A stretch of DNA of 64,000 nt from Stenotrophomonas sp. ASS1 (lineage in GTDB: Bacteria > Pseudomonadota > Gammaproteobacteria > Xanthomonadales > Xanthomonadaceae): contig NZ_CP031167.1 in assembly GCF_004346925.1 (NCBI RefSeq), positions 702,001 through 766,000 on the forward strand. Direction: 5' to 3'. A model generated the notes under the pieces. The model saw nothing but the letters and a program-made list of their open reading frames with translations. It was not told the origin of the DNA and ran no database searches. The position numbers and the translations under genes are program-made. This document shows, piece after piece, positions 1 to 64,000 of the stretch (its first letter is position 1; every line of letters starts with the position of its first letter).

Positions 1-100
1 GGGTCAGGATCGCGTCCAGCACCGCATCGGAGATCTGGTCGGCAACCTTGTCCGGATGGCCTTCGGAGACCGACTCGGAGGTGAAGAGATAGCTGGACAT
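1..100 (-). CDS. metK: S-adenosylmethionine synthetase, N-terminal fragment
   Basis: Only the first 33 codons lie inside the window; the gene runs off its left edge. The visible N-terminus begins [20 protein letters not shown], the signature start of MetK, which makes S-adenosylmethionine from methionine and ATP in the cytoplasm. The SEGHPDK segment is part of the active site in this family. The ATG is at 100-98. The gene is divergent from the acyltransferase that starts near 421. The rest of the protein cannot be judged here. Confidence 0.95.
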
Positions 101-420
101 CAGGCGTAATATCCCTTGATTCGGATGGAAAGATGGGCGCGAATGATACACGGGGTGCGCCGCCTGTGCATTGTGAACCTGTACCGGTTGCCGGTGGTTA
201 AGCCCGCGTAGGCCCGGCAGGGGCCGTCCGGCCGGGATTGGGGCTCAGCCTCGAGGCCCAGTGTTCCACCAGCGTGACAACGCAGCGGGCGCCTACCGGC
301 CCCGACTGCGCGGGCCACAACGCCCGGCAGCGGCTGTGCGGCCGTCATCGTTCTGCCCAAAAACCGCCATCTGGCTGCCGCCTGCCGGGCGCAGGCTGTC
401 GGCCAATCCGGCCGCCGGGC
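101..420. other. Divergent intergenic region, metK leader
   Basis: This is 320 bp between the divergent metK and acyltransferase starts. It is GC-rich with several short inverted repeats. On the reverse strand a TATCAT hexamer lies about 50 bases upstream of the metK ATG and could be a -10 element, but no convincing -35 is visible. An open frame continues upstream of 421 on the forward strand, but its translation is arginine- and proline-rich and low in complexity, so I treat it as non-coding. I found no riboswitch that I could support. Confidence 0.4.
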
Positions 421-2151
421 ATGAGTGGATCCGCCATGCAGGAACTTGAACAGCGTCTCCAGCAACGCTTCCCCGATTGGTTCCATGGCCGCCGGGGCCA
501 ACTGGCGCGGCCGTTGCTGCGCAGCGTCGGTCGCTGGTCGCGGTTGGACCAGATCGAAGCCTTCCTGCAGCGCAGCTCAGGCCTGCGTGGCTTCAGCTTC
601 GTCGCCGCCGGCCTGGAGTTCATCGACGGCCAGTACCAGGTGGACCCGGCCGCGCTGGCCAGGATCCCGGCCACCGGCCGCCTGCTGATCGTCGCCAACC
701 ATCCCTCCGGGGCACTGGATGCCCTCGCCCTGCTGGACGCGGTCGGCCGCATCCGCCGTGACGTGCGGATCGTGGCCAACGACCTGTTGGGGGCGATCGC
801 GCCACTGCAGGACCTGCTGCTGCCGGTACGCATCCTCGGTGGCAAGGCCCAGCGTGGCAGCCTGCATGCCGTCGAAGAGGCGCTGGCCGCCGAGCAGTGC
901 GTGATCGTGTTCCCGGCCGGCGAGGTCTCGCGGCTGTCGCTGCGCGGCATCCGTGATGGTCGCTGGCAGCGCGGTTTCGTCCGCTTTGCCCGTGCCGCTG
1001 GCGCGCCGGTGCTGCCGGTGCGTGTGGAGGCGCGTAACTCGGCGCTGTTCTACGGCGCCTCGACCCTGTTCAAGCCGGCGGGCACCGCGCTGCTGGCGCG
1101 CGAGATGTTCACCCGTCGTGGCCGTCCGCTGCGGCTGAGCATCGGTGAGCCGATGCAGCTGGGCAAGGGCGGCGACCCGGGCGCACAGCTGCTGGCGGTG
1201 CGCCGCGCGCTGTATGCGCTGGGCCGTAATGGGGCGGCGGGCGATGCAGCCGCTGTAGCAGGCCCCGAGCCGCTGGCGTCCCCGGTGCCGCCTTCACAGG
1301 TGGCCGCAGGCATCGCCGCGGCGACCCAGCTGGGCCAGACCGCCGACGGCAAGCAGATCCTGCTGGCGACCTGTACCGCCGATTCGCCGCTGCTGCTGGA
1401 GCTGGGGCGTCTGCGCGAGCTGACCTTCCGCCAGGTAGGCGAGGGCACCGGGCGCAGCCGCGATCTGGACGATTACGATCCGCGGTACGAACACATCGTG
1501 ATCTGGGACGCGGCCGCGCAGCGCATCGCCGGCGCCTACCGGATCATGCGTGGTGCCCACGCGCTGGCCCGGCACGGCCTGTCCGGGCTCTACAGCGCGT
1601 CGCTGTTCCGCTATTCCGACGACGCCATCACCCACATCGCCGAAGGCCTGGAACTGGGCCGCAGCTTCGTGGTGCCTGATTACTGGGGCAGCCGCAGCCT
1701 GGACTACCTGTGGCAGGGCATCGGCGCCTACCTGCAGTGCCGGCCCGGCATCCGCTACCTGTTCGGCGCCGTGTCGATCAGCGCAGCGCTGCCACGCGAT
1801 GCACGCGAGCAGCTGGTGGCGTACTACCAGCGCTACTACAGCGGTACCGCCGGCCTGGCCGAATCGAACCGCCCGTTCCAGTACTTCGCCGCGCCGCCAA
1901 GTTTCGGCGAGCTGGATGCAGGTGCCGCGTTCGATGTGCTCAAGGCCAACCTGGCCGCACTCGGCACCGGCGTGCCGACGCTGTATCGCCAGTACACCGA
2001 TCTGTGCGAACCCGGTGGCGCCCGTTTCCTTGCCTTCGGTGTCGACCCGGACTTCAGTGATTCGATCGACGGCCTGATTGAAGTGGACCTGTGCGCGATC
2101 AGGCCGAACAAGCGCAAACGCTACCTGCGCGACGCGGGGACGCCGGCATGA
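421..2151 (+). CDS. Two-domain acyltransferase, PlsC-like plus GNAT/OlsB-like (OlsF-type architecture)
   Basis: A 576-residue protein with two acyltransferase modules. The first, about residues 40-270, is a glycerolipid O-acyltransferase-like domain with the block NHPSGALD at residues 93-100 (an H-x5-D variant of the usual His/Asp motif) and a downstream VFPAGEVSR segment. The second, from about residue 300, resembles the OlsB/GNAT-type N-acyltransferases, with LRELTFRQVGEGTGRSRDLD and an AGAYR segment. The O-acyl then N-acyl order is that of OlsF, which makes ornithine lipids from ornithine and acyl-ACP. That function is inferred here. The start may be 421 or 436; neither has a strong ribosome binding site. 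The stop overlaps the next ATG, implying coupling. Confidence 0.75.
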   Translation: MSGSAMQELEQRLQQRFPDWFHGRRGQLARPLLRSVGRWSRLDQIEAFLQRSSGLRGFSFVAAGLEFIDGQYQVDPAALARIPATGRLLIVANHPSGALDALALLDAVGRIRRDVRIVANDLLGAIAPLQDLLLPVRILGGKAQRGSLHAVEEALAAEQCVIVFPAGEVSRLSLRGIRDGRWQRGFVRFARAAGAPVLPVRVEARNSALFYGASTLFKPAGTALLAREMFTRRGRPLRLSIGEPMQLGKGGDPGAQLLAVRRALYALGRNGAAGDAAAVAGPEPLASPVPPSQVAAGIAAATQLGQTADGKQILLATCTADSPLLLELGRLRELTFRQVGEGTGRSRDLDDYDPRYEHIVIWDAAAQRIAGAYRIMRGAHALARHGLSGLYSASLFRYSDDAITHIAEGLELGRSFVVPDYWGSRSLDYLWQGIGAYLQCRPGIRYLFGAVSISAALPRDAREQLVAYYQRYYSGTAGLAESNRPFQYFAAPPSFGELDAGAAFDVLKANLAALGTGVPTLYRQYTDLCEPGGARFLAFGVDPDFSDSIDGLIEVDLCAIRPNKRKRYLRDAGTPA

Positions 2152-2948
2152 GCGCGCTGGCGAACCTGTCGCCGCACCGGCGCGCAGTGTTCGTCTCCGA
2201 CGTGCACCTGGGGTCACGTCATTGCCATGCCACCGAGCTGGCGAGGTTCCTCTCGCAGCTGCGCTGCGAACGGTTGTACCTGGTGGGCGACATCATCGAC
2301 CTGTGGTGGATGGCGCATCGCCGCGCCAACTGGCGCCAGTCGCACAGCGAAGTCATCCAGGCCCTGCACGCGCTGCGCCGTGCCGGGACCGAGATCGTCT
2401 ACATCCCCGGCAACCATGACGCTTCACTGCGCCACGTGTGCGGGCTGATGCTCCCAGCGATGCAGGTGCGCCGCCGCGCCATCCATGTGACCGCCGATGG
2501 CCGTCGCCTGCTCGTTGCGCATGGGGACGAGTACGACGGCGTGACCCACTTCGGTGGCCTGCAGGAAAAGTTCGGTGACTGGCTGTACTACCGCATCCTG
2601 ACCGGCAACCAGGCGTTGAATGCGGTGCGGCGGCTGCTGGGGATGCGCTACTGGTCGCTGTCGGAGTTCCTGAAGAAGCGCAGCGGTGCGGCCGAACGCT
2701 ACATCGAACGCTTCGTGCAGGCCGGGCTGGACGACGTGCGGCGGCGCGGACTGGATGGCATCGTCTGTGGCCACATCCACCGCGCCGCGCTGATCGAGCG
2801 CGATGGCCTGGTCTATGCCAACGACGGCGACTGGGTGGAGAGCCTGACCGCGCTGGCCGAAGACCATGATGGCGCGCTGCGCCTGCTTGACCACAATGGC
2901 CAGACCCTGGTGGAACTGCCGGGCGCGCGCATCAAGCAAGCGGCTTGA
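2148..2948 (+). CDS. UDP-2,3-diacylglucosamine diphosphatase-like metallophosphoesterase
   Basis: A 266-residue calcineurin-type phosphoesterase of the LpxH/COG2908 group. The metal-binding motifs appear in order: FVSDVHLGS near residue 17, GDIIDLWW near 48, PGNHD near 86, then HGDEYD, and GHIH near 200. LpxH cleaves UDP-2,3-diacylglucosamine in lipid A synthesis, but paralogues exist and this copy sits beside an ornithine-lipid-type acyltransferase, not with lipid A genes. Its substrate is therefore open. The ATG overlaps the upstream TGA in an ATGA junction, so the two proteins are probably made together. The gene ends 25 bp before an IS110 insertion. Confidence 0.8.
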   Translation: MSALANLSPHRRAVFVSDVHLGSRHCHATELARFLSQLRCERLYLVGDIIDLWWMAHRRANWRQSHSEVIQALHALRRAGTEIVYIPGNHDASLRHVCGLMLPAMQVRRRAIHVTADGRRLLVAHGDEYDGVTHFGGLQEKFGDWLYYRILTGNQALNAVRRLLGMRYWSLSEFLKKRSGAAERYIERFVQAGLDDVRRRGLDGIVCGHIHRAALIERDGLVYANDGDWVESLTALAEDHDGALRLLDHNGQTLVELPGARIKQAA

Positions 2949-2957
2949 CCCACTCTT

Positions 2958-2973
2958 GTAGAGTCGAGCCATG
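2958..2973 (+). repeat. SMAG palindrome, left part, interrupted by IS110 copy 1
   Basis: A GTAGAGTCGAGCCATG segment directly abuts the left end of the insertion sequence. Its missing right half, CTCGACTG, is found at 4178 just after the element. Rejoining the two flanks gives a SMAG-type palindrome, so this repeat was the insertion target. Confidence 0.85.
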
Positions 2974-3199
2974 CTTGTATGTTCCTCCCGGCTCCTACGA
3001 GGTATGTAGGAGCCAGGGTGGAGGGACCGTCAAGCATGCATCTGCGGATACTAGCCGACAGACGAGTCGAGCGATCCCCATCCCGCACACGAACGTCGAT
3101 AAAGGATCGTACGGCCCCCAAAGGGGATCGTCGATGTAGGCAAGCTAACGTCGGTGCGGTACCACCCCAGCCCCTTAAAGATAGCTGGGAGCCGTACAA
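2974..3199 (+). ncRNA. Candidate bridge (guide) RNA of IS110 copy 1
   Basis: This leader lies between the element's left end and its transposase, where IS110-group elements encode a bridge RNA that pairs with target and donor DNA. It starts with a clear hairpin: GGCTCCTAC at 2990-2998 pairs with GTAGGAGCC at 3006-3014. GAGTCGAGC at 3064-3072 is identical to nine bases of the SMAG target at 2961-2969, so it is a candidate target guide. AGGATC at 3103-3108 matches the right end plus core at 4173-4178, a candidate donor guide. The assignment rests on position and these matches. Exact RNA ends are unknown. Confidence 0.6.
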
Positions 3200-4162
3200 A
3201 TGTCTGATTCTCTCGATATTGGCGTGGACGTGGACTCCAAGGAGTTCGTACCGGCAGTGGCCGACCGCAAGGCCGGCGACAGGATCGCCAACACCCGGGC
3301 CGGCATAGCCCAGTGGCTCAACACCTTGCCCCAGCGATGCCGGATTGGCATGGAGGCGACGGGGCGGTACTACGAGTTGTTGGCTCGGATGGCTGGCCAG
3401 GCAGGCCACGTTGTCTATGTGATCAATCCACGTCTGATCAAGCACTACGGCCGGGCGACGGGCTCGCGTGGCAAGACGGACGCCATGGACGCCGAAGCGA
3501 TCGCCCGATACGTGAAGAAGGAGAACGATCGCCTGCGTGAATACGTACCGCGTACCGATGAGCAGCAGCAGATGCACGATTTGCTGCGCAAGCGGCAGAC
3601 GCTGGTAAAGACACGCGCGCGCCTGGAGCAATCCTTCGGGGTAAGCAAAAGTGCCCCCGGGGAGCTGTCAGATCTGTTCTGCGCTCTGGCTGGGACGCTG
3701 TCCGAGCTGGAAAGCGAACTGCAGCGCTTGGGTCGCGATGGAGAGCATGGCACGCTCTACAAGCGCCTGTTGACCATCCCTGGTATCGGCCCCGCTGTCG
3801 CCGCTCACCTGATCTACTACATGACGCGCTGGCCGTTGGCCAACGCCAACGCGTGGATCGCCTGCACCGGCCTGGATCCCCGGCCCAACGAGTCTGGCGG
3901 AAGAACGGGACGGCGTCGGCTGTCCAAACAGGGCGCGCCAGTGCTGCGCCAGATGCTCTACATGGCCGCCATGGGGCTCAAGCGGTGTCGCCAGGGGCAA
4001 CCGCTCTACGACGAGCTGTCAAAACGCGGTCACCCCAGCACCGCCGTCTTCAACATCCTGGCCAGAAAGCTGGCCAGGATCGCCTGGGGTGTCTTCAAAA
4101 GCGGCCGGGACTTCGATCCGGCCATGCTGAAGGTGGGTCAAGCCTGCTTCCAGCAGGCTTGA
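3200..4162 (+). CDS. IS110-family DEDD transposase, copy 1
   Basis: A 320-residue recombinase. The N-terminal RuvC-like half carries DIGVDVDSKEF, RIGMEATGRYY and GKTDAMDAEAIARY, which supply the acidic DEDD residues. A coiled segment around residues 110-170 follows. The C-terminal Tnp/transposase_20 half has LTIPGIGPAVAAHL, then GLDPRPNESGG and LSKQGAPVLRQMLY, where the family's serine nucleophile lies. The length is normal and the frame intact, so it is probably active. The only protein difference seen between the two copies is Gln here versus Arg in the second, within KRCRQGQP. Confidence 0.95.
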   Translation: MSDSLDIGVDVDSKEFVPAVADRKAGDRIANTRAGIAQWLNTLPQRCRIGMEATGRYYELLARMAGQAGHVVYVINPRLIKHYGRATGSRGKTDAMDAEAIARYVKKENDRLREYVPRTDEQQQMHDLLRKRQTLVKTRARLEQSFGVSKSAPGELSDLFCALAGTLSELESELQRLGRDGEHGTLYKRLLTIPGIGPAVAAHLIYYMTRWPLANANAWIACTGLDPRPNESGGRTGRRRLSKQGAPVLRQMLYMAAMGLKRCRQGQPLYDELSKRGHPSTAVFNILARKLARIAWGVFKSGRDFDPAMLKVGQACFQQA

Positions 4163-4212
4163 CCACGAACATAGGATCTCGACTGCTCTTCTCAGACTGC
4201 CCCGCGTACAGC

Positions 4213-4235
4213 AGTCGAGCATGGCTCGACTCTAC
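4213..4235 (-). repeat. SMAG palindrome
   Basis: A 23-bp palindrome whose right end reads CTCTAC, the complement of the GTAG start, so it is in reverse orientation. It lies about 35 bp beyond the right end of IS110 copy 1, so the original target was probably an inverted pair of SMAGs. Confidence 0.8.
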
Positions 4236-4296
4236 AAAAGAGCGCGAGCGGCTGTGCCATCAAGACGGCACGCCCGCAAGCCGCTAGCATCGGCCC

Positions 4297-5364
4297 ATGG
4301 ATTCCCTGACCCAGATCGTGCTCGGCGGCGCCGTCGCTGCTGCCATCGCCCCGCCCGGACATCGCCGTGCGGCCCTGCTGGCCGGTGCTGCGCTCGGCAC
4401 CCTGCCGGACCTCGACGCCCTGTGGCTCGGCTTCACTGCCGCCGACCCGGTGGCGAACATGATCGAGCACCGCAGCTTCAGCCACTCGCTGCTGGTGCTG
4501 CCTTGGGTGGCGGCACTGATCTGGTGGTTGTTCAAGCGCTTCGGCAATGGCCGCGTCGCCCAGTCACCGGTGCGCTGGTTCTGGGCGATCCAGCTGGCGC
4601 TGGTCACCCATCCCATGCTGGATGCGTTCACCGTCTACGGCACCCAGCTGTGGTGGCCGCTGCGCCCACACCCGACCATGGGTTCCAGTGTCTTCATCAT
4701 CGATCTCGGCTACACGGTATGGCTGCTGCTGGGCTGCGTGCTGGCCTGGTTTGGTCGCGCCCGCCCCTGGGCTGGCAAGGTGCTGGGTGTGGCGTTGCTG
4801 GTCAGCAGTGCATACCTGGGTTGGGGCCTGATCGCCAAGGCGCAGGTCGACCGTGCTGCCCAGCAGAGCCTGGCGGCGATGGGCCTGGGCGATGCGCCGC
4901 GCTTCTCGGTGCCGATGCCGTTCAACACCCTGCTGTGGCGCGTGGTGGCAATGACGCCGAACGGCTACGTGGTGGGCGACCGCTCGCTGGTGGCCGACCA
5001 CGGGCCGATGCGGTTCGAAGGCCACGCATCCAACGTGCAGGCCTTGCGCGAAGCGCAGGCCATCCCGGCGGTGCAGCAGCTGACGTGGTTCAACCGTGGC
5101 TTCATGCGTGCGCAGGTGGTGGACGGCCGGCTGGTGCTGAGCGACCTGCGTATGGGGCTGGAACCGGACTACACCTTCAACTTCGCGGTGGCCGAGCAGG
5201 CTGATGGGCAGTGGCGGGCGATCACGCCCGAGCAGGTGCGGGTGGATTACAGCAGCCCGGCTGCACGCGCCGACGTCGGACGCCGGTTGGCCGCGATGTG
5301 GCAGCGGATCTGGCAGGAGCCGGCAGCACAGCCGGGTGCGGTCGACCACAGCGCCGTGCATTGA
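4297..5364 (+). CDS. Membrane-bound metal-dependent hydrolase, DUF457/YdjM-like
   Basis: A 355-residue inner-membrane protein. The N-terminal half has the family features: MDSLTQIVLGGAVAAAI, then LPDLDAL near residue 47, EHRSFSHSLL near 64 and THPMLDAFTVYGTQ near 105, giving the scattered Asp/His residues thought to bind metal. About four or five hydrophobic segments lie in the first 190 residues. The C-terminal 160 residues are soluble and not clearly assigned. The biological substrate of this family is not known. It is the first gene inside the segment bounded by the two IS110 copies and appears to be monocistronic. Confidence 0.8.
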   Translation: MDSLTQIVLGGAVAAAIAPPGHRRAALLAGAALGTLPDLDALWLGFTAADPVANMIEHRSFSHSLLVLPWVAALIWWLFKRFGNGRVAQSPVRWFWAIQLALVTHPMLDAFTVYGTQLWWPLRPHPTMGSSVFIIDLGYTVWLLLGCVLAWFGRARPWAGKVLGVALLVSSAYLGWGLIAKAQVDRAAQQSLAAMGLGDAPRFSVPMPFNTLLWRVVAMTPNGYVVGDRSLVADHGPMRFEGHASNVQALREAQAIPAVQQLTWFNRGFMRAQVVDGRLVLSDLRMGLEPDYTFNFAVAEQADGQWRAITPEQVRVDYSSPAARADVGRRLAAMWQRIWQEPAAQPGAVDHSAVH

Positions 5365-5367
5365 TCA

Positions 5368-5390
5368 GTAGATCCACGCCATGCGTGGAT
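5368..5390 (+). repeat. SMAG palindrome, ATCCACGC subtype
   Basis: A GTAG start is followed by ATCCACGC and its complement GCGTGGAT around a short centre. It lies 4 bp after the stop of the DUF457 gene. A second, weaker copy with AGCCACGC and GCGTGGCT-like arms follows at about 5411-5432. Both sit between convergent genes. Confidence 0.8.
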
Positions 5391-5439
5391 GGCGGGGTGC
5401 ATCGGCCAAGGCAGCCACGCATGACGTGGCTCCACCGAA

Positions 5440-6267
5440 TCAATACACCGTGGCGCGGCCCTGCACGAACGAATAGAAGAACACCGCGTTCGGATCGTTC
5501 TGCACCAGACGGAACTCGCGACGCATGCCTTCCACGGTTTCCTCGTCCACCGATCCGGCCTGCAACAGCTGGTCGGCAGCCGACAGCAGCAGTTGTTCCC
5601 AGAACGCGATCATCGTCTTGCGACGGGCCGGTTCGCGGTTGTCCAGGTGGATGGTCTTGATCTCGGTGTGCACGTCGCGGAAGCCGCCGGCTAGCAGCAG
5701 GTTGCCCAGCTTGGCGCCGACGAACGGATCTCCCCCGTGGTCGTACTGGAAATCGTTGAAGGCCATCCAGTAGCGCCAGATATGCGGCGAATACGGGTCG
5801 AGCAGGAACGAGGCATTCATCACCTCGGTGATGTAGACCGGCGAACCCGGGGCCAGCACGCGGCGCACTTCGCTCAATACGCGTGCTGGTGACGGCACGT
5901 GCTCCAGCACCCAGCACAGGAACGCCGCGTCGAAGCTGCGTGCTTCGAACGGCAGCTCGCCGGCGTCGGCCTGCTGCAGGGTGTAGCGGTCGCTGCACCA
6001 CGGTGTGCGCGCCAGGTTCTCGCGCGCGGTGGCCAGCTGTGTTTCGCTCAGGTCCACGCCGGTCACGTGCAGCTCGGGGAAGCGGCGCAGCAGGATTTCG
6101 GTCTGCGCGCCGACGCCGCTGCCGACTTCCAGCAGGCGACGCGCGCCGCTGTAGTCGATCTGGCCGAAGATGCTCGATTCCAGCAGCCGTGCCTGGGTCA
6201 TCAGGCGCTGCTGCTCGGTGCCGGAGAATCCGTGCAGGTAGGTCGGGGAGGAAATCGGCGGGGTCAT
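5440..6267 (-). CDS. Class I SAM-dependent methyltransferase
   Basis: A 275-residue Rossmann-fold methyltransferase. Motif I is LLEVGSGVGAQTE near residue 46, an acidic VTGVDLSE strand end follows near 69, and DAAFLCWVLEHVPSP near 113 is motif IV. C-terminal substrate-binding segments follow, including YDHGGDPFVGAKLGNLL. The substrate cannot be told from the sequence; the fold is that of the small-molecule Methyltransf_11/25 type. The ATG at 6267 is the only good start in frame. It stands alone between SMAG-rich gaps. Confidence 0.85.
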   Translation of the reverse strand: MTPPISSPTYLHGFSGTEQQRLMTQARLLESSIFGQIDYSGARRLLEVGSGVGAQTEILLRRFPELHVTGVDLSETQLATARENLARTPWCSDRYTLQQADAGELPFEARSFDAAFLCWVLEHVPSPARVLSEVRRVLAPGSPVYITEVMNASFLLDPYSPHIWRYWMAFNDFQYDHGGDPFVGAKLGNLLLAGGFRDVHTEIKTIHLDNREPARRKTMIAFWEQLLLSAADQLLQAGSVDEETVEGMRREFRLVQNDPNAVFFYSFVQGRATVY

Positions 6268-6313
6268 GGGGGCGGGCTCTTGTAGCGTCGAGCGTGATCA
6301 ATGGAAGGGGCGC

Positions 6314-6401
6314 GTAGAGTCGAGCGTGCTCGACTGTTCAGAAAGCCAGTCGAGCACGCTCGACTCTACGGTGTGGAGCAGTCGAGCAAGCTCGACTCTA
6401 C
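6314..6401. repeat. Cluster of three SMAG palindromes
   Basis: Three GAGTCGAGC-type palindromes lie at 6314-6335 (forward), 6348-6369 (reverse) and 6380-6401 (reverse). A degenerate GTAGCGTCGAGCGTG half lies just upstream near 6290. The first two form an inverted pair that could fold into one larger hairpin. The cluster fills the gap between the methyltransferase start and the end of dusB. Confidence 0.85.
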
Positions 6402-6441
6402 GGATCAAGGCAGTCGGGCGGGTTACGAGGGGCTGGCGCGC

Positions 6442-7437
6442 TCAGGCTGCCGAAGACAACGCCGGTTCCCCGGCAATCAGGCGGTCGAAGTACTCGGTGG
6501 TCAATGCGATCTGGCTGGCCGGATCTTCGGCACGGTTGACCACCGCGCGGAAGGCGGCATTCTCCGGCCGGTCCTTGGCGTACCAGCCCAGGTGCTTGCG
6601 CGCGATGCGCACGCCCTGCGGCTCGCCATAGAACGCATGCAGCGCATGCAGGTGACCAAGCAGGATGTCGCGCACTTCCGCCAGTGACGGCGGCGGCAGT
6701 TCCTCGCCGGTGGCCAGGTAATGCGCCACCTCGCGGAAGATCCATGGCCGGCCCTGTGCCGAGCGGCCGATCATCACTGCATCCACGCCGGTTTCCTTCA
6801 GGACGTAGGCGGCCTTCTGCGGCGAATCGATATCGCCGTTGGCGATCACCGGAATGCGGAGTGCGGCCTTGATCTCGCCGATCGTGGCGTACTCGGCCTG
6901 GCCGGTGTAGTGCTGGTCGCGGGTGCGGCCGTGCACCGCCAGTGCGGCGATACCGCTGTTCTCTGCGATGCGCGCGATCACCGGACCATTGCGATGGTCG
7001 CAGTCCCAACCGGTACGGATCTTCAGCGTGACCGGCACGTCCACCGCGTTGACCACGGCTTCGAGGATGCGCGCCACCAGCTGCTCGTCGCGCATCAGTG
7101 CCGAACCGGCCCAGGCGTTGCACACCTTCTTGGCCGGGCAGCCCATGTTGATGTCGATGATCTGCGCGCCGTGGTCCACGTTGTAGCGCGCGGCCTCGGC
7201 CAGCTGCTGCGGCTCGGTGCCGGCGATCTGCACGCTGATCGGTGCCGGCTCGCCCTCATGGTCCATGCGATGGATCGACTTGCGCGTGGTCCAGAAGCGC
7301 GGGTCGCTGATGGTCATTTCCGAGGCGGCCAGTCCCGCGCCCAGCCGTTTGCACAGCAGGCGGAAAGGCTTGTCGGTGACGCCGGCCATGGGCGCCAGCA
7401 CGACGTTGGGGGCAATGGTGTACGGGCCGATCTGCAT
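6442..7437 (-). CDS. dusB: tRNA-dihydrouridine synthase B
   Basis: A 331-residue flavoenzyme that reduces uridine to dihydrouridine in tRNA. The family blocks are present: VVLAPMAGVTDKPFR near residue 13, DINMGCPAKKVCNAWAGSAL near 95 with the catalytic Cys, VHGRTRDQHYTG near 168, and IANGDI and GRSAQGRPW in the C-terminal barrel. GQAEYATI is typical of the DusB branch. I chose MQIGPYTI at 7437 over an upstream frame extension because DusB proteins begin there and the extension is low-complexity. In many gammaproteobacteria dusB is followed by fis, but not here. Confidence 0.9.
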   Translation of the reverse strand: MQIGPYTIAPNVVLAPMAGVTDKPFRLLCKRLGAGLAASEMTISDPRFWTTRKSIHRMDHEGEPAPISVQIAGTEPQQLAEAARYNVDHGAQIIDINMGCPAKKVCNAWAGSALMRDEQLVARILEAVVNAVDVPVTLKIRTGWDCDHRNGPVIARIAENSGIAALAVHGRTRDQHYTGQAEYATIGEIKAALRIPVIANGDIDSPQKAAYVLKETGVDAVMIGRSAQGRPWIFREVAHYLATGEELPPPSLAEVRDILLGHLHALHAFYGEPQGVRIARKHLGWYAKDRPENAAFRAVVNRAEDPASQIALTTEYFDRLIAGEPALSSAA

Positions 7438-7584
7438 GCTCCCATTGTAGGGCGCGGGCGGCGGTACGGCCGTGTCGGGCGCGGTCCGGTTCAGGCCGAT
7501 CCGCACCCAGCTCATGCCGTACCGGCATCAACAGATGCTTGACGGTTGCTTCCGCTGCCCCCAAGGGCGGGCGATGGTAGGTGG

Positions 7585-8016
7585 CTACCCTAGGCTCTGC
7601 CAGGCCTGGCGGGTACCCAACGCGAAGGCCAGCCCCAGGCTGAGGCAGGCCAGTGAACTGACTACCCAGAAGTACCGGCCGTTGTAGCCGGGCCGGAGCA
7701 GCGCCAGCCCGAAGCCCATCGCCGCGCGCACCAGCAACAGCAGGGCGATGCCCGACAGCACCGGACGGCTGGCCGGCAGCGGCGAATGCCAGCCTGCGGC
7801 TGCCAGCGCGTACAGCGTCCAGGCCACCAGCACGGCAGTAATGCCGGCGGTCATCAGTGGTGGCCACCAATGCCCCGCCTGTGCCAGCCGGACCATGCGC
7901 TGGCCAGCGCCGAACCACCGGTACCAGGGTGCCCCAAAGGCAATGCAGCCGATATGCAGCAAGGCTGCGATGGCACTGCCGGCGGCGGCAACCAGCAACC
8001 AGGGGAATCCGTCCAT
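7585..8016 (-). CDS. Conserved hypothetical membrane protein, four predicted helices
   Basis: A 143-residue protein that is nearly all hydrophobic helices: roughly residues 4-25, 50-72, 85-103 and 115-135. Between them are short basic or aromatic loops such as APWYRWFGAGQRMVRL and RPGYNGRYFWVV. No family that gives a function was recognised. I chose the start at MDGFPWLL because an upstream extension in frame is arginine/proline-rich and unlike a membrane protein. It lies between dusB and the ribokinase terminator on the same strand. Confidence 0.65.
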   Translation of the reverse strand: MDGFPWLLVAAAGSAIAALLHIGCIAFGAPWYRWFGAGQRMVRLAQAGHWWPPLMTAGITAVLVAWTLYALAAAGWHSPLPASRPVLSGIALLLLVRAAMGFGLALLRPGYNGRYFWVVSSLACLSLGLAFALGTRQAWQSLG

Positions 8017-8108
8017 GTCCTGCCCGTGCAGAGAAGCTGCGCGGATGTTCGGCGAGGGGCGGGGTGAGGGCAATGCGGCAGGCGGTCGCAGAGCTGGACA
8101 ATGGGCAA

Positions 8109-8142
8109 AAGAAAGGCCCGGATGCCAGCGCACCCGGGCCTT
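8109..8142 (-). terminator. Rho-independent terminator after the ribokinase gene
   Basis: A perfect 9-bp stem, AAGGCCCGG at 8113-8121 against CCGGGCCTT at 8134-8142, with a 12-nt loop. Read on the reverse strand it is followed by TTTCTTTT. It lies directly after the SMAG that overlaps the ribokinase stop and should end the nupC-ribokinase transcript. Confidence 0.8.
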
Positions 8143-8145
8143 CCC

Positions 8146-8168
8146 ATCCACGCATGGCGTGGATCTAC
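8146..8168 (-). repeat. SMAG palindrome overlapping the ribokinase stop codon
   Basis: On the reverse strand the repeat starts GTAGATCCACGCC. The TAG of its GTAG (8167-8165) is the stop codon of the ribokinase gene. It is followed immediately by the terminator hairpin. Confidence 0.85.
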
Positions 8169-9130
8169 TTCACTTCCACGTCGGCCGGGGTGAAGCGCGG
8201 CATCGCCGCTGCAGCGCCTTCCTTCTCGGTCGAACGACCGGCGAACTGGTTGGCGAAGCGCACGTGGCGGGCGAACGGGGCGTCGGCCACCTGCGCCAGC
8301 GACGCGGCCAGCGCACCGTTGAAGGCGTCACCGGCACCGGTGGTGTCGATCGCCTGCACCTGTTCGGCACCCACGCGGTAGTACGGCTGGGTATCGCCGC
8401 GCAGGTTCTCATCGGCATGCGACACGAACACACCCACCGAACCCAGGGTCACCACCACGGTGCCGTTGCCGACCAGCTTGCGGCACAGCGCATGCAGGCT
8501 GGCACCGTCCAGCGCGGCGACGTCATTGGCATCCACGCGCTCACCGACATGGCGGCCGAGCAGGGCGGCGAACTCGGTTTCGTTCGGGGTGATCACATCG
8601 GCCAGCTTGAGCAGGCCGATGGTCGAGGGGGCGTCGGCCGGTGCGGTGTTGAGCACGGTGGTGACGCCGGCCTCGCGGGCCGTGGCCAGTGCCGCTTCGA
8701 TGGTCTGCACCGGCGATTCCAGCTGCACCAGCACCACCTTGGCGCCGGTCAGCAGGGCCTGCTGCTGTTGCAGGAAGTCGGTGCTCAGCGCGGCGTTGGC
8801 ACCCGGTCCGATCACGATGGTGTTGCGGCCACGGGCATCGACGTAGATGCCGGCGGTGCCGGTCGGTTCGCTGCTGGCTTCGGCGATCAGACCGAAGCCG
8901 TCCTGCGCGGCCAGCTCACGGGCGGTGGCGCCACCAGCGTCGTCGCCCAGCGCGCACACGAAGTGCGTGTCGGCACCGGCGCGGCAGGCCGCCACGGCCT
9001 GGTTGAAGCCCTTGCCACCGGGGCCGGTGCTGTAACGGCCGGCAATGGTCGCACCCGGTGCCGGCAGCGACTCGCACCGCCACACGTGATCGACATTGAA
9101 GGAACCGACGACAACGACACTGCTGCTCAT
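8165..9130 (-). CDS. rbsK: Ribokinase (PfkB family)
   Basis: A 321-residue sugar kinase that phosphorylates ribose, or possibly a nucleoside, with ATP. PfkB signatures are seen: VVVVGSFNVDHVWR at the N-terminus, GPGGKGFNQAVAACRAG near residue 38, ITPNETEF near 180, and the anion-hole/base motif DTTGAGDAFNGAL near 250 with the catalytic Asp. The start at 9130 is preferred; a slightly longer in-frame start at 9151 exists. It lies 25 bp after the nucleoside transporter on the same strand, which suggests that it handles ribose from imported nucleosides. Its TAG stop is part of a SMAG. Confidence 0.85.
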   Translation of the reverse strand: MSSSVVVVGSFNVDHVWRCESLPAPGATIAGRYSTGPGGKGFNQAVAACRAGADTHFVCALGDDAGGATARELAAQDGFGLIAEASSEPTGTAGIYVDARGRNTIVIGPGANAALSTDFLQQQQALLTGAKVVLVQLESPVQTIEAALATAREAGVTTVLNTAPADAPSTIGLLKLADVITPNETEFAALLGRHVGERVDANDVAALDGASLHALCRKLVGNGTVVVTLGSVGVFVSHADENLRGDTQPYYRVGAEQVQAIDTTGAGDAFNGALAASLAQVADAPFARHVRFANQFAGRSTEKEGAAAAMPRFTPADVEVK

Positions 9131-9155
9131 AGGGAATCTTTTCTCAACCAAGGGT

Positions 9156-10454
9156 TCAACTGAAGTGCGTCAGCACGCCGGCGATGGTCGCCGTCATGAA
9201 GGTGGCAATGGTACCGCCCAACACCGCGCGCAGGCCGAACTTGGCCAGATCGTGGCGACGTTCTGGGGCCAGGCCGCCGATGCCGCCGATCTGGATCGCG
9301 ATCGAGCTGAAGTTGGCGAAGCCGCACAGCGCGTAGGTAGCGATCAGGCGACCTTCCTCGGACAGGCTCACGCCGGCGATCTGGCCGTTCACGATCTGCG
9401 ACAGCTCGGTGTAGGCCACGAACTCGTTGATCACGACCTTCTGGCCGATCAGCGAACCGACGGTGGTGGCATCGGCCCACGGGGTGCCGATCACCCAGGC
9501 GATCGGGGCCAGCACGTAACCGAAGATGGTCGACAGGTTGGTCGGCTTGCCGATGGCAGCGGCCAGGCCGGTCACATCGCCGATCCAGGTCAGCGGGGCA
9601 TTCAGCAGCGCGATCAGGGCGATGAAGGCCAGCAGCATCGCACCGATGTTCAGCGCCAGCTTCAGGCCGTCACCGGCGCCGGCGGCGGCCGCGTCGATGA
9701 TGTTGCTGGAGGTCTTCTCGACTTCCATCTTCACCGTGCCGCGGGTCAGCGGGGTGCCGGTTTCCGGGATCAGCAGCTTGGCCACGACCAGCGTGGCCGG
9801 GGCGGCCATGATGCTGGCCGCCAGCAGGTGCTTGGCGTAGAAGGCCTGCTGCGCCGGGTCGCCACCGCCGAGCATGCCCACGTAGGCCGCCAGCACGCCG
9901 CCGGCGATGTGGGCCATGCCGCCGATCATCATGGTCAGCAGCTCGGACTGGGTCATCCTGGCGATGTACGGGCGCACGGTCAGCGGCGCCTCGGTCTGGC
10001 CGATGAAGACGCTGGCGCAGACGCTGGTGGTTTCAGCACCGGACACGCGCATCACCTTGGTGATCGACCAGGCCATCACGCGCACGATGCCCTGCATGAT
10101 GTTGAGGTGGTACATCACCCCCATCAGCGCAGAGAAGAAGATGATGGTCGGCAACACCTGGAAGGCGAAGATGAAGCCGTAGTTCTTGGTGTCCATCAAC
10201 GAGCCGAAGATGAAGCCCGAGCCCTCGTTGACGTAGCTGAGGATCTTGACGAAGCCCTTGCCCAGCGCGTCGAACACGTCGCGCCCGCCCGGCACCAGGA
10301 TCACCAGCGCCGCAAAGGCGATCTGCAGGGTGATACCGGTGGCAACCAGCTTCCAGTCAACCGCGCGCTTGTTATTGGAAAACAACCAGGTGATGCCGAT
10401 CAGCACCGCCAACCCGAACAGGCCGAAGCCGATCCTGCCCAAACCTTCGACCAT
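9156..10454 (-). CDS. Concentrative nucleoside transporter, CNT/NupC family
   Basis: A 432-residue inner-membrane symporter for nucleosides. Family hallmarks are visible: FIGQTEAPL near residue 150, the G-x-K-x3-NEFVA motif as GQKVVINEFVAY near 345, and CGFANFSSI near 388. Many hydrophobic segments cover the whole length. A GGGGAG ribosome binding site lies about 9 bases before the ATG. The ribokinase gene follows 25 bp downstream, forming a two-gene nucleoside/ribose salvage unit that ends at the terminator at 8109-8142. Cation specificity cannot be read from the sequence. Confidence 0.9.
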   Translation of the reverse strand: MVEGLGRIGFGLFGLAVLIGITWLFSNNKRAVDWKLVATGITLQIAFAALVILVPGGRDVFDALGKGFVKILSYVNEGSGFIFGSLMDTKNYGFIFAFQVLPTIIFFSALMGVMYHLNIMQGIVRVMAWSITKVMRVSGAETTSVCASVFIGQTEAPLTVRPYIARMTQSELLTMMIGGMAHIAGGVLAAYVGMLGGGDPAQQAFYAKHLLAASIMAAPATLVVAKLLIPETGTPLTRGTVKMEVEKTSSNIIDAAAAGAGDGLKLALNIGAMLLAFIALIALLNAPLTWIGDVTGLAAAIGKPTNLSTIFGYVLAPIAWVIGTPWADATTVGSLIGQKVVINEFVAYTELSQIVNGQIAGVSLSEEGRLIATYALCGFANFSSIAIQIGGIGGLAPERRHDLAKFGLRAVLGGTIATFMTATIAGVLTHFS

Positions 10455-10647
10455 GTGAGTGACTCCCCTGGGGCGTCGCGAAAAACGGGAAGCCTAGTGC
10501 AGGGCAGGGGCCGGGGCAAGAAAAAGCAGCGTGTGCGCGGCCAACGGTACCGATCAGGCCAGCAACGGCAAGGGCTTGCGGCTGGCGGCGGCGGGTAGAA
10601 TGGGGTTCGATCCCGGCCCGGATGCGGGCCCGCAGCAGGAGATTCGC

Positions 10648-11619
10648 ATGCAATACCGTCGCCTGGGCTCCACCGGCCTGCCGATTTCCGCCTTGTCCTT
10701 CGGCGCCTGGGTGACCTTCGGCGACCAGGTCCCGCGCGATGAGGCCCGCAACCTGGTGGCCGCCGCCTGGGATCATGGCGTCAACTTCTTCGACAATGCC
10801 GAGGGTTATGCCAACGGCCGTGCCGAACAGGTCATGGGCGACGTGATCACCGACCTGCGCCTGCCGCGCGACGGTTTCTGCGTGTCCAGCAAGGTGTTCT
10901 TCGGCAGTGCCAAGGACCCGCGGCCGACCCAGCGCGGCTTGTCGCGCAAGCACGTGACCGACGCCTGCCATGCCGCGCTCAAGCGCCTGCGGGTGGACTA
11001 CCTGGACCTTTATTACTGCCACCGCCCGGATCCGGACGCGCCGATCGCCGAGACCGTGCACGCCATGGATACCCTGGTACGGCAGGGCAAGATCCTCTAC
11101 TGGGGCACTTCGGAGTGGTCGGCGGCGCAGATCCAGCAGGCGCTGGACATCGCCGAGGCGCGCAACCTGCAGGGCCCGTCGATGGAGCAGCCGCAGTACA
11201 ACCTGCTGCACCGCGAGCGGGTCGAGGTCGAGTACGCGCCGCTGTATGCGGGTGCCGGCCTGGGCACCACCATCTTCTCGCCGCTCGCCTCGGGCCTGCT
11301 CACTGGCAAGTACGACCAGGGCATCCCGGCCGATGCGCGGCTGGGGCGGGAAGGCATGGAGTGGTTGCAGGACCTGGTGCTGGGGGCCGACGCCGGGGCC
11401 CGCCTGGGCCAGGTGCGGCGCTTCAGCGAGGTGGCACGCGCGCTCGGCCATGCCCCGGCCACGCTAGCCATCGCCTGGTGCCTGCGCAACCCGAACGTTT
11501 CCAGCGTGATCCTCGGCGCCAGCCGGGTCAGCCAGCTGCTTCAGAACCTGCAGGCACTGGACGTGCTGGGGCAGGTCGACGCGGCCGGCTGGGCCCAGGT
11601 CGAAGCCGTCTTCGCCTGA
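10648..11619 (+). CDS. Aldo/keto reductase, Kv-beta/YghZ-like
   Basis: A 323-residue TIM-barrel NADPH-dependent oxidoreductase. It begins MQYRRLGSTGLPISALSFG and has the catalytic tetrad context FFDNAEGYANG (Asp and Tyr near residues 50-55), VSSKVFF with the Lys, and DLYYCHRPDPDAP with the His. C-terminal cofactor segments WGTSEWS and SPLASGLLTGKY are present. The pattern is that of the voltage-gated potassium channel beta subunit/YghZ branch, which reduces aldehydes such as methylglyoxal; the substrate here is inferred only loosely. AGGAG lies 8 bases before the ATG. It is the last gene before IS110 copy 2. Confidence 0.88.
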   Translation: MQYRRLGSTGLPISALSFGAWVTFGDQVPRDEARNLVAAAWDHGVNFFDNAEGYANGRAEQVMGDVITDLRLPRDGFCVSSKVFFGSAKDPRPTQRGLSRKHVTDACHAALKRLRVDYLDLYYCHRPDPDAPIAETVHAMDTLVRQGKILYWGTSEWSAAQIQQALDIAEARNLQGPSMEQPQYNLLHRERVEVEYAPLYAGAGLGTTIFSPLASGLLTGKYDQGIPADARLGREGMEWLQDLVLGADAGARLGQVRRFSEVARALGHAPATLAIAWCLRNPNVSSVILGASRVSQLLQNLQALDVLGQVDAAGWAQVEAVFA

Positions 11620-11630
11620 CAACCCTTTGG

Positions 11631-11652
11631 AGAGTCGAGCCACGCTCGACTC
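11631..11652 (+). repeat. SMAG-like palindrome
   Basis: AGAGTCGAGC and GCTCGACTC arms around a short centre, about 12 bp after the aldo/keto reductase stop. A second SMAG, GTAGAGTCGAG at 11671-11681, is cut by the left edge of IS110 copy 2; its other half continues at 12886. Confidence 0.75.
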
Positions 11653-11696
11653 CAGGTTGGTCGGGTCTTCGTAGAGTCGAGATCCTATGTTCGTGG

Positions 11697-12659
11697 TCAA
11701 GCCTGCTGGAAGCAGGCTTGACCCACCTTCAGCATGGCCGGATCGAAGTCCCGGCCGCTTTTGAAGACACCCCAGGCGATCCTGGCCAGCTTTCTGGCCA
11801 GGATGTTGAAGACGGCGGTGCTGGGGTGACCGCGTTTTGACAGCTCGTCGTAGAGCGGTTGCCCCCGGCGACACCGCTTGAGCCCCATGGCGGCCATGTA
11901 GAGCATCTGGCGCAGCACTGGCGCGCCCTGTTTGGACAGCCGACGCCGTCCCGTTCTTCCGCCAGACTCGTTGGGCCGGGGATCCAGGCCGGTGCAGGCG
12001 ATCCACGCGTTGGCGTTGGCCAACGGCCAGCGCGTCATGTAGTAGATCAGGTGAGCGGCGACAGCGGGGCCGATACCAGGGATGGTCAACAGGCGCTTGT
12101 AGAGCGTGCCATGCTCTCCATCGCGACCCAAGCGCTGCAGTTCGCTTTCCAGCTCGGACAGCGTCCCAGCCAGAGCGCAGAACAGATCTGACAGCTCCCC
12201 GGGGGCACTTTTGCTTACCCCGAAGGATTGCTCCAGGCGCGCGCGTGTCTTTACCAGCGTCTGCCGCTTGCGCAGCAAATCGTGCATCTGCTGCTGCTCA
12301 TCGGTACGCGGTACGTATTCACGCAGGCGATCGTTCTCCTTCTTCACGTATCGGGCGATCGCTTCGGCGTCCATGGCGTCCGTCTTGCCACGCGAGCCCG
12401 TCGCCCGGCCGTAGTGCTTGATCAGACGTGGATTGATCACATAGACAACGTGGCCTGCCTGGCCAGCCATCCGAGCCAACAACTCGTAGTACCGCCCCGT
12501 CGCCTCCATGCCAATCCGGCATCGCTGGGGCAAGGTGTTGAGCCACTGGGCTATGCCGGCCCGGGTGTTGGCGATCCTGTCGCCGGCCTTGCGGTCGGCC
12601 ACTGCCGGTACGAACTCCTTGGAGTCCACGTCCACGCCAATATCGAGAGAATCAGACAT
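11697..12659 (-). CDS. IS110-family DEDD transposase, copy 2
   Basis: A 320-residue protein identical to copy 1 except for one Gln-to-Arg change (KRCRRGQP here). All DEDD and serine-region motifs are intact, so both copies could supply recombinase. The gene reads away from the heme locus, towards the aldo/keto reductase. Near identity of the two copies indicates recent transposition or ongoing gene conversion. Confidence 0.95.
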   Translation of the reverse strand: MSDSLDIGVDVDSKEFVPAVADRKAGDRIANTRAGIAQWLNTLPQRCRIGMEATGRYYELLARMAGQAGHVVYVINPRLIKHYGRATGSRGKTDAMDAEAIARYVKKENDRLREYVPRTDEQQQMHDLLRKRQTLVKTRARLEQSFGVSKSAPGELSDLFCALAGTLSELESELQRLGRDGEHGTLYKRLLTIPGIGPAVAAHLIYYMTRWPLANANAWIACTGLDPRPNESGGRTGRRRLSKQGAPVLRQMLYMAAMGLKRCRRGQPLYDELSKRGHPSTAVFNILARKLARIAWGVFKSGRDFDPAMLKVGQACFQQA

Positions 12660-12885
12660 TTGTACGGCTCCCAGCTATCTTTAAGGGGCTGGGGTGGTAC
12701 CGCACCGACGTTAGCTTGCCTACATCGACGATCCCCTTTGGGGGCCGTACGATCCTTTATCGACGTTCGTGTGCGGGATGGGGATCGCTCGACTCGTCTG
12801 TCGGCTAGTATCCGCAGATGCATGCTTGACGGTCCCTCCACCCTGGCTCCTACATACCGCGTAGGAGCCGGGAGGAACATACAAG
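12660..12885 (-). ncRNA. Candidate bridge (guide) RNA of IS110 copy 2
   Basis: Reverse-strand counterpart of the leader in copy 1, with the same first hairpin (one loop base changed) and the same GAGTCGAGC candidate target guide. Transcription would run from the heme-locus side into the transposase gene. Position in the element and identity to copy 1 are the basis; RNA ends and promoter are not established. Confidence 0.6.
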
Positions 12886-12938
12886 CCATGCTCGACTCCG
12901 CACGTAGCGCGGGCATTTCCAGGCGACGGCGCGAGAGC

Positions 12939-12961
12939 AGTCGAGCGTGGCTCGACTCTAC
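12939..12961 (-). repeat. SMAG palindrome upstream of the heme locus
   Basis: AGTCGAGCGTGGCTCGACT followed by CTAC, the reverse-orientation SMAG form. It lies between IS110 copy 2 and the putative OxyR site, and is about 145 bp from the hemP start. Confidence 0.8.
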
Positions 12962-12986
12962 AAAAGCCGTGTGCCCCCATCTTTCA

Positions 12987-13001
12987 ATAGATGAAATCTA
13001 T
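12987..13001 (+). promoter_or_regulatory. Possible OxyR binding half-site upstream of hemP
   Basis: ATAGATGAAATCTAT fits the OxyR core pattern ATAG-N-T-N3-A-N-CTAT at every defined position. It differs by one base from the site upstream of ahpC in this window (58541-58555). The second half-site expected 7 bases downstream is poorly conserved, as it also is at ahpC. It lies about 50 bp upstream of the predicted hemP promoter. The assignment is inference from pattern and from the ahpC match. Confidence 0.5.
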
Positions 13002-13052
13002 CGTATTTCAGAATTCGATCATTAATCTCATCAATGAAATTGAGAATGGTTG

Positions 13053-13080
13053 TTGATTGTCAACTGAGAATCATTATCAT
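13053..13080 (+). promoter_or_regulatory. hemP promoter overlapped by a Fur box
   Basis: TTGATT at 13053-13058 and TATCAT at 13075-13080, spaced 16 bp, make a plausible sigma-70 promoter. The 19 bases at 13060-13078 match the Fur consensus at 14 of 19 positions, including an unbroken AATCATTATC. A Fur box covering the spacer and -10 would block transcription when iron is plentiful, as is usual for heme-uptake genes. Confidence 0.75.
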
Positions 13081-13106
13081 TTAACTCGTCCCTCGCACGA
13101 GTCCAG

Positions 13107-13307
13107 ATGCTCATGAATGCTCAACCTGTACTGCTGCGCCCCGAAACGCTGACCCTCCGCGATCGACCGGTCCGCGTCGTTCCGCCGGAAGAGGTCATCG
13201 ACAGCGAAGCCCTGCTCAAGGGCCGTCGTGAAATCCTGATCCAGCACGGCGACCGCTTCTATCGCCTGCGGCACACCAGCAACGACAAGCTGATCCTGAC
13301 CAAGTAA
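13107..13307 (+). CDS. hemP: Hemin uptake protein HemP
   Basis: A 66-residue protein of the HemP family. It has the family's C-terminal pattern: SEALLKGRREILIQHGDRFYRLRHTSNDKLILTK (broken here as SEALLKGRREI, then QHGDRFYRL, then NDKLILTK). HemP is a small cytoplasmic protein encoded with heme receptors; in some proteobacteria it acts as an activator of heme-receptor expression. The start may be 13107 or the ATG two codons later; neither has a strong Shine-Dalgarno. It lies just downstream of the Fur-controlled promoter and 145 bp before the receptor gene. Confidence 0.88.
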   Translation: MLMNAQPVLLRPETLTLRDRPVRVVPPEEVIDSEALLKGRREILIQHGDRFYRLRHTSNDKLILTK

Positions 13308-13451
13308 TCGCGGCCTGGTCGCCCGCCTCCCTCCCTCCTGCCGGCAGCGCCGACAGGGTGGGCGACCCGTCCGCTCCCGCTCTCTCCCCCTCGGTCTACC
13401 GCGTGCACCTTCCGGGTGTGCCGGTAACCGGGGGTTCCCCTGCCTGACCGA

Positions 13452-15704
13452 ATGAACCCGATGACCCGCCATACCGCCCTGTGTCTTGCTGTCTGGATGG
13501 CGTTGCCGCTGTCCGCCCACGCTGCTGCCACCGCCGCCCCTGATGCGCGCGAATTCGATCGGGTGCAGGTCACCGCCACCCGCACCGAGCGGGCCGTGAG
13601 TGACGTGGCGGCCACCGTGGACGTCATCGACCGCGAGCAGATGGACCGGCACCTGGTGCAGGACATCAAGGATCTGGTGCGCTACGAGCCGGGCCTGTCG
13701 GTCACCCGCAGCGCGACCCGCTTCGGCCTGGATGGTTTCCGCATCCGTGGCCTGGACGGCAACCGTGTGCGCATCCAGACCGATGGCATCGTCATGCCGA
13801 CCCGGTTCGACATCGGTTCGTTCGCCAGTTCCAACCGCAACTTCACCGACCTCGATACGCTCAAGCGCGTGGAGATCGTGCGCGGCCCGGCCAGCTCGCT
13901 GTACGGCTCCGATGCACTGGGCGGCGTGGTGGCGTTCGTCACCAAGGACCCGGCCGACTACCTCAAGGACGGCAAGAACAGCTACTTCGGCCTGAAGTTC
14001 GGCTACGACGGTGAGTGGAAGGGCCTGCTCGGCGGTGCCACCGCCGCCTTTGGTGGCGACCACTGGAGCGGCCTGGTCAACGTCAACCACCACCAGGGCC
14101 AGGAAACGGACAACAAGGGCACGGTGCGCAGCGACAACGACACCCGTACCGCGTCCAATCCGCAGGACCGCGACGGCCGCAGCCTGCTCAGCAAGCTGGT
14201 CTATGCACCGAGCGAAGACCAGCGCTTCCGCTTGACCGTGGAAGGCAACGAAGACACCACCGATACCAATGTGTTGTCGGCGATTGCCAGCGTTGCACCG
14301 CGCCCCGGCGCGATGGCTGCGGCTACTGGCATGAAGTCCCACGACACGCAGAAGCGTACCCGCGTGTCCTTTGCCCACGAAATGGATGCGCTGGACCAGC
14401 CGTTCGCCGACAGCCTGCATTGGCAGGTGTATGCGCAGAACAGCGAAACGCGGCAGCAGACCGACGAGACCCGCACCGACGGCAGCCGCCGTCACCGCGT
14501 GTTCTCCTTCGACCAGCATGCCTTTGGCCTGCAGGCGCAGTTCAACAAGGCGTTCAGCACCGGCAGCGTCGAGCACGCATTGACCTACGGCTTCGAAGGC
14601 ACCCGTACCGAGATCCGCCAGAAGCGCGACGGCTACCAGGTCAACCGTGCCGGTGTGGTCAGCAACATCGTTACCCCCGACACCTTCCCGGTGCGTGACT
14701 TCCCGATCAGCAAGACCACCGAGTTGGGCCTGTACGCGCAGGATGAAATGCGCCTGGCCGACGGCAAGCTGTCGCTGGTGCCGGGCGTGCGCGTGGACCG
14801 TTACGAGCTGAAGCCGGAAGTGGACAGCATCTTCGCCGAAGACAACCCGACCACGGCCGTGGCCCAGCTGAAGAAGACCAGCGTGTCGCCGAAGCTGGGC
14901 ATGGTCTGGCGCTTCACCGACCAGTGGTCGCTGTTCGCCGGGTATGCGCGTGGCTTCCGCTCGCCGCCGTACAACGACGTCAACATCGGCCTGACCAACG
15001 TGGCCTTCGGTTACACCGCCATCGCCAACCCGGACCTGAAGCCGGAAACCAGCGACGGCTATGAACTGGGCCTGCGTTTCATCGCGCCGGCGGCGTACGT
15101 CAGCGTCAGCGGCTACTACAACGACTACAAGGATTTCATCCAGTCCAACGTCGAGACTGGCCGCAACGCACAGGGTTTGACCGTGTTCCAGTCGCAGAAC
15201 ATCGCCGACGCGCGCATCTATGGTGCGGAAATGAAGGCCGGTATCGAGTTTGGTGAACTCAGTCCGGCGCTGAAGGGCTGGGCGCTGCGCAGTGCGTTGG
15301 CGTGGTCGCGTGGTGACAACCGGACCGATGACGAACCGCTGGCTTCGGTCGATCCGTTGCGTGGCACGCTGGGCCTGATGTACGACACCGATACCTGGGG
15401 CGTCGAACTGGCCGGCACCTTCGTGCAGCGCAAGAAGCGCCTGCCGCCGCCGGCCGCGCAGACCAACCCGAATGCACCGGCGCCGTTCGTCTACCAACCG
15501 GCGGGCTACGGCGTGCTGGACCTGATGGCGCACTGGAACTTCGCACCGGGTGCGACCTTCAATGTCGGCGTGTTCAACCTGGCCGACAAGCGCTACATCG
15601 AATGGTCGTCCATCACCCCGAGCCTGATCACCAATCGCGCACTGAGCGATCGTTTCAGCAGCCCGGGCCGCACCTTCTCCGCCAGCCTTGCCGTTTCCTG
15701 GTGA
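13452..15704 (+). CDS. TonB-dependent heme/hemoglobin receptor
   Basis: A 750-residue outer-membrane receptor. It has a signal peptide ending near AHAAATAA, a TonB-box-like FDRVQVTATR near residue 36, a plug domain with RIRGLDGNRVRIQ and RVEIVRGPASSLYGSDALGG, then a beta-barrel ending in the aromatic FSASLAVSW. Heme-receptor motifs are recognisable as GFRSPPY (FRAP-like) and NPDLKPETSDGYELGLR (NPNL-like). It should import heme or heme from hemoglobin using TonB energy. Unusually, no histidine lies between the two motifs, where well-studied heme receptors have one that coordinates heme. The neighbours and Fur box support a heme role. Confidence 0.88.
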   Translation: MNPMTRHTALCLAVWMALPLSAHAAATAAPDAREFDRVQVTATRTERAVSDVAATVDVIDREQMDRHLVQDIKDLVRYEPGLSVTRSATRFGLDGFRIRGLDGNRVRIQTDGIVMPTRFDIGSFASSNRNFTDLDTLKRVEIVRGPASSLYGSDALGGVVAFVTKDPADYLKDGKNSYFGLKFGYDGEWKGLLGGATAAFGGDHWSGLVNVNHHQGQETDNKGTVRSDNDTRTASNPQDRDGRSLLSKLVYAPSEDQRFRLTVEGNEDTTDTNVLSAIASVAPRPGAMAAATGMKSHDTQKRTRVSFAHEMDALDQPFADSLHWQVYAQNSETRQQTDETRTDGSRRHRVFSFDQHAFGLQAQFNKAFSTGSVEHALTYGFEGTRTEIRQKRDGYQVNRAGVVSNIVTPDTFPVRDFPISKTTELGLYAQDEMRLADGKLSLVPGVRVDRYELKPEVDSIFAEDNPTTAVAQLKKTSVSPKLGMVWRFTDQWSLFAGYARGFRSPPYNDVNIGLTNVAFGYTAIANPDLKPETSDGYELGLRFIAPAAYVSVSGYYNDYKDFIQSNVETGRNAQGLTVFQSQNIADARIYGAEMKAGIEFGELSPALKGWALRSALAWSRGDNRTDDEPLASVDPLRGTLGLMYDTDTWGVELAGTFVQRKKRLPPPAAQTNPNAPAPFVYQPAGYGVLDLMAHWNFAPGATFNVGVFNLADKRYIEWSSITPSLITNRALSDRFSSPGRTFSASLAVSW

Positions 15705-15708
15705 CCTC

Positions 15709-16308
15709 ATGAGCCGAGCACTGTCCGCACGCAGGAATGACTCCATCGCCGCGCCGCACAGCGCGGCCTGGCCGACCCCGGCACAGCTGGCCACGCTCGG
15801 CACCGTGCTGTGCCTGTACCACGCCGACGGCAACGAGCTGGGCGGCTGGCGCCAGGCCGTACGCGTGCATGCCTGCCAGGGCGTGGACAGCGAAGGCCTG
15901 CGCGAAAGCCTGTGCTTCCTCGATGGCCGCGGCCGCTGCGTGTGGCGCCTGTACCTGCTGCCGGACAGCGACTTCCTGGCCTGGGACCGGCTGGTGGCTG
16001 CGCTGCCGCCGGGGCCCGAGCACGACAGCGATGGCAGCGTCGGCGAACGCCTGTGGCGGCGCCTGGCCGGTCATCTGGGTGGCCAGCGCTGGCGCCTGTG
16101 CGCGCTGCGCCTGCATGCCGCCGACGATGGCCGCACGCTGGCCGCCAGTCTGTCGACCCTGTCCTCGCTGGGCGCAGCCACCGCGCGCCGCATTGCACGG
16201 CTGGAAGGTGCCGAAGGCGAGCTGGCAATCGACGATTGCTGCTGTGCCGATGCCGCGCGGCGTCCGGCGCCGCGGATTCCCGGCGACCTGCCGCTGATCC
16301 GCCTGTGA
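15709..16308 (+). CDS. Heme-locus accessory protein, weakly HemS/PhuS-like
   Basis: A 199-residue cytoplasmic protein with no signal peptide. The segment SLCFLDGRGRCVWRLYLLPD then SDFLAWDRLVAAL (about residues 65-98) resembles the repeated half-domain of HemS/PhuS heme-trafficking proteins, where a beta pair is followed by a short acidic helix. A cluster of cysteines (DDCCCADAARR) lies near the C-terminus. It starts 4 bp after the receptor stop, so it is in the same operon. A role in handling imported heme is inferred from these points; the similarity is too weak to name it. Confidence 0.55.
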   Translation: MSRALSARRNDSIAAPHSAAWPTPAQLATLGTVLCLYHADGNELGGWRQAVRVHACQGVDSEGLRESLCFLDGRGRCVWRLYLLPDSDFLAWDRLVAALPPGPEHDSDGSVGERLWRRLAGHLGGQRWRLCALRLHAADDGRTLAASLSTLSSLGAATARRIARLEGAEGELAIDDCCCADAARRPAPRIPGDLPLIRL

Positions 16309-16381
16309 CCCACTCCTGATGGAACGCCTGTCGGCCACGGACGGCCTCTCAACGCATCTGCAACCCCGAAGGAAGACCCCG

Positions 16382-17308
16382 ATGAAGCTCCAGACAGCCA
16401 GCGCCCTGCTTGTGCTCGCCGCCAGCGGCGTGGCCAGCGCGCAGCCCTCCGATATCGCCCGTGACCACGACAGCATCCTTGCCATGCAGGGTGAGTACAC
16501 CGTGGACTTCGCCTTCGACGAGACCGTGCTGCTGAAGCCGGGCTACGAGCGCGCACCGGCGATGCGCAGTGGCGGCAACGAAGTGGTCATCGTGGTCGAA
16601 GACACGCCGAAGCGCATCGTGCTGCAGCACCTGCTGCTGGACGAGAAGAGCGGCCACATCACCAAGCACTGGCGCCAGGACTGGGTGTACGAAGCACCGA
16701 ACCGTTTCGAGTTCAGTGCCGACCAGACCTGGAAGGTGCGCAGCATTCCGGCGGCGGTGAACCAGGGCGCCTGGACCCAGTGCGTATACGAAGTGAGCGA
16801 CGCACCGCGCTATTGCGGCACCGGCACCTGGACCTACACCAACAACGTGCCGAGCTGGACCAGCGACCTGAGCTGGCGTCCGCTGCCGCGCCGCGAGTAC
16901 ACCAAGCGCAGTGACTACAACGCGCTGGCCGTGATCAACCGCCACACGCTGACCCCGAACGGCTGGACCCACGAGCAGTTCAACACCAAGGTGCAGCGCA
17001 ACGCCGATGGCAGCCAGGTGGAGATCGCCCGCGAGTTCGGCTTCAACGACTACGTGAAGACCACCGAGGTCGACTTCACCCCGGCGCGCAACTACTGGAA
17101 GGCCACCGCCGGTTACTGGGCAAAGGTGCGCCAGCGCTGGGACGGCTTCCTCGGCCAGGCCCCGGGCGTGCACCTGAAGACCAAGATCGACGGCATGGCG
17201 ATGATCATCCCGATGTTCACCCAGGCCGAAGAGATCCAGGCCGGCAAGAAGGTGAAGGACAAGCAGATCGACGACGTGTTCGCCAAGTACGTGGAAAAGG
17301 CCCAGTAG
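16382..17308 (+). CDS. DUF6607 family exported protein
   Basis: A 308-residue protein with a signal peptide (MKLQTASALLVLAASGVASA). The mature part is rich in Trp and Tyr, with segments such as YEVSDAPRYCGTGTWTYTNN, REYTKRSDYNALAVINRHT and the basic C-terminal KKVKDKQIDDVFAKYVEKAQ. It matches what I know of the DUF6607 family, of unknown function, often found beside iron or heme receptors. AAGGAAG precedes the ATG by 6 bases. It is the last gene of the heme locus. Its TAG stop lies in a SMAG-like GTAG. Confidence 0.75.
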   Translation: MKLQTASALLVLAASGVASAQPSDIARDHDSILAMQGEYTVDFAFDETVLLKPGYERAPAMRSGGNEVVIVVEDTPKRIVLQHLLLDEKSGHITKHWRQDWVYEAPNRFEFSADQTWKVRSIPAAVNQGAWTQCVYEVSDAPRYCGTGTWTYTNNVPSWTSDLSWRPLPRREYTKRSDYNALAVINRHTLTPNGWTHEQFNTKVQRNADGSQVEIAREFGFNDYVKTTEVDFTPARNYWKATAGYWAKVRQRWDGFLGQAPGVHLKTKIDGMAMIIPMFTQAEEIQAGKKVKDKQIDDVFAKYVEKAQ

Positions 17309-17328
17309 GTCGAGCCCTGCTCGACTCA
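17305..17328 (+). repeat. SMAG-like palindrome overlapping the DUF6607 stop
   Basis: GTAG followed by GTCGAGC, a short centre and GCTCGAC. The TAG at 17306-17308 is the stop codon of the DUF6607 gene. Confidence 0.7.
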
Positions 17329-17374
17329 TGGCGCGGATCCTCTGGTCAGGTGCCGCGCCGCGTATCCGCTTCTG

Positions 17375-17822
17375 GTAGGTGCCGAGCTTGCTCGGCACGC
17401 TCTTCGCCGGTGATCGCACACCGCATCCACGCGTGGTGTGGATGTGCCGTGCCGGATATCCGCGCCTGGTAGGTGCCGAGCTTGCTCGGCACGCTCTTCG
17501 TTGGCGATTGCACACCGCATCCACGCATGGCGTGGATCTACCGTGCCGCATATCCGCTCCTGGTAGGTGCCGAGCTTGCTCGGCACGCTCTCCATCGGTG
17601 ATCGCACGCCGCATCCACGCATGGCGTGGATCTACCGTGCCTCATGTCCGCTTCTGGTAGGTGCCGAGCTTGCTTGGCACGCTCTTCGCCGGTGATCGCA
17701 CACCGCATCCACGCGTGATGTGGAGGTGCCGTGCCGGATATCTGCTCCTGGTAGGTGCCGAGCTTGCTCGGCACGCTCTCCATCGGTGATCGCACGCTGC
17801 ATCCACGCCATGCGTGGATGCG
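17375..17822 (+). repeat. Tandem array of five 94-bp units built from two SMAG-type palindromes
   Basis: The motif GTAGGTGCCGAGC recurs at 17375, 17469, 17563, 17657 and 17751, exactly 94 bp apart each time. Each unit carries a GTGCCGAGC/GCTCGGCAC palindrome, about 24 bp of spacer, an ATCCACGC/GCGTGGAT palindrome and a GTGCCG-ATATCC linker. A partial unit precedes the first. Units differ by scattered substitutions, some paired across the stems. The array fills the gap between the heme locus and a convergent hypothetical gene and should vary in copy number between strains. Confidence 0.95.
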
Positions 17823-17828
17823 ATGCAC

Positions 17829-18320
17829 TCAGGACGCCGGCCCACTCAAGGTGGTCAGGTCCAGCCCAGCGTCCTGGAACGCACGCAAGGTGGCCTGCAG
17901 GCTGGCCTCGTCATCGCGGGTGCGGACGCCCATTACAGCTTGGTGGCAACGCACTCGATCCGTGCTGCAGGCGCTACGGTCCGGCAGCAGCAGCGCGGTC
18001 TGTGCGACGAGGATCGCCATGTGCGCCACTTCCTTTCTCGGCTTCGGTTGGCCCCGGTAGAACCGGTCGAACTCAGCACGCAGGTCGGCCACCACGTCGG
18101 CATCGCTGCGCGTGCGTGACATGCTGACCGGAACCAGAGAGGTCGGGTGGCCCTCGTGGAAGGCTTGCGCTTCATCAGCCAGCACCGTTTCCAGCACGAA
18201 GGCCTGCACCGCGTCAGGAACATAGCCCTCCGCCGCGCGGGCGCCTGCGGGTAGCACCGCGGCGAACAGTGGGGAACTGGCCAGAAGGATGCGCAGACAG
18301 AGGCCGTATTTCATCTTCAT
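17829..18320 (-). CDS. Hypothetical secreted protein
   Basis: A 163-residue protein with a signal peptide (MKMKYGLCLRILLASSPLFAAVLPAGARA) followed by a mostly helical mature region. Two cysteines sit in RSACSTDRVRCHQAV, probably forming a disulfide in the periplasm. No family was recognised. The ATG at 18320 has AAGGAAT nearby; a second ATG two codons on is possible. The last codons abut the 94-bp array. It is transcribed towards the heme locus. Confidence 0.6.
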   Translation of the reverse strand: MKMKYGLCLRILLASSPLFAAVLPAGARAAEGYVPDAVQAFVLETVLADEAQAFHEGHPTSLVPVSMSRTRSDADVVADLRAEFDRFYRGQPKPRKEVAHMAILVAQTALLLPDRSACSTDRVRCHQAVMGVRTRDDEASLQATLRAFQDAGLDLTTLSGPAS

Positions 18321-18423
18321 TCCTTGAACCTCGGGAGCACGGGAGCAACCTTCCGTGCTTCCGGACGATCTGATCGGGTGGGACGCGCAGCATAGCGCCC
18401 CACCCGAGCGTGTCACGATCGCG

Positions 18424-20940
18424 TCAGGCTTCGCGCAGGGCCAGTGCCGGTGGCGTATGCAGGATCGCGCGCGTACCCCACCAGCCTGCCAGCAGGCTCA
18501 AGCCGATGCCGACCACGCCGCCGATCAGCAGGCCCGGCCACGGCGGCAGCAACGGCAGTTCGAACACCTTCTGCGAGACCGCCACGCCGATCGCAGCGGC
18601 CGCGCCCACCGCCAGCAACGCGGCCAGCGTGCCCAGCGCACCGAATTCCACCAGTACCGCGCCACGCAGCTGGCGCCGGGTCGCGCCCAGCGTGCGCAGC
18701 ACCGCGCTGTCGTAGCGGCGTTCACCGGCCGTGGCCTGCAGCGCGGCCAGCAGTACCAGCACGCCGGCCAGCAGACTGAACACCATCACCAGCTGCACCG
18801 CCTGTGCCACCCGTTCCATCACATCGCGCACCTGCGAGATCACCGCGTCCACGTCCAGCAGCGACAGGTTCGGCTGCGCGCGTACCAGCTCGCCCAGTCC
18901 GGCGGCCTTGCCGGCCGGTAGATGGAATGCCGACAGCAGGTTGTGTGGCGTATCGCCCACCGCATTCGGGTTCAGCAGCACGAAGAAGTTCGGACGGAAG
19001 GTGTTCCAGTCGGCCTTGCGCACGCTGGTGACAGTGAACTCGCGTTCCTGCTCGCCCACCGCAATGGTGATGCGGTCGCCGGGATGCACGCCGTAGCGCT
19101 TGGCCCAGCCGATTTCCACCGAGGCTTCGGCGGCGGTGCTGTCTGCCTTCCAGAAGGTGCCGTTGACCAGTGTGTTGGCCGGCGGGAAGCTGCTGCGCCA
19201 GCTGAAGTTCAACGGCCGGTTCTCGTCGTCGTCATCGCGCTGGCCTTCGCCCTGTGCCGGCTGCCCGTTCTGTTCAGGCGAGCGGTCCACGCGCAGCGGC
19301 GGCTTGCCGTTGATCGCGATCAGACGGCCAGTGGCCATCGGTTCGATGCTGGCGTCGTTGGCGCCCAGTCCACGCAGTGCGGCCAGCACGCTGTCGCGCT
19401 GTTCGGGCTGGATGTTGATCAGGAAGTAGTTCGGCGTATCCGCGGGCAGTCGCTCGCGCCACTGCTGCAGCAGGCCGGGGCCGGTCACCGCCAGCAGCAA
19501 CAGCGCGCACAGCGACAGCGACAGCCCCACCAGCTGCATCACCGCCAGCATCCGGCGCCGGGTCAGCGCGGCCAGTCCCAGCCGCCAGTGGCCATGCAGG
19601 CGGTGCTGCAGGCCGCGCAGCAGCTGCAGCAGCACGAAGCCGACCACGCCGGCCGCCACCGCCAGCGCGGCCAACCCGCCCAGCACCCACAGCGCCAGCT
19701 TGAGATCACCGGTGACCTGCACCGCCAGCAGCAGGCTGGCCGCCAGGGCAGCCACGTAGGCCAGCAGCGAGGCCGGCGGCAGGGCGGCGAAGGAACGGTT
19801 GAGCACCCGCATCGGCGGCACCCCGCGCAGGCGCAGCAGCGGCGGCAGGCCGAAGCCGAACAGCAGCAACAGCCCGATGCCGGCACCGGTCAGCGCAGGC
19901 ATTGCCTCGGGCAGCGGCAGGCGCTGCGGCACCAGGCTGCCCAGCACCTGCACCAGGCCTTCCTGCGCCGCCATGCCCAGGCCGATGCCGAGTGCGCAGG
20001 CCGGCACCGCCAGCATCAGCAGCTGCAGTGCCAGACCGGACAGGATGTCGCGCTGGCGCGCGCCCAGGCAGCGCAGGATCGCCACCTGGTCGATGCGGCG
20101 CAGGGCGAAGCGGTTCGCCGCCAGCGCCGTGGCAACACCGGCCAGCAATACCGCCAGCAGCGCGCTGAGGCCGAGGAAGCGCCCGGCCAGGTCGAACGCC
20201 TGGCGCACGCCACGCTGGGTGTCGTCCACACTCAGCAGGCGCAGGCCCTTCACCTGCGGCAGCAGCCATTGCCGAAGTGCCGCGATCGGCTCTGCTGCTC
20301 CGGCGAACATCAGCCGGTAGTTGATGCGGCTACCCGGACCGAGCAGGCCGGTGCCTTCCACATCGGCGCGGTTGACCAGCAGGGTGGGGGAAAGCGTAAG
20401 CAGGTCGCCGCCGCTGTCCGGCTCGGCCTCGATGATGCCAGCGATGCGCAGCGTGCCAGCGCCGAATTCAAGGTCGTCACCGGCCTTCAGTCCCAGCCCC
20501 TGGAGAAGGCGTGGGTCGGCATAGGCCTGGCCTTTGGCCGGCATGCCGGCGTTGTCGATCAGGGCGCCCCCGGGCGTGGCCCGCACCCGCAGCGTGCCAC
20601 GCAGCGGATAGCCCGCCTGCACCGCCTTGATGCTGGCCATCTGGCTGGCATCACCGTTGAACAGCACGCTGCCGAAGCTGGCGATATGGGTGTAGGCCAG
20701 TCCGCGCCGCTGCGCCTCGTCGGCGAACGCCTGCGGCGGGTCATCGCGCCCGGCGATGCCGAGGTCGCCGCCTAGCATTTCCGCTGCGCTGCCGGTCAGT
20801 GCCAGGTTGACCCGGTTCACCAGCGTGCCGACTGCGGTCATCACCGCCACGCCCAGCACCAGCGCGGCGAACACGGTCAGCAGGTCGCCGGCCAGCGCCT
20901 CGCGGCGCAGCGCGCGCCACGCGTGTTGCAGCAGGTTCAT
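18424..20940 (-). CDS. ybbP: ABC transporter permease, YbbP/FtsX family
   Basis: An 838-residue inner-membrane protein with the FtsX-like permease layout: one N-terminal helix, a large periplasmic domain, a block of helices around residues 245-480, a second periplasmic domain, and three C-terminal helices (from VMERVAQAVQLVMVFSLLAG). ERRYDSAVLRTLGATRRQL is the typical coupling helix before the last helices. YbbP pairs with the ATPase YbbA; the pair belongs to the MacB/LolCDE-like mechanotransmission class and may act on lipids or lipoproteins. The ATG overlaps the ybbA stop in an ATGA junction. Confidence 0.88.
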   Translation of the reverse strand: MNLLQHAWRALRREALAGDLLTVFAALVLGVAVMTAVGTLVNRVNLALTGSAAEMLGGDLGIAGRDDPPQAFADEAQRRGLAYTHIASFGSVLFNGDASQMASIKAVQAGYPLRGTLRVRATPGGALIDNAGMPAKGQAYADPRLLQGLGLKAGDDLEFGAGTLRIAGIIEAEPDSGGDLLTLSPTLLVNRADVEGTGLLGPGSRINYRLMFAGAAEPIAALRQWLLPQVKGLRLLSVDDTQRGVRQAFDLAGRFLGLSALLAVLLAGVATALAANRFALRRIDQVAILRCLGARQRDILSGLALQLLMLAVPACALGIGLGMAAQEGLVQVLGSLVPQRLPLPEAMPALTGAGIGLLLLFGFGLPPLLRLRGVPPMRVLNRSFAALPPASLLAYVAALAASLLLAVQVTGDLKLALWVLGGLAALAVAAGVVGFVLLQLLRGLQHRLHGHWRLGLAALTRRRMLAVMQLVGLSLSLCALLLLAVTGPGLLQQWRERLPADTPNYFLINIQPEQRDSVLAALRGLGANDASIEPMATGRLIAINGKPPLRVDRSPEQNGQPAQGEGQRDDDDENRPLNFSWRSSFPPANTLVNGTFWKADSTAAEASVEIGWAKRYGVHPGDRITIAVGEQEREFTVTSVRKADWNTFRPNFFVLLNPNAVGDTPHNLLSAFHLPAGKAAGLGELVRAQPNLSLLDVDAVISQVRDVMERVAQAVQLVMVFSLLAGVLVLLAALQATAGERRYDSAVLRTLGATRRQLRGAVLVEFGALGTLAALLAVGAAAAIGVAVSQKVFELPLLPPWPGLLIGGVVGIGLSLLAGWWGTRAILHTPPALALREA

Positions 20941-21584
20941 GCCTGCGCCCCACGCTCGACCGGCAGCAGGCGGCCGTCGTCGATGCGGTGGATGTACTGG
21001 CAACGCTGGGCCAGGCGCAGGTCGTGAGTGACCAGCACCAGGGTGGTGCCGCTGCCGGCGTTGAGTTCGAACAGCAGGTCGCTGATGTGCTGGCCGGTGG
21101 CGTGGTCCAGCGAGCCGGTCGGTTCGTCGGCGAACAGAATGCGCGGGCGGGTGACGAAGGCACGTGCCAGTGCCACGCGCTGCTGCTCGCCGCCCGACAA
21201 CTGGCGCGGATAGTGGCGGGCGCGATGGGCCAGGCCGACCTGGGCCAGCACTTCTTCGACCCGCGCCCGGTCTTCGCGCCCAGCCAGTTCCAGCGGCAGC
21301 GCGACATTCTCGGCGGCGGTCAGTGCCGGCAGCAGATGGAAGCTCTGGAACACGAAGCCGACCTCACGCGCGCGCAGCTGGGCGCGGGTCTCCTCGTCCA
21401 GCGCCGCCAGGTCCTGGCCGGCCAGCGCGATGCGGCCGCGGCTGGGCAGGTCCAGCCCGGCCAGCAGGCCGAGCAGGGTGGTCTTGCCGGAACCGGAGGC
21501 GCCGACGATGGCCGCGCTGGTCCCTTCATGGACGGTCAGGATGATGTTGTCCAGTATGTGGACTTCACCCTCCGGGCCCTGCAC
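20937..21584 (-). CDS. ybbA: ABC transporter ATP-binding protein YbbA
   Basis: A 215-residue ATPase of the LolD/MacB type. It has Walker [10 protein letters not shown] near residue 29, a Q-loop in [12 protein letters not shown], the signature [14 protein letters not shown], Walker B RILFADEP and the switch His in LVTHD. The start is uncertain: a GTG at 21584 is used here, but the frame stays open upstream and encodes VAIAVDQVGKS, which looks like the usual first beta-strand. No ATG, GTG or TTG was found for that extension, so a CTG near 21638 is possible. It is divergent from tesA, a common arrangement. Confidence 0.88.
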
Positions 21585-21659
21585 GGATTTGCCGACCTGG
21601 TCGACGGCGATGGCAACGGACGCGCTGCGGGGGGACAGGCTGTCGATGAGGAGACTCCA

Positions 21660-22304
21660 ATGCGCAAGACGGGATGGAGCCGGCGAGCCGGCGTGATGAT
21701 GGTGCTGCTGCTAGGGTTCCTGCTGCTGCCCGGGCTGGCGTGTGCCAAAGGTCCGGCTGGCACCGTGCTGGTGCTCGGCGACAGCCTCAGTGCTGCCCAC
21801 AATATCCCTGCCGACGCCGGCTGGGTGAGCCTGCTGCAGCAGCGGGTCAGGCAGCAGTCGAAAACGCCGGCGCGCATCGTCAACGCCAGCATGAGCGGGG
21901 AGACCACCGCTGGCGCGCTGACCCGCCTGCCCGGCCTGCTGGCGAAGGAAAAGCCGACCGTGGTGGTGATTGCCCTCGGCGGCAATGACGCACTGCGCGG
22001 GCTGACCCCGGCGCAGGTGCAGGGCAACCTGGAAAAGATGGTGCAGGCCAGCCAGAAGGCCGGTGCCAAGGTGCTGCTGCTGGGCATCGACGTGCCGCCC
22101 AATTACGGGCCAGCCTATCGCCAGCGCCTGGCGGCGGCCTACAAGGCGCTGGCCACGCAGTACAAGGTGCCGCTGCTGCCCTTCCTGCTGGAGGGCGTGG
22201 CCCTGCAGCCGGGCATGATGCAGGCCGACGGGCTGCACCCGACCGCACAGGCGCAGCCGAAGGTGCTGGACAACGTCTGGCCGCTGCTCAGACCGCTGCT
22301 CTGA
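21660..22304 (+). CDS. tesA: Acyl-CoA thioesterase I / lysophospholipase, SGNH family
   Basis: A 214-residue periplasmic hydrolase with a signal peptide ending near GLACAKG. The SGNH blocks are complete: GDSLS with Ser42, GGND with Asn109 and DGLHP with Asp190 and His193. TesA cleaves acyl thioesters, lysophospholipids and aryl esters. AGGAG lies 7 bases before the ATG. The start is about 75 bp from the divergent ybbA GTG, so both promoters must share that gap and overlap any extended ybbA start. Confidence 0.92.
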   Translation: MRKTGWSRRAGVMMVLLLGFLLLPGLACAKGPAGTVLVLGDSLSAAHNIPADAGWVSLLQQRVRQQSKTPARIVNASMSGETTAGALTRLPGLLAKEKPTVVVIALGGNDALRGLTPAQVQGNLEKMVQASQKAGAKVLLLGIDVPPNYGPAYRQRLAAAYKALATQYKVPLLPFLLEGVALQPGMMQADGLHPTAQAQPKVLDNVWPLLRPLL

Positions 22305-22391
22305 ACCGTTTGTTTACCTCTTGACGGAACTTCACATCGCGTCCACCGTCGATCCGGCATGTTTCACAAAGCTGAAGTTAGAGGGAATCAC

Positions 22392-23105
22392 ATGCGTCAG
22401 ACGAAGGAGACCTCCGGCTTGGTGCTGGTGGTCGAAGACAACCGCAACATCTCCGAGATGATCGGGGAATACCTGGAAGGTCGCGGCTTCGAAGTCGACT
22501 ATGCACAGGACGGCCTGGATGGCTATCGCCTTGCGGCGGAAAACAGCTATGACGTCGTGGTGCTCGACTTGATGTTGCCGCGCCTGGATGGCATCGAAGT
22601 GTGCCGTCGCCTGCGCAACGATGCGCGCAAGTCCACCCCGGTGCTGATGCTCACGGCACGCGACACGCTGGACGACAAGCTCACCGGCCTCGGTTTCGGC
22701 GCCGATGACTACCTGACCAAGCCGTTCGCGATCCAGGAGCTGGAAGCCCGCCTGCGCGCGCTGATCCGCCGCGAGCGTCGCCAGGTCGGTTCGGAAGTGC
22801 TGAAGGTCGCCGACCTGGTGCTCGATCCGGTCAGCATGCGTGCCACCCGTGCCGGTACCGAGCTGCAGCTGTCGCCGATCGGCCTGCGCCTGCTGACCAT
22901 CCTGATGCGCGAATCGCCGCGCGTGGTCACCCGCCAGGAGATCGAACGCGAGATCTGGGGCAACGGCCTGCCGGATTCGGACACCCTGCGCAGCCACCTG
23001 TACAACCTGCGCAAGATCATCGACAAGCCGTTCGACCGTCCGCTGCTGCATACCGTGCAGAGTGCCGGCTACCGCATTGCCGACATCGCCCAGCCGATGG
23101 CCTGA
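22392..23105 (+). CDS. OmpR-family response regulator
   Basis: A 237-residue two-domain regulator. The receiver has acidic residues in VVEDN, the phospho-acceptor Asp59 in VVLDLMLP, a Thr in LTARD and Lys in DYLTKPF. The C-terminal winged helix runs from about residue 135 and ends with DTLRSHLYNLRKIIDKP. The start MRQTKETS at 22392 follows a GAGGGA ribosome binding site; an upstream ATG at 22359 is possible but has none. The sensor kinase follows 155 bp downstream and the pair should work together. A TTGACG hexamer lies near 22321. Confidence 0.9.
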   Translation: MRQTKETSGLVLVVEDNRNISEMIGEYLEGRGFEVDYAQDGLDGYRLAAENSYDVVVLDLMLPRLDGIEVCRRLRNDARKSTPVLMLTARDTLDDKLTGLGFGADDYLTKPFAIQELEARLRALIRRERRQVGSEVLKVADLVLDPVSMRATRAGTELQLSPIGLRLLTILMRESPRVVTRQEIEREIWGNGLPDSDTLRSHLYNLRKIIDKPFDRPLLHTVQSAGYRIADIAQPMA

Positions 23106-23260
23106 GCAGGCCCGCGCCGGTGCAGCCGCAGGCCGGGCCGGGCTGCGGCCAGGCACAAGGGCAGGGGATGACCGTCCGGCAGTGCCGCCGGTCATCGCCC
23201 GTGCATCCCAACGGCGCGGTGCGCTGCCTATAATCGCAGCGCTCTGACCGGGACCCCGCA

Positions 23261-24532
23261 ATGCCGCACGGCCTGCCGCGCAAGATCCGTATCGCTTTCA
23301 TCCTGCAGGCAGTGCTGGCCAGCCTGGGCATCCTGCTCGGTGCGTGGCTGGTTTCGCTGGTGATCAAGCACAGCCTGGTCGGCGCCGCCCTGCGCGAGGA
23401 GGCGGCGTACTTCTGGACGCTGCACGAGGCCTCGCCGGTGCAGCCGCCACCCAACACCCAGAACATCCGTGGCTACCTGCTGGAAAGCGGGCAGTCGGCC
23501 CTGTCGTTGCCGGCCAATCTGCGCAACCTGGAGCCCGGCTTCCACGAACTGCCCAAGGACGACCAGCTGGTGCTGGTCGATGTACGCCCGGCCGGTCGCC
23601 TCTACCTGGTATTCCTGCGTTCGCGTGCGGAGATGCTGGCGTTCTGGTTCGGCATCGTGCCGGTGCTGCTGACCCTGCTGGCGGTGTATGGCGCCAGTTG
23701 GGTCACCTATCGTGCGTCCAAGCGCCTGGTATCGCCGGTGAACTGGCTGGCGCGGCGCGTCTCGCGCTGGGACCCGGGCCACCCGGAGGCGGCCGACCTG
23801 GAGCCGAACAAGCTGCCGGCGGACATGCAGGGCGAGACCCGCCAGCTGGCGGCCGCACTGCATTCGCTGGCCAACCGGGTCAGCGCGCACGTGGCGCGCG
23901 AGCGCAATTTCACCCGCGATGCCAGCCATGAACTGCGCACACCGTTGACCGTCATCCGCGTGGCCAGCGACATGGCGCTGGGCGATGACAGCCTGGAGCC
24001 GCGCCTGCGCCGCAGCCTGCAGCGCATCCAGCGTGCAGGCCGTGACATGGAGGCGGTGATCGATGCCTTCCTGATCCTGGCCCGCGAGGCCGACGTCGAG
24101 CCCCAGGTCGAGCTGTTCGACGTCAACGACATCGTCCGCTACGAAGTGGACAACGCCAACGAACTGCTGGGTACGCGCCCGGTGTCGGTGCACCTGCACA
24201 GCGATGGCCCGGTGCAGCTGCATGCGCCGCCGCGGGTGCTGCAGGTGGTGGTCAGCAACCTGGTGCGCAACGCGTGCAGCTATACCGACGAAGGGCGCAT
24301 CGACGTGCATGTGCACAACGATCGGGTGGTGGTGCGCGATACCGGTATCGGCATGTCGGCCGACGCACTGTCGCGGGCCTTCGAGCCGTTCTACCGCGCC
24401 GAGCCGAGCCGCCCGCAGGGTACCGGCCTGGGCCTGTCGATCGTGCGCCGGCTGTGCGATCGCTTTGGCTGGAAGGTCAGCCTGGCCAGCGAGCCGGGTC
24501 AGGGCACCGAGGCCACGGTGATCTTCCGGTAG
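23261..24532 (+). CDS. Sensor histidine kinase
   Basis: A 423-residue inner-membrane kinase. Helices at about 11-34 and 126-150 bracket a roughly 90-residue periplasmic sensor with acidic patches (REEAAYFW, LPKDDQLVLV). A HAMP-like linker leads to the dimerisation helix with phospho-acceptor His223 in ASHELRTPLT. The ATPase domain has NLVRNACSYTD (N box), DTGIGM (G1) and GTGLGLSI (G2). The sensor is small and the signal is unknown. Its regulator is directly upstream, with an 8-bp inverted repeat (GATGACCG/CGGTCATC) in the gap. The gene ends TAG in a GTAG leading into repeat element A. Confidence 0.9.
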   Translation: MPHGLPRKIRIAFILQAVLASLGILLGAWLVSLVIKHSLVGAALREEAAYFWTLHEASPVQPPPNTQNIRGYLLESGQSALSLPANLRNLEPGFHELPKDDQLVLVDVRPAGRLYLVFLRSRAEMLAFWFGIVPVLLTLLAVYGASWVTYRASKRLVSPVNWLARRVSRWDPGHPEAADLEPNKLPADMQGETRQLAAALHSLANRVSAHVARERNFTRDASHELRTPLTVIRVASDMALGDDSLEPRLRRSLQRIQRAGRDMEAVIDAFLILAREADVEPQVELFDVNDIVRYEVDNANELLGTRPVSVHLHSDGPVQLHAPPRVLQVVVSNLVRNACSYTDEGRIDVHVHNDRVVVRDTGIGMSADALSRAFEPFYRAEPSRPQGTGLGLSIVRRLCDRFGWKVSLASEPGQGTEATVIFR

Positions 24533-24604
24533 AGGGCTTTTGCCGGGCTGCGCCCGGCACCCGCCGAGGCGACATCAACATCAAAAGCGGGCATTCCGTG
24601 AAAT

Positions 24605-24708
24605 GGCGGGGCGGTGTGGGTTTGCAGGACACGCCGTAAACCCGTCCATGGGGGCTCGATGGCGCCATCCATGGCGCCAACGGTCCTGCAAACCCACACC
24701 GCCCCGCC
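24605..24708 (+). repeat. Large hairpin repeat, copy A
   Basis: Two arms of 26 bp, 24605-24630 and 24683-24708, are perfectly complementary across a 52-bp loop. The loop holds its own GGCGCCATCC-ATGGCGCC palindrome. Upstream are a GCCGGGC/GCCCGGC palindrome and (ACATCA)-like short repeats, then GCATTCCGTG; downstream is TTCGACAGTTTCCCGCG. The same order of parts recurs at four other places in this window. No coding potential is seen. The 230-bp gap between the kinase and the SGNH hydrolase holds this element and one SMAG. Confidence 0.9.
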
Positions 24709-24732
24709 TTCGACAGTTTCCCGCGATCCGCA

Positions 24733-24755
24733 GTAGATCCACGCCATGCGTGGAT
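24733..24755 (+). repeat. SMAG palindrome, ATCCACGC subtype
   Basis: GTAG start followed by ATCCACGC and GCGTGGAT arms, 8 bp before the end of the convergent SGNH hydrolase gene. Confidence 0.8.
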
Positions 24756-24763
24756 GGGGTTGC

Positions 24764-25465
24764 TCAGTTGCACTTCACCTTCGGCGCCAGCGCCTTGGTC
24801 CAGATCGCATAGCCGGCCGGGGTCATGTGCAGCATGTCCTCGCGGAACAGCGACGCATCCGGCTGGCCGTCGGCGCCCAGCATCGGCGTGTAGACGTCGG
24901 TGAAACCGGTGTTGGGCAGCTTGGCCAGGGCTGCCTTGATCAGCGTGTTGGCCTCGTTGATCGCCGGCAGCAGGTGCGCGCGCGACGGGCTTGGCTTGAT
25001 CGACAGGTACTCCACCTTCGTCTTCGGCAGGTCGCGTTGCACGCGCTGCACGAAGGCAACCACATCGTCGCGCACCTGCACGGCGCTGCGGCCGCTGTTG
25101 AGGTCGTTGTCACCGGCGTAGAAGAACACCTTGCACGGTGCATACGGCACCACGATGCGGTCGGCATACCAGGTGCTGTCACGCACTTCCGAACCGCCGA
25201 AGCCACGGTTGAACACCGGCTGGCCGGGGAAGTCGGCTGCCAGGCCTTCCCACATGCGGATCGAGGAGCTGCCGATGAACTCGATGCCGCCCCGTGGCGG
25301 CGGGCTGGCCTGGTCGGCGCTGGCAAAGTGGGCCATGTCGCCGGCCCAGGCCACGTTGGAGACCTGCTCGGGCACGCGCGGCGGCTTGGCCGGGCTCAGC
25401 GCCTGGGCCAGGGGGGCGGCGGTCAGCAGGCCCAGCATCAGCAGGCAGGTACGGCGACGGGACAT
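24764..25465 (-). CDS. SGNH/GDSL-type hydrolase, exported
   Basis: A 233-residue protein with a signal peptide (MSRRRTCLLMLGLLTAAPLAQA). The catalytic serine is in IEFIGSSSIRMWEGL near residue 65, an oxyanion Gly in GFGGSEV, the Asn in AGDNDLNSG, and the Asp/His pair in EDMLHMTPAGYAIW near 212-218. This is the GDSL_2/platelet-activating-factor acetylhydrolase-like branch, acting on esters in the periplasm or outside. The substrate is unknown. It appears monocistronic. RBS: a GGAGCG stretch lies just before the ATG. Confidence 0.82.
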   Translation of the reverse strand: MSRRRTCLLMLGLLTAAPLAQALSPAKPPRVPEQVSNVAWAGDMAHFASADQASPPPRGGIEFIGSSSIRMWEGLAADFPGQPVFNRGFGGSEVRDSTWYADRIVVPYAPCKVFFYAGDNDLNSGRSAVQVRDDVVAFVQRVQRDLPKTKVEYLSIKPSPSRAHLLPAINEANTLIKAALAKLPNTGFTDVYTPMLGADGQPDASLFREDMLHMTPAGYAIWTKALAPKVKCN

Positions 25466-25678
25466 CAGGCGCTCCAGCAGGGAAGGGGAAAGCCATCATA
25501 GAAGCTGGGGCGGGCCGGGGCTTGCCCCTGGCAGTCCATTCACCGGGCCGGTGCCGGGATGCGGCTGGCGGCCTTGTGGCAAAATGGCGGCCATCTGCCT
25601 ATCCCTGTGCACCCATGATTCCCTGCCGTGCGTCTGAGCGGTCGCTGCGCCGCGCCCCTGTTGCTGGATGTTCCACCC

Positions 25679-26074
25679 GTGGCTGATCAGTTCGGCCATC
25701 TGCCCCGCGGCCCGCGCCGCATCTTCCAGGCCGCCCGCTGGTCCTGGCAGGGCCTGCGCGCCGCCTGGCTGCATGAGTCCTCGTTCCGGCTGGAGGTCTA
25801 CCTGCTGATCCTGCTGACCCCGGTCGCGGTCTGGCTGGGCCAGACCCCGGTCGAGCGTGCGCTGCTGATCGGCTCGATGCTGCTGGTGCTGGCGATGGAA
25901 CTGGCCAACTCGGCCATCGAGGCGGTGATCGAACGTTACGGCAGCGAGATCCACGAGCTGGCCGGCCGCGCCAAGGACATGGGTTCGGCGGCGGTCTTCG
26001 TGCTGATGATGAACGTGCTTCTGTGCTGGGCGCTGGTCGTGGTCCCGCATGCAATGGCCGGCAATTACGGCTGA
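25679..26074 (+). CDS. dgkA: Diacylglycerol kinase
   Basis: A 131-residue integral membrane kinase that recycles diacylglycerol to phosphatidic acid. Its three helices and conserved stretch EIHELAGRAKDMGSAAVFV, with the upstream ELANSAIEAVIER, are diagnostic. I prefer the GTG at 25679, giving the usual length and a basic amphipathic N-terminus (ADQFGHLPRGPRR). A longer in-frame GTG at 25628 would add 17 residues that are not typical. TerC follows 32 bp downstream on the same strand. Confidence 0.9.
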   Translation: MADQFGHLPRGPRRIFQAARWSWQGLRAAWLHESSFRLEVYLLILLTPVAVWLGQTPVERALLIGSMLLVLAMELANSAIEAVIERYGSEIHELAGRAKDMGSAAVFVLMMNVLLCWALVVVPHAMAGNYG

Positions 26075-26106
26075 TCCCCATTCCCCCACTGCCCTGAAGA
26101 GTTTCC

Positions 26107-26856
26107 ATGTCCTTTGAGTTCCTCGCCGACCCCAATGCCTGGGTGACCCTGTTCACCCTGAGCGCACTGGAAATCGTGCTCGGCATCGACAACCTGGTGT
26201 TCATTTCCATCGCGGTCAGCAAGCTGCCGGAAGAGCGTCGCCCGTTCGCGCGCAAGCTCGGCATCGCCGTGGCCTGCATCACCCGCATCGCCCTGCTGGT
26301 GTCGCTGGCCTATCTGGCGCACATGTCCGCCAACCTGTTCACCGTGGCTGGTATGGGCATCTCCATCCGCGACCTGGTGCTGATCGTCGGTGGCCTGTTC
26401 CTGATCATCAAGGGCTACATGGAGATCAAGGAACTGATCACCGGTGGCGAAGACGAGAACCCGGCCACCAGCAAGGCCTCGGGTGTATTCGGCATGGTCA
26501 TCCTGCAGATCGCCATCATCGACATCGTGTTCTCGCTGGACTCGGTGATCACCGCCGTCGGCATCGCCGATCACATCCCGGTGATGGTCGCCGCCATCCT
26601 GCTGTCGGTGCTGGTGATGCTGCTGGCCGCCAACCCGCTGGGCCGCTTCATCGACGCAAACCCGACCGTGAAGATGCTGGCACTGGCCTTCATCCTGCTG
26701 ATCGGTGCGGTGCTGATCCTGGATGGCCTGGACGTGCACGTGCCCAAGCCCTACATCTATGCCGCCATGGGCTTCTCGGTGCTGGTGGAATGGCTGAACC
26801 TGCTGATGCGCCGCCGCGCACGCGATCACCACGTGCCGGGTGCTGGCGACTGGTAA
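26107..26856 (+). CDS. TerC-family membrane protein
   Basis: A 249-residue protein with about seven helices and the family motifs EIVLGIDNLVFISI near residue 22 and IAIIDIVFSLDSVITAVG near 140, whose acidic residues sit inside the membrane. TerC and Alx-like proteins are linked to metal (often manganese) export and to metalation of exported proteins; the YgdQ-like short form is seen here, without CBS or CorC domains. It ends before a strong hairpin at 26883-26910. The exact ion is not known. Confidence 0.85.
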   Translation: MSFEFLADPNAWVTLFTLSALEIVLGIDNLVFISIAVSKLPEERRPFARKLGIAVACITRIALLVSLAYLAHMSANLFTVAGMGISIRDLVLIVGGLFLIIKGYMEIKELITGGEDENPATSKASGVFGMVILQIAIIDIVFSLDSVITAVGIADHIPVMVAAILLSVLVMLLAANPLGRFIDANPTVKMLALAFILLIGAVLILDGLDVHVPKPYIYAAMGFSVLVEWLNLLMRRRARDHHVPGAGDW

Positions 26857-26882
26857 GCAGATCACAGGCAAATGTGTGTCCC

Positions 26883-26910
26883 AGAACCCCCGGCCAGCGC
26901 CGGGGGTTCT
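26883..26910. terminator. Strong hairpin, probable terminator after TerC
   Basis: A perfect 12-bp stem, AGAACCCCCGGC against GCCGGGGGTTCT, with a CAGC loop. No T-run follows, so termination may need Rho or the hairpin may only stabilise the mRNA end. A GCCGGGC/GCCCGGC palindrome lies shortly downstream near 26935-26955, before the MFS gene. Confidence 0.65.
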
Positions 26911-27076
26911 GCGTTATGGGACCCATTGGGCTCGCCGGGCCATGCCCGGCGGGGAGGTTCCCGCCAGCTGTGAATTGAGGTCAACAGTGTTTTCCCGGGG
27001 CGAGGCTTAATCCGCGGCAGCAAAGCGCGCAGGCTACGCGCTCTTTTCCAGGACCTGCCCCACGCAGGATGACCCC

Positions 27077-28237
27077 ATGAACTCCAGAGCCGCCTTGTTG
27101 GCCCTTGCCGTCGGCGCCTTCGCCATCGGCACCACTGAATTCGCGCCGATGGGCCTGCTGCCCGTCATTGCCGACGGCGTCGGCGTGAACATTCCCACCG
27201 CCGGCATGCTGATCACCGCCTATGCCGTGGGCGTGATGCTGGGCGCGCCGGTGATGACCCTGCTGATGGGACGGTTTGGCAAGCGCACCGCGCTGATGCT
27301 GCTGATGTCGATCTTCGTGGTCGGCAACCTGCTCTCGGCACTGGCCCCGAACTACGGCCTGCTGTTGCTGTCGCGTCTGGTCACCAGCCTCAATCACGGT
27401 GCCTTCTTCGGCATCGGTGCGGTGGTCGCCGCCAGCCTGGTGCCGAAGGACAAGCAGGCTGCCGCCGTGGCCACCATGTTCATGGGCCTGACCATCGCCA
27501 ACATCGGCGGTGTGCCGCTGGCCACCTGGGTGGGCCAGCAGCTGGGCTGGCGTCTGTCCTTCGCCGGTACTGCGGTGCTGGGCCTGGTCGCGATCACCGC
27601 GCTCGGCCTCGCGCTGCCGGCATCCGCGCCGGGGCCGCGCCCGGACGTGCGCCGCGAACTGAGAGCGATCCTGCAGCCGCAGGTGCTGCTGGCGATGGCT
27701 ACCACCGTGCTTGGCGCCGGCGCGATGTTCACCCTCTATACCTACGTGGCACCGGTGCTGACCGAACTGACCGGTGCCTCCAACGCCTTCATCGCGATGT
27801 CGCTGGCGCTGATCGGTATCGGCTTCACCTTCGGCAATGGCATCGGTGGGCGCATGGCCGACTGGTCGCTGGATGGTGCCACCCGCATCCTGCTGGCGGT
27901 CCTGGCCGTGTTGATGTTCGTGCTGCCGCTGGCCTTCATGAATCACGCCACGGCGGCGCTGGGCGTGCTGCTGTTCGGTGCGGCGACTTTCGCCATCGTG
28001 CCGCCGTTGCAGATCCGGGTGATGCAGGCGGCCAGCGAGGCGCCGGGGCTGGCGTCGTCGATCAACGTGGGTGCGTTCAACCTGGGCAATGCGCTCGGTG
28101 CAGCACTGGGTGGTGCGGTGATCAGTTCGGGCTTGGGCTACGCCGCGATTCCGGTGGCCGGTGGCCTGCTGGCGGCCTCGGGGTTGCTGCTGGCATGGCT
28201 GGGGCGTCCGCGCACTGCGGTGGCTGAGGCTTGCTGA
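27077..28237 (+). CDS. MFS transporter, DHA1 AraJ/YdhP-like
   Basis: A 386-residue transporter with 12 predicted helices. The opening AVGAFAIGTTEFAPMGLLPVIA and the later MGRFGKRTALM and SRLVTSLNHGAFFGIGAVVAA are the signature of the AraJ/YdhP/PbuE-like group, which exports arabinose-like compounds, purines or drugs. No regulator is adjacent. An AGGATGA stretch lies about 5 bases before the ATG. The 540 bp after the gene hold no genes, only repeats. Confidence 0.85.
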   Translation: MNSRAALLALAVGAFAIGTTEFAPMGLLPVIADGVGVNIPTAGMLITAYAVGVMLGAPVMTLLMGRFGKRTALMLLMSIFVVGNLLSALAPNYGLLLLSRLVTSLNHGAFFGIGAVVAASLVPKDKQAAAVATMFMGLTIANIGGVPLATWVGQQLGWRLSFAGTAVLGLVAITALGLALPASAPGPRPDVRRELRAILQPQVLLAMATTVLGAGAMFTLYTYVAPVLTELTGASNAFIAMSLALIGIGFTFGNGIGGRMADWSLDGATRILLAVLAVLMFVLPLAFMNHATAALGVLLFGAATFAIVPPLQIRVMQAASEAPGLASSINVGAFNLGNALGAALGGAVISSGLGYAAIPVAGGLLAASGLLLAWLGRPRTAVAEAC

Positions 28238-28279
28238 GAGGGGAGGGTTTCCGGCAGGGCTGCGCCCTGCACCCGCCGA

Positions 28280-28312
<33 letters not shown>

Positions 28313-28328
28313 CTGCATTCCGTGGGTT

Positions 28329-28430
28329 GGCGGGGTGGGGCCGGTTGCGGGGGACGCCGTGAATCCGTCCATGGAGGCTTGGCCGCGGCATCCATGCCGC
28401 GGACACCCCCGCAACCGGACCCACCCCGCC
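28329..28430 (+). repeat. Large hairpin repeat, copy B1
   Basis: Arms of 25 bp at 28329-28353 and 28406-28430 pair with a single mismatch across a 52-bp loop. The loop has CCGCGGCATCC-ATGCCGCGG, an inner palindrome. The upstream CAGGGCTGCGCCCTG palindrome and downstream TTCGACAGATTCCCGCGG match the flanks of copy A, although the arms differ in sequence. It sits in a 548-bp gap (28238-28785) that contains no gene. Confidence 0.88.
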
Positions 28431-28575
28431 TTCGACAGATTCCCGCGGTCTGTCGGAACGTCGTTCTGCTTTGGTAGGTGTCGACCTTGGTCGACACGAA
28501 TGCCTGAAGAACCGGCTTTTGCTTTTGCTTTTTTCTTTTGATCTTTCCCGCGGTGGCAGGAAATTGTCCCTGGTC

Positions 28576-28671
28576 GGGAGGGTGGGTTGGCTGGGGGCGT
28601 GAGCCGCATGGATGCGGCGATCGAGCTTACATGGACGTACTTGCAGCGCCCCCCAGCCAACCCACCCTCCC
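28576..28671 (-). repeat. Large hairpin repeat, copy B2
   Basis: Arms of 22 bp at 28576-28597 and 28650-28671 are perfectly complementary across a 52-bp loop. On the reverse strand the tail reads like the GACAGTTTCC end of the family. It is in opposite orientation to B1, about 145 bp away. (CTTTTG)-type short repeats lie between them near 28515-28540. Confidence 0.82.
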
Positions 28672-28785
28672 GGCCTACCCCGATATCCAGCAAACACAAC
28701 CACCGCGGAGGGGGCGGCGCCCGATGGCCGGTCTTTCACCCGAACCATGGCATGCTCGGCGCCAAGCCCACCCGGAACCTCCGCC

Positions 28786-29406
28786 ATGCGCCTGTTCACC
28801 CGTGTCCTGCCCCTGATGCTGCTGGCCTCCCTGCTGTCCGGCTGCGGCTACAACGCCATCCAGCAGAAGGATGAAGCGGTCAAGGCCAGCTGGTCGGAGG
28901 TCATCAACCAGTACAAGCGCCGCGCCGACCTGGTGCCCAACCTGGTGCAGACCGTGAAGGGCTTCGCCAGCCAGGAAGAGCGCGTGCTGACTGAAGTGAC
29001 CAACGCCCGTTCGCGTGTCGGCCAGATCAACGTCAATGCCGACGACGAAGCCTCGCTCAAGCAGTTCCAGCAGGCACAGGGCGAACTTGGCAGCGCGCTG
29101 TCGCGGCTGCTGGTGGTCACCGAGAACTACCCGGAACTGAAGTCGAACCAGAACTTCCGCGACCTGCAGGCGCAGCTGGAAGGTACCGAGAACCGGGTCA
29201 CCGTCGCCCGCGGCCGTTACATCCAGCAGGTGCAGGACTACAACACCTACATCCGCTCGTTCCCGCAGGTGATCACCGCCAAGATCTTCGGCTACAAGAC
29301 CAAGCCGAACTTCACCGTGGACAACGAAGCGCAGATCTCCAACGCGCCGGCGGTCGATTTCGGCAACGCGCCGCAGCAGCAGCCGGCACCGCAGCCGGGG
29401 ACCTGA
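28786..29406 (+). CDS. LemA family lipoprotein
   Basis: A 206-residue protein with a lipoprotein signal (LLASLLSGC, Cys at about residue 20), followed by the LemA domain: YNAIQQKDEAVKASWSEV, YKRRADLVPNLVQTVKGFA, and ARGRYIQQVQDYNTYIRSFP. LemA proteins are helical bundles at the membrane with no settled function. The two TPM-domain genes that follow are its usual partners. I chose MRLFTRV at 28786 for the signal peptide. The gene is separated from the next by 3 bp. Confidence 0.88.
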   Translation: MRLFTRVLPLMLLASLLSGCGYNAIQQKDEAVKASWSEVINQYKRRADLVPNLVQTVKGFASQEERVLTEVTNARSRVGQINVNADDEASLKQFQQAQGELGSALSRLLVVTENYPELKSNQNFRDLQAQLEGTENRVTVARGRYIQQVQDYNTYIRSFPQVITAKIFGYKTKPNFTVDNEAQISNAPAVDFGNAPQQQPAPQPGT

Positions 29407-29409
29407 TCG

Positions 29410-30297
29410 ATGCGCCTGGCCTCTGCGCTGCTGGCCCTGCTGCTGTGGCTGCCGCTGGCCTCGCATGCGCAGCAGCTGGCGCCGGTTCCTGCGCTGGATT
29501 CGCCGGTGGTCGATACCACCGGCACGCTGGATGCCGCGCAGAAGCAGGCGCTGGTGCAGCAGGCGATCGAACTGCAGCAGCGCAAGGGCAGCCAGCTGCA
29601 GGTGCTGGTGGTGCCGACCACCCAGCCGGAGGACATCGCGCAGTACACCACGCGGGTCTTCGACCAGTGGCAGATCGGCCGCAAGGGCGTGGATGACGGG
29701 GTGCTGCTGGTGGTGGCCAAGGACGACCGGCGCGTGCGCATCGAGCCGGGCTACGGTCTGGAAGGCGCCATTCCCGATGCCATCGCCAACCGGGTCATCC
29801 AGGAATACCTGGTGCCGCGCTTCCGCAGCGGCGACTACGCCGGTGGCATCACCGACGCCACGGCGGTGCTGGTCAAGCTGATCGACGGCGAAACGCTGCC
29901 GGCACCGGTCAGCGGCCATCGCGGGCGTGAGCCCAGCAGTGGTGGCGATACCTGGTTCCTGGCGCTGTTCATCGGTGTGTTCGCCGGCAGCATCCTGCGC
30001 GGCGTGTTCTCGCGCGTGCCGCGCCCGCTGCGCGGCCTGCTCGGCGGTGCCGGTGCGGCGCTGGCGGCGTTCCTGTTCACGTCCACGCTGCTGGCCAGTG
30101 GCCTGGCAGGCGTCGTAGGGCTGATCGTGGCCATGCTCTCCGGCCATCCGGGCCGCTTTGCCGGTGGCGGCGGCTGGGGCGGTGGCAGCTGGGGCGGCGG
30201 AGGCGGCTTCGGTGGGGGCGGTGGATTTGGTGGTGGTGGCGGCTGGGGTGGCGGTGGTGGCCGCTCCGGTGGTGGCGGTGCTTCGGGGGGCTGGTGA
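29410..30297 (+). CDS. TPM-domain (YgcG-like) membrane protein with Gly-rich tail
   Basis: A 295-residue protein with a signal peptide, a periplasmic TPM domain (about residues 30-170: VVDTTGTLDAAQKQAL, VLVVPTTQPEDIAQYTTRVF, DGVLLVVAKDDRRVRIEPGY), two hydrophobic helices near 180-245, and a tail of about 50 residues made almost only of Gly, Trp, Ser and Phe. TPM domains are linked in some systems to photosystem repair and phosphatase activity, but their role here is unknown. It lies in one operon with the LemA gene upstream and a second TPM gene, whose ATG overlaps its stop. Confidence 0.85.
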   Translation: MRLASALLALLLWLPLASHAQQLAPVPALDSPVVDTTGTLDAAQKQALVQQAIELQQRKGSQLQVLVVPTTQPEDIAQYTTRVFDQWQIGRKGVDDGVLLVVAKDDRRVRIEPGYGLEGAIPDAIANRVIQEYLVPRFRSGDYAGGITDATAVLVKLIDGETLPAPVSGHRGREPSSGGDTWFLALFIGVFAGSILRGVFSRVPRPLRGLLGGAGAALAAFLFTSTLLASGLAGVVGLIVAMLSGHPGRFAGGGGWGGGSWGGGGGFGGGGGFGGGGGWGGGGGRSGGGGASGGW

Positions 30298-30791
30298 TGA
30301 TCCAACGTCTATGTCGGCACGTGTTTTCGCCGTCGGTACGGCGCGCGTTCCCGCCCGCCACATTGCAGGCGATCACCGAGGCCATCGCGGCCGGTGAGCA
30401 GCGCCACGGTGGGCAGGTGATGTTCGCGGTGGAAGCGGACCTGCCGCTGGGGGCGCTGTGGCACAGGGTGACCCCGCGCCAGGCCGCCGAGCATGCCTTT
30501 GCCCGCCTGCGCACCTGGGATACCACCCACAACAACGGTGTACTGATCTACCTGCTGCTGGCTGACCACGCCATCGAGATCGTCGCCGACCGGGGTCTGC
30601 AGGGCCGGGTCAGTCCGGCGCAGTGGCAGCGGGTCTGCACCCACCTGCGCGAGGGCCTGCGTGGTTCCCATCCGGTGGAAGCGCTGCAGGATGCCATCGA
30701 CGAGGTCTCCAGCCTGATCGAAGGGCACTTTCCGGCCTCGACGCGGTCGAACGATGACGCGTTGCCGAACTCGCCCCAGCTCCTTGGTTGA
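30297..30791 (+). CDS. Second TPM-domain protein, soluble
   Basis: A 164-residue protein with a TPM-like domain but no signal peptide: TLQAITEAIAAGEQRHGGQV, FARLRTWDTTHNNGVLIYLL and HAIEIVADRGLQGRV. It lacks the membrane helices and Gly-rich tail of its neighbour. The ATG overlaps the preceding TGA (TGATGA); an in-frame GTG one codon earlier is also possible. LemA, membrane TPM and soluble TPM in a row suggest a complex spanning the inner membrane; this is inference. Confidence 0.8.
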   Translation: MIQRLCRHVFSPSVRRAFPPATLQAITEAIAAGEQRHGGQVMFAVEADLPLGALWHRVTPRQAAEHAFARLRTWDTTHNNGVLIYLLLADHAIEIVADRGLQGRVSPAQWQRVCTHLREGLRGSHPVEALQDAIDEVSSLIEGHFPASTRSNDDALPNSPQLLG

Positions 30792-30842
30792 GCCGGGGCG
30801 GCACTGGCCCGAGAATAGGCGTTCAACCGCAAGGCACCTTCC

Positions 30843-31730
30843 ATGATCTATTTCCACGACATCGACCCCATCGCCCTCTCGCTGGGGCCGATCAAGGTGC
30901 ACTGGTACGGCATCATGTACCTGCTCGGCTTCACTGCGGCCTGGCTGCTGGGCCGCAAGCGCATCGCTGACGGGCGCCTGCCGGGTGTCGATGCCAACGG
31001 CTTCTCCGACCTGCTGTTCTACGCCATGCTCGGCGTGGTGCTGGGCGGGCGCATCGGCTACATGCTGTTCTACGCGCTGGGCGATTTCCTGCATAACCCG
31101 CTGCTGCTGTTCAAGGTCTGGGATGGCGGCATGAGTTTCCACGGCGGCCTGCTGGGCGTGATTGCCGCCTGCTGGTGGTGGTCGCGCAAGCACAAGCTGC
31201 ATTTCTTCGACACCATGGACTTCATGGCGCCGCTGGTGCCGCTGGGCCTGGGCTTCGGCCGTATCGGCAATTTCATCGGTGCCGAGCTGTGGGGCAAGTA
31301 CACCGACGGTAGCTGGGGCGTGGTGTTCCCGTCCGGCCTGCCGGCGCCGCTGAACCAGCTTGACCACGCGACGCTGCAGGCGCAGTTCGCCACCGGCGCA
31401 TTGAACCAGTTCGCCCGCCATCCCTCGCAGCTGTATGAGGCGTTGCTGGAAGGCCTGGTGATGTTCGTCGTGCTGTGGACGGTGTCTGCCAAGCCGCGTC
31501 ATCGCTACCTGGTTGGTGGCCTGTTCGCGCTGATGTACGGCCTGTTCCGCTTCGCGGTGGAGTTTGTGCGCATGCCCGACAACGGCGTCTACGTGGCCTT
31601 CGACTGGCTGACCCGTGGCCAGATCCTCAGCTTGCCGCTGATCGCCTTCGGCCTGGTGCTGCTGGTGATGTCGCGCCGCGCGCCGGTACTGCAGCCGCAG
31701 CCGCTGGTAGCTGCCGAGGGCAAGGCATGA
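30843..31730 (+). CDS. lgt: Prolipoprotein diacylglyceryl transferase
   Basis: A 295-residue inner-membrane enzyme that adds diacylglycerol to the lipobox Cys of preprolipoproteins. It has seven helices and the expected motifs: [21 protein letters not shown] with the essential His, [17 protein letters not shown] (Lgt signature), and [13 protein letters not shown]. Its length is normal. The stop overlaps the thyA start (ATGA), a common Lgt-ThyA pairing in proteobacteria. Confidence 0.95.
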
Positions 31731-32521
31731 AGGCTTACCTGGACCTGCTCTCGCACGTGCTGGAACACGGCGCCGAGAAGAGCGATCGCACCGGCACCGG
31801 CACCCGCAGCGTGTTTGGCTGGCAGATGCGTTTCAACCTGGCCGAAGGCTTCCCGCTTGTCACCACCAAGAAACTGCACCTGCGCTCGATCATCCACGAG
31901 CTGCTGTGGTTCCTGAAGGGCGACACCAACATCGGCTACCTGAAGGACAACCAGGTGCGGATCTGGGACGAGTGGGCCGACGAGAACGGCGACCTCGGCC
32001 CGGTCTACGGCAAGCAGTGGCGTAGCTGGGCTACCGCCGATGGCGGTGAGATCGACCAGATGCAATGGCTGGTGGACGAGATCAAGCGCAACCCCGACTC
32101 GCGCCGGCTGGTGGTCAGCGCTTGGAACGTGGGCGAGCTCTCGCAGATGGCGCTGATGCCGTGCCACAACCTGTTCCAGTTCTACGTGGTGGACGGCAAG
32201 CTCAGCTGCCAGCTGTACCAGCGCAGCGGCGACATCTTCCTCGGCGTGCCGTTCAACATTGCCAGCTACGCGTTGCTGACCCACATGGTGGCGCAGGCCA
32301 CCGGCCTGGGCGTGGGTGACTTCGTGCACACGTTGGGCGATGCGCACCTGTATTCGAACCACTTCGAGCAGGCGCGCGAGCAGCTGTCGCGTGAACCGCG
32401 CGCGCTGCCGACGCTGTGGTTGAACCCGGAGGTGACCGACCTGTTCGGCTTCCAGTTCGACGACATCCGCATCGACGGCTACGATCCGCACCCGGTCATC
32501 AAGGCGCCGGTGGCGGTATGA
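31727..32521 (+). CDS. thyA: Thymidylate synthase
   Basis: A 264-residue enzyme, the same length as E. coli ThyA, that converts dUMP to dTMP with methylene-tetrahydrofolate. The catalytic Cys146 is in [14 protein letters not shown]. Folate and dUMP contacts are in [36 protein letters not shown] and the C-terminal VIKAPVAV. It starts in an ATGA overlap with lgt and its own stop overlaps the next start in the same way. The dihydrofolate it makes is recycled by FolA two genes downstream. Confidence 0.96.
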
Positions 32522-33081
32522 GTACCCGCCTGATTTCCAGCGGCCTGCTGGCGCTGTGCGGCATGCTGCCGCTGGCCATGGTGCAGGCCGGACCGGCCGA
32601 TGCGCTGTCGTTGGCCAGGCAGGTCAATGAGCAGATCGTGCACAAGCACATGCGCGAGGAAGTGCAGGCGTTCGCCGGGGCATTCAACGGCAGCACGATG
32701 CTGCCCCAGGATGTTCCGGAAGGCTGCCGGGCGCAGATGCGTGAGGCGGTAACCGGCATGTACACGGCGATGACCGAGCACCTGAAGGCGGGCGTCGAGA
32801 ACCCGGCGTATCAGCGTGAGCTTGAACAGGGTCTGGCCACCGTCTATTCCAACGACCAGCTGAAAGCGTTCCTGGCGCGCGGCGCCAGCGACGATATCGC
32901 TGCGCTGTCGGCAGAGATCCTGTCGGGACCGGGCCTGAAGGAGATCGAAGAGGCGCAGAAGCAGAAGATCCTCGCTGGCCTGGATGAGCAGACCACGTCC
33001 AGCCCTGCGCTGGCTGCGGCGTTGCAGGCCGCCAGTGCCGCAAACGCTGCCTGCGAACGCCTGCAGATCGACGCCAGCTGA
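32518..33081 (+). CDS. Hypothetical exported protein between thyA and folA
   Basis: A 187-residue protein with a signal peptide (cleavage near AMVQA-GPAD) and a helical mature region. [30 protein letters not shown] loosely recalls DUF2059 proteins, but the match is weak. Two Cys (EGCRAQM and NAACERL) could form a disulfide. Start and stop are tightly packed: its ATG overlaps the thyA TGA and it ends 13 bp before folA. It is therefore translated with two essential folate enzymes, although it is exported and has no evident link to folate. Confidence 0.65.
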
Positions 33082-33094
33082 GGAGGTGGTAGCA

Positions 33095-33586
33095 ATGAAG
33101 CTGTCGATGATCGTGGCGCTGGACCGCAACCATGGCATCGGCCAGGGCAATGCCATGCCCTGGCACCTGCCGGACGACTTCAAGCACTTCAAGGCGCTCA
33201 CCCTGGGCAAGCCGATCCTGATGGGGCGCAAGACTGCCGAGTCGATCGGCCGCGTGCTGCCGGGGCGGACCAACCTGGTGCTGACCCGCAGCGGCCAGGT
33301 GCCATTCGAGGGCATGCGTGCGGTGGCGTCGCTGGACGAAGCGAAGTTGATTGCCGAAGGCGAGGGCGCCAGTGAGCTGTGCATCATTGGCGGCGGCGAG
33401 ATCTTCCACCAGCTGCTGGAGCAGGCCAGTGACCTGTACCTGACCTGGGTGGATGCCGAAGTCCCCGCCGATACCCATTTCCCCGAAGTAGACGTGCAGG
33501 ACTGGCGGGAAGTGAGCAGCGAGCCGCACCCGGCCGACGAACGCCACGCCTACGCGTTCCGCTTCGTGCACTACGTGCGCCGCTGA
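33095..33586 (+). CDS. folA: Dihydrofolate reductase
   Basis: A 163-residue enzyme that reduces dihydrofolate to tetrahydrofolate with NADPH. Signatures are MIVALDRNHGIGQGNAMPWHLPDDFKHF (shown as IVALDRNHGIGQ then MPWHLPDDF) with the substrate Asp28, ILMGRKTAESIG, LVLTRSG and ELCIIGGGEIF. It is the chromosomal, trimethoprim-type enzyme. A strong AGGAGGTGG precedes the ATG by 5 bases. It is the last gene of the lgt-thyA-folA operon. Confidence 0.96.
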   Translation: MKLSMIVALDRNHGIGQGNAMPWHLPDDFKHFKALTLGKPILMGRKTAESIGRVLPGRTNLVLTRSGQVPFEGMRAVASLDEAKLIAEGEGASELCIIGGGEIFHQLLEQASDLYLTWVDAEVPADTHFPEVDVQDWREVSSEPHPADERHAYAFRFVHYVRR

Positions 33587-33599
33587 TCGCTGCGCATCT

Positions 33600-33667
33600 G
33601 TAGAGCCGAGCCATGCTCGGCTGCTGTTGCCGGACACATCCCGTAGCCGAGCATGGCTCGGCTCTAC
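33600..33667. repeat. Inverted pair of SMAG palindromes after folA
   Basis: A forward repeat at 33600-33622 (GTAGAGCCGAGCC start) and a reverse one at 33645-33667 (GGCTCTAC end). Together they can fold into one large hairpin between the convergent folA and DUF1287 genes, and may act as a transcript end barrier. Confidence 0.85.
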
Positions 33668-33675
33668 AGGATTGC

Positions 33676-34323
33676 CTACGGCATCCGGTAATGCCCGATG
33701 ATCGTGTGCTGGAACAGCAGGTTCTCTTCCCGCGTGCCGCGCGCGATGTTGTGCAGCACCAGCGGCGTGCCATTGGCCAAGCGCCGGTCGGAGACGATAC
33801 CCACATGCAGCAGGCCGTTGCCGTTGAGCTTCCAGGCGACGATGTCGCCGGCTGCGTAGTCGGCGGCGGCGGTGCTGATCGGCTGCTGCCAGCGCTGCCG
33901 CTCGAACCAGCGCATCAGGTTCGGTACGCGACGATGATCGATGTTGCGGTCCGGCCGTGACAGGGCCCAGATCGCCGGATAGGCACTGAAGTTGCCGCGC
34001 ATGTCTTCATGCACGCGTGCCTGCAGGTCCAGGCCCTGGCTGCGCAGGGCGCGCACCACCACATCGGTGCACACGCCGCGATCCAGTGGCACGTCGCCGC
34101 CGGGATAGGCCAGCACTTGATAGGCAGGGTCGTAGCGGGTGGTGACGCCGATCTGCGCGCGCGCCGCAGCCACCAGTGGCGGCGAAGGCGCCTGTGGTGG
34201 CGTCGGTGTGCGTTCAGCGCTGTCCGCAGCCGTGGGAGCAGTCGGCGAGCCGGGTTGGCAGCCGCTGGCCAGGGCCAGCGTCAGCAGCAGCACCGTCCAT
34301 GGTGCCCAGCCGTGCCGCGTCAT
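33676..34323 (-). CDS. DUF1287 family lipoprotein
   Basis: A 215-residue protein with a lipobox (LALASGC, Cys22), a Pro/Thr-rich linker to about residue 48, and a DUF1287 domain: ARAQIGVTTRYDPAY, YPGGDVPLDRGVCTDVVVRALR, HEDMRGNFSAYP and GDIVAWKLNGNGLLHVGIVSD. The pattern of Cys near VCTDVV and His in LLHVGIV is similar to NlpC/P60-like cysteine hydrolases, so a cell-wall role is possible but not shown. Its ATG overlaps the apaH stop and it is the last gene of the long reverse-strand run. Confidence 0.82.
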   Translation of the reverse strand: MTRHGWAPWTVLLLTLALASGCQPGSPTAPTAADSAERTPTPPQAPSPPLVAAARAQIGVTTRYDPAYQVLAYPGGDVPLDRGVCTDVVVRALRSQGLDLQARVHEDMRGNFSAYPAIWALSRPDRNIDHRRVPNLMRWFERQRWQQPISTAAADYAAGDIVAWKLNGNGLLHVGIVSDRRLANGTPLVLHNIARGTREENLLFQHTIIGHYRMP

Positions 34324-35345
34324 GCCTGCGGCGGGGTGCTGTTGTTGTTGGGACCGCCGGAGCCACCACCACCACCGCCACCACGGCGACGACGACGGCG
34401 CGGGCCGCGGTTGCCCGGGTTGGCGGCCGGAGCATTGCCGCCGCCCTGTTCCTTGCCCTGCGCCGGTGCAGCCGGGCGCTCGTGCGCCGGGCGCGCTGGC
34501 GGGCGGGCGTTGGGCACGGGTGCCGGTACATCGCGGCCTGGCACCTGCACCACGCGCAGTTCATCGGTATCGAGCTGGATCGCGGTCAGCTTGCCGCCCC
34601 AGACCGCGCCGGTGTCGATGGCGTGCACGCCCTGGGTGATGGTCAGGCCCAGCGCCGACCAGTGGCCGCAGACCACCTTGAGGTCACGCTCGACCCGGCC
34701 CGGCACTTCGAACCAGGGATACAGCCCCTGTTCCTGGGTGCCCGGCGTGCCCTTGTCCTCGATGCCGATGCGCCCGCGCGGGGTGCAGTAGCGCATGCGG
34801 GTGAGCACGTTGATGATCGCGCGCGAGCGGTCGTAGCCGGACAGGTTCGGTGCCCAGCTCGGCTTGTCGCCGTACATGTTGCGGAACAGCTTGCGGTAGC
34901 CGGCGCCGTGCAGCTGCACCTCGACTTCGGCTGCATGCTTCTCGGCCATCTGCGTGGTCCACTTCGGCGCCAGGCCGGCGTGCACCATCATCCAGCCCAG
35001 CTCGCGGTCCACGTGCACCAGCTTCTGCAGGCGCAGCCAGTCCAGCAGTTCGTCGCGGTCCTCAGCCTGCACGATGCGCAGCAGGTCCGGGTTGACCTTG
35101 CGCTGTTCCTCTTCGGTGCGCGCACCGACGGCCAGCAGCGAAAGGTCATGGTTGCCCAGCACCACCACGCTGTGCTCGCGCAGCGAATGCACCAGCCGCA
35201 GCGTTTCCAGTGACTGGCCACCGCGGTTGACCAGGTCGCCGCAGAACCACAGGGTGTCCTGCGCCGGGTCGAAACGGATCTTCTCCAGCAGTCGCTGGGT
35301 GACGTCATAGCAGCCCTGCAGGTCGCCGATCGCCCACACACTCAT
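34320..35345 (-). CDS. apaH: Symmetrical Ap4A hydrolase with C-terminal basic/Gly tail
   Basis: A 341-residue protein. Residues 1-270 are the ApaH metallophosphatase that splits Ap4A to two ADP: AIGDLQGCYD, WFCGDLVNRGG, VVLGNHDLSLL, MVHAGLAPKW and VVCGHWSALG. E. coli ApaH is about 280 residues, so the last 60-70 are extra: a Pro/Ala-rich linker, then a run of Arg, then a run of Gly, ending GGPNNNSTPPQA. This tail resembles RNA-binding Arg/Gly segments. Fifteen bp separate it from apaG upstream; the DUF1287 gene overlaps its stop. Confidence 0.93.
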   Translation of the reverse strand: MSVWAIGDLQGCYDVTQRLLEKIRFDPAQDTLWFCGDLVNRGGQSLETLRLVHSLREHSVVVLGNHDLSLLAVGARTEEEQRKVNPDLLRIVQAEDRDELLDWLRLQKLVHVDRELGWMMVHAGLAPKWTTQMAEKHAAEVEVQLHGAGYRKLFRNMYGDKPSWAPNLSGYDRSRAIINVLTRMRYCTPRGRIGIEDKGTPGTQEQGLYPWFEVPGRVERDLKVVCGHWSALGLTITQGVHAIDTGAVWGGKLTAIQLDTDELRVVQVPGRDVPAPVPNARPPARPAHERPAAPAQGKEQGGGNAPAANPGNRGPRRRRRRGGGGGGGSGGPNNNSTPPQA

Positions 35346-35360
35346 CGTTCGGCCTCCGTG

Positions 35361-35744
35361 TCAGTGCAGGGTACGCGGGATGGCCAGCACGAAAGGTGCG
35401 ACCGGCGCGGCAAATTCGGTGCCGTCGTCGGCGACCATGTCGTAGTGGCCCTGCATGGTCCCGTGATCGGTCCCCAGCATGACACCGGACGTGTAATGGA
35501 AGTCTTCACCGGGACGCAGGCGCGGCTGCTCGCCGATCACCCCGTCACCATCGACGTGCTCGACGCGGCCGTTGGCATCGGTGATGCGCCAGTGGCGTGC
35601 GACCAGGCGCGCGGCAACACGCCCCTGGTTGTGGATGCGGATCGTGTAGGCGAACGCATAGCGCCCGTCTTCCGGCGCGGATTGATCGTCGAGGAAGCGC
35701 GGTGCGACTTCGACGGAGATGGCATAAACGTCAGCGTCTTCCAT
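35361..35744 (-). CDS. apaG: ApaG (CorD-like) protein
   Basis: A 127-residue beta-sandwich protein. The ApaG domain is clear: [55 protein letters not shown] and MQGHYDMV. Its activity is not settled, but it almost always lies beside apaH and rsmA, as here. MEDADVYAI at 35744 gives the usual length; longer frames upstream overlap rsmA and look artificial. Confidence 0.93.
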
Positions 35745-35757
35745 ACCGGCAGTGTAA

Positions 35758-36561
35758 TCAGGAGGCATTGGCCAAAGCGATGAATTCGGCCACGTCCAGC
35801 TGTTCGGCGCGGGCATCGGGACGCACGCCGGCGGCAACGAACTGTTCGGCGGACACCACGTTGTTCAGGGCGTTGCGCAGGGTCTTGCGGCGCTGCCCGA
35901 AGGCGGCCTTGACCACCTCGGCGAAACGCTTGTGGTCGTGGATGTAGATCGTGGCCGGGTCACGCGGCACCAGCCGCACCACGGCCGAATCGACCTTCGG
36001 CGGCGGCCGGAACGCGCCCGGCGGCACCACGAACAGCGAGGTCACCTGGCAGTAGGCCTGCAGCATCACGCTGAGCCGGCCGTACACCTTGCTGCCGGGG
36101 CCGGCGGCCATGCGGTCGACCACTTCCTTCTGCAGCATGAAGTGCATGTCGCGGATCACCGCCGCATGTTCCAGTGCATGGAACAGGATCGGCGAGGAGA
36201 TGTTGTAGGGCAGGTTGCCGACCAGGCGGATCGGCTGGCCGGCAGCCAGCTCGGTGAAGTCCACGCGCAGCACGTCGCGGTGGACGATGGTCAGCTCGCC
36301 CAGCGGCTCGGCGGCGGCGGTCAGTGGCGCGATCAGGTCGCGGTCGAACTCGATCACCGTCAGTTTCGGATGCACGCGCAGCAGCGGCAGGGTGATCGCG
36401 CCCTGGCCGGGGCCGATCTCGACCAGGCGGTCACCGTCTTTCGGGTTGACCGCCATCACGATCTTGTCGATGTAGTGGCGGTCGGCCAGGAAATGCTGGC
36501 CAAGCTGCTTCTTGGCCGGGGCGGTGAACACCGGGCCGGAGGGGGAATGCGGGGAATTCAT
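35758..36561 (-). CDS. rsmA: 16S rRNA (adenine1518/1519-N6)-dimethyltransferase
   Basis: A 267-residue enzyme (KsgA) that dimethylates two adenosines near the 3' end of 16S rRNA during 30S assembly. Motifs: [43 protein letters not shown], and the catalytic [13 protein letters not shown]. The start at 36561 overlaps the pdxA stop in an ATGA junction. Loss of this gene gives kasugamycin resistance in other bacteria. Confidence 0.95.
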
Positions 36562-37538
36562 GCGCTCAGTGTACGTTGCCGCGCAAGCTGCGCACACAAC
36601 GTCGTTGCCGCCTGCAGGCTGGAAGGATCGGCAATGCCGCGGCCGGCAAGGTCCAGCGCGGTGCCATGGTCCACCGCCACGCGCGGGTAGGGCAGGCCCA
36701 GGGTCAGGTTCACCGCCTGCTCGAAGCCCGAATACTTCAGCACCGGCAGGCCCTGGTCGTGGTACATCGCCAGCACGGTGTCGAAGCCTGCCAGCTTGGC
36801 CGGCAGGAAGGCGGTATCGGCCGGCAGCGGCCCGATCAGGTCCATGCCCTCCGCGCGCAGGCGCTGCAGCAGCGGGATGACCAGGTCCAGTTCCTCGCGG
36901 CCCAGATGACCGTCTTCACCGGCATGCGGGTTCAGGCCGAGCACGGCGATGCGTGGCGCGGGCAGGCCGAATTCGCGGCGCAGCGCAGCGTGTACGGTGC
37001 GCAGGGTGTGTTCCAGGCCGGGCGCGGTGATCGCGTCGGCCACCTCGCGCAGTGGCAGGTGGGTGGTGGCCAGGGCCACGCGCACGATGTGGTTGGCCAG
37101 CATCATCACCACCTTCACCCCGGCCTGGTCGGCCAGCAGTTCGGTGGTGCCGCTGTAGGCGATGCCGCCTTCGTTGATGACCGCCTTGTGCACCGGGCCG
37201 GTGACTACGCCGTGCAGTTCGCCGGACAGGCACGCCTGGCCGGCACCGAGCAGGGCGCCGATGACGGCGCCGGCGTTGGACGGATTGGCCTGGCCGAAGT
37301 GGCTGGGCACGGTATTGGCCACCACGCGCACACGCAGATCGCCGGGGACGCGTGCTTCGGCGTCCTCGGGCAACAGCTGCAGGGGCAGGTTCAGCGCGGC
37401 CGCGGCCGCGCGCAGGGTATCCGGGTCGGCGAAGGCCAGCAGCCGGCAATCTTCACGCGGCTGCTGGACGAGGCGGACACACAGCTCCGGGCCGATCCCG
37501 GCGGGCTCGCCCGGTACCAGAGCGAGCTCGGGGCGCAT
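36558..37538 (-). CDS. pdxA: 4-hydroxythreonine-4-phosphate dehydrogenase
   Basis: A 326-residue NAD-dependent enzyme of pyridoxal-phosphate synthesis. Motifs: ALVPGEPAGIGPELC at the N-terminus, VTGPVHKAVINEGG near residue 113, FLADQ-like TELLADQAGVKVVMML, GLNPHAGEDGHLG near 205, and MYHDQGLPVLKYSGFE with a metal His. It starts 3 bp after the surA stop and overlaps rsmA. The surA-pdxA-rsmA-apaGH order is the same as in E. coli. Confidence 0.95.
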   Translation of the reverse strand: MRPELALVPGEPAGIGPELCVRLVQQPREDCRLLAFADPDTLRAAAAALNLPLQLLPEDAEARVPGDLRVRVVANTVPSHFGQANPSNAGAVIGALLGAGQACLSGELHGVVTGPVHKAVINEGGIAYSGTTELLADQAGVKVVMMLANHIVRVALATTHLPLREVADAITAPGLEHTLRTVHAALRREFGLPAPRIAVLGLNPHAGEDGHLGREELDLVIPLLQRLRAEGMDLIGPLPADTAFLPAKLAGFDTVLAMYHDQGLPVLKYSGFEQAVNLTLGLPYPRVAVDHGTALDLAGRGIADPSSLQAATTLCAQLARQRTLSA

Positions 37539-37541
37539 CGG

Positions 37542-38888
37542 TCAGGACTGCGGCGGCGTGGCGGTGTTTTCCGCGCGGTCGCCGCTGCGGAAGCTGACGT
37601 AGGCTTCGCCACGCAGTTCCTGCAGGAAGCGGTTGTACTCGTCTTCCAGCTTGCGGCGGCCGATGGTCTCGCGGACCTGGGCACGCTGGTTGTCAGTGGT
37701 CACGTCGGTCTGGCGGGTGCCCACGCGCTGCACGATGTGCCAGCCGGCATCGGTGCGGAACGGCTGGCTGACGCCACCGTCCTGGATGCCGGACACCTGC
37801 TGGCCGAACGCCGGACCGAACGCGTCGGCCGGGAACCAGCCCAGATCGCCGCCCTGGCCCTTGCTGTTGTTGTCCTCGGAGGACTCCTTGGCCACGGTCT
37901 CGAAGTCCGCGCCACCGGCGATGCGGGCACGCAGGGTATCGATCTTGGCCTTGGCGGCAGCGTCGGTCTGGTGATCGTCCACGCGCACCAGGATGTGGCG
38001 GCCGTGGTACTCGGTGACCGTGTGCTCGCCACCGCTGGCGGCGCTGGCATCACGCACTTCCACCAGCTTCAGCAGCTGGAAGCCGCTGGGGCCGCGGATC
38101 GGGCCGACCACTTCGCCGGGCTTCATCTTTTCCATCATCTGCGCGAAGGCCTGCGGGATTTCGTCCAGGCTGCGCCAGCCCAGGTCGCCGCCTTCCAGCG
38201 CGTTGGGGCTGTCCGAATAACGCACGGCGGCGGCGTTGAAGTCCAGCTCACCCTTGTCCAGCAGGGCCTTCACGCCTTCGGCCTTCTTCTGGCCGGTGGC
38301 GATCTGGTCGGCGTTGGAGCCGTCGGGCAGGGCGATCAGGATGTGCGCCAGGTGGTACTGGTTGCCAACCGTGGCCTGCTGCTTCAGGGCGGCGTCGACT
38401 TCGCCCTCGCTGACGCTGATGCGGCTCTGCGCGAAGCTCTGGCGCAGGCGCTGCACGGTGATTTCATCGCGCACCGAAGCGCGGAAATCGTTGAAGTCGA
38501 TGCCGTCGTGGGCCAGGCGCTGGCGCAGTGCATCCAGGTTCGAGCCGTTCTGCTGGGCGATGGCATTCATCGCCTGGTTCAGCTCCTGGTCGCTGACGCG
38601 GATGCCGCTGCCCTGGGCGCGGGCCACCTGCAGCTTGACCAGCACCAGGCGCTCGAGCACCTGGCGGCTGAGTACGTCTTCCGGCGGCAGCTGGTTTTCA
38701 CGGCCGGCGTACTGCGCCTTGATGTTGGCGATCGCACGCTGGAGCTCGCTCTGCAGGATCACGTCCTCGTCGACGACGGCGGCGATGCGGTCCAACGGCT
38801 GCGCCTCCTGCGCGAGCACCTGCAGGGGGGCGGACACGCTGGACACCGCCAGCAGGGAGGCGAGAAGAACGGGGAAGCGCTTGGTCAT
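37542..38888 (-). CDS. surA: Periplasmic chaperone and peptidyl-prolyl isomerase SurA
   Basis: A 448-residue periplasmic protein that escorts outer-membrane proteins to the BAM machine. It has a signal peptide ending near VLAQEAQP, an N-terminal SurA domain (DRIAAVVDEDVILQSEL), and two parvulin domains, about residues 175-275 (YHLAHILIALP ... GGDLGWRSLDEIP) and 290-390 (HGRHILVRVDDHQ ... GGDLGWFPADAFGPAF). The ATG overlaps the lptD stop (ATGA). LptD itself is a major SurA client, so the coupling makes sense. Confidence 0.95.
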   Translation of the reverse strand: MTKRFPVLLASLLAVSSVSAPLQVLAQEAQPLDRIAAVVDEDVILQSELQRAIANIKAQYAGRENQLPPEDVLSRQVLERLVLVKLQVARAQGSGIRVSDQELNQAMNAIAQQNGSNLDALRQRLAHDGIDFNDFRASVRDEITVQRLRQSFAQSRISVSEGEVDAALKQQATVGNQYHLAHILIALPDGSNADQIATGQKKAEGVKALLDKGELDFNAAAVRYSDSPNALEGGDLGWRSLDEIPQAFAQMMEKMKPGEVVGPIRGPSGFQLLKLVEVRDASAASGGEHTVTEYHGRHILVRVDDHQTDAAAKAKIDTLRARIAGGADFETVAKESSEDNNSKGQGGDLGWFPADAFGPAFGQQVSGIQDGGVSQPFRTDAGWHIVQRVGTRQTDVTTDNQRAQVRETIGRRKLEDEYNRFLQELRGEAYVSFRSGDRAENTATPPQS

Positions 38889-41479
38889 GGGATCTGATTC
38901 GGATCGTAGTCATCCCGGGTCGCCCCGGTGTTGCTGGGCGGCACGAGATAGAGGTCGTCGCGGTTGTAGCCGAGGATAGCACGGCGCAGCGTACGGTCCG
39001 TGTCCTGGCCGATGGAGCTGAGGCCCTTGAGGACGAACTCCAGCTGGATGGAATTGTTCATGTCGCCTTCGCGGTTGCGCACGTAGCGGCGGGCCACTGC
39101 ACGCACGGCCAGGCAGCAGCTGTCCCACTGCACGCCGGCGATGATCTCCAGCGGTTCCTTGTCCTGCAGCGAGTAGTAATACCGGCCCACCAGGCTCCAG
39201 CGCGCATTCAGCGGGTACAGGAACGACAGGTCGGCCTGCTCAAGCAGGGTCCGGTCATGCTTGTTGGCGGTTGCCGGGGCGCCGGCATTGATGCGGTAGC
39301 GGTAGCTGAGATTGATCACGCCATCGTTGGGCATCAGATAACGGGCGCGGACGCTGGCCAGATCCTCGCGCTTGTACTTCGGGTCCCACTGGTAGGTGGC
39401 GCCCAGGGTCCAGCGGTCGTTGATCATGTAGTTGCCGTCGGCGATCCACGCCGACTTGCCCTTCTCCACCGGCGCGCCGCCCGGCGTGGTGCTCACCCGC
39501 GATTCGTCGAAGTACTGGATCTGGCCGATCGCGGCCGAGAAGCGTTCCTTGCCGGTGGTCTGGTCGATGAAGCGGGTGCCCAGTGCCAGGGTCAGCTGGT
39601 TGGCATCGTTCTGGCGGTCGGCGCCGGTATAGCGCGAGTCGCGGAACAGCTGGCCCCAGCTGAAGGTGAAGTCACGGGTGTCGAAGATCGGCAGCTCGTC
39701 CTGGTTGCGGTAGGGGGTGCGCAGGTAGAACAGGCGCGGCTCCAGGGTCTGCAGGAATGACTTGCCTCCGATCGACGTCTCGCGATCGAAGAACAGGCCG
39801 GCATCAAGGCTGCCGATCGGCAGGCTGCGGCTGGGCGAGGTATTGCCGCGCAGCTGTTCCGGAGTGGCCGTGGCCGGGTCGATGCCCTGCGAGCGCAGGA
39901 TCTGGGCCTGGATGCCCCTTACCCCATCCACTAGACCACGGTCCAGTTGATAGGCGGTGTAGCGGTAGGCCAGGGTAGGGGTCACATACCAAGCTGCGCC
40001 ACTGATCGGGAACGACACATACGGCTTCACGTCCAGTCGCGAACCGCCGCTGACACCGACGCCGTCGGTCCACTGCACTCCATTACGGGTGTACTGCAGA
40101 TCCTCGCCGGCGCCGACGGCATTCTTGAAGTTGATGTCGTCATGCGTGAAGCGCACCGCTTCGGTGTAGATGCCGGTTTCCAGCCACGGCAGCACCGGCT
40201 TGTTCCAGTTGAAGAACAGGCGTGGCTCGCGGTTGTAGGGCAGGGCGCGCTCGTCGAGGGTGTAGTCGGTCAGCTGCCAGCGGTCGGCCATGATGCCGGC
40301 CGTCCAGTTCTGGCCTGTGCCGTACAGGCCGATGGTGCTCTGCAGGTTGGAGGCGGTCACCCCCACCAGGCGGTTGGCGAAGTCCTCGACATAGCGTTCG
40401 TCGCTCACCCAGGCCAGGTTGGCGCGGGCCTGCCAGTGGCTGTTCACGTTGTGGTAGCCGTCGAACATCACCCGGCCGCGGTCGCGGTCGCGCAGCTTGT
40501 CGTCGGGCATGTAGCTGGTCAGCACCTCGCCACGGCCGCCGTTGTAGAGGTAGCGGAACTCGTTGTCGAGCAGCAGGCCGCGCCGGCTCATGTAGCGCGG
40601 GGTCAGGGTATCGTCGTAGTTCGGCGCCAGGTTGAAATAGATCGGCTGCGCATAATCGAAGCCATTGCGCCCGGACATGCCCAGCTGCGGGAACAGCAGG
40701 CCGGTCTTGCGGCGGTCATCGATCGGGAACTTGAAGTAGGGCGCCCACAGCACCGGCACCTTGCCGATCCGCAGCACGGCGTTGCGGGCCGTGCCGAAGC
40801 CTTCGTCGTTGTCCACTTCGATCTGCGGCGCCGACAGCTTCCACACCGGCTGCGACGGGTCGCAGGTGGTGTAGGTGGAGCGGTGCATCTGGCCGACCGC
40901 GCCCTGCAGGTCGACCGACTCGGCATCACCGTTGCCCCGGCGCGACACCAGCTGGTACTTGATGTCGGAGATCTTGTGGGTGTCGCTTTCCTGGTTGCCT
41001 TCGGCGCGCTTGGCGACCATCCGGATCGACCCGTCCTGGTAGCGGACATTGCCGTCGGCGATGTAGTTGCCGGTCTCGGTGTCGAAGCTGAGCTTGTCGG
41101 TACCGACGAACTGGTCACCCCGGCGCAGCGCCACGTTGCCCTCGTACTGCGGCACCGTGGTGGTGCCCAGCAGCTGGTCGCCTTCGATGTCGGTCGGCTG
41201 GTTCTCGCGGGCGGCTGCGGCAGCAGCCTTGTCCTGGGCCGGGACCGGGGTGGGGGCGTCGGTGAACGCGGGAATGACGTCGGTGGCCGGGCACAGGCCC
41301 CAGTTGAGCGGCTTATCATCGGCCATCGCCGGCAGGCTGATGGCGATGCTCAGAGGCAGGGGAAGCAGGCGGAGGGCTCGGCGCACGCGGTTCGGATTCG
41401 GGCGAAAACGGACGGTAGCTTGCCCCATCCCTTGCATAGGGGCAATGAAGGGCGCCGGAGCCTGCCGGTTCGGGTTCAT
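38885..41479 (-). CDS. lptD: LPS-assembly protein LptD
   Basis: An 864-residue outer-membrane protein that inserts lipopolysaccharide in the outer leaflet with LptE. After the signal region (LLPLPLSIAISLPAMA) it has NWGLCPATD with the first Cys, the OstA beta-jellyroll (about 100-270: NVALRRGDQFVGTDKLSFD, RMVAKRAEGNQ), then a large barrel with many Tyr/Trp/Arg strands. The paired Cys near the C-terminus (WDSCCLAVRAVARR) complete the disulfide set. The start at 41479 overlaps the upstream stop; a later ATG at 41437 is also possible. Confidence 0.94.
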   Translation of the reverse strand: MNPNRQAPAPFIAPMQGMGQATVRFRPNPNRVRRALRLLPLPLSIAISLPAMADDKPLNWGLCPATDVIPAFTDAPTPVPAQDKAAAAAARENQPTDIEGDQLLGTTTVPQYEGNVALRRGDQFVGTDKLSFDTETGNYIADGNVRYQDGSIRMVAKRAEGNQESDTHKISDIKYQLVSRRGNGDAESVDLQGAVGQMHRSTYTTCDPSQPVWKLSAPQIEVDNDEGFGTARNAVLRIGKVPVLWAPYFKFPIDDRRKTGLLFPQLGMSGRNGFDYAQPIYFNLAPNYDDTLTPRYMSRRGLLLDNEFRYLYNGGRGEVLTSYMPDDKLRDRDRGRVMFDGYHNVNSHWQARANLAWVSDERYVEDFANRLVGVTASNLQSTIGLYGTGQNWTAGIMADRWQLTDYTLDERALPYNREPRLFFNWNKPVLPWLETGIYTEAVRFTHDDINFKNAVGAGEDLQYTRNGVQWTDGVGVSGGSRLDVKPYVSFPISGAAWYVTPTLAYRYTAYQLDRGLVDGVRGIQAQILRSQGIDPATATPEQLRGNTSPSRSLPIGSLDAGLFFDRETSIGGKSFLQTLEPRLFYLRTPYRNQDELPIFDTRDFTFSWGQLFRDSRYTGADRQNDANQLTLALGTRFIDQTTGKERFSAAIGQIQYFDESRVSTTPGGAPVEKGKSAWIADGNYMINDRWTLGATYQWDPKYKREDLASVRARYLMPNDGVINLSYRYRINAGAPATANKHDRTLLEQADLSFLYPLNARWSLVGRYYYSLQDKEPLEIIAGVQWDSCCLAVRAVARRYVRNREGDMNNSIQLEFVLKGLSSIGQDTDRTLRRAILGYNRDDLYLVPPSNTGATRDDYDPNQIP

Positions 41480-42414
41480 CCGGCGGAGGCACCCGCAGAG
41501 GGGGTGATCAGGGCCTGGACATGGGCCATGCTGCACTCGGCCAGGGCCTGCAGGTCGTAGCCGCCCTCCAGCATCGAGACCACCCGGCCGGCGGCGTGAC
41601 GGCGTGCCAGCGCATGCAGTTCACGGGTGATCCAGGCGAAATCGTCGGTCTCCAGCATCAGATCGGCCTGCGGGTCGCGCAGGTGGGCGTCGAAGCCGGC
41701 GGAGATCAGCAGCAGCTGCGGACGGAAGTCGTCGATGGCTGGCAGCATCTCGTCGGCCCAGACGTTGCGGAAGCGGAAGCCGCCGCTGCCCGGTGGCAAC
41801 AGGATGTTCATCAGGTTGCCGGCACCGCGGTCGCGGCGCAGGCCGGAATTGGGGAACAGCCCGGCCTGGTGGGTGCTGTAGTAGGAGACCCGGGCATCGT
41901 GCTGGAAGATGTCCTGGGTGCCATTGCCGTGGTGGACGTCGAAATCGACCACCGCGATCCGCTCCAGGCCATGGCGGTCACGGGCATAGGCGGCAGCGAT
42001 GGCGATGTTGTTCAGCAGGCAGAAGCCCATCGCCGTGCTGCTGGTGGCGTGGTGGCCCGGCGGGCGTACCGCGCAGAAGGCCAGCGGGTCCTCGCCCAGC
42101 ATTACCGCATCGACCGCGGCCACACCGGCACCGGCGGCGTGCACGGCGGCGCTGGCCGAACCTGGCGAGGTCCAGGTGTCCATGTCCAGCTGGCGCAGCG
42201 GCGCGGTCTGCGGCTGCAGCACGAAGTCGAGCAGGGCGCTGTCGTGGACCCGGGTCAGTTCGCCGAACTTGGCCGGCGGCGCCTCGCGCCAGTCCAGCTG
42301 ATCAGGGAAGGCGGCGTGCAGTGCGTCGAGTACGTACTGCAGGCGCTGCGGGCACTCCGGATGGCCGGGGCCGGGGTCATGCAGCAGGCAGGACGGGTGG
42401 GTATAGACCAGCAT
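41476..42414 (-). CDS. Histone-deacetylase-like amidohydrolase
   Basis: A 312-residue zinc amidohydrolase of the HDAC superfamily. Catalytic blocks are complete: FCAVRPPGHHATSS with the His pair, VVDFDVHHGNGTQDIF with zinc Asp/His, LLISAGFDAHLRDP with the second zinc Asp, and MLEGGYDLQAL. Bacterial members deacetylate acetylpolyamines, acetoin-pathway proteins or other small acyl amides; which one applies here is unknown. It is packed between the cobalamin adenosyltransferase (9 bp) and lptD (overlap). Confidence 0.88.
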   Translation of the reverse strand: MLVYTHPSCLLHDPGPGHPECPQRLQYVLDALHAAFPDQLDWREAPPAKFGELTRVHDSALLDFVLQPQTAPLRQLDMDTWTSPGSASAAVHAAGAGVAAVDAVMLGEDPLAFCAVRPPGHHATSSTAMGFCLLNNIAIAAAYARDRHGLERIAVVDFDVHHGNGTQDIFQHDARVSYYSTHQAGLFPNSGLRRDRGAGNLMNILLPPGSGGFRFRNVWADEMLPAIDDFRPQLLLISAGFDAHLRDPQADLMLETDDFAWITRELHALARRHAAGRVVSMLEGGYDLQALAECSMAHVQALITPSAGASAG

Positions 42415-42423
42415 CGTGCCGAC

Positions 42424-42978
42424 TCAGCGCTGGCGCTGCTGTGGCTGCCACAGCGCTTCGCCGTGGCCATCGGCACGGGCCAGCACCCGGGCCAGCACGA
42501 ACAGCAGGTCCGACAGCCGGTTGAGGTACTGCAGCGCTTCGCTGCGCACAGCCTCGTGGCGGGCCAGGGTGACCGTTTCGCGCTCGGCGCGGCGGACGAT
42601 GGTGCGGACCAGATGGCAGCGCGCGGCGGCTTCGCCGCCGGCCGGCAGGATGAATTCCTTCAGCATCGGCAGGTCGGCGTTGTAATGGTCCAGCTGCTGT
42701 TCCAGGGCCGAGACGTCGGCGGCGTGGATCGCGGCATGGCCGGGAATGCACAGCTCGGCGCCCAGGTCGAACAACTGGTGCTGCAGATGCACCACCAGCG
42801 CGCGCACATCCTCGGGCAGGGGCGCGGCCAACAGCAGGCCGAGCGCGGCATTGGCCTCGTCGACGGTGCCGAAGGACGCCACGCGTGCGTCATCCTTGGC
42901 TACGCGCTGGCCGTCGCCAAGGCCGGTACTGCCGTCGTCGCCGGTGCGGGTGTAGATGCGCGAGAGGCGATGACCCAT
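42424..42978 (-). CDS. Cob(I)alamin adenosyltransferase, PduO type
   Basis: A 184-residue ATP:corrinoid adenosyltransferase that makes coenzyme B12. The N-terminal ATP-binding loop is RIYTRTGDDGSTGLGDG. Family helices follow: SFGTVDEANAALGLLLA, LQHQLFDLGAELCIPG, FILPAGGEAAARCHLVRTIVRRAER and YLNRLSDLLFVLAR. It lies 8 bp after a BtuM-like membrane protein on the same strand, so uptake and adenosylation of B12 are probably linked. No corrin-ring synthesis genes are present in the window. Confidence 0.92.
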   Translation of the reverse strand: MGHRLSRIYTRTGDDGSTGLGDGQRVAKDDARVASFGTVDEANAALGLLLAAPLPEDVRALVVHLQHQLFDLGAELCIPGHAAIHAADVSALEQQLDHYNADLPMLKEFILPAGGEAAARCHLVRTIVRRAERETVTLARHEAVRSEALQYLNRLSDLLFVLARVLARADGHGEALWQPQQRQR

Positions 42979-42986
42979 GGCGCGGC

Positions 42987-43571
42987 TCAGTGGCGGATGT
43001 CGCGGCGGGCCTGCTGGAGCTTCAGCACCTGCTCCACGGCCAGCTGCAGGGCGGCGGCCAGCGCCACATAGATCGCCGTGATGCGCAGGTAGGGCCCGAA
43101 CCACTGCGCGTAGTTCTGTGCCCAGCCGGCCAGGGTCGGCTCGGCCACGTTGCGGCTGCTCCAGTAGAAACCGCCCTGTGCCAGCAGGTGGCAGACCGCC
43201 ACCGAAGCGACCAGCAGCACTGCGCCCTTGGCCAGTACCGGCCAGCGCGCGCTCTGGTAGTTGCGGCCCAGCAGCATGCCGCCGGCCCACAAAGAGAAGT
43301 AGGCAGGCAGCAGCAGCCAGTAGCCCGGCGACACGCAGTAGTGCTGCCAGAAATCCAGACCGCTGCTGCGGATCACGATCCAGTCCACCAGCACCGCGAA
43401 CACCATCAGCAGCGGGAACGCCCAGCGCGTCCAGCGGGCCAGGTAGAAGCCACCGATGAAGAACACGGCCCAGGAGGCATCCGGAATGGCCGCGAAGTGA
43501 TTGACCCGGGTCGCCGCCAGCAGCAGTACGAGTACGGACAGGACGAAGGCGCGGTTGGCGGTATCGGACAT
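42987..43571 (-). CDS. btuM: Probable cobalamin transporter, BtuM-like solitary S-component
   Basis: A 194-residue membrane protein with about six helices. Features that fit BtuM, a solitary ECF-type vitamin B12 transporter, are its size, an N-terminal NHFAAIPDASWAVFFIGGFYL segment, a cysteine at residue 79 (WQHYCVSPGYW), close to the cobalt-binding Cys80 reported for the Thiobacillus protein, and a PduO-type adenosyltransferase 8 bp downstream. DUF6580-type proteins look similar and are the main alternative. It heads the long reverse-strand gene run. No cobalamin riboswitch is evident upstream, where only about 100 bp separate it from divergent ubiH. Confidence 0.6.
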   Translation of the reverse strand: MSDTANRAFVLSVLVLLLAATRVNHFAAIPDASWAVFFIGGFYLARWTRWAFPLLMVFAVLVDWIVIRSSGLDFWQHYCVSPGYWLLLPAYFSLWAGGMLLGRNYQSARWPVLAKGAVLLVASVAVCHLLAQGGFYWSSRNVAEPTLAGWAQNYAQWFGPYLRITAIYVALAAALQLAVEQVLKLQQARRDIRH

Positions 43572-43677
43572 GGTGGGGGCCCGGAGCGGATTCAGGTTTC
43601 ATTCTAGCCCGCCGCGCAGGTTGGCGCAGGTGCCGCCCGTTCGGCGTACAGTCGGGGCGAGCGCGTATCATGAACAC

Positions 43678-44886
43678 ATGAGTGAACGACATGACGTGCT
43701 GATTGTCGGTGGTGGCCTGGTCGGTGCCAGCCTGGCCATTGCCCTGGACCGCCTGGGCCGCGACGTGGGCCTGCTTGAGGCCAGCCCGGCCGGCGAGCTG
43801 CCTGCGGTGTTCGACCAGCGCAATCTCAGTTTCGCCGCTGCCACCGTCAATGCGCTGACCGCGCTGGGGGTGATGCAGAAGCTGGCGATGGCACCGGGCC
43901 CGATCCGGCGCATCCATGTCAGTCGTGCCGGCGATTTCGGCCGTGTGCAGCTCGAAGCGGCCGATTACGACCGGCCGTGGTTCGGCCAGGTGGTGGTCGC
44001 GCGCGATTTCGGCCAGGCGCTGGAAGCGCGCCTGCAGGAACTGCCGCGCCTGCGCCGTTACCGGCCGATGCGGTTCCTGGGGCTGGGTGAGGTGGTCGAT
44101 GGTTACCGCCAGGTACGGGTGGCTGACGAGGCTGGCGAACGCGTGCTGCTGGCACGGTTGGTGGTGGGGGCCGATGGCACCACCAGCGGCGTGCGTGGCG
44201 CGCTGGGCATCGAAGTCGACCGCCATGATTTCCAGCAGACCCTGTTCGTGGCCCGCGTGCGCAGCCAGCGCGCGCCGGATGGCACCGCCTGGGAACGCTT
44301 CACCGATACCGGCCCAACCGCCCTGCTGCCGCGTGGCGATCGTCACTTCGGCACCGTGCATGGCGTGGCGCGCGACCAGGCCGATGCGGTGATGGCGCTG
44401 GACGACGCGGCCTGGCTGCAGCGGCTGCAGGATGCGATCGGCTGGCGTGCCGGCCGCCTGCTCGAATCTGGCCCGCGCAGCGCTTACCCGCTCATCCAGG
44501 TGCTGGCGCGCGCGCTGGCCGGTGAACGCACGGTGCTGCTCGGCAATGCCGCGCAGACCATCCATCCGCTGGGTGCGCAGGGCTTCAACCTGGGCCTGCG
44601 CGATGCGCTGACCCTGGCCGAGCTGCTGGAGGATGCGCATGAGGATGCCGGCAGCGATGCGCTGCTGCAGGCCTATGTCGCGCGCCGCGAGGACGACCGC
44701 CGGCAGACGGTGGCGTTCTCCGGCGGCCTGGCGCGCCTGACCAGCAATCCGGCACCGCTGATGCGGCCGCTGCGCAGCCTCGGCCTGGTGGCTGCACAAC
44801 GCGCCTCGGTGCAGTCGATGCTGGTCGGTGGTGCGATGGGCTTCCGTGGTGAAGTGCCGCGCCTGTGCCGCGGAGAAGCCGCATGA
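43678..44886 (+). CDS. ubiH: 2-octaprenyl-6-methoxyphenol hydroxylase-type ubiquinone monooxygenase
   Basis: A 402-residue FAD-dependent hydroxylase of ubiquinone synthesis. It has the Rossmann start VLIVGGGLVGASLAIAL, the DG motif LVVGADGTTSGVR near residue 160, and the GD motif VLLGNAAQTIHPLGAQGFNLGLRD near 283. The last block is typical of UbiH. The UbiH/UbiF/UbiI proteins are close, so the ring position it oxidises is inferred. Its stop overlaps the start of a second family member, so two ring hydroxylations may be made from one transcript. Confidence 0.87.
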   Translation: MSERHDVLIVGGGLVGASLAIALDRLGRDVGLLEASPAGELPAVFDQRNLSFAAATVNALTALGVMQKLAMAPGPIRRIHVSRAGDFGRVQLEAADYDRPWFGQVVVARDFGQALEARLQELPRLRRYRPMRFLGLGEVVDGYRQVRVADEAGERVLLARLVVGADGTTSGVRGALGIEVDRHDFQQTLFVARVRSQRAPDGTAWERFTDTGPTALLPRGDRHFGTVHGVARDQADAVMALDDAAWLQRLQDAIGWRAGRLLESGPRSAYPLIQVLARALAGERTVLLGNAAQTIHPLGAQGFNLGLRDALTLAELLEDAHEDAGSDALLQAYVARREDDRRQTVAFSGGLARLTSNPAPLMRPLRSLGLVAAQRASVQSMLVGGAMGFRGEVPRLCRGEAA

Positions 44887-46064
44887 GCCGGCGCACGCGC
44901 CTGGACGTGGCCATCGTCGGTGGTGGCGTGGTCGGTGCCGCCTGTGCGCTGGCGCTGGCCGATGCCGGTCTGTCGGTTGCGCTGGTGGAGGGCCGCGAAC
45001 CCGCGCCATGGCAGGCCGCGCAGCCGGACCTGCGGGTGTTCGCCTTCGCCGCCGACAACGTGCAACTGTTGAACCGCCTGGGTGCGTGGCCGGCCATCGC
45101 GCAGGCCCGCGCGTGGCCCTACCGGCGCATGCAGGTGTGGGATGCGGCGGGTGGCGAGGATCTGTTGTTCGACGCCGACCGCTTCGGTCGGCGCGAGCTG
45201 GGCTACATCGTCGAGAACGGCCTGCTGCAGGATCGCCTCTGGTCGGCGCTGCCGGCGGCGGGCGTGCAGCTGCACTGCCCGGCACGGGTGGAAGCGCTGG
45301 AGCAGGACGAGGACGGCGTGCGCCTGCGGTTGGATGACGGGCGCCGCCTGGAAGCGGCGCTGGCCGTGGCCGCCGACGGTGCCGAGTCGACCCTGCGCCA
45401 GCTGGCCGGAATCGAGGTCGAGCGGCATGACTACCACCAGCGTGGCGTGGTGGCCTACGTGGACAGCGAGCTGCCGAACCAGGCCACCGCCTGGCAGCGC
45501 TTCCTGCCGACCGGACCGCTGGCGTTGCTGCCGGTGGCCGAGCGCCGCAGTTCGATCGTCTGGACCCTGCCCGAAGACGAAGCGGCTCGCGTGCTGGCCT
45601 TGGACGAGGACGCCTTCAACCGCGAGCTGACACGGGCCTTTGCTGCGCGCCTGGGCGAACTGCGGCTGGCATCACCGCGTGCGGCCTTCCCGCTGCGTCG
45701 GCAACTGGCCCGTCACTACGTGGCTGGCCGCGTGCTGGCGCTGGGTGATGCTGCGCATGTGGTGCATCCGCTGGCCGGGCAGGGCGTGAACCTGGGCCTG
45801 CGCGATGTCGCCGCCCTGCAGCAGTGGCTGGCGCCGTCGGCCGAGCGCCGCGGCCAGCCGCGGCTGTCGCCGCAGCGCCTGCAGCGCTGGGCGCGCGAAC
45901 GGCGCAGCGACAACCACATCGCCGCCTACAGCTTCGATGCGATCAACCGCCTGTTCTCCAACGACGAAATGCACCTGACCCTGGCCCGTGGACGCGCACT
46001 GGGCTGCGTCGGCAAATGGCCGCCGCTGGTGCAGGCGTTCTGGAAGCGCGCCGCCGGCGTCTGA
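44883..46064 (+). CDS. UbiH/UbiF/UbiI-family FAD hydroxylase
   Basis: A 393-residue paralogue of the upstream ubiH. It begins VAIVGGGVVGAACALAL, has an AVAADGAESTLRQ DG motif near residue 160 and VLALGDAAHVVHPLAGQGVNLGLRD near 287. The GDAAHVVHPLAGQG form is closer to UbiI/UbiF/VisC than to UbiH. It would supply another hydroxylation of the ubiquinone ring. The ATG at 44883 overlaps the upstream TGA. SMAG-type repeats follow. Confidence 0.85.
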   Translation: MSRRTRLDVAIVGGGVVGAACALALADAGLSVALVEGREPAPWQAAQPDLRVFAFAADNVQLLNRLGAWPAIAQARAWPYRRMQVWDAAGGEDLLFDADRFGRRELGYIVENGLLQDRLWSALPAAGVQLHCPARVEALEQDEDGVRLRLDDGRRLEAALAVAADGAESTLRQLAGIEVERHDYHQRGVVAYVDSELPNQATAWQRFLPTGPLALLPVAERRSSIVWTLPEDEAARVLALDEDAFNRELTRAFAARLGELRLASPRAAFPLRRQLARHYVAGRVLALGDAAHVVHPLAGQGVNLGLRDVAALQQWLAPSAERRGQPRLSPQRLQRWARERRSDNHIAAYSFDAINRLFSNDEMHLTLARGRALGCVGKWPPLVQAFWKRAAGV

Positions 46065-46105
46065 CCGGAATACAGGTCGCTCTGGCAGGTGCCAACGTCG
46101 CTCTG

Positions 46106-46257
46106 GTAGGTGCCAACCTTGGTTGGCACAAGGCTGGAAATACCCTCGCCTCATCCGGGCCCAGGATGCCTGATGGATGTGCCAACCAAGGTTGGCACCT
46201 ACCAGAAGCGGGCTCCGTTACCGCCGTTGATCCAGTAGATCCACGCCATGCGTGGAT
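46106..46257. repeat. Three SMAG-type palindromes after the Ubi genes
   Basis: GTAGGTGCCAACC/GGTTGGCAC at 46106-46129 (forward), its reverse form at 46179-46202, and GTAGATCCACGCC at 46235-46257. The first two are an inverted pair 50 bp apart. They fill the gap between convergent genes; the third ends 18 bp before the EF-hand gene's stop. Confidence 0.85.
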
Positions 46258-46275
46258 GAAGATCGCGCCGGTGGA

Positions 46276-46671
46276 TCAATCAACCAGCCAACCAGCCAGG
46301 TCGGCACGATCCAGCTTGCCGCGACGCTTCACGTCCAACGCATTGAACTCATCGGCCAGCGCCGGATTGGCCTGCGCTTCCTCGCGGCTGATGAAACCGT
46401 CGCCGTTCACATCCAGCGCGGCGAAGTGGATGCGGTACTGGCCGACCACGCTGCTTGGTTCCAGCGAACGCACGGTCACCTGTGCCTCGCCGGCCGGCCG
46501 TGCAATCTCGACGCTGCCGCTGACCCGGCCGGCATCCAGCGGTTGCTGGCGGATCGCGCCGCCGGTCGGGCCCAGTGGTTGGCTCTGTGCAGGGGTGTGC
46601 GGCAGCTGCTGGGCAATGGCCGGTGCGGCTGCCAGCACGGTGATCAGCATGGCGAGCGGGTGGTATCGCAT
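46276..46671 (-). CDS. EF-hand domain exported protein
   Basis: A 131-residue protein with a signal peptide (MRYHPLAMLITVLAAAPAIAQ), a Pro/Gln-rich linker and a C-terminal calcium-binding pair. The first loop, DVNGDGFISREEA, is a full EF-hand (residues about 88-99). The second, DVKRRGKLDRADL, has lost several ligands. Periplasmic EF-hand proteins of this kind are common in Xanthomonadaceae with unknown roles. It starts at 46671; a longer frame overlaps a SMAG. Confidence 0.78.
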   Translation of the reverse strand: MRYHPLAMLITVLAAAPAIAQQLPHTPAQSQPLGPTGGAIRQQPLDAGRVSGSVEIARPAGEAQVTVRSLEPSSVVGQYRIHFAALDVNGDGFISREEAQANPALADEFNALDVKRRGKLDRADLAGWLVD

Positions 46672-46685
46672 GGTTCCCTTCCTCG

Positions 46686-46708
46686 GTAGCGCCGGGCCAT
46701 GCCCGGCG
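46686..46708 (+). repeat. SMAG palindrome, GCCGGGC subtype
   Basis: GTAGCGCCGGGCC followed by GCCCGGC. It lies between the 5' end of the EF-hand gene and the 3' end of rlmM, within a gap of only 47 bp. Confidence 0.75.
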
Positions 46709-46718
46709 GGCATGTTCC

Positions 46719-47786
46719 TCAGCGCAGCGGCGAGGCCAGTACCGTGATCTCCTCACGGTCGTGATAGAGCTGCTTGGCACGTACCACCAGCGGCTTGCAG
46801 GCCTGCTCCTGGAACAGGTCCAGGCACAAGCGGGTTTCGTCCCAGCGCTTCTTCATCGGCAGTTTCAGGTTGAAGATCGCGTGCCTGCACCAGCCTTCGC
46901 GGAACCAGGTGGCCATGCGTTCGGCCACGCGCCGCGGCTGCTCGACCATGTCGCAGACCATCCAGTCCAGCGGCTGTTCCGGGTGCCAGTGGAAGCCATC
47001 GGCGCGCAGGTGCTCGACCAGGCCGGTGTCCAGCACGTGCTGGCGCAGCGGGCCGTTGTCGATGCTCAGCACGTGCATGTGCTGGCGGGTCAGCACCCAG
47101 GTCCAGCCGCCGGGTGCGGCACCCAGGTCGGCCGCGCGCATGCCGGGCCTGGCCAGCGCCTCACGTTCTTCCGGCGTCAGCAGGGTCAGCAACGCTTCGT
47201 CCAGCTTCAGCGCCGAACGCGACGGCGCTTCGGGCAGCAACTTCAATCGCGGGATGCCCAGTGCCCACGGCGCGCTGTCGGCCGGGTCGGCCACGCAGAC
47301 GAAGGCGTGGGTGCCGTCGACGAACACCACGTGCAGGCGCGGCAGGCGGTCGTTCGGCTTGTCGGTGAGCTTGCCGGCCTTGCGCAGCGCCGGGCGCAGC
47401 GCATTGCCGAAGGCACGGGCCAGCCCGGACAGCGGCTTGCCGGCGTCCGAATCGGGATGTTCCACCCACAGGTCGCCGAAGCGCGGCGCATCGGCCAGCA
47501 CCTCCAGCATCGGGGTGATGCGGTCGGCTGGGTCCAGCTGCGGCAGCTCGGCCAGCACCACCAGCTTCTGCCGCGCGAAGATCAGCTCGCGCCAGCGCAG
47601 GCGCGGTGCCAGGGCGGCGGCTTCGTCGCACATGAACAGCACGTAGCCATCATTGCGCTGGGTGCGCGCATAACCGGCGAAACCGGCTTCACCGGCGCGG
47701 AACTGCAGTTCGCCGGCCAGCTCGGGCTCGAAGCCCTGCCGGCACAGGCACAGCAGGCCGATGCCGGCCTCAGTAACGGGCGCCAT
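46719..47786 (-). CDS. rlmM: 23S rRNA 2'-O-ribose C2498 methyltransferase
   Basis: A 355-residue SAM enzyme. The N-terminal THUMP-like half includes GFEPELAGELQFRA and RWRELIFARQKLVV. The methyltransferase half has ADLGAAPGGWTWVLT (motif I), VCDMVEQPRRVAERM, and NLKLPMKKRWDET with the catalytic Lys. The pattern is specific to RlmM. I chose MAPVTEAGIG at 47786, which overlaps the deaminase gene's stop by 17 bp; an ATG six codons earlier is possible. Confidence 0.9.
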   Translation of the reverse strand: MAPVTEAGIGLLCLCRQGFEPELAGELQFRAGEAGFAGYARTQRNDGYVLFMCDEAAALAPRLRWRELIFARQKLVVLAELPQLDPADRITPMLEVLADAPRFGDLWVEHPDSDAGKPLSGLARAFGNALRPALRKAGKLTDKPNDRLPRLHVVFVDGTHAFVCVADPADSAPWALGIPRLKLLPEAPSRSALKLDEALLTLLTPEEREALARPGMRAADLGAAPGGWTWVLTRQHMHVLSIDNGPLRQHVLDTGLVEHLRADGFHWHPEQPLDWMVCDMVEQPRRVAERMATWFREGWCRHAIFNLKLPMKKRWDETRLCLDLFQEQACKPLVVRAKQLYHDREEITVLASPLR

Positions 47787-48330
47787 CGCTTTCCCCATAG
47801 GCACGCAGCACGCTGCGCGCGGCGTCGCGGTTCAGGCCCTGCACCACTTCGATGCCGCGCTTGTTGAGTTCACCCACCCAGTCGGCCGGCAGCGGGCCTT
47901 CATCGAACGGGGTCAGCTCTTCGACGTCGGCCGAGTTGGCACCGATCAGCAGGCGGTCGATGCCGGCCCACACGGTGGCGCCGTAGCACTGGCAGCACGG
48001 CTGCGAACTGGTGGCCAGGGTGACCGGCGACAGCACTGCGTTCAGGCGCGGGGTCTGCAGGCGCTGCTGGGCCAGCATGTAGGCCATGTTCTCGGCGTGC
48101 GCCAGCGAGGTCGCGTGCGGCATCACCCGGTTCACGCCGGCGGCGATGACCTTGTCATCCGGGCCGAACACCACTGCACCGAACGGGCCGCCACTGGCGT
48201 GCTCGACGTTCAGCCGCGACAGCTCGATCGCCAGCGCGACCTTGGCCTCATCGCCCGGATATCGACGATCCAGGTCGATCTGGTCGTGGATCCAGGCGGG
48301 AAGGGTCAGGTGGACTTGCGCGTACAGCAT
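47770..48330 (-). CDS. Nucleoside/guanine deaminase-like protein (CDA superfamily)
   Basis: A 186-residue zinc deaminase. The zinc ligands and catalytic Glu are in LAHAENMAYML (His-Ala-Glu) near residue 78 and SQPCCQCYGATVWAGI (Pro-Cys-x2-Cys) near 110. GGPFGAVVFGPDDKVIAAGVNRV is the usual substrate-pocket strand pair. The shape suits guanine or nucleoside deaminases; tRNA deaminase TadA is less likely because the C-terminal helix differs. It is followed by rlmM on the same strand with overlap. Confidence 0.8.
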   Translation of the reverse strand: MLYAQVHLTLPAWIHDQIDLDRRYPGDEAKVALAIELSRLNVEHASGGPFGAVVFGPDDKVIAAGVNRVMPHATSLAHAENMAYMLAQQRLQTPRLNAVLSPVTLATSSQPCCQCYGATVWAGIDRLLIGANSADVEELTPFDEGPLPADWVGELNKRGIEVVQGLNRDAARSVLRAYGESDGARY

Positions 48331-48428
48331 CGCGGGGGTGCCTCGTAATGGGATGGAAGAAGGTGCGGTTGCTTGGGAAACCGGCGCGCAGTGTAGCCGC
48401 ACCGGCCTGTATCGGGTGTGGCGGTGGG

Positions 48429-49151
48429 TCAGCCCGGCGAGCCGGTGCGGATCACCACGTACTGCTTGCGGAACTCCAGCCCGGCCTGCGGCCAGCTGGC
48501 CGCGTAGGCGCGCAGCAGGGGCAGGGCGGCGGCGAAGTCGTGGCCGTTGACCCGGCAGTCGGCTTCGCACAGGCCGTCGGCATCGCGCGAGGCGAACAGG
48601 CGGATGGCGAGGAACTGGCGGGCTTTCAGCAGCTCATCGAAGGCCTCCATGCTGCGGGTGAACAGGCAGCAGGGGCAGGAACCGTGGTCGTCCTCGCTGC
48701 AGGTGGAGGCATCCACCTCTTGGGCGCGGTAGTGCGCCAGCGGCCCCAGCACTACGGTGCGCTGGTGTTCCTCGCCGTCATCGCCGGCCGGATAGGTCAG
48801 GCCCATCATCGGCAGGCCCTGCGCGTCTTCGGCGCCGATCGCGGTCTGCAGCGTTGCCAGGTCCACCCGCACCCAGGCCTGGAAGCCGGACAGCAGCGAT
48901 GCCTGCTCATCGGCACCGTTGGCGTGCTGGTACTCGAACAGGCCATCGGCGAACAGCACCGGATGCTGGCTCTCGATGACGGTGGAGGTCTGCCAGCCGC
49001 CGTTGTCGCGCGCGTGCGCGGCCATCGCATGCGGGGTCAGGTGCAGGCCGCTGTCCAGCAGCAGCGCGTCGCCGTCGACGTGGCTGGCGATGCCGGCCTC
49101 CTGCAGGACCTGCTGCAGCAGCGGGAGGAGGGCGGTGGAGGTCGTGGTCAT
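48429..49151 (-). CDS. DUF6348-like protein
   Basis: A 240-residue cytoplasmic protein. It has a Cys-rich stretch, STCSEDDHGSCPCCLFTRS near residue 155, which could bind metal, flanked by acidic alpha/beta regions (LLSGFQAWVRVDLATLQTAIG; CEADCRVNGHDFAAALPLL). The layout matches my memory of DUF6348, of unknown function. MTTTSTALL at 49151 is the start; the longer frame upstream is low-complexity. It is separated by 46 bp from the next gene upstream on the same strand. Confidence 0.6.
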   Translation of the reverse strand: MTTTSTALLPLLQQVLQEAGIASHVDGDALLLDSGLHLTPHAMAAHARDNGGWQTSTVIESQHPVLFADGLFEYQHANGADEQASLLSGFQAWVRVDLATLQTAIGAEDAQGLPMMGLTYPAGDDGEEHQRTVVLGPLAHYRAQEVDASTCSEDDHGSCPCCLFTRSMEAFDELLKARQFLAIRLFASRDADGLCEADCRVNGHDFAAALPLLRAYAASWPQAGLEFRKQYVVIRTGSPG

Positions 49152-49197
49152 GTCAGGCCTGTGGATGGGGTGGAACATCCAGGCAAGGCCTGGGGAT

Positions 49198-49863
49198 CTA
49201 GCGGTCGAGCGCGTCAAGTTCGGCGCGATATCGCTGCGCGTCGGACTGCTGCTGCGGATCGTTGCCGTGGTCGCGCAGCCAGGTTTCCAACTCGCGGCGA
49301 TAGTCCGCGCGGAAATCGGCGTTGCCGGGGCTGAAATGCAGCTTGCGTGCCGCCACTTCCACCCGCTCGCGCGCGCTGGCACGGGCCTGGGCGATGCCGT
49401 GCGGGGATTCGTTGGTGAGGATGACGAAGTTGCGCGGGAAACCCGGCGTGTACTTGACCACGAACGGCTGGTCGGGCGCCGGGATGCGGATCGCGTTCTC
49501 CAGCGGCCACAGCGAGGCGGTGTTGGTGTGGAACACCACCTCCACGTCGCGGCCCTCGGCGGTGCGCAGCACCCCTTCGTAGCGCCAGATGTACTGCTCG
49601 TTCATCGTCGAACTGGTGCGCTCGGACTTCACGATCACCGCTTCACCACGCTCGCCCACCACGTTGAGGAAGGCGGCGTTGAGGAAGTGGCCGAGGAAGA
49701 TGTTGAGCATCGCCAGCGGGAACACCACGATGGCGTAGCCCGGAAAACGCCGCCACCACGAGACCAGCCCGGCCAGCACCATCGCCGAAAAGAACGTCAG
49801 CAGCGGATGCTGCGAGATGAACCAGAACAGGACGGAAAGGGCGGTGATCATCGTCGGAGTCAT
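49198..49863 (-). CDS. Hypothetical membrane-anchored protein
   Basis: A 221-residue protein with two helices near the N-terminus (about residues 4-35 and 42-68), then a soluble domain of beta strands (ERGEAVIVKSERTSSTMNEQYIW, GRDVEVVFHTNTASLWP) and a basic/acidic C-terminal helix. No family was recognised. It is on the same strand as glnS, 31 bp after the glnS stop, and may be co-transcribed with it. Confidence 0.65.
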   Translation of the reverse strand: MTPTMITALSVLFWFISQHPLLTFFSAMVLAGLVSWWRRFPGYAIVVFPLAMLNIFLGHFLNAAFLNVVGERGEAVIVKSERTSSTMNEQYIWRYEGVLRTAEGRDVEVVFHTNTASLWPLENAIRIPAPDQPFVVKYTPGFPRNFVILTNESPHGIAQARASARERVEVAARKLHFSPGNADFRADYRRELETWLRDHGNDPQQQSDAQRYRAELDALDR

Positions 49864-49894
49864 GCGGGCGCCGTGCTGGCGCCCGCGCAGGTCC

Positions 49895-51643
49895 TCAGGC
49901 CGACCAGGTGTCGCGCAGGGTCACGCTGCGGTTGAACACCGGCTTGGCTTCGGTGTGGTCGCGGCGGTCGGCCACGAAGTAGCCGGTGCGTTCGAACTGG
50001 AACGACTGCTCCGGGGCAGCGCTGGCCGCGGCCGGCTCGACATAGCCGGTGACGGTGCGGCGCGATTCCGGATTGAGGTAATCACGATAGGTCTTGCCTT
50101 CCGATTCGTCGTCGGGGTTCGGCACCGAGAACAGGCGGTCGTACAGGCGGATCTCGGCCGGCACGCCATGTACGGCGCTGACCCAGTGGATGGTGCCCTT
50201 GACCTTGCGGTTGGCGCCTTCCATGCCCGGACGCGATTCCGGATCCAGCCAGCCACGCAGCTCGGTGATGGTGCCGTCGGCATCCTTGATCACTTCATCG
50301 CAGCGGATGATGCCGGCACCGCGCAGGCGCACTTCGCCACCCGGGACCAAGCGCTTCCAGCCCTTCGGCGGCACTTCGGCGAAGTCCTCGCGGTCGATCC
50401 ACACTTCGCGTGCGAACGGCACTTCGCGGCTGCCGAAGCTCTCGTCCTTCGGGTGGTTGCTGAAGGTGAGCTGCTCTACGTGGCCTTCCGGCAGGTTGGT
50501 CAGCACCAGCTTGACCGGGTCGACCACCGCCATGCGGCGCGGCGCGGCGCTGTCCAGGTCTTCGCGCAGCGCGCCTTCCAGCACGCTGAAGTCGATCAGC
50601 GAATTCTGCTTGCTGATGCCCACGCGCTCGGCGAACAGGCGCATCGCGGCCGGGGTGTAGCCACGGCGACGCAGGCCCTGCAGGGTCGGCATGCGCGGGT
50701 CTTCCCAGCCGTCCACCAGCTGCTCGGTGACCAGCGCCATCAGCTTGCGCTTGCTCATCACCGTGTAGTTGATGTTCAGGCGCGAGAACTCGATCTGGCG
50801 CGGCTTGGCGGCTTCGCGCGGCAGGCCGGCGTCGACCAGCGGCTGGGTCAGCGCGTCGTCATGGGCGAAATCGACGTTGTCCACGCACCAGTCGTACAGC
50901 GGGCGGTGGTCTTCGAATTCCAGCGTGCACAGCGAGTGGGTGATGCCCTCGATCGAGTCGCCCAGCGCGTGCGCGAAGTCGTACATCGGGTAGATCGGCC
51001 ACGCGTTGCCGGTGTTCTGGTGCTCGACGTGCTTGATGCGGTACAGCGCCGGATCGCGCAGGTTGATGTTGCCGCTGGCCATGTCGATCTTCGCGCGCAG
51101 GGTGCGCGCGCCATCCGGGAATTCACCGGCGCGCATGCGGCGGAACAGGTCGAGGTTTTCCTCGACGCTGCGGTCGCGCCACGGCGACGGGCGGCCCGGC
51201 TCGGTCAGGGTGCCGCGGTAGGCGCGCACTTCCTCGGCCGACAGGTCGCAGACATAGGCCTTGCCCTGTTCGATCAGCTTCTCGGCGGCCAGGTAATAGG
51301 TCTGGAAGTAGTCCGAGGCGTGGCGCAGCTCGTTCCAGCTGAAGCCCAGCCAGCGCACGTCGTCCTGGATCGCGGCCACGTATTCCGGGTCTTCCTTGGC
51401 CGGGTTGGTGTCGTCGAAGCGCAGGTTGCAGACGCCGCTGAACTCGCCGGCGATGCCGAAGTTCAGGCAGATCGACTTGGCATGGCCGATGTGCAGGTAG
51501 CCGTTCGGTTCCGGCGGGAAACGGGTCTTGATCGCCTGGTGCTTTCCGCTGGCCAGGTCCTCGCGCACGATCTGGCGGATGAAATCGCGCTTTTCGTGGC
51601 TGTCGGCGGGGGTCTCGGGGCTGGCGGGGGTGTGCTCGGACAT
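49895..51643 (-). CDS. glnS: Glutaminyl-tRNA synthetase
   Basis: A 582-residue class I synthetase that charges tRNA-Gln. The HIGH motif is [20 protein letters not shown], the KMSKS counterpart is [10 protein letters not shown], and GlnRS-specific segments include [16 protein letters not shown] and [23 protein letters not shown]. The C-terminal anticodon-binding beta-barrels run from about residue 340. The start [10 protein letters not shown] at 51643 gives the normal length. Presence of GlnRS means Gln-tRNA is made directly, as usual in gammaproteobacteria. Confidence 0.96.
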
Positions 51644-51720
51644 GAGTCGGCGAAAAGAAAGGCAGAAAGGCCAACAGTCTAGCGCGTACCGGGCAGGGCT
51701 GCCCGGTGGGGCGTGGGGAT

Positions 51721-51780
51721 GCCGGCCAGCGGCCGGCACTACCAGGCCCTCTTCCCGGTAGCGCCGGCCGCTGGCCGGCG
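51721..51780. repeat. Inverted pair of SMAG palindromes, GCCGGCC subtype
   Basis: A reverse repeat at 51721-51742 ending CACTAC and a forward one at 51758-51780 starting GTAGCGCCGGCC. They sit between the divergent glnS and DUF2007 genes, so their position is 5' to both. Confidence 0.85.
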
Positions 51781-51855
51781 GAATGGTCATGCGCCGTCAC
51801 CACCACCATTCAGCCCCCCGGCGTATGCTGGAACTCTCTCCCACGGAGCTGCCGC

Positions 51856-52119
51856 ATGCACATCGTGTACAAGGCCGACAACCTGTTCGACGCCCACCTG
51901 GTCAAGCACGCGCTGGAGGATGCTGGCATCCCGGCTTTCGTGTTCGGCGAGTCGTTGCTGGGTGGCATGGGCGAGCTGCCGCTGTTCGGCGTGCTGCGGG
52001 TAGGCATCCCTGATGCGGCACGGCCGCAGGCCGAGGACATCGTGGCGGCGCTGGACTTGGGCCACGCGCCGGACGCCCCCATTTCAGATGCAGACGACAT
52101 AGCCGGCCTTCCGGCGTAG
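51856..52119 (+). CDS. DUF2007 family protein
   Basis: An 87-residue protein. MHIVYKADNLFDAHLVKHAL followed by GIPAFVFGESLLGG and VLRVGIPDAARPQAEDIVAAL is the DUF2007 (putative signal-transducing) domain, a small ferredoxin-like fold of unknown role. Its TAG stop lies in the TAGGAG that also serves as ribosome binding site for msrA, 9 bp downstream, so the two are co-expressed. Confidence 0.82.
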   Translation: MHIVYKADNLFDAHLVKHALEDAGIPAFVFGESLLGGMGELPLFGVLRVGIPDAARPQAEDIVAALDLGHAPDAPISDADDIAGLPA

Positions 52120-52128
52120 GAGCGCATC

Positions 52129-52815
52129 ATGTTGGGAATTGGCCAGGGCATCCTCGGCATCGGCGCCTTCAAGCAGCGCCTGCCGCGCCCGGAAGAAGCA
52201 CTGCCGGGCCGCGAGCAGCCGTTGCCGCTGCACAGCAACCAGCACTTCGTGAACAGCCATCCGCTGAAGGACCGTTTTGCCGGCCTGCAGCAGATCCGTT
52301 TCGCGCTGGGCTGCTTCTGGGGCGCCGAGCGCAAGTTCTGGACCGAACCGGGCGTGTACAGCACCTCGGTGGGCTATGCCGGCGGCATCACCCCGAACCC
52401 GACCTATGAAGAGGTGTGCTCGGGCCTGACCGGCCACACCGAAGTGGTGCAGGTGGTGTTCGACCCGGCGGTGGTGAGCCTGGAGCGGCTGCTGCAGCTG
52501 TTCTGGGAAAGCCACGACCCGACCCAGGGCATGCGCCAGGGCAACGACACCGGCACCCAGTACCGTTCGGCGATCCACGCCACCGACGAGGCGCAGTACG
52601 CCGCCGCGCTGGCCAGCCGCGAGGCCTACCAGGCGCAGCTGGATGCGGCCGGCTACGGCCCGATCACCACCGAGATCGTGTACCCGGCACCGGAGTACTA
52701 CTACGCCGAGGACTATCACCAGCAGTACCTGGCGAAGAACCCGAACGGTTATTGCGGCATCGGCGGCACCGGGGTGAGCTGCCCGATCGGATTGGATGTG
52801 GAGGCGCCGCGCTGA
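52129..52815 (+). CDS. msrA: Peptide methionine (S)-S-oxide reductase
   Basis: A 228-residue enzyme that repairs oxidised methionine. The catalytic Cys62 is in [13 protein letters not shown]. Other family blocks are [42 protein letters not shown] and [19 protein letters not shown], with resolving Cys residues in the C-terminal [14 protein letters not shown]. An extension of about 50 residues before the core is like that in E. coli MsrA. TAGGAG lies 7 bases before the ATG. Confidence 0.94.
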
Positions 52816-52893
52816 CGCGCGGTGGTCCGCCTGCGGCGGGCAGAATCTACGGCAGAAGCCAAAGCCAAAGCGGCTCTGCGTTTCTGCGGGTTG

Positions 52894-53077
52894 GGCGGGG
52901 CGGTGTGGGTTGGCAGGACACGCCGTAAACCCCGCTCCGCGGTCCGGCCCAGCCGCTGGCGGCTGTGCGTTCGGGCGCTTGCGAAGCAGTGCTTCGCAAG
53001 CAAAGCGCCCTCACCCCTGGGGGCTCGATGGCGCCATCCATGGCGCCAACGGTCCTGCCAACCCACACCGCCCCACC
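52894..53077 (+). repeat. Large hairpin repeat, copy C, with a nested hairpin
   Basis: Arms of 26 bp at 52894-52919 and 53052-53077 pair with one mismatch. The loop is longer than in other copies by about 83 bp (roughly 52931-53013). That extra piece contains another hairpin: TTGCGAAGCA at 52979-52988 against TGCTTCGCAA at 52990-52999, enclosed by GGGCGC and GCGCCC. (GCCAAA)-type short repeats precede the element near 52850-52870, and GACAGTTTCCCGG follows. It lies in a 665-bp gene-free gap (52816-53480). Confidence 0.85.
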
Positions 53078-53138
53078 CCCGACAGTTTCCCGGTGACGGT
53101 GGGCAAGAGCATGGGTTACTGACGAACTGAAAGAAAAG

Positions 53139-53170
53139 AAAAAGGACGCGGCCTTCGCCGCGTCCTTTTT
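53139..53170. terminator. Bidirectional rho-independent terminator
   Basis: GGACGCGGC and GCCGCGTCC form a 9-bp stem with a CTTC loop, bordered by AAAAA on the left and TTTTT on the right, so it would terminate transcripts from either side. It lies between msrA and the convergent talB. Confidence 0.9.
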
Positions 53171-53190
53171 GTTTGATCCTGCAGTGCTCC

Positions 53191-53441
53191 GTAGAGTCGA
53201 GCTTGCTCGACTGCGAGCAAGCGAAGCGCGCGACCCGCTGTTGCTCTTCTTTCTTTCATCCGTGGCGGGCGGCCGCCGGAAACTGTCAGAGGGCGGGCGG
53301 GTTGGGTTCGCGGGAGTGTCCGCGGCATGGATGCCGCGGCCAAGCCTCCAGGGATGGATTCACGGCGTCTCCCGCGAACCCAACCCGCCCGACCCAGCGC
53401 GGCTTTTGCTTTAGCAGTCAGTCGAGCAAGCTCGACTCTAC
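53191..53441. repeat. Inverted SMAG pair flanking hairpin copy D
   Basis: A forward SMAG at 53191-53212 and a reverse SMAG at 53420-53441 bracket the hairpin element D. The two repeats have the same GTCGAGCTTG/CAAGCTCGAC core, so they are near-perfect inverted repeats about 210 bp apart. Confidence 0.85.
53295..53390 (-). repeat. Large hairpin repeat, copy D
   Basis: Arms of 22 bp at 53295-53316 and 53369-53390 are perfectly complementary across a 52-bp loop. Read on the reverse strand, the loop matches that of B1 almost base for base (GCCGTGAATCC ... GCCGCGGCATCC). The GGAAACTGTC to its left is the family's tail in reverse, and CTTTTGCTTTAG to its right is the hexamer-like head. Confidence 0.88.
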
Positions 53442-53480
53442 AAAACGATCCGCCACGAGGGGCTCAGCCGTTGGCCGGAA

Positions 53481-54437
53481 TCACAGTTCCGAACGAATGC
53501 GCTCGCGCAGCGCCTGCAGATCCTTGGCAAACGCATCGATACCGGTCGCCAGCTTCTCGGTCGCCATCGGATCGGCCGCCAGATCCGCTGCGAACTTCGC
53601 TGCATCGATCGGGGTCACCGCCGCGCCATCCGCCGCACCGGCCACCAGCTTGCGCGGCAGCTCGCCGTGGTCGGCGTCCAGCTTCTCCAGCAGGTCCGGC
53701 GAAATCGTCAGGCGGTCGCAACCGGCCAGCGCTTCGATCTGCGCGGTCGAACGGAACGAGGCGCCCATCACCACCGTCGGCGAACCGCGGCGCTTGAATT
53801 CGGCATACACGCCGCGCACGAACTTCACGCCCGGGTCTTCATCGATGTTGGCCGGGGTCTGGCCGTTGGCCACGTACCAGTCCAGGATGCGGCCGACGAA
53901 CGGCGAGATCAGGAACGCGCCGGCTTCGCTGCAGGCCAGCGCCTGGGTCGGGTTGAAGATCAGGGTCAGGTTGCAGTCGATGCCTTCGGCCTGCAGGATG
54001 CGCGCGGCTTCCACGCCTTCCCAGGTCGCGGCGATCTTGATCAGGATCTTTTCGCGCGGCACGCCGGCATCGGCGTACATCTGGATGAACTGGCGGGCCT
54101 TGGCTACGGTGGCAGCGGTGTCGTGGGCCTGGTCGGCATCCACTTCGGTGGACACGCGGCCCGGCACCAGCGTGCTCAGCAGCGCGCCGACGCCGATGGT
54201 CAGGCGGTCGGCCACGGCGTGCACCACGGCTTCGCGGTCGCCACTCTGCTGGCGGCCCCAGGCCAGTTCGCGTTCGATCAGCTCGGCGTAGACCGGCAGG
54301 TCCAGCGCCTTCTTCACCAGGGTCGGGTTGGTGGTGCAGTCCACCGGCTGCAGGCGCTTGATCGCCTCGTAGTCACCGGTATCGGCAACGACCACGGACA
54401 GTTCGCGCAGCTGGGACAGTTTGGACGGGGTACTCAT
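53481..54437 (-). CDS. talB: Transaldolase
   Basis: A 318-residue enzyme of the non-oxidative pentose phosphate pathway, close to the usual TalB length. It has [14 protein letters not shown] near residue 32, the Schiff-base Lys in [13 protein letters not shown] near 132, and [22 protein letters not shown] (split: [12 protein letters not shown] then [15 protein letters not shown]). It interconverts sedoheptulose-7-phosphate and glyceraldehyde-3-phosphate with erythrose-4-phosphate and fructose-6-phosphate. The Rnk-like gene lies 50 bp upstream on the same strand. Confidence 0.95.
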
Positions 54438-54487
54438 TACGGCTCCTGGTGCAGGGGGATCGAGTCGCGCGCGGTGCGCAGCGGTAA

Positions 54488-54892
54488 TCAGGGGCGGTCG
54501 TTGTGGACCGCGGTCACGCGCAGGCGCAGCTTGCGGCCGCCGGGCGCGTTCCAGTCGATGCTCTGGCCGATCGAAAGGCCGAGCAGGGCACTGCCGACCG
54601 GGGCCAGTACGGAAACCTTGCCTTCATCGACGTTGGCTTCGCGGGGGAAGACCAGGGTCAGGACGTGCTTCTCGCCCGACACTTCATCTTCGCACTCCAC
54701 GCGCGAATGCATCATGACGATGCCTTCGGGAATCTGGTCCGGTGCCAGCACGGTGGCACGGTTGAGTTCTTCAGCAAGCGCGAGCGCGGCAGGCGTCTGG
54801 CTCAGCGCAGGGGATTCGAGCATGGCGTCCAGGCGGTCCATGTCGAAGGTGGAAACGGTGATCGACGGCGGCAGGCCGCTGGCGGTACTCAT
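54488..54892 (-). CDS. rnk: Rnk-like GreA/GreB-fold regulator
   Basis: A 134-residue protein with a short N-terminal helical part and a C-terminal GreA/GreB-type FKBP-like domain: [49 protein letters not shown] (read as [20 protein letters not shown]) and [14 protein letters not shown]. Rnk binds RNA polymerase but lacks the long coiled coil of Gre factors, so it does not cleave transcripts. Sometimes named regulator of nucleoside diphosphate kinase. It sits between talB and oxyR. Confidence 0.8.
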
Positions 54893-55015
54893 GGTGAAGC
54901 TCCTTGGTTGAAAGCCATGCAAAAGGCGGCACCTGCTGGCGCCGCCTGTCTGTATTGTGGGGACAAATGCGACCGGAATCGACTCCTGCCGATTCCAGGC
55001 CGGTGCTGCGGGGGT

Positions 55016-55978
55016 TCAGCCGTTCAGCGCGGGGCCGGGCAGGGCGGTCGTGTCGCCGGCGGCGTTGACCGCTTCCAGGGTGAACAGCGCCTGCGGCAGG
55101 CGCTTGAACTGATCGGCCAGCTCCATCAGGAAGTCGTTCATGGCCGAGCTGCGGCGCCAGATCATCGCGATGCGGCGGCTGGGGCGTCCTTCGCCGGTGA
55201 AGTCGAGCAGGCGGATGTTGTTCGAGCGCGGCACCGGCGGCTGCACCGACAGGCTTGGCAGCAGGGTGATGCCGACGTCGGCGGCGACCATCTGCCGCAG
55301 GGTTTCCAGGCTGGTGGCGCGGAACTCGGACTTCTCGTTGGCACCGAACAGGCGGCAGACTTCCAGTGCCTGGTCGCGCAGGCAATGGCCATCTTCCAGC
55401 AGCAGCAGCTTCTGCGTGGCCAGCTCCTGCACGTCCAGGTGTTCGCGACGGGCCAGCGGGTGGCGCCCGGATACGGCCAGCAGGAAGGGTTCCTCGAACA
55501 GGAACTCGGCATGCAGCTGGTCGTCGATCACCGGCAGGGCCAGCAGTGCAGCGTCGAGCTTGCCTTCGCGCAGACGGTCCAGCAGCACATCGCTCTTTTC
55601 CTCGACCAGCAGCAGTTCCAGCTCCGGGAAGCGATCGCGGATGCGCGGAATCACATGCGGCAGCAGGTACGGGCCCAGGGTCGGGAAGATCCCCAGGCGC
55701 ACCGTACCGGCTTCCGGATCGCGACTGCGACGTGCCGCTTCCTTCAGCTGTTCCACTTCGGACACGATCACCCGTGCCCGTGCTGCTGCTTCCTGGCCGG
55801 CCGGGGTCAGCATCACCTTGCGCGGTGCACGTTCCACCAGCGGCAGGCCCAGCTCTTCTTCCAGCTTGCGGATCTGCGTGGACAGCGTCGGCTGGCTGAC
55901 GAAGCAGGAGGCGGCAGCCCGGCCGAAATGCTTGTGCTCGGCCAGGGCTACCAGGTACTTCAGATCACGTAGGTTCAT
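55016..55978 (-). CDS. oxyR: Hydrogen-peroxide sensor OxyR
   Basis: A 320-residue LysR-type activator. The N-terminal winged helix starts MNLRDLKYLVALAEHKHFGRA. The redox cysteines are at residues 199 and 208 in DGHCLRDQALEVC, the same numbers as in E. coli OxyR, so disulfide sensing of peroxide should be conserved. It lies 85 bp after ahpF on the same strand and probably controls ahpC-ahpF through the site at 58541-58555, and perhaps the heme locus. Confidence 0.95.
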   Translation of the reverse strand: MNLRDLKYLVALAEHKHFGRAAASCFVSQPTLSTQIRKLEEELGLPLVERAPRKVMLTPAGQEAAARARVIVSEVEQLKEAARRSRDPEAGTVRLGIFPTLGPYLLPHVIPRIRDRFPELELLLVEEKSDVLLDRLREGKLDAALLALPVIDDQLHAEFLFEEPFLLAVSGRHPLARREHLDVQELATQKLLLLEDGHCLRDQALEVCRLFGANEKSEFRATSLETLRQMVAADVGITLLPSLSVQPPVPRSNNIRLLDFTGEGRPSRRIAMIWRRSSAMNDFLMELADQFKRLPQALFTLEAVNAAGDTTALPGPALNG

Positions 55979-56063
55979 CCTTACACCCCAGGGGTAACGG
56001 ACCGGCTGACGGCATGGTTACCCGACAGGCAGACAATGTTCCCGGTGATCTGGGAACGATGGA

Positions 56064-57656
56064 TCAGGCAGCTTCAGCAACAGCACCACTGCTGCTGCTC
56101 ACCGACGAGCGGATCAGGTGGTCGAACGCGCTCAGTGCGGCGGTCGAACCGGCGCCCATGGCAATGATGATCTGCTTGTAGGGTACCGTCGTGCAATCGC
56201 CAGCAGCGAACACGCCCGGCAGGTTGGTCTGGCCACGGTCGTCGATGACGATCTCGCCACGCGGCGACAGCGCCACGGTGTCCTTCAGCCACTCGGTGTT
56301 GGGCAGCAGGCCGATCTGCACGAAGATGCCTTCCAGCTCGACGCGGTGGGCGTCGCCGCCGACACGGTCCTTGTAGACCAGGCCGGTGACACGGCTGCCG
56401 TCGCCCAGCACTTCGGTGGTCTGTGCGCTGGTCAGCACGGTGACGTTGGCCAGGCTGCGCAGTTTCTTCTGCAGCACTTCGTCGGCGCGCAGGCTGGAAT
56501 CGAACTCCAGCAGGGTTACATGCGACACGATGCCGGCCAGATCGATGGCCGCTTCCACGCCGGAGTTGCCGCCGCCGATCACCGCCACGCGCTTGCCCTT
56601 GAACAGCGGACCATCGCAGTGCGGGCAGTAGGCCACGCCCTTGTTGCGGTACTGGTCTTCGCCCGGCACGTTCATCTGGCGCCAGCGTGCGCCGGTGGAC
56701 AGGATCACCGAACGCGACTTCAGCACCGCGCCGTTCTCCAGCTGCACCTGCACCAGGCCGTCTTCACCGGCCGGCACCAGCGCACTGGCGCGCTGCAGGT
56801 TCATGATGTCCACCTCGTACTCGCGCACGTGCTGTTCCAGCGCCGTGGCCAGCTTCGGGCCCTCGGTCTCCTTCACCGAGATGAAGTTCTCGATCGCCAT
56901 GGTGTCCAGCACCTGGCCACCGAAACGCTCGGCGGCGATGCCGGTGCGGATGCCCTTGCGTGCGGCGTAGATCGCCGCTGCAGCACCGGCCGGGCCACCG
57001 CCCACCACCAGCACGTCGAAGGCGTCCTTGGCGGCGATCTTCTCTGCATCACGCTTGCTGGCATTGGTGTCCAGCTTGGCCACGATCTGCTCCAGGGTCA
57101 TGCGGCCCTGGTCGAACACTTCGCCGTTGAGGTACACGGTCGGCACCGACATGATCTCGCGCTTCTCGACTTCGTCCTGGAACAGGGCACCGTCGATGGC
57201 CACGTGCTGGATGCGCGGGTTGAGCACCGCCGCCAGGTTCAGCGCCTGCACCACGTCCGGGCAGTTCTGGCAGGACAGCGAGAAGTAGGTTTCGAACCTG
57301 TATTCACCTTCCAGGTTCTGCACCTGCTCGATCAGCTCGGCGGTGGCCTTGGACGGATGACCGCCCACCTGCAGCAGCGCCAGCACCAGCGAGGTGAACT
57401 CGTGGCCCATCGGCAGGCCGGCGAAGGTCAGGTGGATGTCCTGGCCCGGGGTGCCCAGGTCGAAGGACGGCACGCGGCCCTGGCCATCGCGCAGCACCTG
57501 CAGCGAGATCTTGTCCGACAGGCTGCCCAGGGTCTGCAGCAGTTCCAGCATTTCCTGCGACTTGGCGCCGTCGTCGGCGTGCGCGGTGATCTGGATCGGG
57601 CGGGTCACGCGCTCCAGATAGGTCTTCAGCTGCGACTGCAGGTTGGCGTCCAACAT
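56064..57656 (-). CDS. ahpF: Alkyl hydroperoxide reductase subunit F
   Basis: A 530-residue flavoprotein that reduces AhpC with NADH. The N-terminal double-thioredoxin domain has the CQNC pair at Cys129 and Cys132, matching E. coli. FAD binding is [19 protein letters not shown], the second redox pair is [12 protein letters not shown] binding is [17 protein letters not shown], and the C-terminal [16 protein letters not shown] closes the FAD site. It is co-oriented with ahpC across a 225-bp gap containing a long inverted repeat. Confidence 0.96.
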
Positions 57657-57729
57657 CGGGTCATCTCCTGGCTTCAGGCAAACAGGGGGCGTGGCACCGC
57701 TGTAGAAGGTAGCGGACCAGCAGGGGGTA

Positions 57730-57808
57730 GGGGTGAACCCAAGACAGCGACCGTGGAAGGGGCTGGCTGGCCAAGGCGGGCGAGCGTTGGCTGTCTTGGG
57801 TTCACCCC
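57730..57808. repeat. 19-bp inverted repeat between ahpC and ahpF
   Basis: The 19 bases at 57730-57748 are perfectly complementary to those at 57790-57808, with a 41-bp loop. In the ahpC-ahpF mRNA this would form a stable stem between the two genes and could reduce read-through or protect the ahpC message. The rest of the 57657-57881 gap shows no gene. Confidence 0.85.
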
Positions 57809-57881
57809 CACGCCGGCGGGGGGACCGGCACGGGGATGAAAGGCGCGCCGTGGCGTGGGGCCACGGCAGGCCGGTACTGCT

Positions 57882-58445
57882 TTAGATCTTGCCGACCAGG
57901 TCCAGCGACGGGGTCAGGGTCTTCTCGCCTTCCTTCCACTTGGCCGGGCACACCTGGTTCGGGTTGGCGGCGGTGAACTGGGCAGCCTTCAGCTTGCGCA
58001 GGGTTTCGGAGACGTCACGGGCGATCTCGTTGGAGTGGATCTCCAGGGTCTTGATCACGCCTTCCGGGTTGATGATGAAGGTGCCGCGCAGGGCCAGGCC
58101 TTCTTCCGGAATGTGCACGCCGAAGGCGTTGGTCAGCTGGTGGGTCGGGTCGCCGACCAGCGGGAACTGGGCCTTGCCGACGGCCGGCGAGGTTTCGTGC
58201 CACACCTTGTGCGAGAAGTGGGTGTCGGTGGTGACGATGTAGACCTCGGCGCCGGCCTTCTTGAACTCGGCGTAATGGTCAGCGGCGTCTTCGATCTCGG
58301 TCGGGCAGTTGAAGGTGAAGGCGGCCGGCATGAAGATCAGGACGGACCACTGGCCCTTCAGGCTGGCGTCGGAAACCTTGATGAACTCGCCATTGTGGTA
58401 AGCGTTGGCTTCGAACGGCTGGATCTGGGTGTTGATCAGGGACAT
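57882..58445 (-). CDS. ahpC: Alkyl hydroperoxide reductase subunit C (peroxiredoxin)
   Basis: A 187-residue typical 2-Cys peroxiredoxin. The peroxidatic Cys47 is in AAFTFNCPTE and the resolving Cys166 is in NQVCPAKW. TTDTHFSHKVWH and LRGTFIINPEGV are other family blocks. With AhpF it removes hydrogen peroxide and organic hydroperoxides. AGAGGAA lies about 7 bases before the ATG. An OxyR-type site is found about 100 bp upstream. Confidence 0.96.
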   Translation of the reverse strand: MSLINTQIQPFEANAYHNGEFIKVSDASLKGQWSVLIFMPAAFTFNCPTEIEDAADHYAEFKKAGAEVYIVTTDTHFSHKVWHETSPAVGKAQFPLVGDPTHQLTNAFGVHIPEEGLALRGTFIINPEGVIKTLEIHSNEIARDVSETLRKLKAAQFTAANPNQVCPAKWKEGEKTLTPSLDLVGKI

Positions 58446-58540
58446 CGTTTTTCCTCTGGTGAAGGGGAGTGGGTGAATCGACAGGAGCTAGGTTACCGAC
58501 TCGCTGGCGATAAGAACAATCCATTGATTGCATCTATTTG

Positions 58541-58555
58541 ATAGATGGAATCTAT
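58541..58555 (-). promoter_or_regulatory. OxyR binding half-site upstream of ahpC
   Basis: ATAGATTCCATCTAT on the reverse strand fits ATAG-N-T-N3-A-N-CTAT fully. The second half-site is weaker. It lies 95-110 bp upstream of the ahpC ATG, where an activator would sit next to the -35 region. The 354-bp gap 58446-58799 holds this site, the ahpC leader and the SMAG pair further right. Confidence 0.75.
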
Positions 58556-58700
58556 CATTTGGTCATGAGCAGGCACTGAACCTTGCCGCTCCCATCCTGC
58601 AACTGGCTGTGTGACAAGGGAAATCTCCCGGAGGCGCGGAAAGGGGCCGATAGCCCCTCCTTATTCCCTCCGGCAGAACCTGAACGAATTGCAGCTTTTT

Positions 58701-58790
58701 GTAGTGTCGAGCCACGCTCGACTGCGGATCTCTGGAACCGAGCCCATGCTCCGCTGTTCCAGAAGCAGCCGAGCATGGGCACGGCTCTAC
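58701..58790. repeat. SMAG pair upstream of prmC
   Basis: A forward repeat at 58701-58723 (GTAGTGTCGAGCC) and a reverse one at 58767-58790 (ending GGCTCTAC). The second ends 9 bp before the prmC ATG, so it lies in the prmC leader and replaces any clear ribosome binding site there. Confidence 0.8.
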
Positions 58791-58799
58791 AATTGCGGC

Positions 58800-59657
58800 A
58801 TGTCTTTCCAAACCGAACCCTCCCTGCGCCAGATCGTGGCCGAGGCCAGTGCCCGCCTCGGCGGCGTCGAGGCCCGCCACGAGGCCGAACTGCTGCTGCT
58901 GCATGTGCTGGAGCGCCCGCGCAGCTGGCTGTTCGCGCATGCCACCGATCCGCTGGCCGCCGCCGACCTGGCCGCCTTCGAAGCGTTGCTGGCCCGCCGC
59001 GTGGCCGGTGAGCCGGTGGCCTACCTGACCGGCCGCCGCGGTTTCTGGACGCTGGACCTGGAGGTCGACCCGGCCACGCTGATCCCGCGTCCGGAAACCG
59101 AGCTGCTGGTCGAGCTGGCGCTGGAGCGGCTGCCGCCAGACCAATCGCTGCAGCTGGCCGACCTCGGCACTGGCACCGGCGCGATCGCCTTGGCGCTGGC
59201 CAGCGAACGGCCCCAAGCGCAGGTGCTGGCCACCGATGCCAGCCCGGGCGCGCTGGCCGTGGCCGCGCGCAATGCTGCGCGCCATGAACTGCGCAACGTC
59301 CGCTTCGCCGATGGCGGGCACGACTGGTATGCGCCACTGCAGGGTGCACGCTTCGACCTGATTGCCAGCAACCCGCCATACATCGCCAGCGACGACCCGC
59401 ATCTGGAGCAGGGCGACCTGCGTTTTGAACCGGCTTCCGCGCTGGCCTCCGGCGTGGATGGCCTGGATGACATCCGTCGCATCGTAGACGGTGGCCAGGC
59501 CCACCTGCTGCCCGGCGGTTGGCTGCTGATCGAGCACGGTTGGGACCAGGGCGCGGTGATCCGCGCGCTGTTCGACGCCGCGGGTTTTGCAGAGGTGCAG
59601 ACCGTGCAGGACCTGGAACAGCGCGACCGCATCACCCTGGGCCGGTGTCCGGCCTAG
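58800..59657 (+). CDS. prmC: Release factor glutamine methyltransferase
   Basis: A 285-residue enzyme that methylates the Gln of the GGQ motif in release factors RF1 and RF2. It has the N-terminal helical domain, then [15 protein letters not shown] (motif I), and the catalytic SNPPYIAS at about residues 190-196. The start MSFQTEPS at 58800 gives normal length. In many bacteria it follows prfA, but not here. A SMAG lies immediately upstream. Confidence 0.92.
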
Positions 59658-59705
59658 AATGGAGGTTCTCCTGCCCCGGCAGGGCATCACCCTGGAGCTG
59701 CAAGC

Positions 59706-60647
59706 ATGCGTACGCTGTACCCCGCCATCACCCCCTACGACGTCGGCACCCTGAAGGTCGACGACCGCCACACGCTGTACTTCGAACAGTGCGGCAACCC
59801 GGATGGCAAGCCGGTGGTGATGCTGCACGGTGGCCCGGGCGGTGGTTGCAGCGACAAGATGCGCCAGTTCCACGACCCGTCCAAGTACCGCATCATCCTG
59901 TTCGACCAGCGCGGTGCCGGCCGTTCCACCCCGCACGCGGACCTGGTGGACAACACCACCTGGGATCTCGTCGCCGATATCGAGAAGCTGCGCGAGCACC
60001 TGAAGGTGGATCGCTGGCAGGTGTTCGGCGGCAGCTGGGGTTCGACCCTGGCGCTGGCCTATGCCGAAACCCACCCGCAGCGCGTGACCGAACTGGTCCT
60101 GCGCGGCATCTTCATGCTGCGCCGCTGGGAACTGGAGTGGTTCTACCAGGAAGGCGCCAACCGCCTGTTCCCGGATGCGTGGGAGCACTACCTCAAGCCG
60201 ATCCCGTCGGTGGAGCGCCATGACCTGATCTCGGCCTTCCACCGCCGCCTGACCAGCGACGACGAAGCCACCCGCCTGGAAGCGGCCAAGGCGTGGGCGG
60301 TGTGGGAAGGCGCGACCAGCTTCCTGCACGTCGATGATGATTTCATCAACAGCCACGAAGACCCGCACTTCGCGTTGGCCTTTGCCCGCATCGAGAACCA
60401 TTACTTCGTCAACGGCGGCTTCTTCGAGGTGGAAGACCAGCTGCTGCGCGACGCGCACCGCATCGCTGACATTCCCGGCGTGATCGTGCACGGCCGCTAC
60501 GACGTGGTCTGCCCGCTGGCCAACGCCTGGGACCTGACCAAGGTGTGGCCGAAGGCGAAGCTGGAAATCACGCCGGCGTCGGGTCACTCGGCGTTCGAAG
60601 CCGAGAACGTGGACGCGCTGGTGCGCGCCACCGACAGTTTTGCTTGA
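59706..60647 (+). CDS. pip: Proline iminopeptidase
   Basis: A 313-residue alpha/beta hydrolase (S33 family) that removes N-terminal proline from peptides. HGGPGGGCSDKMRQFHDP is the oxyanion region, the nucleophile is in FGGSWGSTLALAYA near residue 110, the Asp in HGRYDVVCP near 266 and the His in ASGHSAFE near 294. Its length is typical. It follows prmC by 48 bp on the same strand. Confidence 0.94.
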   Translation: MRTLYPAITPYDVGTLKVDDRHTLYFEQCGNPDGKPVVMLHGGPGGGCSDKMRQFHDPSKYRIILFDQRGAGRSTPHADLVDNTTWDLVADIEKLREHLKVDRWQVFGGSWGSTLALAYAETHPQRVTELVLRGIFMLRRWELEWFYQEGANRLFPDAWEHYLKPIPSVERHDLISAFHRRLTSDDEATRLEAAKAWAVWEGATSFLHVDDDFINSHEDPHFALAFARIENHYFVNGGFFEVEDQLLRDAHRIADIPGVIVHGRYDVVCPLANAWDLTKVWPKAKLEITPASGHSAFEAENVDALVRATDSFA

Positions 60648-60749
60648 GGCAAAACTATCCACGCATTCCACCTTATCCCCGCGCCTGTCGGCGCGCCCCC
60701 TTGAACAACAAGGGGGCTCTGCTCCAGACCGGGTTCGGTGCACTGATCA

Positions 60750-60848
60750 GTAGAGCCAGGCCACGCCTGGCTGCGGTAGTGCCGGCCGCTGGCCGGCAAA
60801 CCTGAGACGGTTGGATTCCTGGAGGCGCCGGCCAGCGGCGGGCGCTAC
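60750..60848. repeat. Three SMAG palindromes between pip and a LysR gene
   Basis: GTAGAGCCAGGCC at 60750-60772, GTAGTGCCGGCC at 60776-60798, and a reverse GCGCCGGCC ... GCGCTAC at 60825-60848. The TAG stop of the LysR gene (60847-60845) is part of the GTAG of the last repeat. Confidence 0.82.
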
Positions 60849-61729
60849 CACTCCCCGGCCAGCAGCGCGTCGGCCAGCACCTGCAGCTTCGGCGAGTGCT
60901 GGCGCGACGGCGGGTAGATCAACGACAGTGCACGGCTGCGGCCTTCAAACGGCTGCAGCACGCGCTGCAGGCGGCCATCGGCCAACGCATCGGCCACGGC
61001 GAAATCCATCACCTGCACGATGCCGATACCGGCGATGGCCGCTTCCACCAGCGGATCGCCGCTGTCGAACACCATCCGCGTCGGCGGCGTGAACTCGCGC
61101 AGTTGCCCGTCCTGCAGGAACTGCCAGTCCACCAGCCGGCCACTGCGCAGGTTGCGCACCGCCAGGCAGGCATGGTCCTGCAGCGCGGCCACATCGTCCG
61201 GTGCGCCACAGCGGGCCAGATAGGCGGGGCTGGCCACCGTCACCCAGCGCAGCGGCCGCAATGGCCGCGCGACGATGCGCTGGTCGGCGATGACGCCGGT
61301 GCGCAGCGCGGCATCGAAGCCTTCTTCGACCAGATCGACCAGACGGTCGCTGAGCACCGCTTCCACCTGCAGCTGCGGATGCTGTTGCAGCAACGGCGCC
61401 AGCATCGGCACCAGCACCTTGCGCCCGAACATCGACGGCGCACTGATCTTCAACGTGCCCGAGGGCGTGCACGGGCGGTCGGCCAGTTGCCGTTCGGCAT
61501 CGTCCAGGCCGGCCAGCAGTGGTGCCACCTGTTCCACGAACTGGCGGCCATCCGGGGTCAGCGCCACGTTGCGGGTGTTCCGCTGCAGCAGCTTCACCCC
61601 CAGCGACACTTCCAGCCGCCCGATCGCGCGCGACAGGCCGGATTGGCTCAGGCCGAGCTGGCCGGCGGCCACGGTGAAACTGCGGGCTTCGGCCACCTGC
61701 ACCAGCATGCGCACCGCATTGAGGTCCAT
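60845..61729 (-). CDS. LysR-family transcriptional regulator
   Basis: A 294-residue regulator. The winged helix is MDLNAVRMLVQVAEARSFTVAAGQLGLSQSGLSRAIGRLE (read from residue 1 to 40; key block LSQSGLSRAIGRLE). The C-terminal effector domain carries SGTLKISAPSMFGRKVLVP and GFDAALRTGVIADQ, typical of the family. GGAG lies 6 bases before the ATG at 61729; an earlier ATG five codons up is possible. It is divergent from an MFS drug-type transporter 105 bp away, which it probably controls. Confidence 0.88.
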   Translation of the reverse strand: MDLNAVRMLVQVAEARSFTVAAGQLGLSQSGLSRAIGRLEVSLGVKLLQRNTRNVALTPDGRQFVEQVAPLLAGLDDAERQLADRPCTPSGTLKISAPSMFGRKVLVPMLAPLLQQHPQLQVEAVLSDRLVDLVEEGFDAALRTGVIADQRIVARPLRPLRWVTVASPAYLARCGAPDDVAALQDHACLAVRNLRSGRLVDWQFLQDGQLREFTPPTRMVFDSGDPLVEAAIAGIGIVQVMDFAVADALADGRLQRVLQPFEGRSRALSLIYPPSRQHSPKLQVLADALLAGEW

Positions 61730-61781
61730 CGAGGCTCCATTCATGCCGAAAATCATGACAGATATGGTCGGGGAGGGGTTT

Positions 61782-61801
61782 ATTGATTGGCTCGCATCAA
61801 T
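61782..61801. promoter_or_regulatory. Candidate LysR operator
   Basis: ATTGAT and ATCAAT flank 8 bases (61782-61787 and 61796-61801), giving the T-N11-A dyad expected of LysR-type sites. It lies in the 105-bp gap between the divergent LysR gene and the transporter. Confidence 0.6.
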
Positions 61802-61834
61802 GAGACTGCGCTCCCCCACCGCGCCAGACCGCCG

Positions 61835-63253
61835 ATGCCTCCCCTCAAATACCCGCGCTGGGCGCTGACCCTGCTGGCCACCGCCCAGCTGATCATCGCC
61901 CTGGATGCCACCATCATCTTCGTTGCCCTGCATGACATGGGCCGCGCGCTGCAGATCAACGCGCAGCAGCTGCAATGGGTGGTCAGTGCCTACACCGTGG
62001 CCTTCGGCGGCAGCCTGCTGCTCGGCGGGCGCGCCGCCGACCTGATCGGCCGCCGCCGCTTCTACCGGCTGGGCATGCTGCTGTTCGCGCTGGCCTCGCT
62101 GCTCGGTGCGCTGGCGCCGAACGCCACGCTGTTGATCATCGCGCGCGCCGCACAAGGCGTCGGGGCGGCGCTGCTGTTCCCGGCCACGCTGGCGCTGATC
62201 AACACGCTGTACGCCGAAGGCCCGGTACGCAATCGTGCGCTGGCGATCTGGAGCATGGCCAGCGCGGTCGGCCTGGCGCTGGGCACGCTGCTCGGTGGCG
62301 TGCTGACCCAGGCGTTCGGCTGGCCGGCGGTGCTCGCGGTGATCGTGCCGCTGGCCACGGCGTGCGCGGTCGCGGCCGGTACATGGCTGCCGGCCGATGG
62401 TCCACGCGTGCAGGGCCGTTCCTTCGATCTGGCCGGTTGTCTCACTGTCACCGCTGGCGGCAGCCTGCTGGTCACCACTCTGGTGCAAGGGCCGGAGTGG
62501 GGCTGGACGGCGCCGGCTACGCTCATCTGCCTGCTGCTTTCAGCCGTATTGTTGACGGTGTTCGTACAGATCGAAAAGCGCAGCCGTGACCCGCTGATGC
62601 AGTTTTCGCTGTTGCGCCTGCCCGGCCTCCGCGCCGCGCTGGGTCTGACCTTCGCTTTCATGAGCAGCTATGGCGTGCAGTACTACTTCCTGGCGCTTTA
62701 CTTCCAGGATGGCTATGGCTGGAGCCCGCTGCAGGCCGGTATGGCCTTCCTGCTGCCGACATTGGTGTGCACCTTCGGCATCCGGATTGCCGAACGCATG
62801 CTGCGGCGCCGTTCGCCACGGCAGGTGCTGGCCTGGGGCTTCGCCGCAGGTGCCGTCGGCATCGCCGCGGTTGCGTTGGCGATGCCGCATGGCGCCAGCT
62901 ACTGGCCGCTGTTGCCGGGCATCGTGGTGCTCAGCATCGGCCAGGGCATGAGCTGGACGGCGATGTGGATCGTGGCCGGGCAGGGCGTGCCGGGTCCGCA
63001 GCAAGGCGTCGCGTCCGGCATGGCGGCCACCGCCCAGCAGATCGGCGGCGCCTTGGGATTGGCGGTACTGGTGATGGTCGCCAACGCCGCGCGCGGCACG
63101 CAGGCGGCAACCAGCCCTGATGCGTTGCAGGGCATGGTCAATGCACAGTACGGCGCCGCGCTGTTCGCCGCGCTCGGCGTGGTGATCGCGCTGGGCCTGC
63201 GCCCGGCGCCGGTAGACTCGGCAGCGACTGCCTGCCTGAGCACCGACGCATGA
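61835..63253 (+). CDS. MFS transporter, DHA2 (14-helix) family
   Basis: A 472-residue efflux-type transporter. ALDATIIFVALHDMGRAL is the DHA2 motif D region, LGGRAADLIGRRRFYRLG is motif A, and GVGAALLFPATLALI and VVLSIGQGMSWTAMW are later family segments. Around 14 helices are predicted. Members export drugs, dyes or antibiotics. I chose the ATG at 61835 because the frame upstream offers only a TTG. It is next to a divergent LysR gene; its stop overlaps the next ATG. Confidence 0.87.
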   Translation: MPPLKYPRWALTLLATAQLIIALDATIIFVALHDMGRALQINAQQLQWVVSAYTVAFGGSLLLGGRAADLIGRRRFYRLGMLLFALASLLGALAPNATLLIIARAAQGVGAALLFPATLALINTLYAEGPVRNRALAIWSMASAVGLALGTLLGGVLTQAFGWPAVLAVIVPLATACAVAAGTWLPADGPRVQGRSFDLAGCLTVTAGGSLLVTTLVQGPEWGWTAPATLICLLLSAVLLTVFVQIEKRSRDPLMQFSLLRLPGLRAALGLTFAFMSSYGVQYYFLALYFQDGYGWSPLQAGMAFLLPTLVCTFGIRIAERMLRRRSPRQVLAWGFAAGAVGIAAVALAMPHGASYWPLLPGIVVLSIGQGMSWTAMWIVAGQGVPGPQQGVASGMAATAQQIGGALGLAVLVMVANAARGTQAATSPDALQGMVNAQYGAALFAALGVVIALGLRPAPVDSAATACLSTDA

Positions 63254-63921
63254 TCGAACTGCTGGACCTGCAACAGACCCTGCATGCCTTCGCTGCCTGC
63301 AACGATGACGATGAGGTGTGGAACGCCTTCGGCTGGGTGATGGCCAGCAACGAGGACCTGCTGGCTGCGCGGTTGTGGTTGCCGTCATCCAGTGATGAAG
63401 CGCTGGATGACGACGGCGAGCGATCGGCCGCTTCGGCAGCGATGGGGCTGTTCCCGTATCTGGAGCCGGCCACGTTTGCCGACGTGCTGGATGTGCAGAA
63501 GCGGCAACGCCCGCTGTCGTCGCTGCAGGACTACGCGCAGGCGCTGGCGTACTACACCGAGTACGACGCATTCCAGCAGGTCGAAGGTATCGACGAGGCC
63601 CTGGGCGAAGCGGGTGCTGAGGAACAAGCGGAGGCGCGCGAGGCAGGGCTGGGCGCAGGCATCTTCGCTTCCTTCGATCTGACGCTGAAGGCGTGCTCGG
63701 AGGGGCAGATCAAAGCCGCAGCGCAGCGCGTGGCGCGCCTGCTGGAGATGCCGGTGGGCGAGGCGTTGGCGCGCTGCCGTGCGTTGCCGCTGGTGCTGGG
63801 TGAAGCGCTGGATCGTCGCCGCGCGCAGGCGATCAAGGATGATCTCGAAGCGATCGGTGCGACCGTGCAGGTGCACGGGTTCAAGCCGTTCCCGTGGATG
63901 GATGCGCCCGTATTGCGGTAG
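63250..63921 (+). CDS. Hypothetical protein with L7/L12-like C-terminal segment
   Basis: A 223-residue soluble protein. The first 165 residues are acidic and helical (AACNDDDEVWNAFGWVMASN, DYAQALAYYTEYDAFQQVEG). The last 55 (AAQRVARLLEMPVGEALARC ... RRRAQAIKDDLEAIGATVQVH) follow the ribosomal L7/L12 C-terminal pattern, including the final Gly-Ala-x-Val-x-Val strand. That likeness is my own reading and not a database match. The ATG overlaps the transporter stop. Its TAG stop is part of a SMAG. Confidence 0.65.
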   Translation: MIELLDLQQTLHAFAACNDDDEVWNAFGWVMASNEDLLAARLWLPSSSDEALDDDGERSAASAAMGLFPYLEPATFADVLDVQKRQRPLSSLQDYAQALAYYTEYDAFQQVEGIDEALGEAGAEEQAEAREAGLGAGIFASFDLTLKACSEGQIKAAAQRVARLLEMPVGEALARCRALPLVLGEALDRRRAQAIKDDLEAIGATVQVHGFKPFPWMDAPVLR

Positions 63922-63990
63922 TGCCGGCCGCTGGCCGGCAACCTCAGGTTCGTTGGATCATTGCAGTTGCCGGCCAGCGGCCGGCACTAC
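63918..63990. repeat. Inverted SMAG pair at the right edge
   Basis: A forward GTAGTGCCGGCC repeat at 63918-63940 and its reverse form at 63968-63990. The TAG at 63919-63921 ends the preceding gene. Confidence 0.85.
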
Positions 63991-64000
63991 CAAGCCTGGG

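Follow-up and report, generated by a model that had tools for sequence, protein, structure and literature searches.

An IS110-group element of Stenotrophomonas and its predicted bridge RNA for insertion into REP palindromes

The window analysed here, a 64,000-nucleotide stretch of the Stenotrophomonas sp. ASS1 genome (G000), contains an IS110-group insertion sequence of 1,206 bp with the core dinucleotide CT at either end. Its non-coding leader very probably encodes a bridge RNA of the IS621 type, predicted from sequence and by analogy to direct the element to the CT within REP palindromes of the GTAG-tagged (SMAG) kind. Selection of insertion sites is likely to depend on RNA pairing, because the guide letters differ between related elements together with the palindrome class. 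The features of the window copy are listed in the table.

Positions of the element, its target and the predicted RNA features in the window
Feature	Position	Strand	Basis
IS110-group element, window copy	2974..4179	+	Ends common to 12 copies; flanks meet in REP
Second element copy in the window	11680..12885	-	G000:C1:713680-714885, minus strand
Transposase (recombinase), 320 aa	3200..4162	+	PF01548, PF02371, NF033542, 8wt6, IS621 protein
Left arm of target REP, GTAGAGTCGAGCCATG	2958..2973	+	Sequence; agrees with REP class SM11 as given in PMC3686654
Right arm of target REP, CGACT after core CT	4180..4184	+	CGACT in 12/12 copies
-35-like TTGACC at right end	4159..4164	+	Pairs with TATGTT across circle junction
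-10-like TATGTT at left end	2978..2983	+	Circle junction; also in G019 and G121
Predicted bridge RNA body	2990..3160	+	MFE of the stretch; ends inferred
5' stem-loop, 9 bp	2990..3014	+	Fold prediction and pair check in nine leaders
Target-binding loop domain (predicted)	3016..3084	+	Fold; same layout in G225 (33% amino acid identity)
Left target guide AAGCATGC (predicted)	3032..3039	+	Before invariant AUCUG; columns 61-66 vary in an otherwise conserved leader; 1-nt slip needed
Right target guide GAGTCGAG, complementary to CTCGACTC	3064..3071	+	Junctions concordant with guide class, 48/48
Donor-binding loop domain (predicted)	3085..3157	+	Hairpin retains all pairs through two double changes
Left donor guide AAAGGATC, 7/8 with donor ATAGGATC	3101..3108	+	Sequence; exact AGGATC match
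Right donor guide GCAAG, CAAG pairing with donor CTTG	3140..3144	+	Sequence; invariant in nine leaders
Handshake dinucleotide CT, pairing with target positions 7 and 6	3145..3146	+	Position 6 paired in 24/26 copies

The element and its insertion sites

By its sequence, the element belongs to the IS110 group of the IS110 family. The transposase gene directly follows the leader, and its product contains the DEDD RuvC-like domain PF01548 (E 1.4e-23) and the C-terminal domain PF02371 (E 7.7e-17). It scores 200.2 bits against the NCBIfam model NF033542, "IS110 family RNA-guided transposase" (cut-off 140), and matches the IS621 structure 8wt6 (E 1.3e-30). Serine 232 (motif NESG) is aligned to S241 of IS621, numbered as in PMC11208158, and is invariant among six proteins. 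The non-coding left end (226 bp) is longer than the right one (17 bp), as is characteristic of the IS110 group. The window copy, the one considered for its gene context, is placed between open reading frames ending at 2948 and starting at 4297.

Twelve copies with common ends are present in the ASS1 genome. Conservation of the leader, originally noted for the two copies of the window, extends across all of them: ten leaders are identical except for element position 27 (A or C), and two carry internal tandem duplications, a count that leaves out one further locus with unread bases. The duplications comprise 127 bp spanning the target loop and left donor guide (L018, near 300.5 kb) and 35 bp spanning the left donor guide (L019, near 3,457 kb). 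In another copy (L020, near 3,612 kb) the transposase gene is interrupted by a 42-bp insertion. An E. coli IS621 copy (L088) likewise contains an 85-bp tandem duplication in its leader, starting exactly at the CT core; among the ranked matches for IS621, all five best-ranked rows were joined from two pieces, compared with only one of 60 rows spread over the ranking.

All 12 copies interrupt REP palindromes of the SMAG type at GTCGAGC-(3-4 nt)-CT-CGACT. Their left flanks end with GTCGAG followed by CATGG (five copies), CAAG (four), CCATG (two) or CCAG (one), and the right flank always starts with CGACT. Joining of the flanks across the element yields GTAG-tagged palindromes, with CTAC on the right in nine copies and GTAG on the left in two (L009 and L010). 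CT is assigned as the core because target (G-CT-C) and circle junction (GAT-CT-TG) have no other sequence in common; a short core common to target and donor, typical of the IS110 group, was found in 12/12 copies. Since the REP palindrome has a CT core on each strand, the guide would have a site in either orientation, and the ASS1 copies indeed occur both ways round with respect to the GTAG head. The REP pattern gave 152 + 148 matches in the genome, most palindromes being counted on both strands, in agreement with the early proposal that the target is an abundant chromosomal REP family.

Three REP classes described in PMC3686654 match the targets: SM11 (TGTAGAGTCGAGCCATGCTCGACT) and SM12 (GTAGAGTCGAGCTTGCTCGACT) fit the CTCGACT sites of ASS1, and SM9 (TGTAGAGCCGAGCCCATGCTCGGCT) fits the CTCGGCT sites of several relatives. 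They are RAYT-related repeats and not the element itself. According to PMC3733652, GTAG families 6 to 9 include repeats earlier named SMAG, and SM9, SM11 and SM12 presumably belong among these families.

The leader and its predicted fold

The 226-bp leader is structured, as originally noted, with an MFE of -90.7 kcal/mol versus a shuffle mean of -74.7 (z -3.5; 0/200 shuffles as stable). Folding from position 2990 predicts a 9-bp 5' stem-loop, an internal-loop domain (3032-3039/3064-3071) and a second such domain (3101-3108/3140-3144). The two loops anticipated for the leader were thus obtained from 2990, but the whole stretch 2974-3199 folds otherwise and at lower energy, the two-loop fold being the MFE only from this inferred start. 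Among four leaders folded, those of the window and G121 gave the complete two-loop architecture as the MFE of 2990-3160. The leaders of G127 and G053 shared the 5' stem-loop and target domain with the window; their donor domain differed in the MFE, and the centroid retained its outer stem and hairpin. Both inner hairpins of the predicted RNA contain a bulged A; for IS621, PMC11208158 describes flipped-out As.

The 43 pairs of a structure based on the window leader were kept in 382/382 cells of nine leaders, versus 38-46% when it was slid along them. Double changes affected two pairs only, both in the donor hairpin and reflecting a single split, and shuffles reached this number of pairs in 217/500 cases. 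The covariation that had been sought for both loops is limited to the donor hairpin, and the target-loop helices showed no variation across the nine leaders. Support for the modelled two-loop architecture comes as much from homology and the inferred start as from energy. A search of Rfam gave no matches at gathering and one weak irrelevant match (E 0.7). When the initial 115 nt were compared among 12 leaders, a minor base shared by at least two leaders was seen in 14 columns, 12 of which correspond to the left guide, the hairpin loop or the right-guide base.

A predicted sigma70-like promoter, TTGACC-17-TATGTT, exists only across the circle junction, with 9/12 consensus bases as judged by eye. 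Similar -35/-10 pairs are present in G019, G121, G225 and IS621, with TTGACC or TTGACT-17-TATGTT in G019 and G121. By analogy with IS621, excision of the element as a circle would rebuild this promoter, from which the bridge RNA would be transcribed. Its first loop would bind the REP, with the left guide pairing to the bottom strand and the right guide to the top strand, and its second loop would bind the donor junction of the element itself. The DEDD/serine recombinase would then exchange strands at CT.

Guides, targets and alternative explanations

The right target guide GAGTCGAG is complementary to top-strand CTCGACTC, core included; 7/8 bases pair in the window copy (target CTCGACTG) and 8/8 in nine of the 12 ASS1 copies. 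The original prediction of a bridge RNA directed to the REP is supported as to the IS110 group and the predicted target and donor loops, but the segment that it had taken for a copy of the left half of the target is probably the right guide. GAGTCGAGC is indeed identical at 3064-3072 and 2961-2969. It looks like the left half because the target is palindromic; its reverse complement equally gives the right arm GCTCGACTC, core included. Its role as a left guide was rejected, as in that reading it is not core-anchored, and relatives support the right-guide reading.

Comparison of guide changes with flanking targets in other strains, proposed at the outset, revealed that the right guide tracks the target. 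Guide and target class were concordant at 48/48 junctions from nine Stenotrophomonas genomes: 19 combine GAGUCGAG with CTCGACT (G000 12/12, G121 7/7), and 29 combine GAGCCGAG with CTCGGCT (G009 13/13, G008 7/7, G053 3/3, G127 3/3, and one each in G006, G111 and G019, the last recurring in G031 and counted once). Guide and right flank lie on one molecule in 26 of these junctions; in G009 and G008, leaders and right ends are on different contigs, and the leaders carry GAGCCGAG in 12/12 and 7/7 cases, respectively. The 48 junctions leave out G035, with CTCGACT in 6/6 right flanks and the right guide beyond contig ends, a G006 right-end fragment beside CTCGACTC for which the leader was not found, and G054, in which no right end was found. 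One G009 site of 12, read from its left flank, carries GTCGAG, which belongs to the other class. In the sequences compared, lineages with different target classes also have different right guides.

CTCGGCT types make up 28 of the first 100 REPs listed in G000, 21 in G121, 49 in G009 and 94 in G008. Given this listed supply, full concordance would arise by chance with probabilities of 0.019, 0.19, 9e-5 and 0.65, respectively, and jointly 2e-7, assuming independent insertions and representative first 100 REPs in each genome. Sites entered the REP lists only if their CTCTAC end was intact, a feature missing from three of the 12 ASS1 sites, and the G009 list covers only its first three contigs. 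G009 goes against its supply: CTCGACTC accounts for 51/100 listed REPs, yet 13/13 insertions are in CTCGGCTC (chance 9e-5). The more distant G225 element (33% amino acid identity) has GUAGGAG at the right-guide place and CTCCTAC as the right target in 4/4 loci, some of which may be one copy at two contig ends and two of which show five flank bases only; in the two loci with a left flank 7/7 pairs form.

Assignment of the left target guide to 3032-3039 is supported by these sequences but not settled. The corresponding segments are AAGCATGC in G000 and G035, AAGCAAGC in G121, AAGCATGG in G009, AACATGAT in the G053 group and GAGCATGG in G054. All seven G121 copies are in GAGCAAG sites with 7/8 left-guide pairs, a kind supplied by 52/79 listed CTCGACTC REPs (chance 0.05). 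Pairing is looser elsewhere, with 5-6 of 8 bases at the ASS1 sites, for which two registers are needed, and 4-5.5 in the G053 group. The left halves of the ASS1 sites roughly track supply. When a slip of one base is allowed, the own guide outranks the four others in G035, G121 and the G053 group; it comes second in G000 and third in G009 (4.12 versus 4.58). The 12 left sites of G009 comprise CATGG (five), CATGGG (six) and CATAGG (one), against a listed supply of 3/49 for CATGG with CTCGGCT (p 5e-4), in keeping with the guide shifted by one base; the CATGGG sites fit poorly (2/8). A single fixed register was rejected, as none fits the CATGG, CAAG and CATGGG sites together. The variable length of the palindrome loop may be absorbed by register slip.

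The donor guides are complementary to the junction of the element itself, as in a bridge RNA, with 7/8 pairs for AAAGGATC and CAAG opposite CTTG. AGGATC, reported originally at 3103-3108 and 4173-4178, is present at both places and forms part of the left donor guide. Once strands have been exchanged in IS621, two bases that follow its right donor guide form pairs with the target at positions 7 and 6 (PMC11208158). The equivalent bases are CU in G000 and G121, CC in G053, G127, G006, G019 and G111, and CG in G225. Pairing with target position 7 was found in 26/26 copies of the element and relatives and with position 6 in 24/26 (U-A 10, C-G 7, G-C 2, U-G 5), the two failures being CCATG sites; these counts omit two mini-elements without the region. 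In the target loop, the bases CG (3072-3073) do not pair with donor T7 and A6 as would be expected for an IS621-type RNA. C3072, following the right guide, pairs with target G7 instead. According to PMC11208158, IS621 no longer exchanged strands when the handshake bases in both loops were altered to match the cognate DNA. The target-loop handshake bases of G225, AU, do fit the donor.

The REP preference could also arise if the recombinase protein read the REP sequence or hairpin, the leader being just a structured 5' region and the guide matches by-products. REPs are entered by another family as well (IS1397 of the IS3 family, reported in PMC1525189), left-guide pairing is loose here, and guide class is partly confounded with transposase lineage, the read leaders of elements with 56-58% identity all carrying GAGCCGAG. 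Such protein reading is nevertheless improbable, since changes in the right-guide base are accompanied by changes in the target and handshake bases, the unrelated guide of G225 matches an unrelated target, and RNA guidance is experimentally established for IS621 (PMC11208160). The leader of G009 also argues against it: 95% like that of the window, it carries another guide and is associated with another target class, although no transposase for it was recovered from the assembly.

Guidance by the leader RNA also accounts better for the 8-nt match than chance or capture of a REP fragment without a guiding role. GAGTCGAGC is REP sequence, and REPs are abundant, but the match sits at the right-guide place of IS621-type RNAs, is anchored on the core, varies with the target in relatives and is replaced in G225 by a match to a different target, so that coincidence is very improbable. 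Spread of the copies by homologous recombination or REP/RAYT mobilisation, for which the composite site of L018 could speak (two REPs, with a 30-bp REP-REP interval on each side of the element, as unequal exchange would give), has equally little probability in view of the exact ends at the CT core in 12/12 copies with different surroundings.

Known systems and relatives

The element resembles IS621 (PMC11208160, PMC11208158; PDB 8wt6) in its DEDD and Tnp recombinase, long left end, CT core, donor junction AT-CT-TGTAT, 5' stem-loop and two loops with left and right guides, donor-loop handshake, circle-junction promoter and REP targets. It differs from IS621 in several respects. Protein identity to the E. 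coli IS621 (L088) is 32% over 288 columns. The right target guide has 7-8 nt, compared with 4 in IS621, and the left target guide is followed by AU, as in the donor loop of IS621. The core is inside the palindrome, whereas that of IS621 is next to the CTAC end of the palindrome, and the handshake base of the target loop matches the target instead of the donor.

Selective insertion into REPs is reported in PMC1525189 for the IS110-family elements ISPpu9, ISPpu10 and ISPa11. These are from other hosts and REP classes, and that 2006 paper predates guide RNAs. The seekRNA pair of ISEc11 and ISXne4 (PMC11187229) offers a natural case of re-direction through changed guide segments; as described there, both belong to the IS1111 family and, unlike the present element, have the two guide parts in reversed order. 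Earlier work had already described bridge RNAs, IS110 elements that target REPs, and re-aiming in nature (PMC11208160, PMC1525189 and PMC11187229). A literature search, with most subscription papers outside its scope, found no description of the guides of this element or of IS110 insertion into these REP classes. ISStma4, ISStma6 and ISStma7 are IS110 elements reported from S. maltophilia (PMC13296070), and the element may be one of them.

The Stenotrophomonas elements constitute a natural bridge-RNA programming experiment, with near-identical scaffolds and different guides within one genus and at least 100 countable candidate targets in most genomes examined. Separate insertions support the right guide and the donor-loop handshake rule. 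A testable exception is raised by the fit of a target-loop base to the target, since IS621 stalls upon such pairing. The data also suggest how an element can multiply by aiming at repeats that another family, the RAYTs, is thought to spread.

Protein searches revealed the close clade in 8/91 genomes of the genus (E 1e-40); in the family, 5/297 sampled genomes had matches at E 1e-30, including three from other genera with 33% identity. DNA searches matched 11/101 relatives, two only via weak 50-base matches. Across the genus, family and DNA relatives searched, the close clade was found solely within Stenotrophomonas. At the settings used, no homologues were detected by DNA in E. coli genomes or plasmids or by protein in viral contigs.

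The G019 copy (L055) shares 145/280 identical residues with the window transposase over codons 1-280, and third positions are identical in 59/139 same-residue codons. At the DNA level, the last 40 codons are 92% identical, the last 60 bp match at 59/60 positions and the first 115 nt of the leader at 105/115. The ends of the element may be exchanged between lineages, or they may be under strong constraint at the DNA level. It is possible, though on balance doubtful, that Stenotrophomonas IS110 lineages swap guide cassettes, with near-invariant scaffolds and ends exchanged between recombinases more than 40% different and with guides and handshake base re-aimed among the RAYT-spread REP classes SM9, SM11 and SM12.

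PMC12607529 reports a 2.4-Mb inversion in S. maltophilia SM 866 with an identical IS110 transposase on either side. Three internally deleted copies without a full transposase gene (L113, L114 and L115; 258, 279 and 464 bp) are present in G121, each in its own CAAG-type REP. They were rejected as non-autonomous mobile mini-elements; because each has its own end points, deletion in place is a simpler explanation than mobilisation. A left end in G054 (L029), located at a CATGGG REP, carries part of the end sequence a second time (CTTGTATGTTC, at a spacing of 11 bp).
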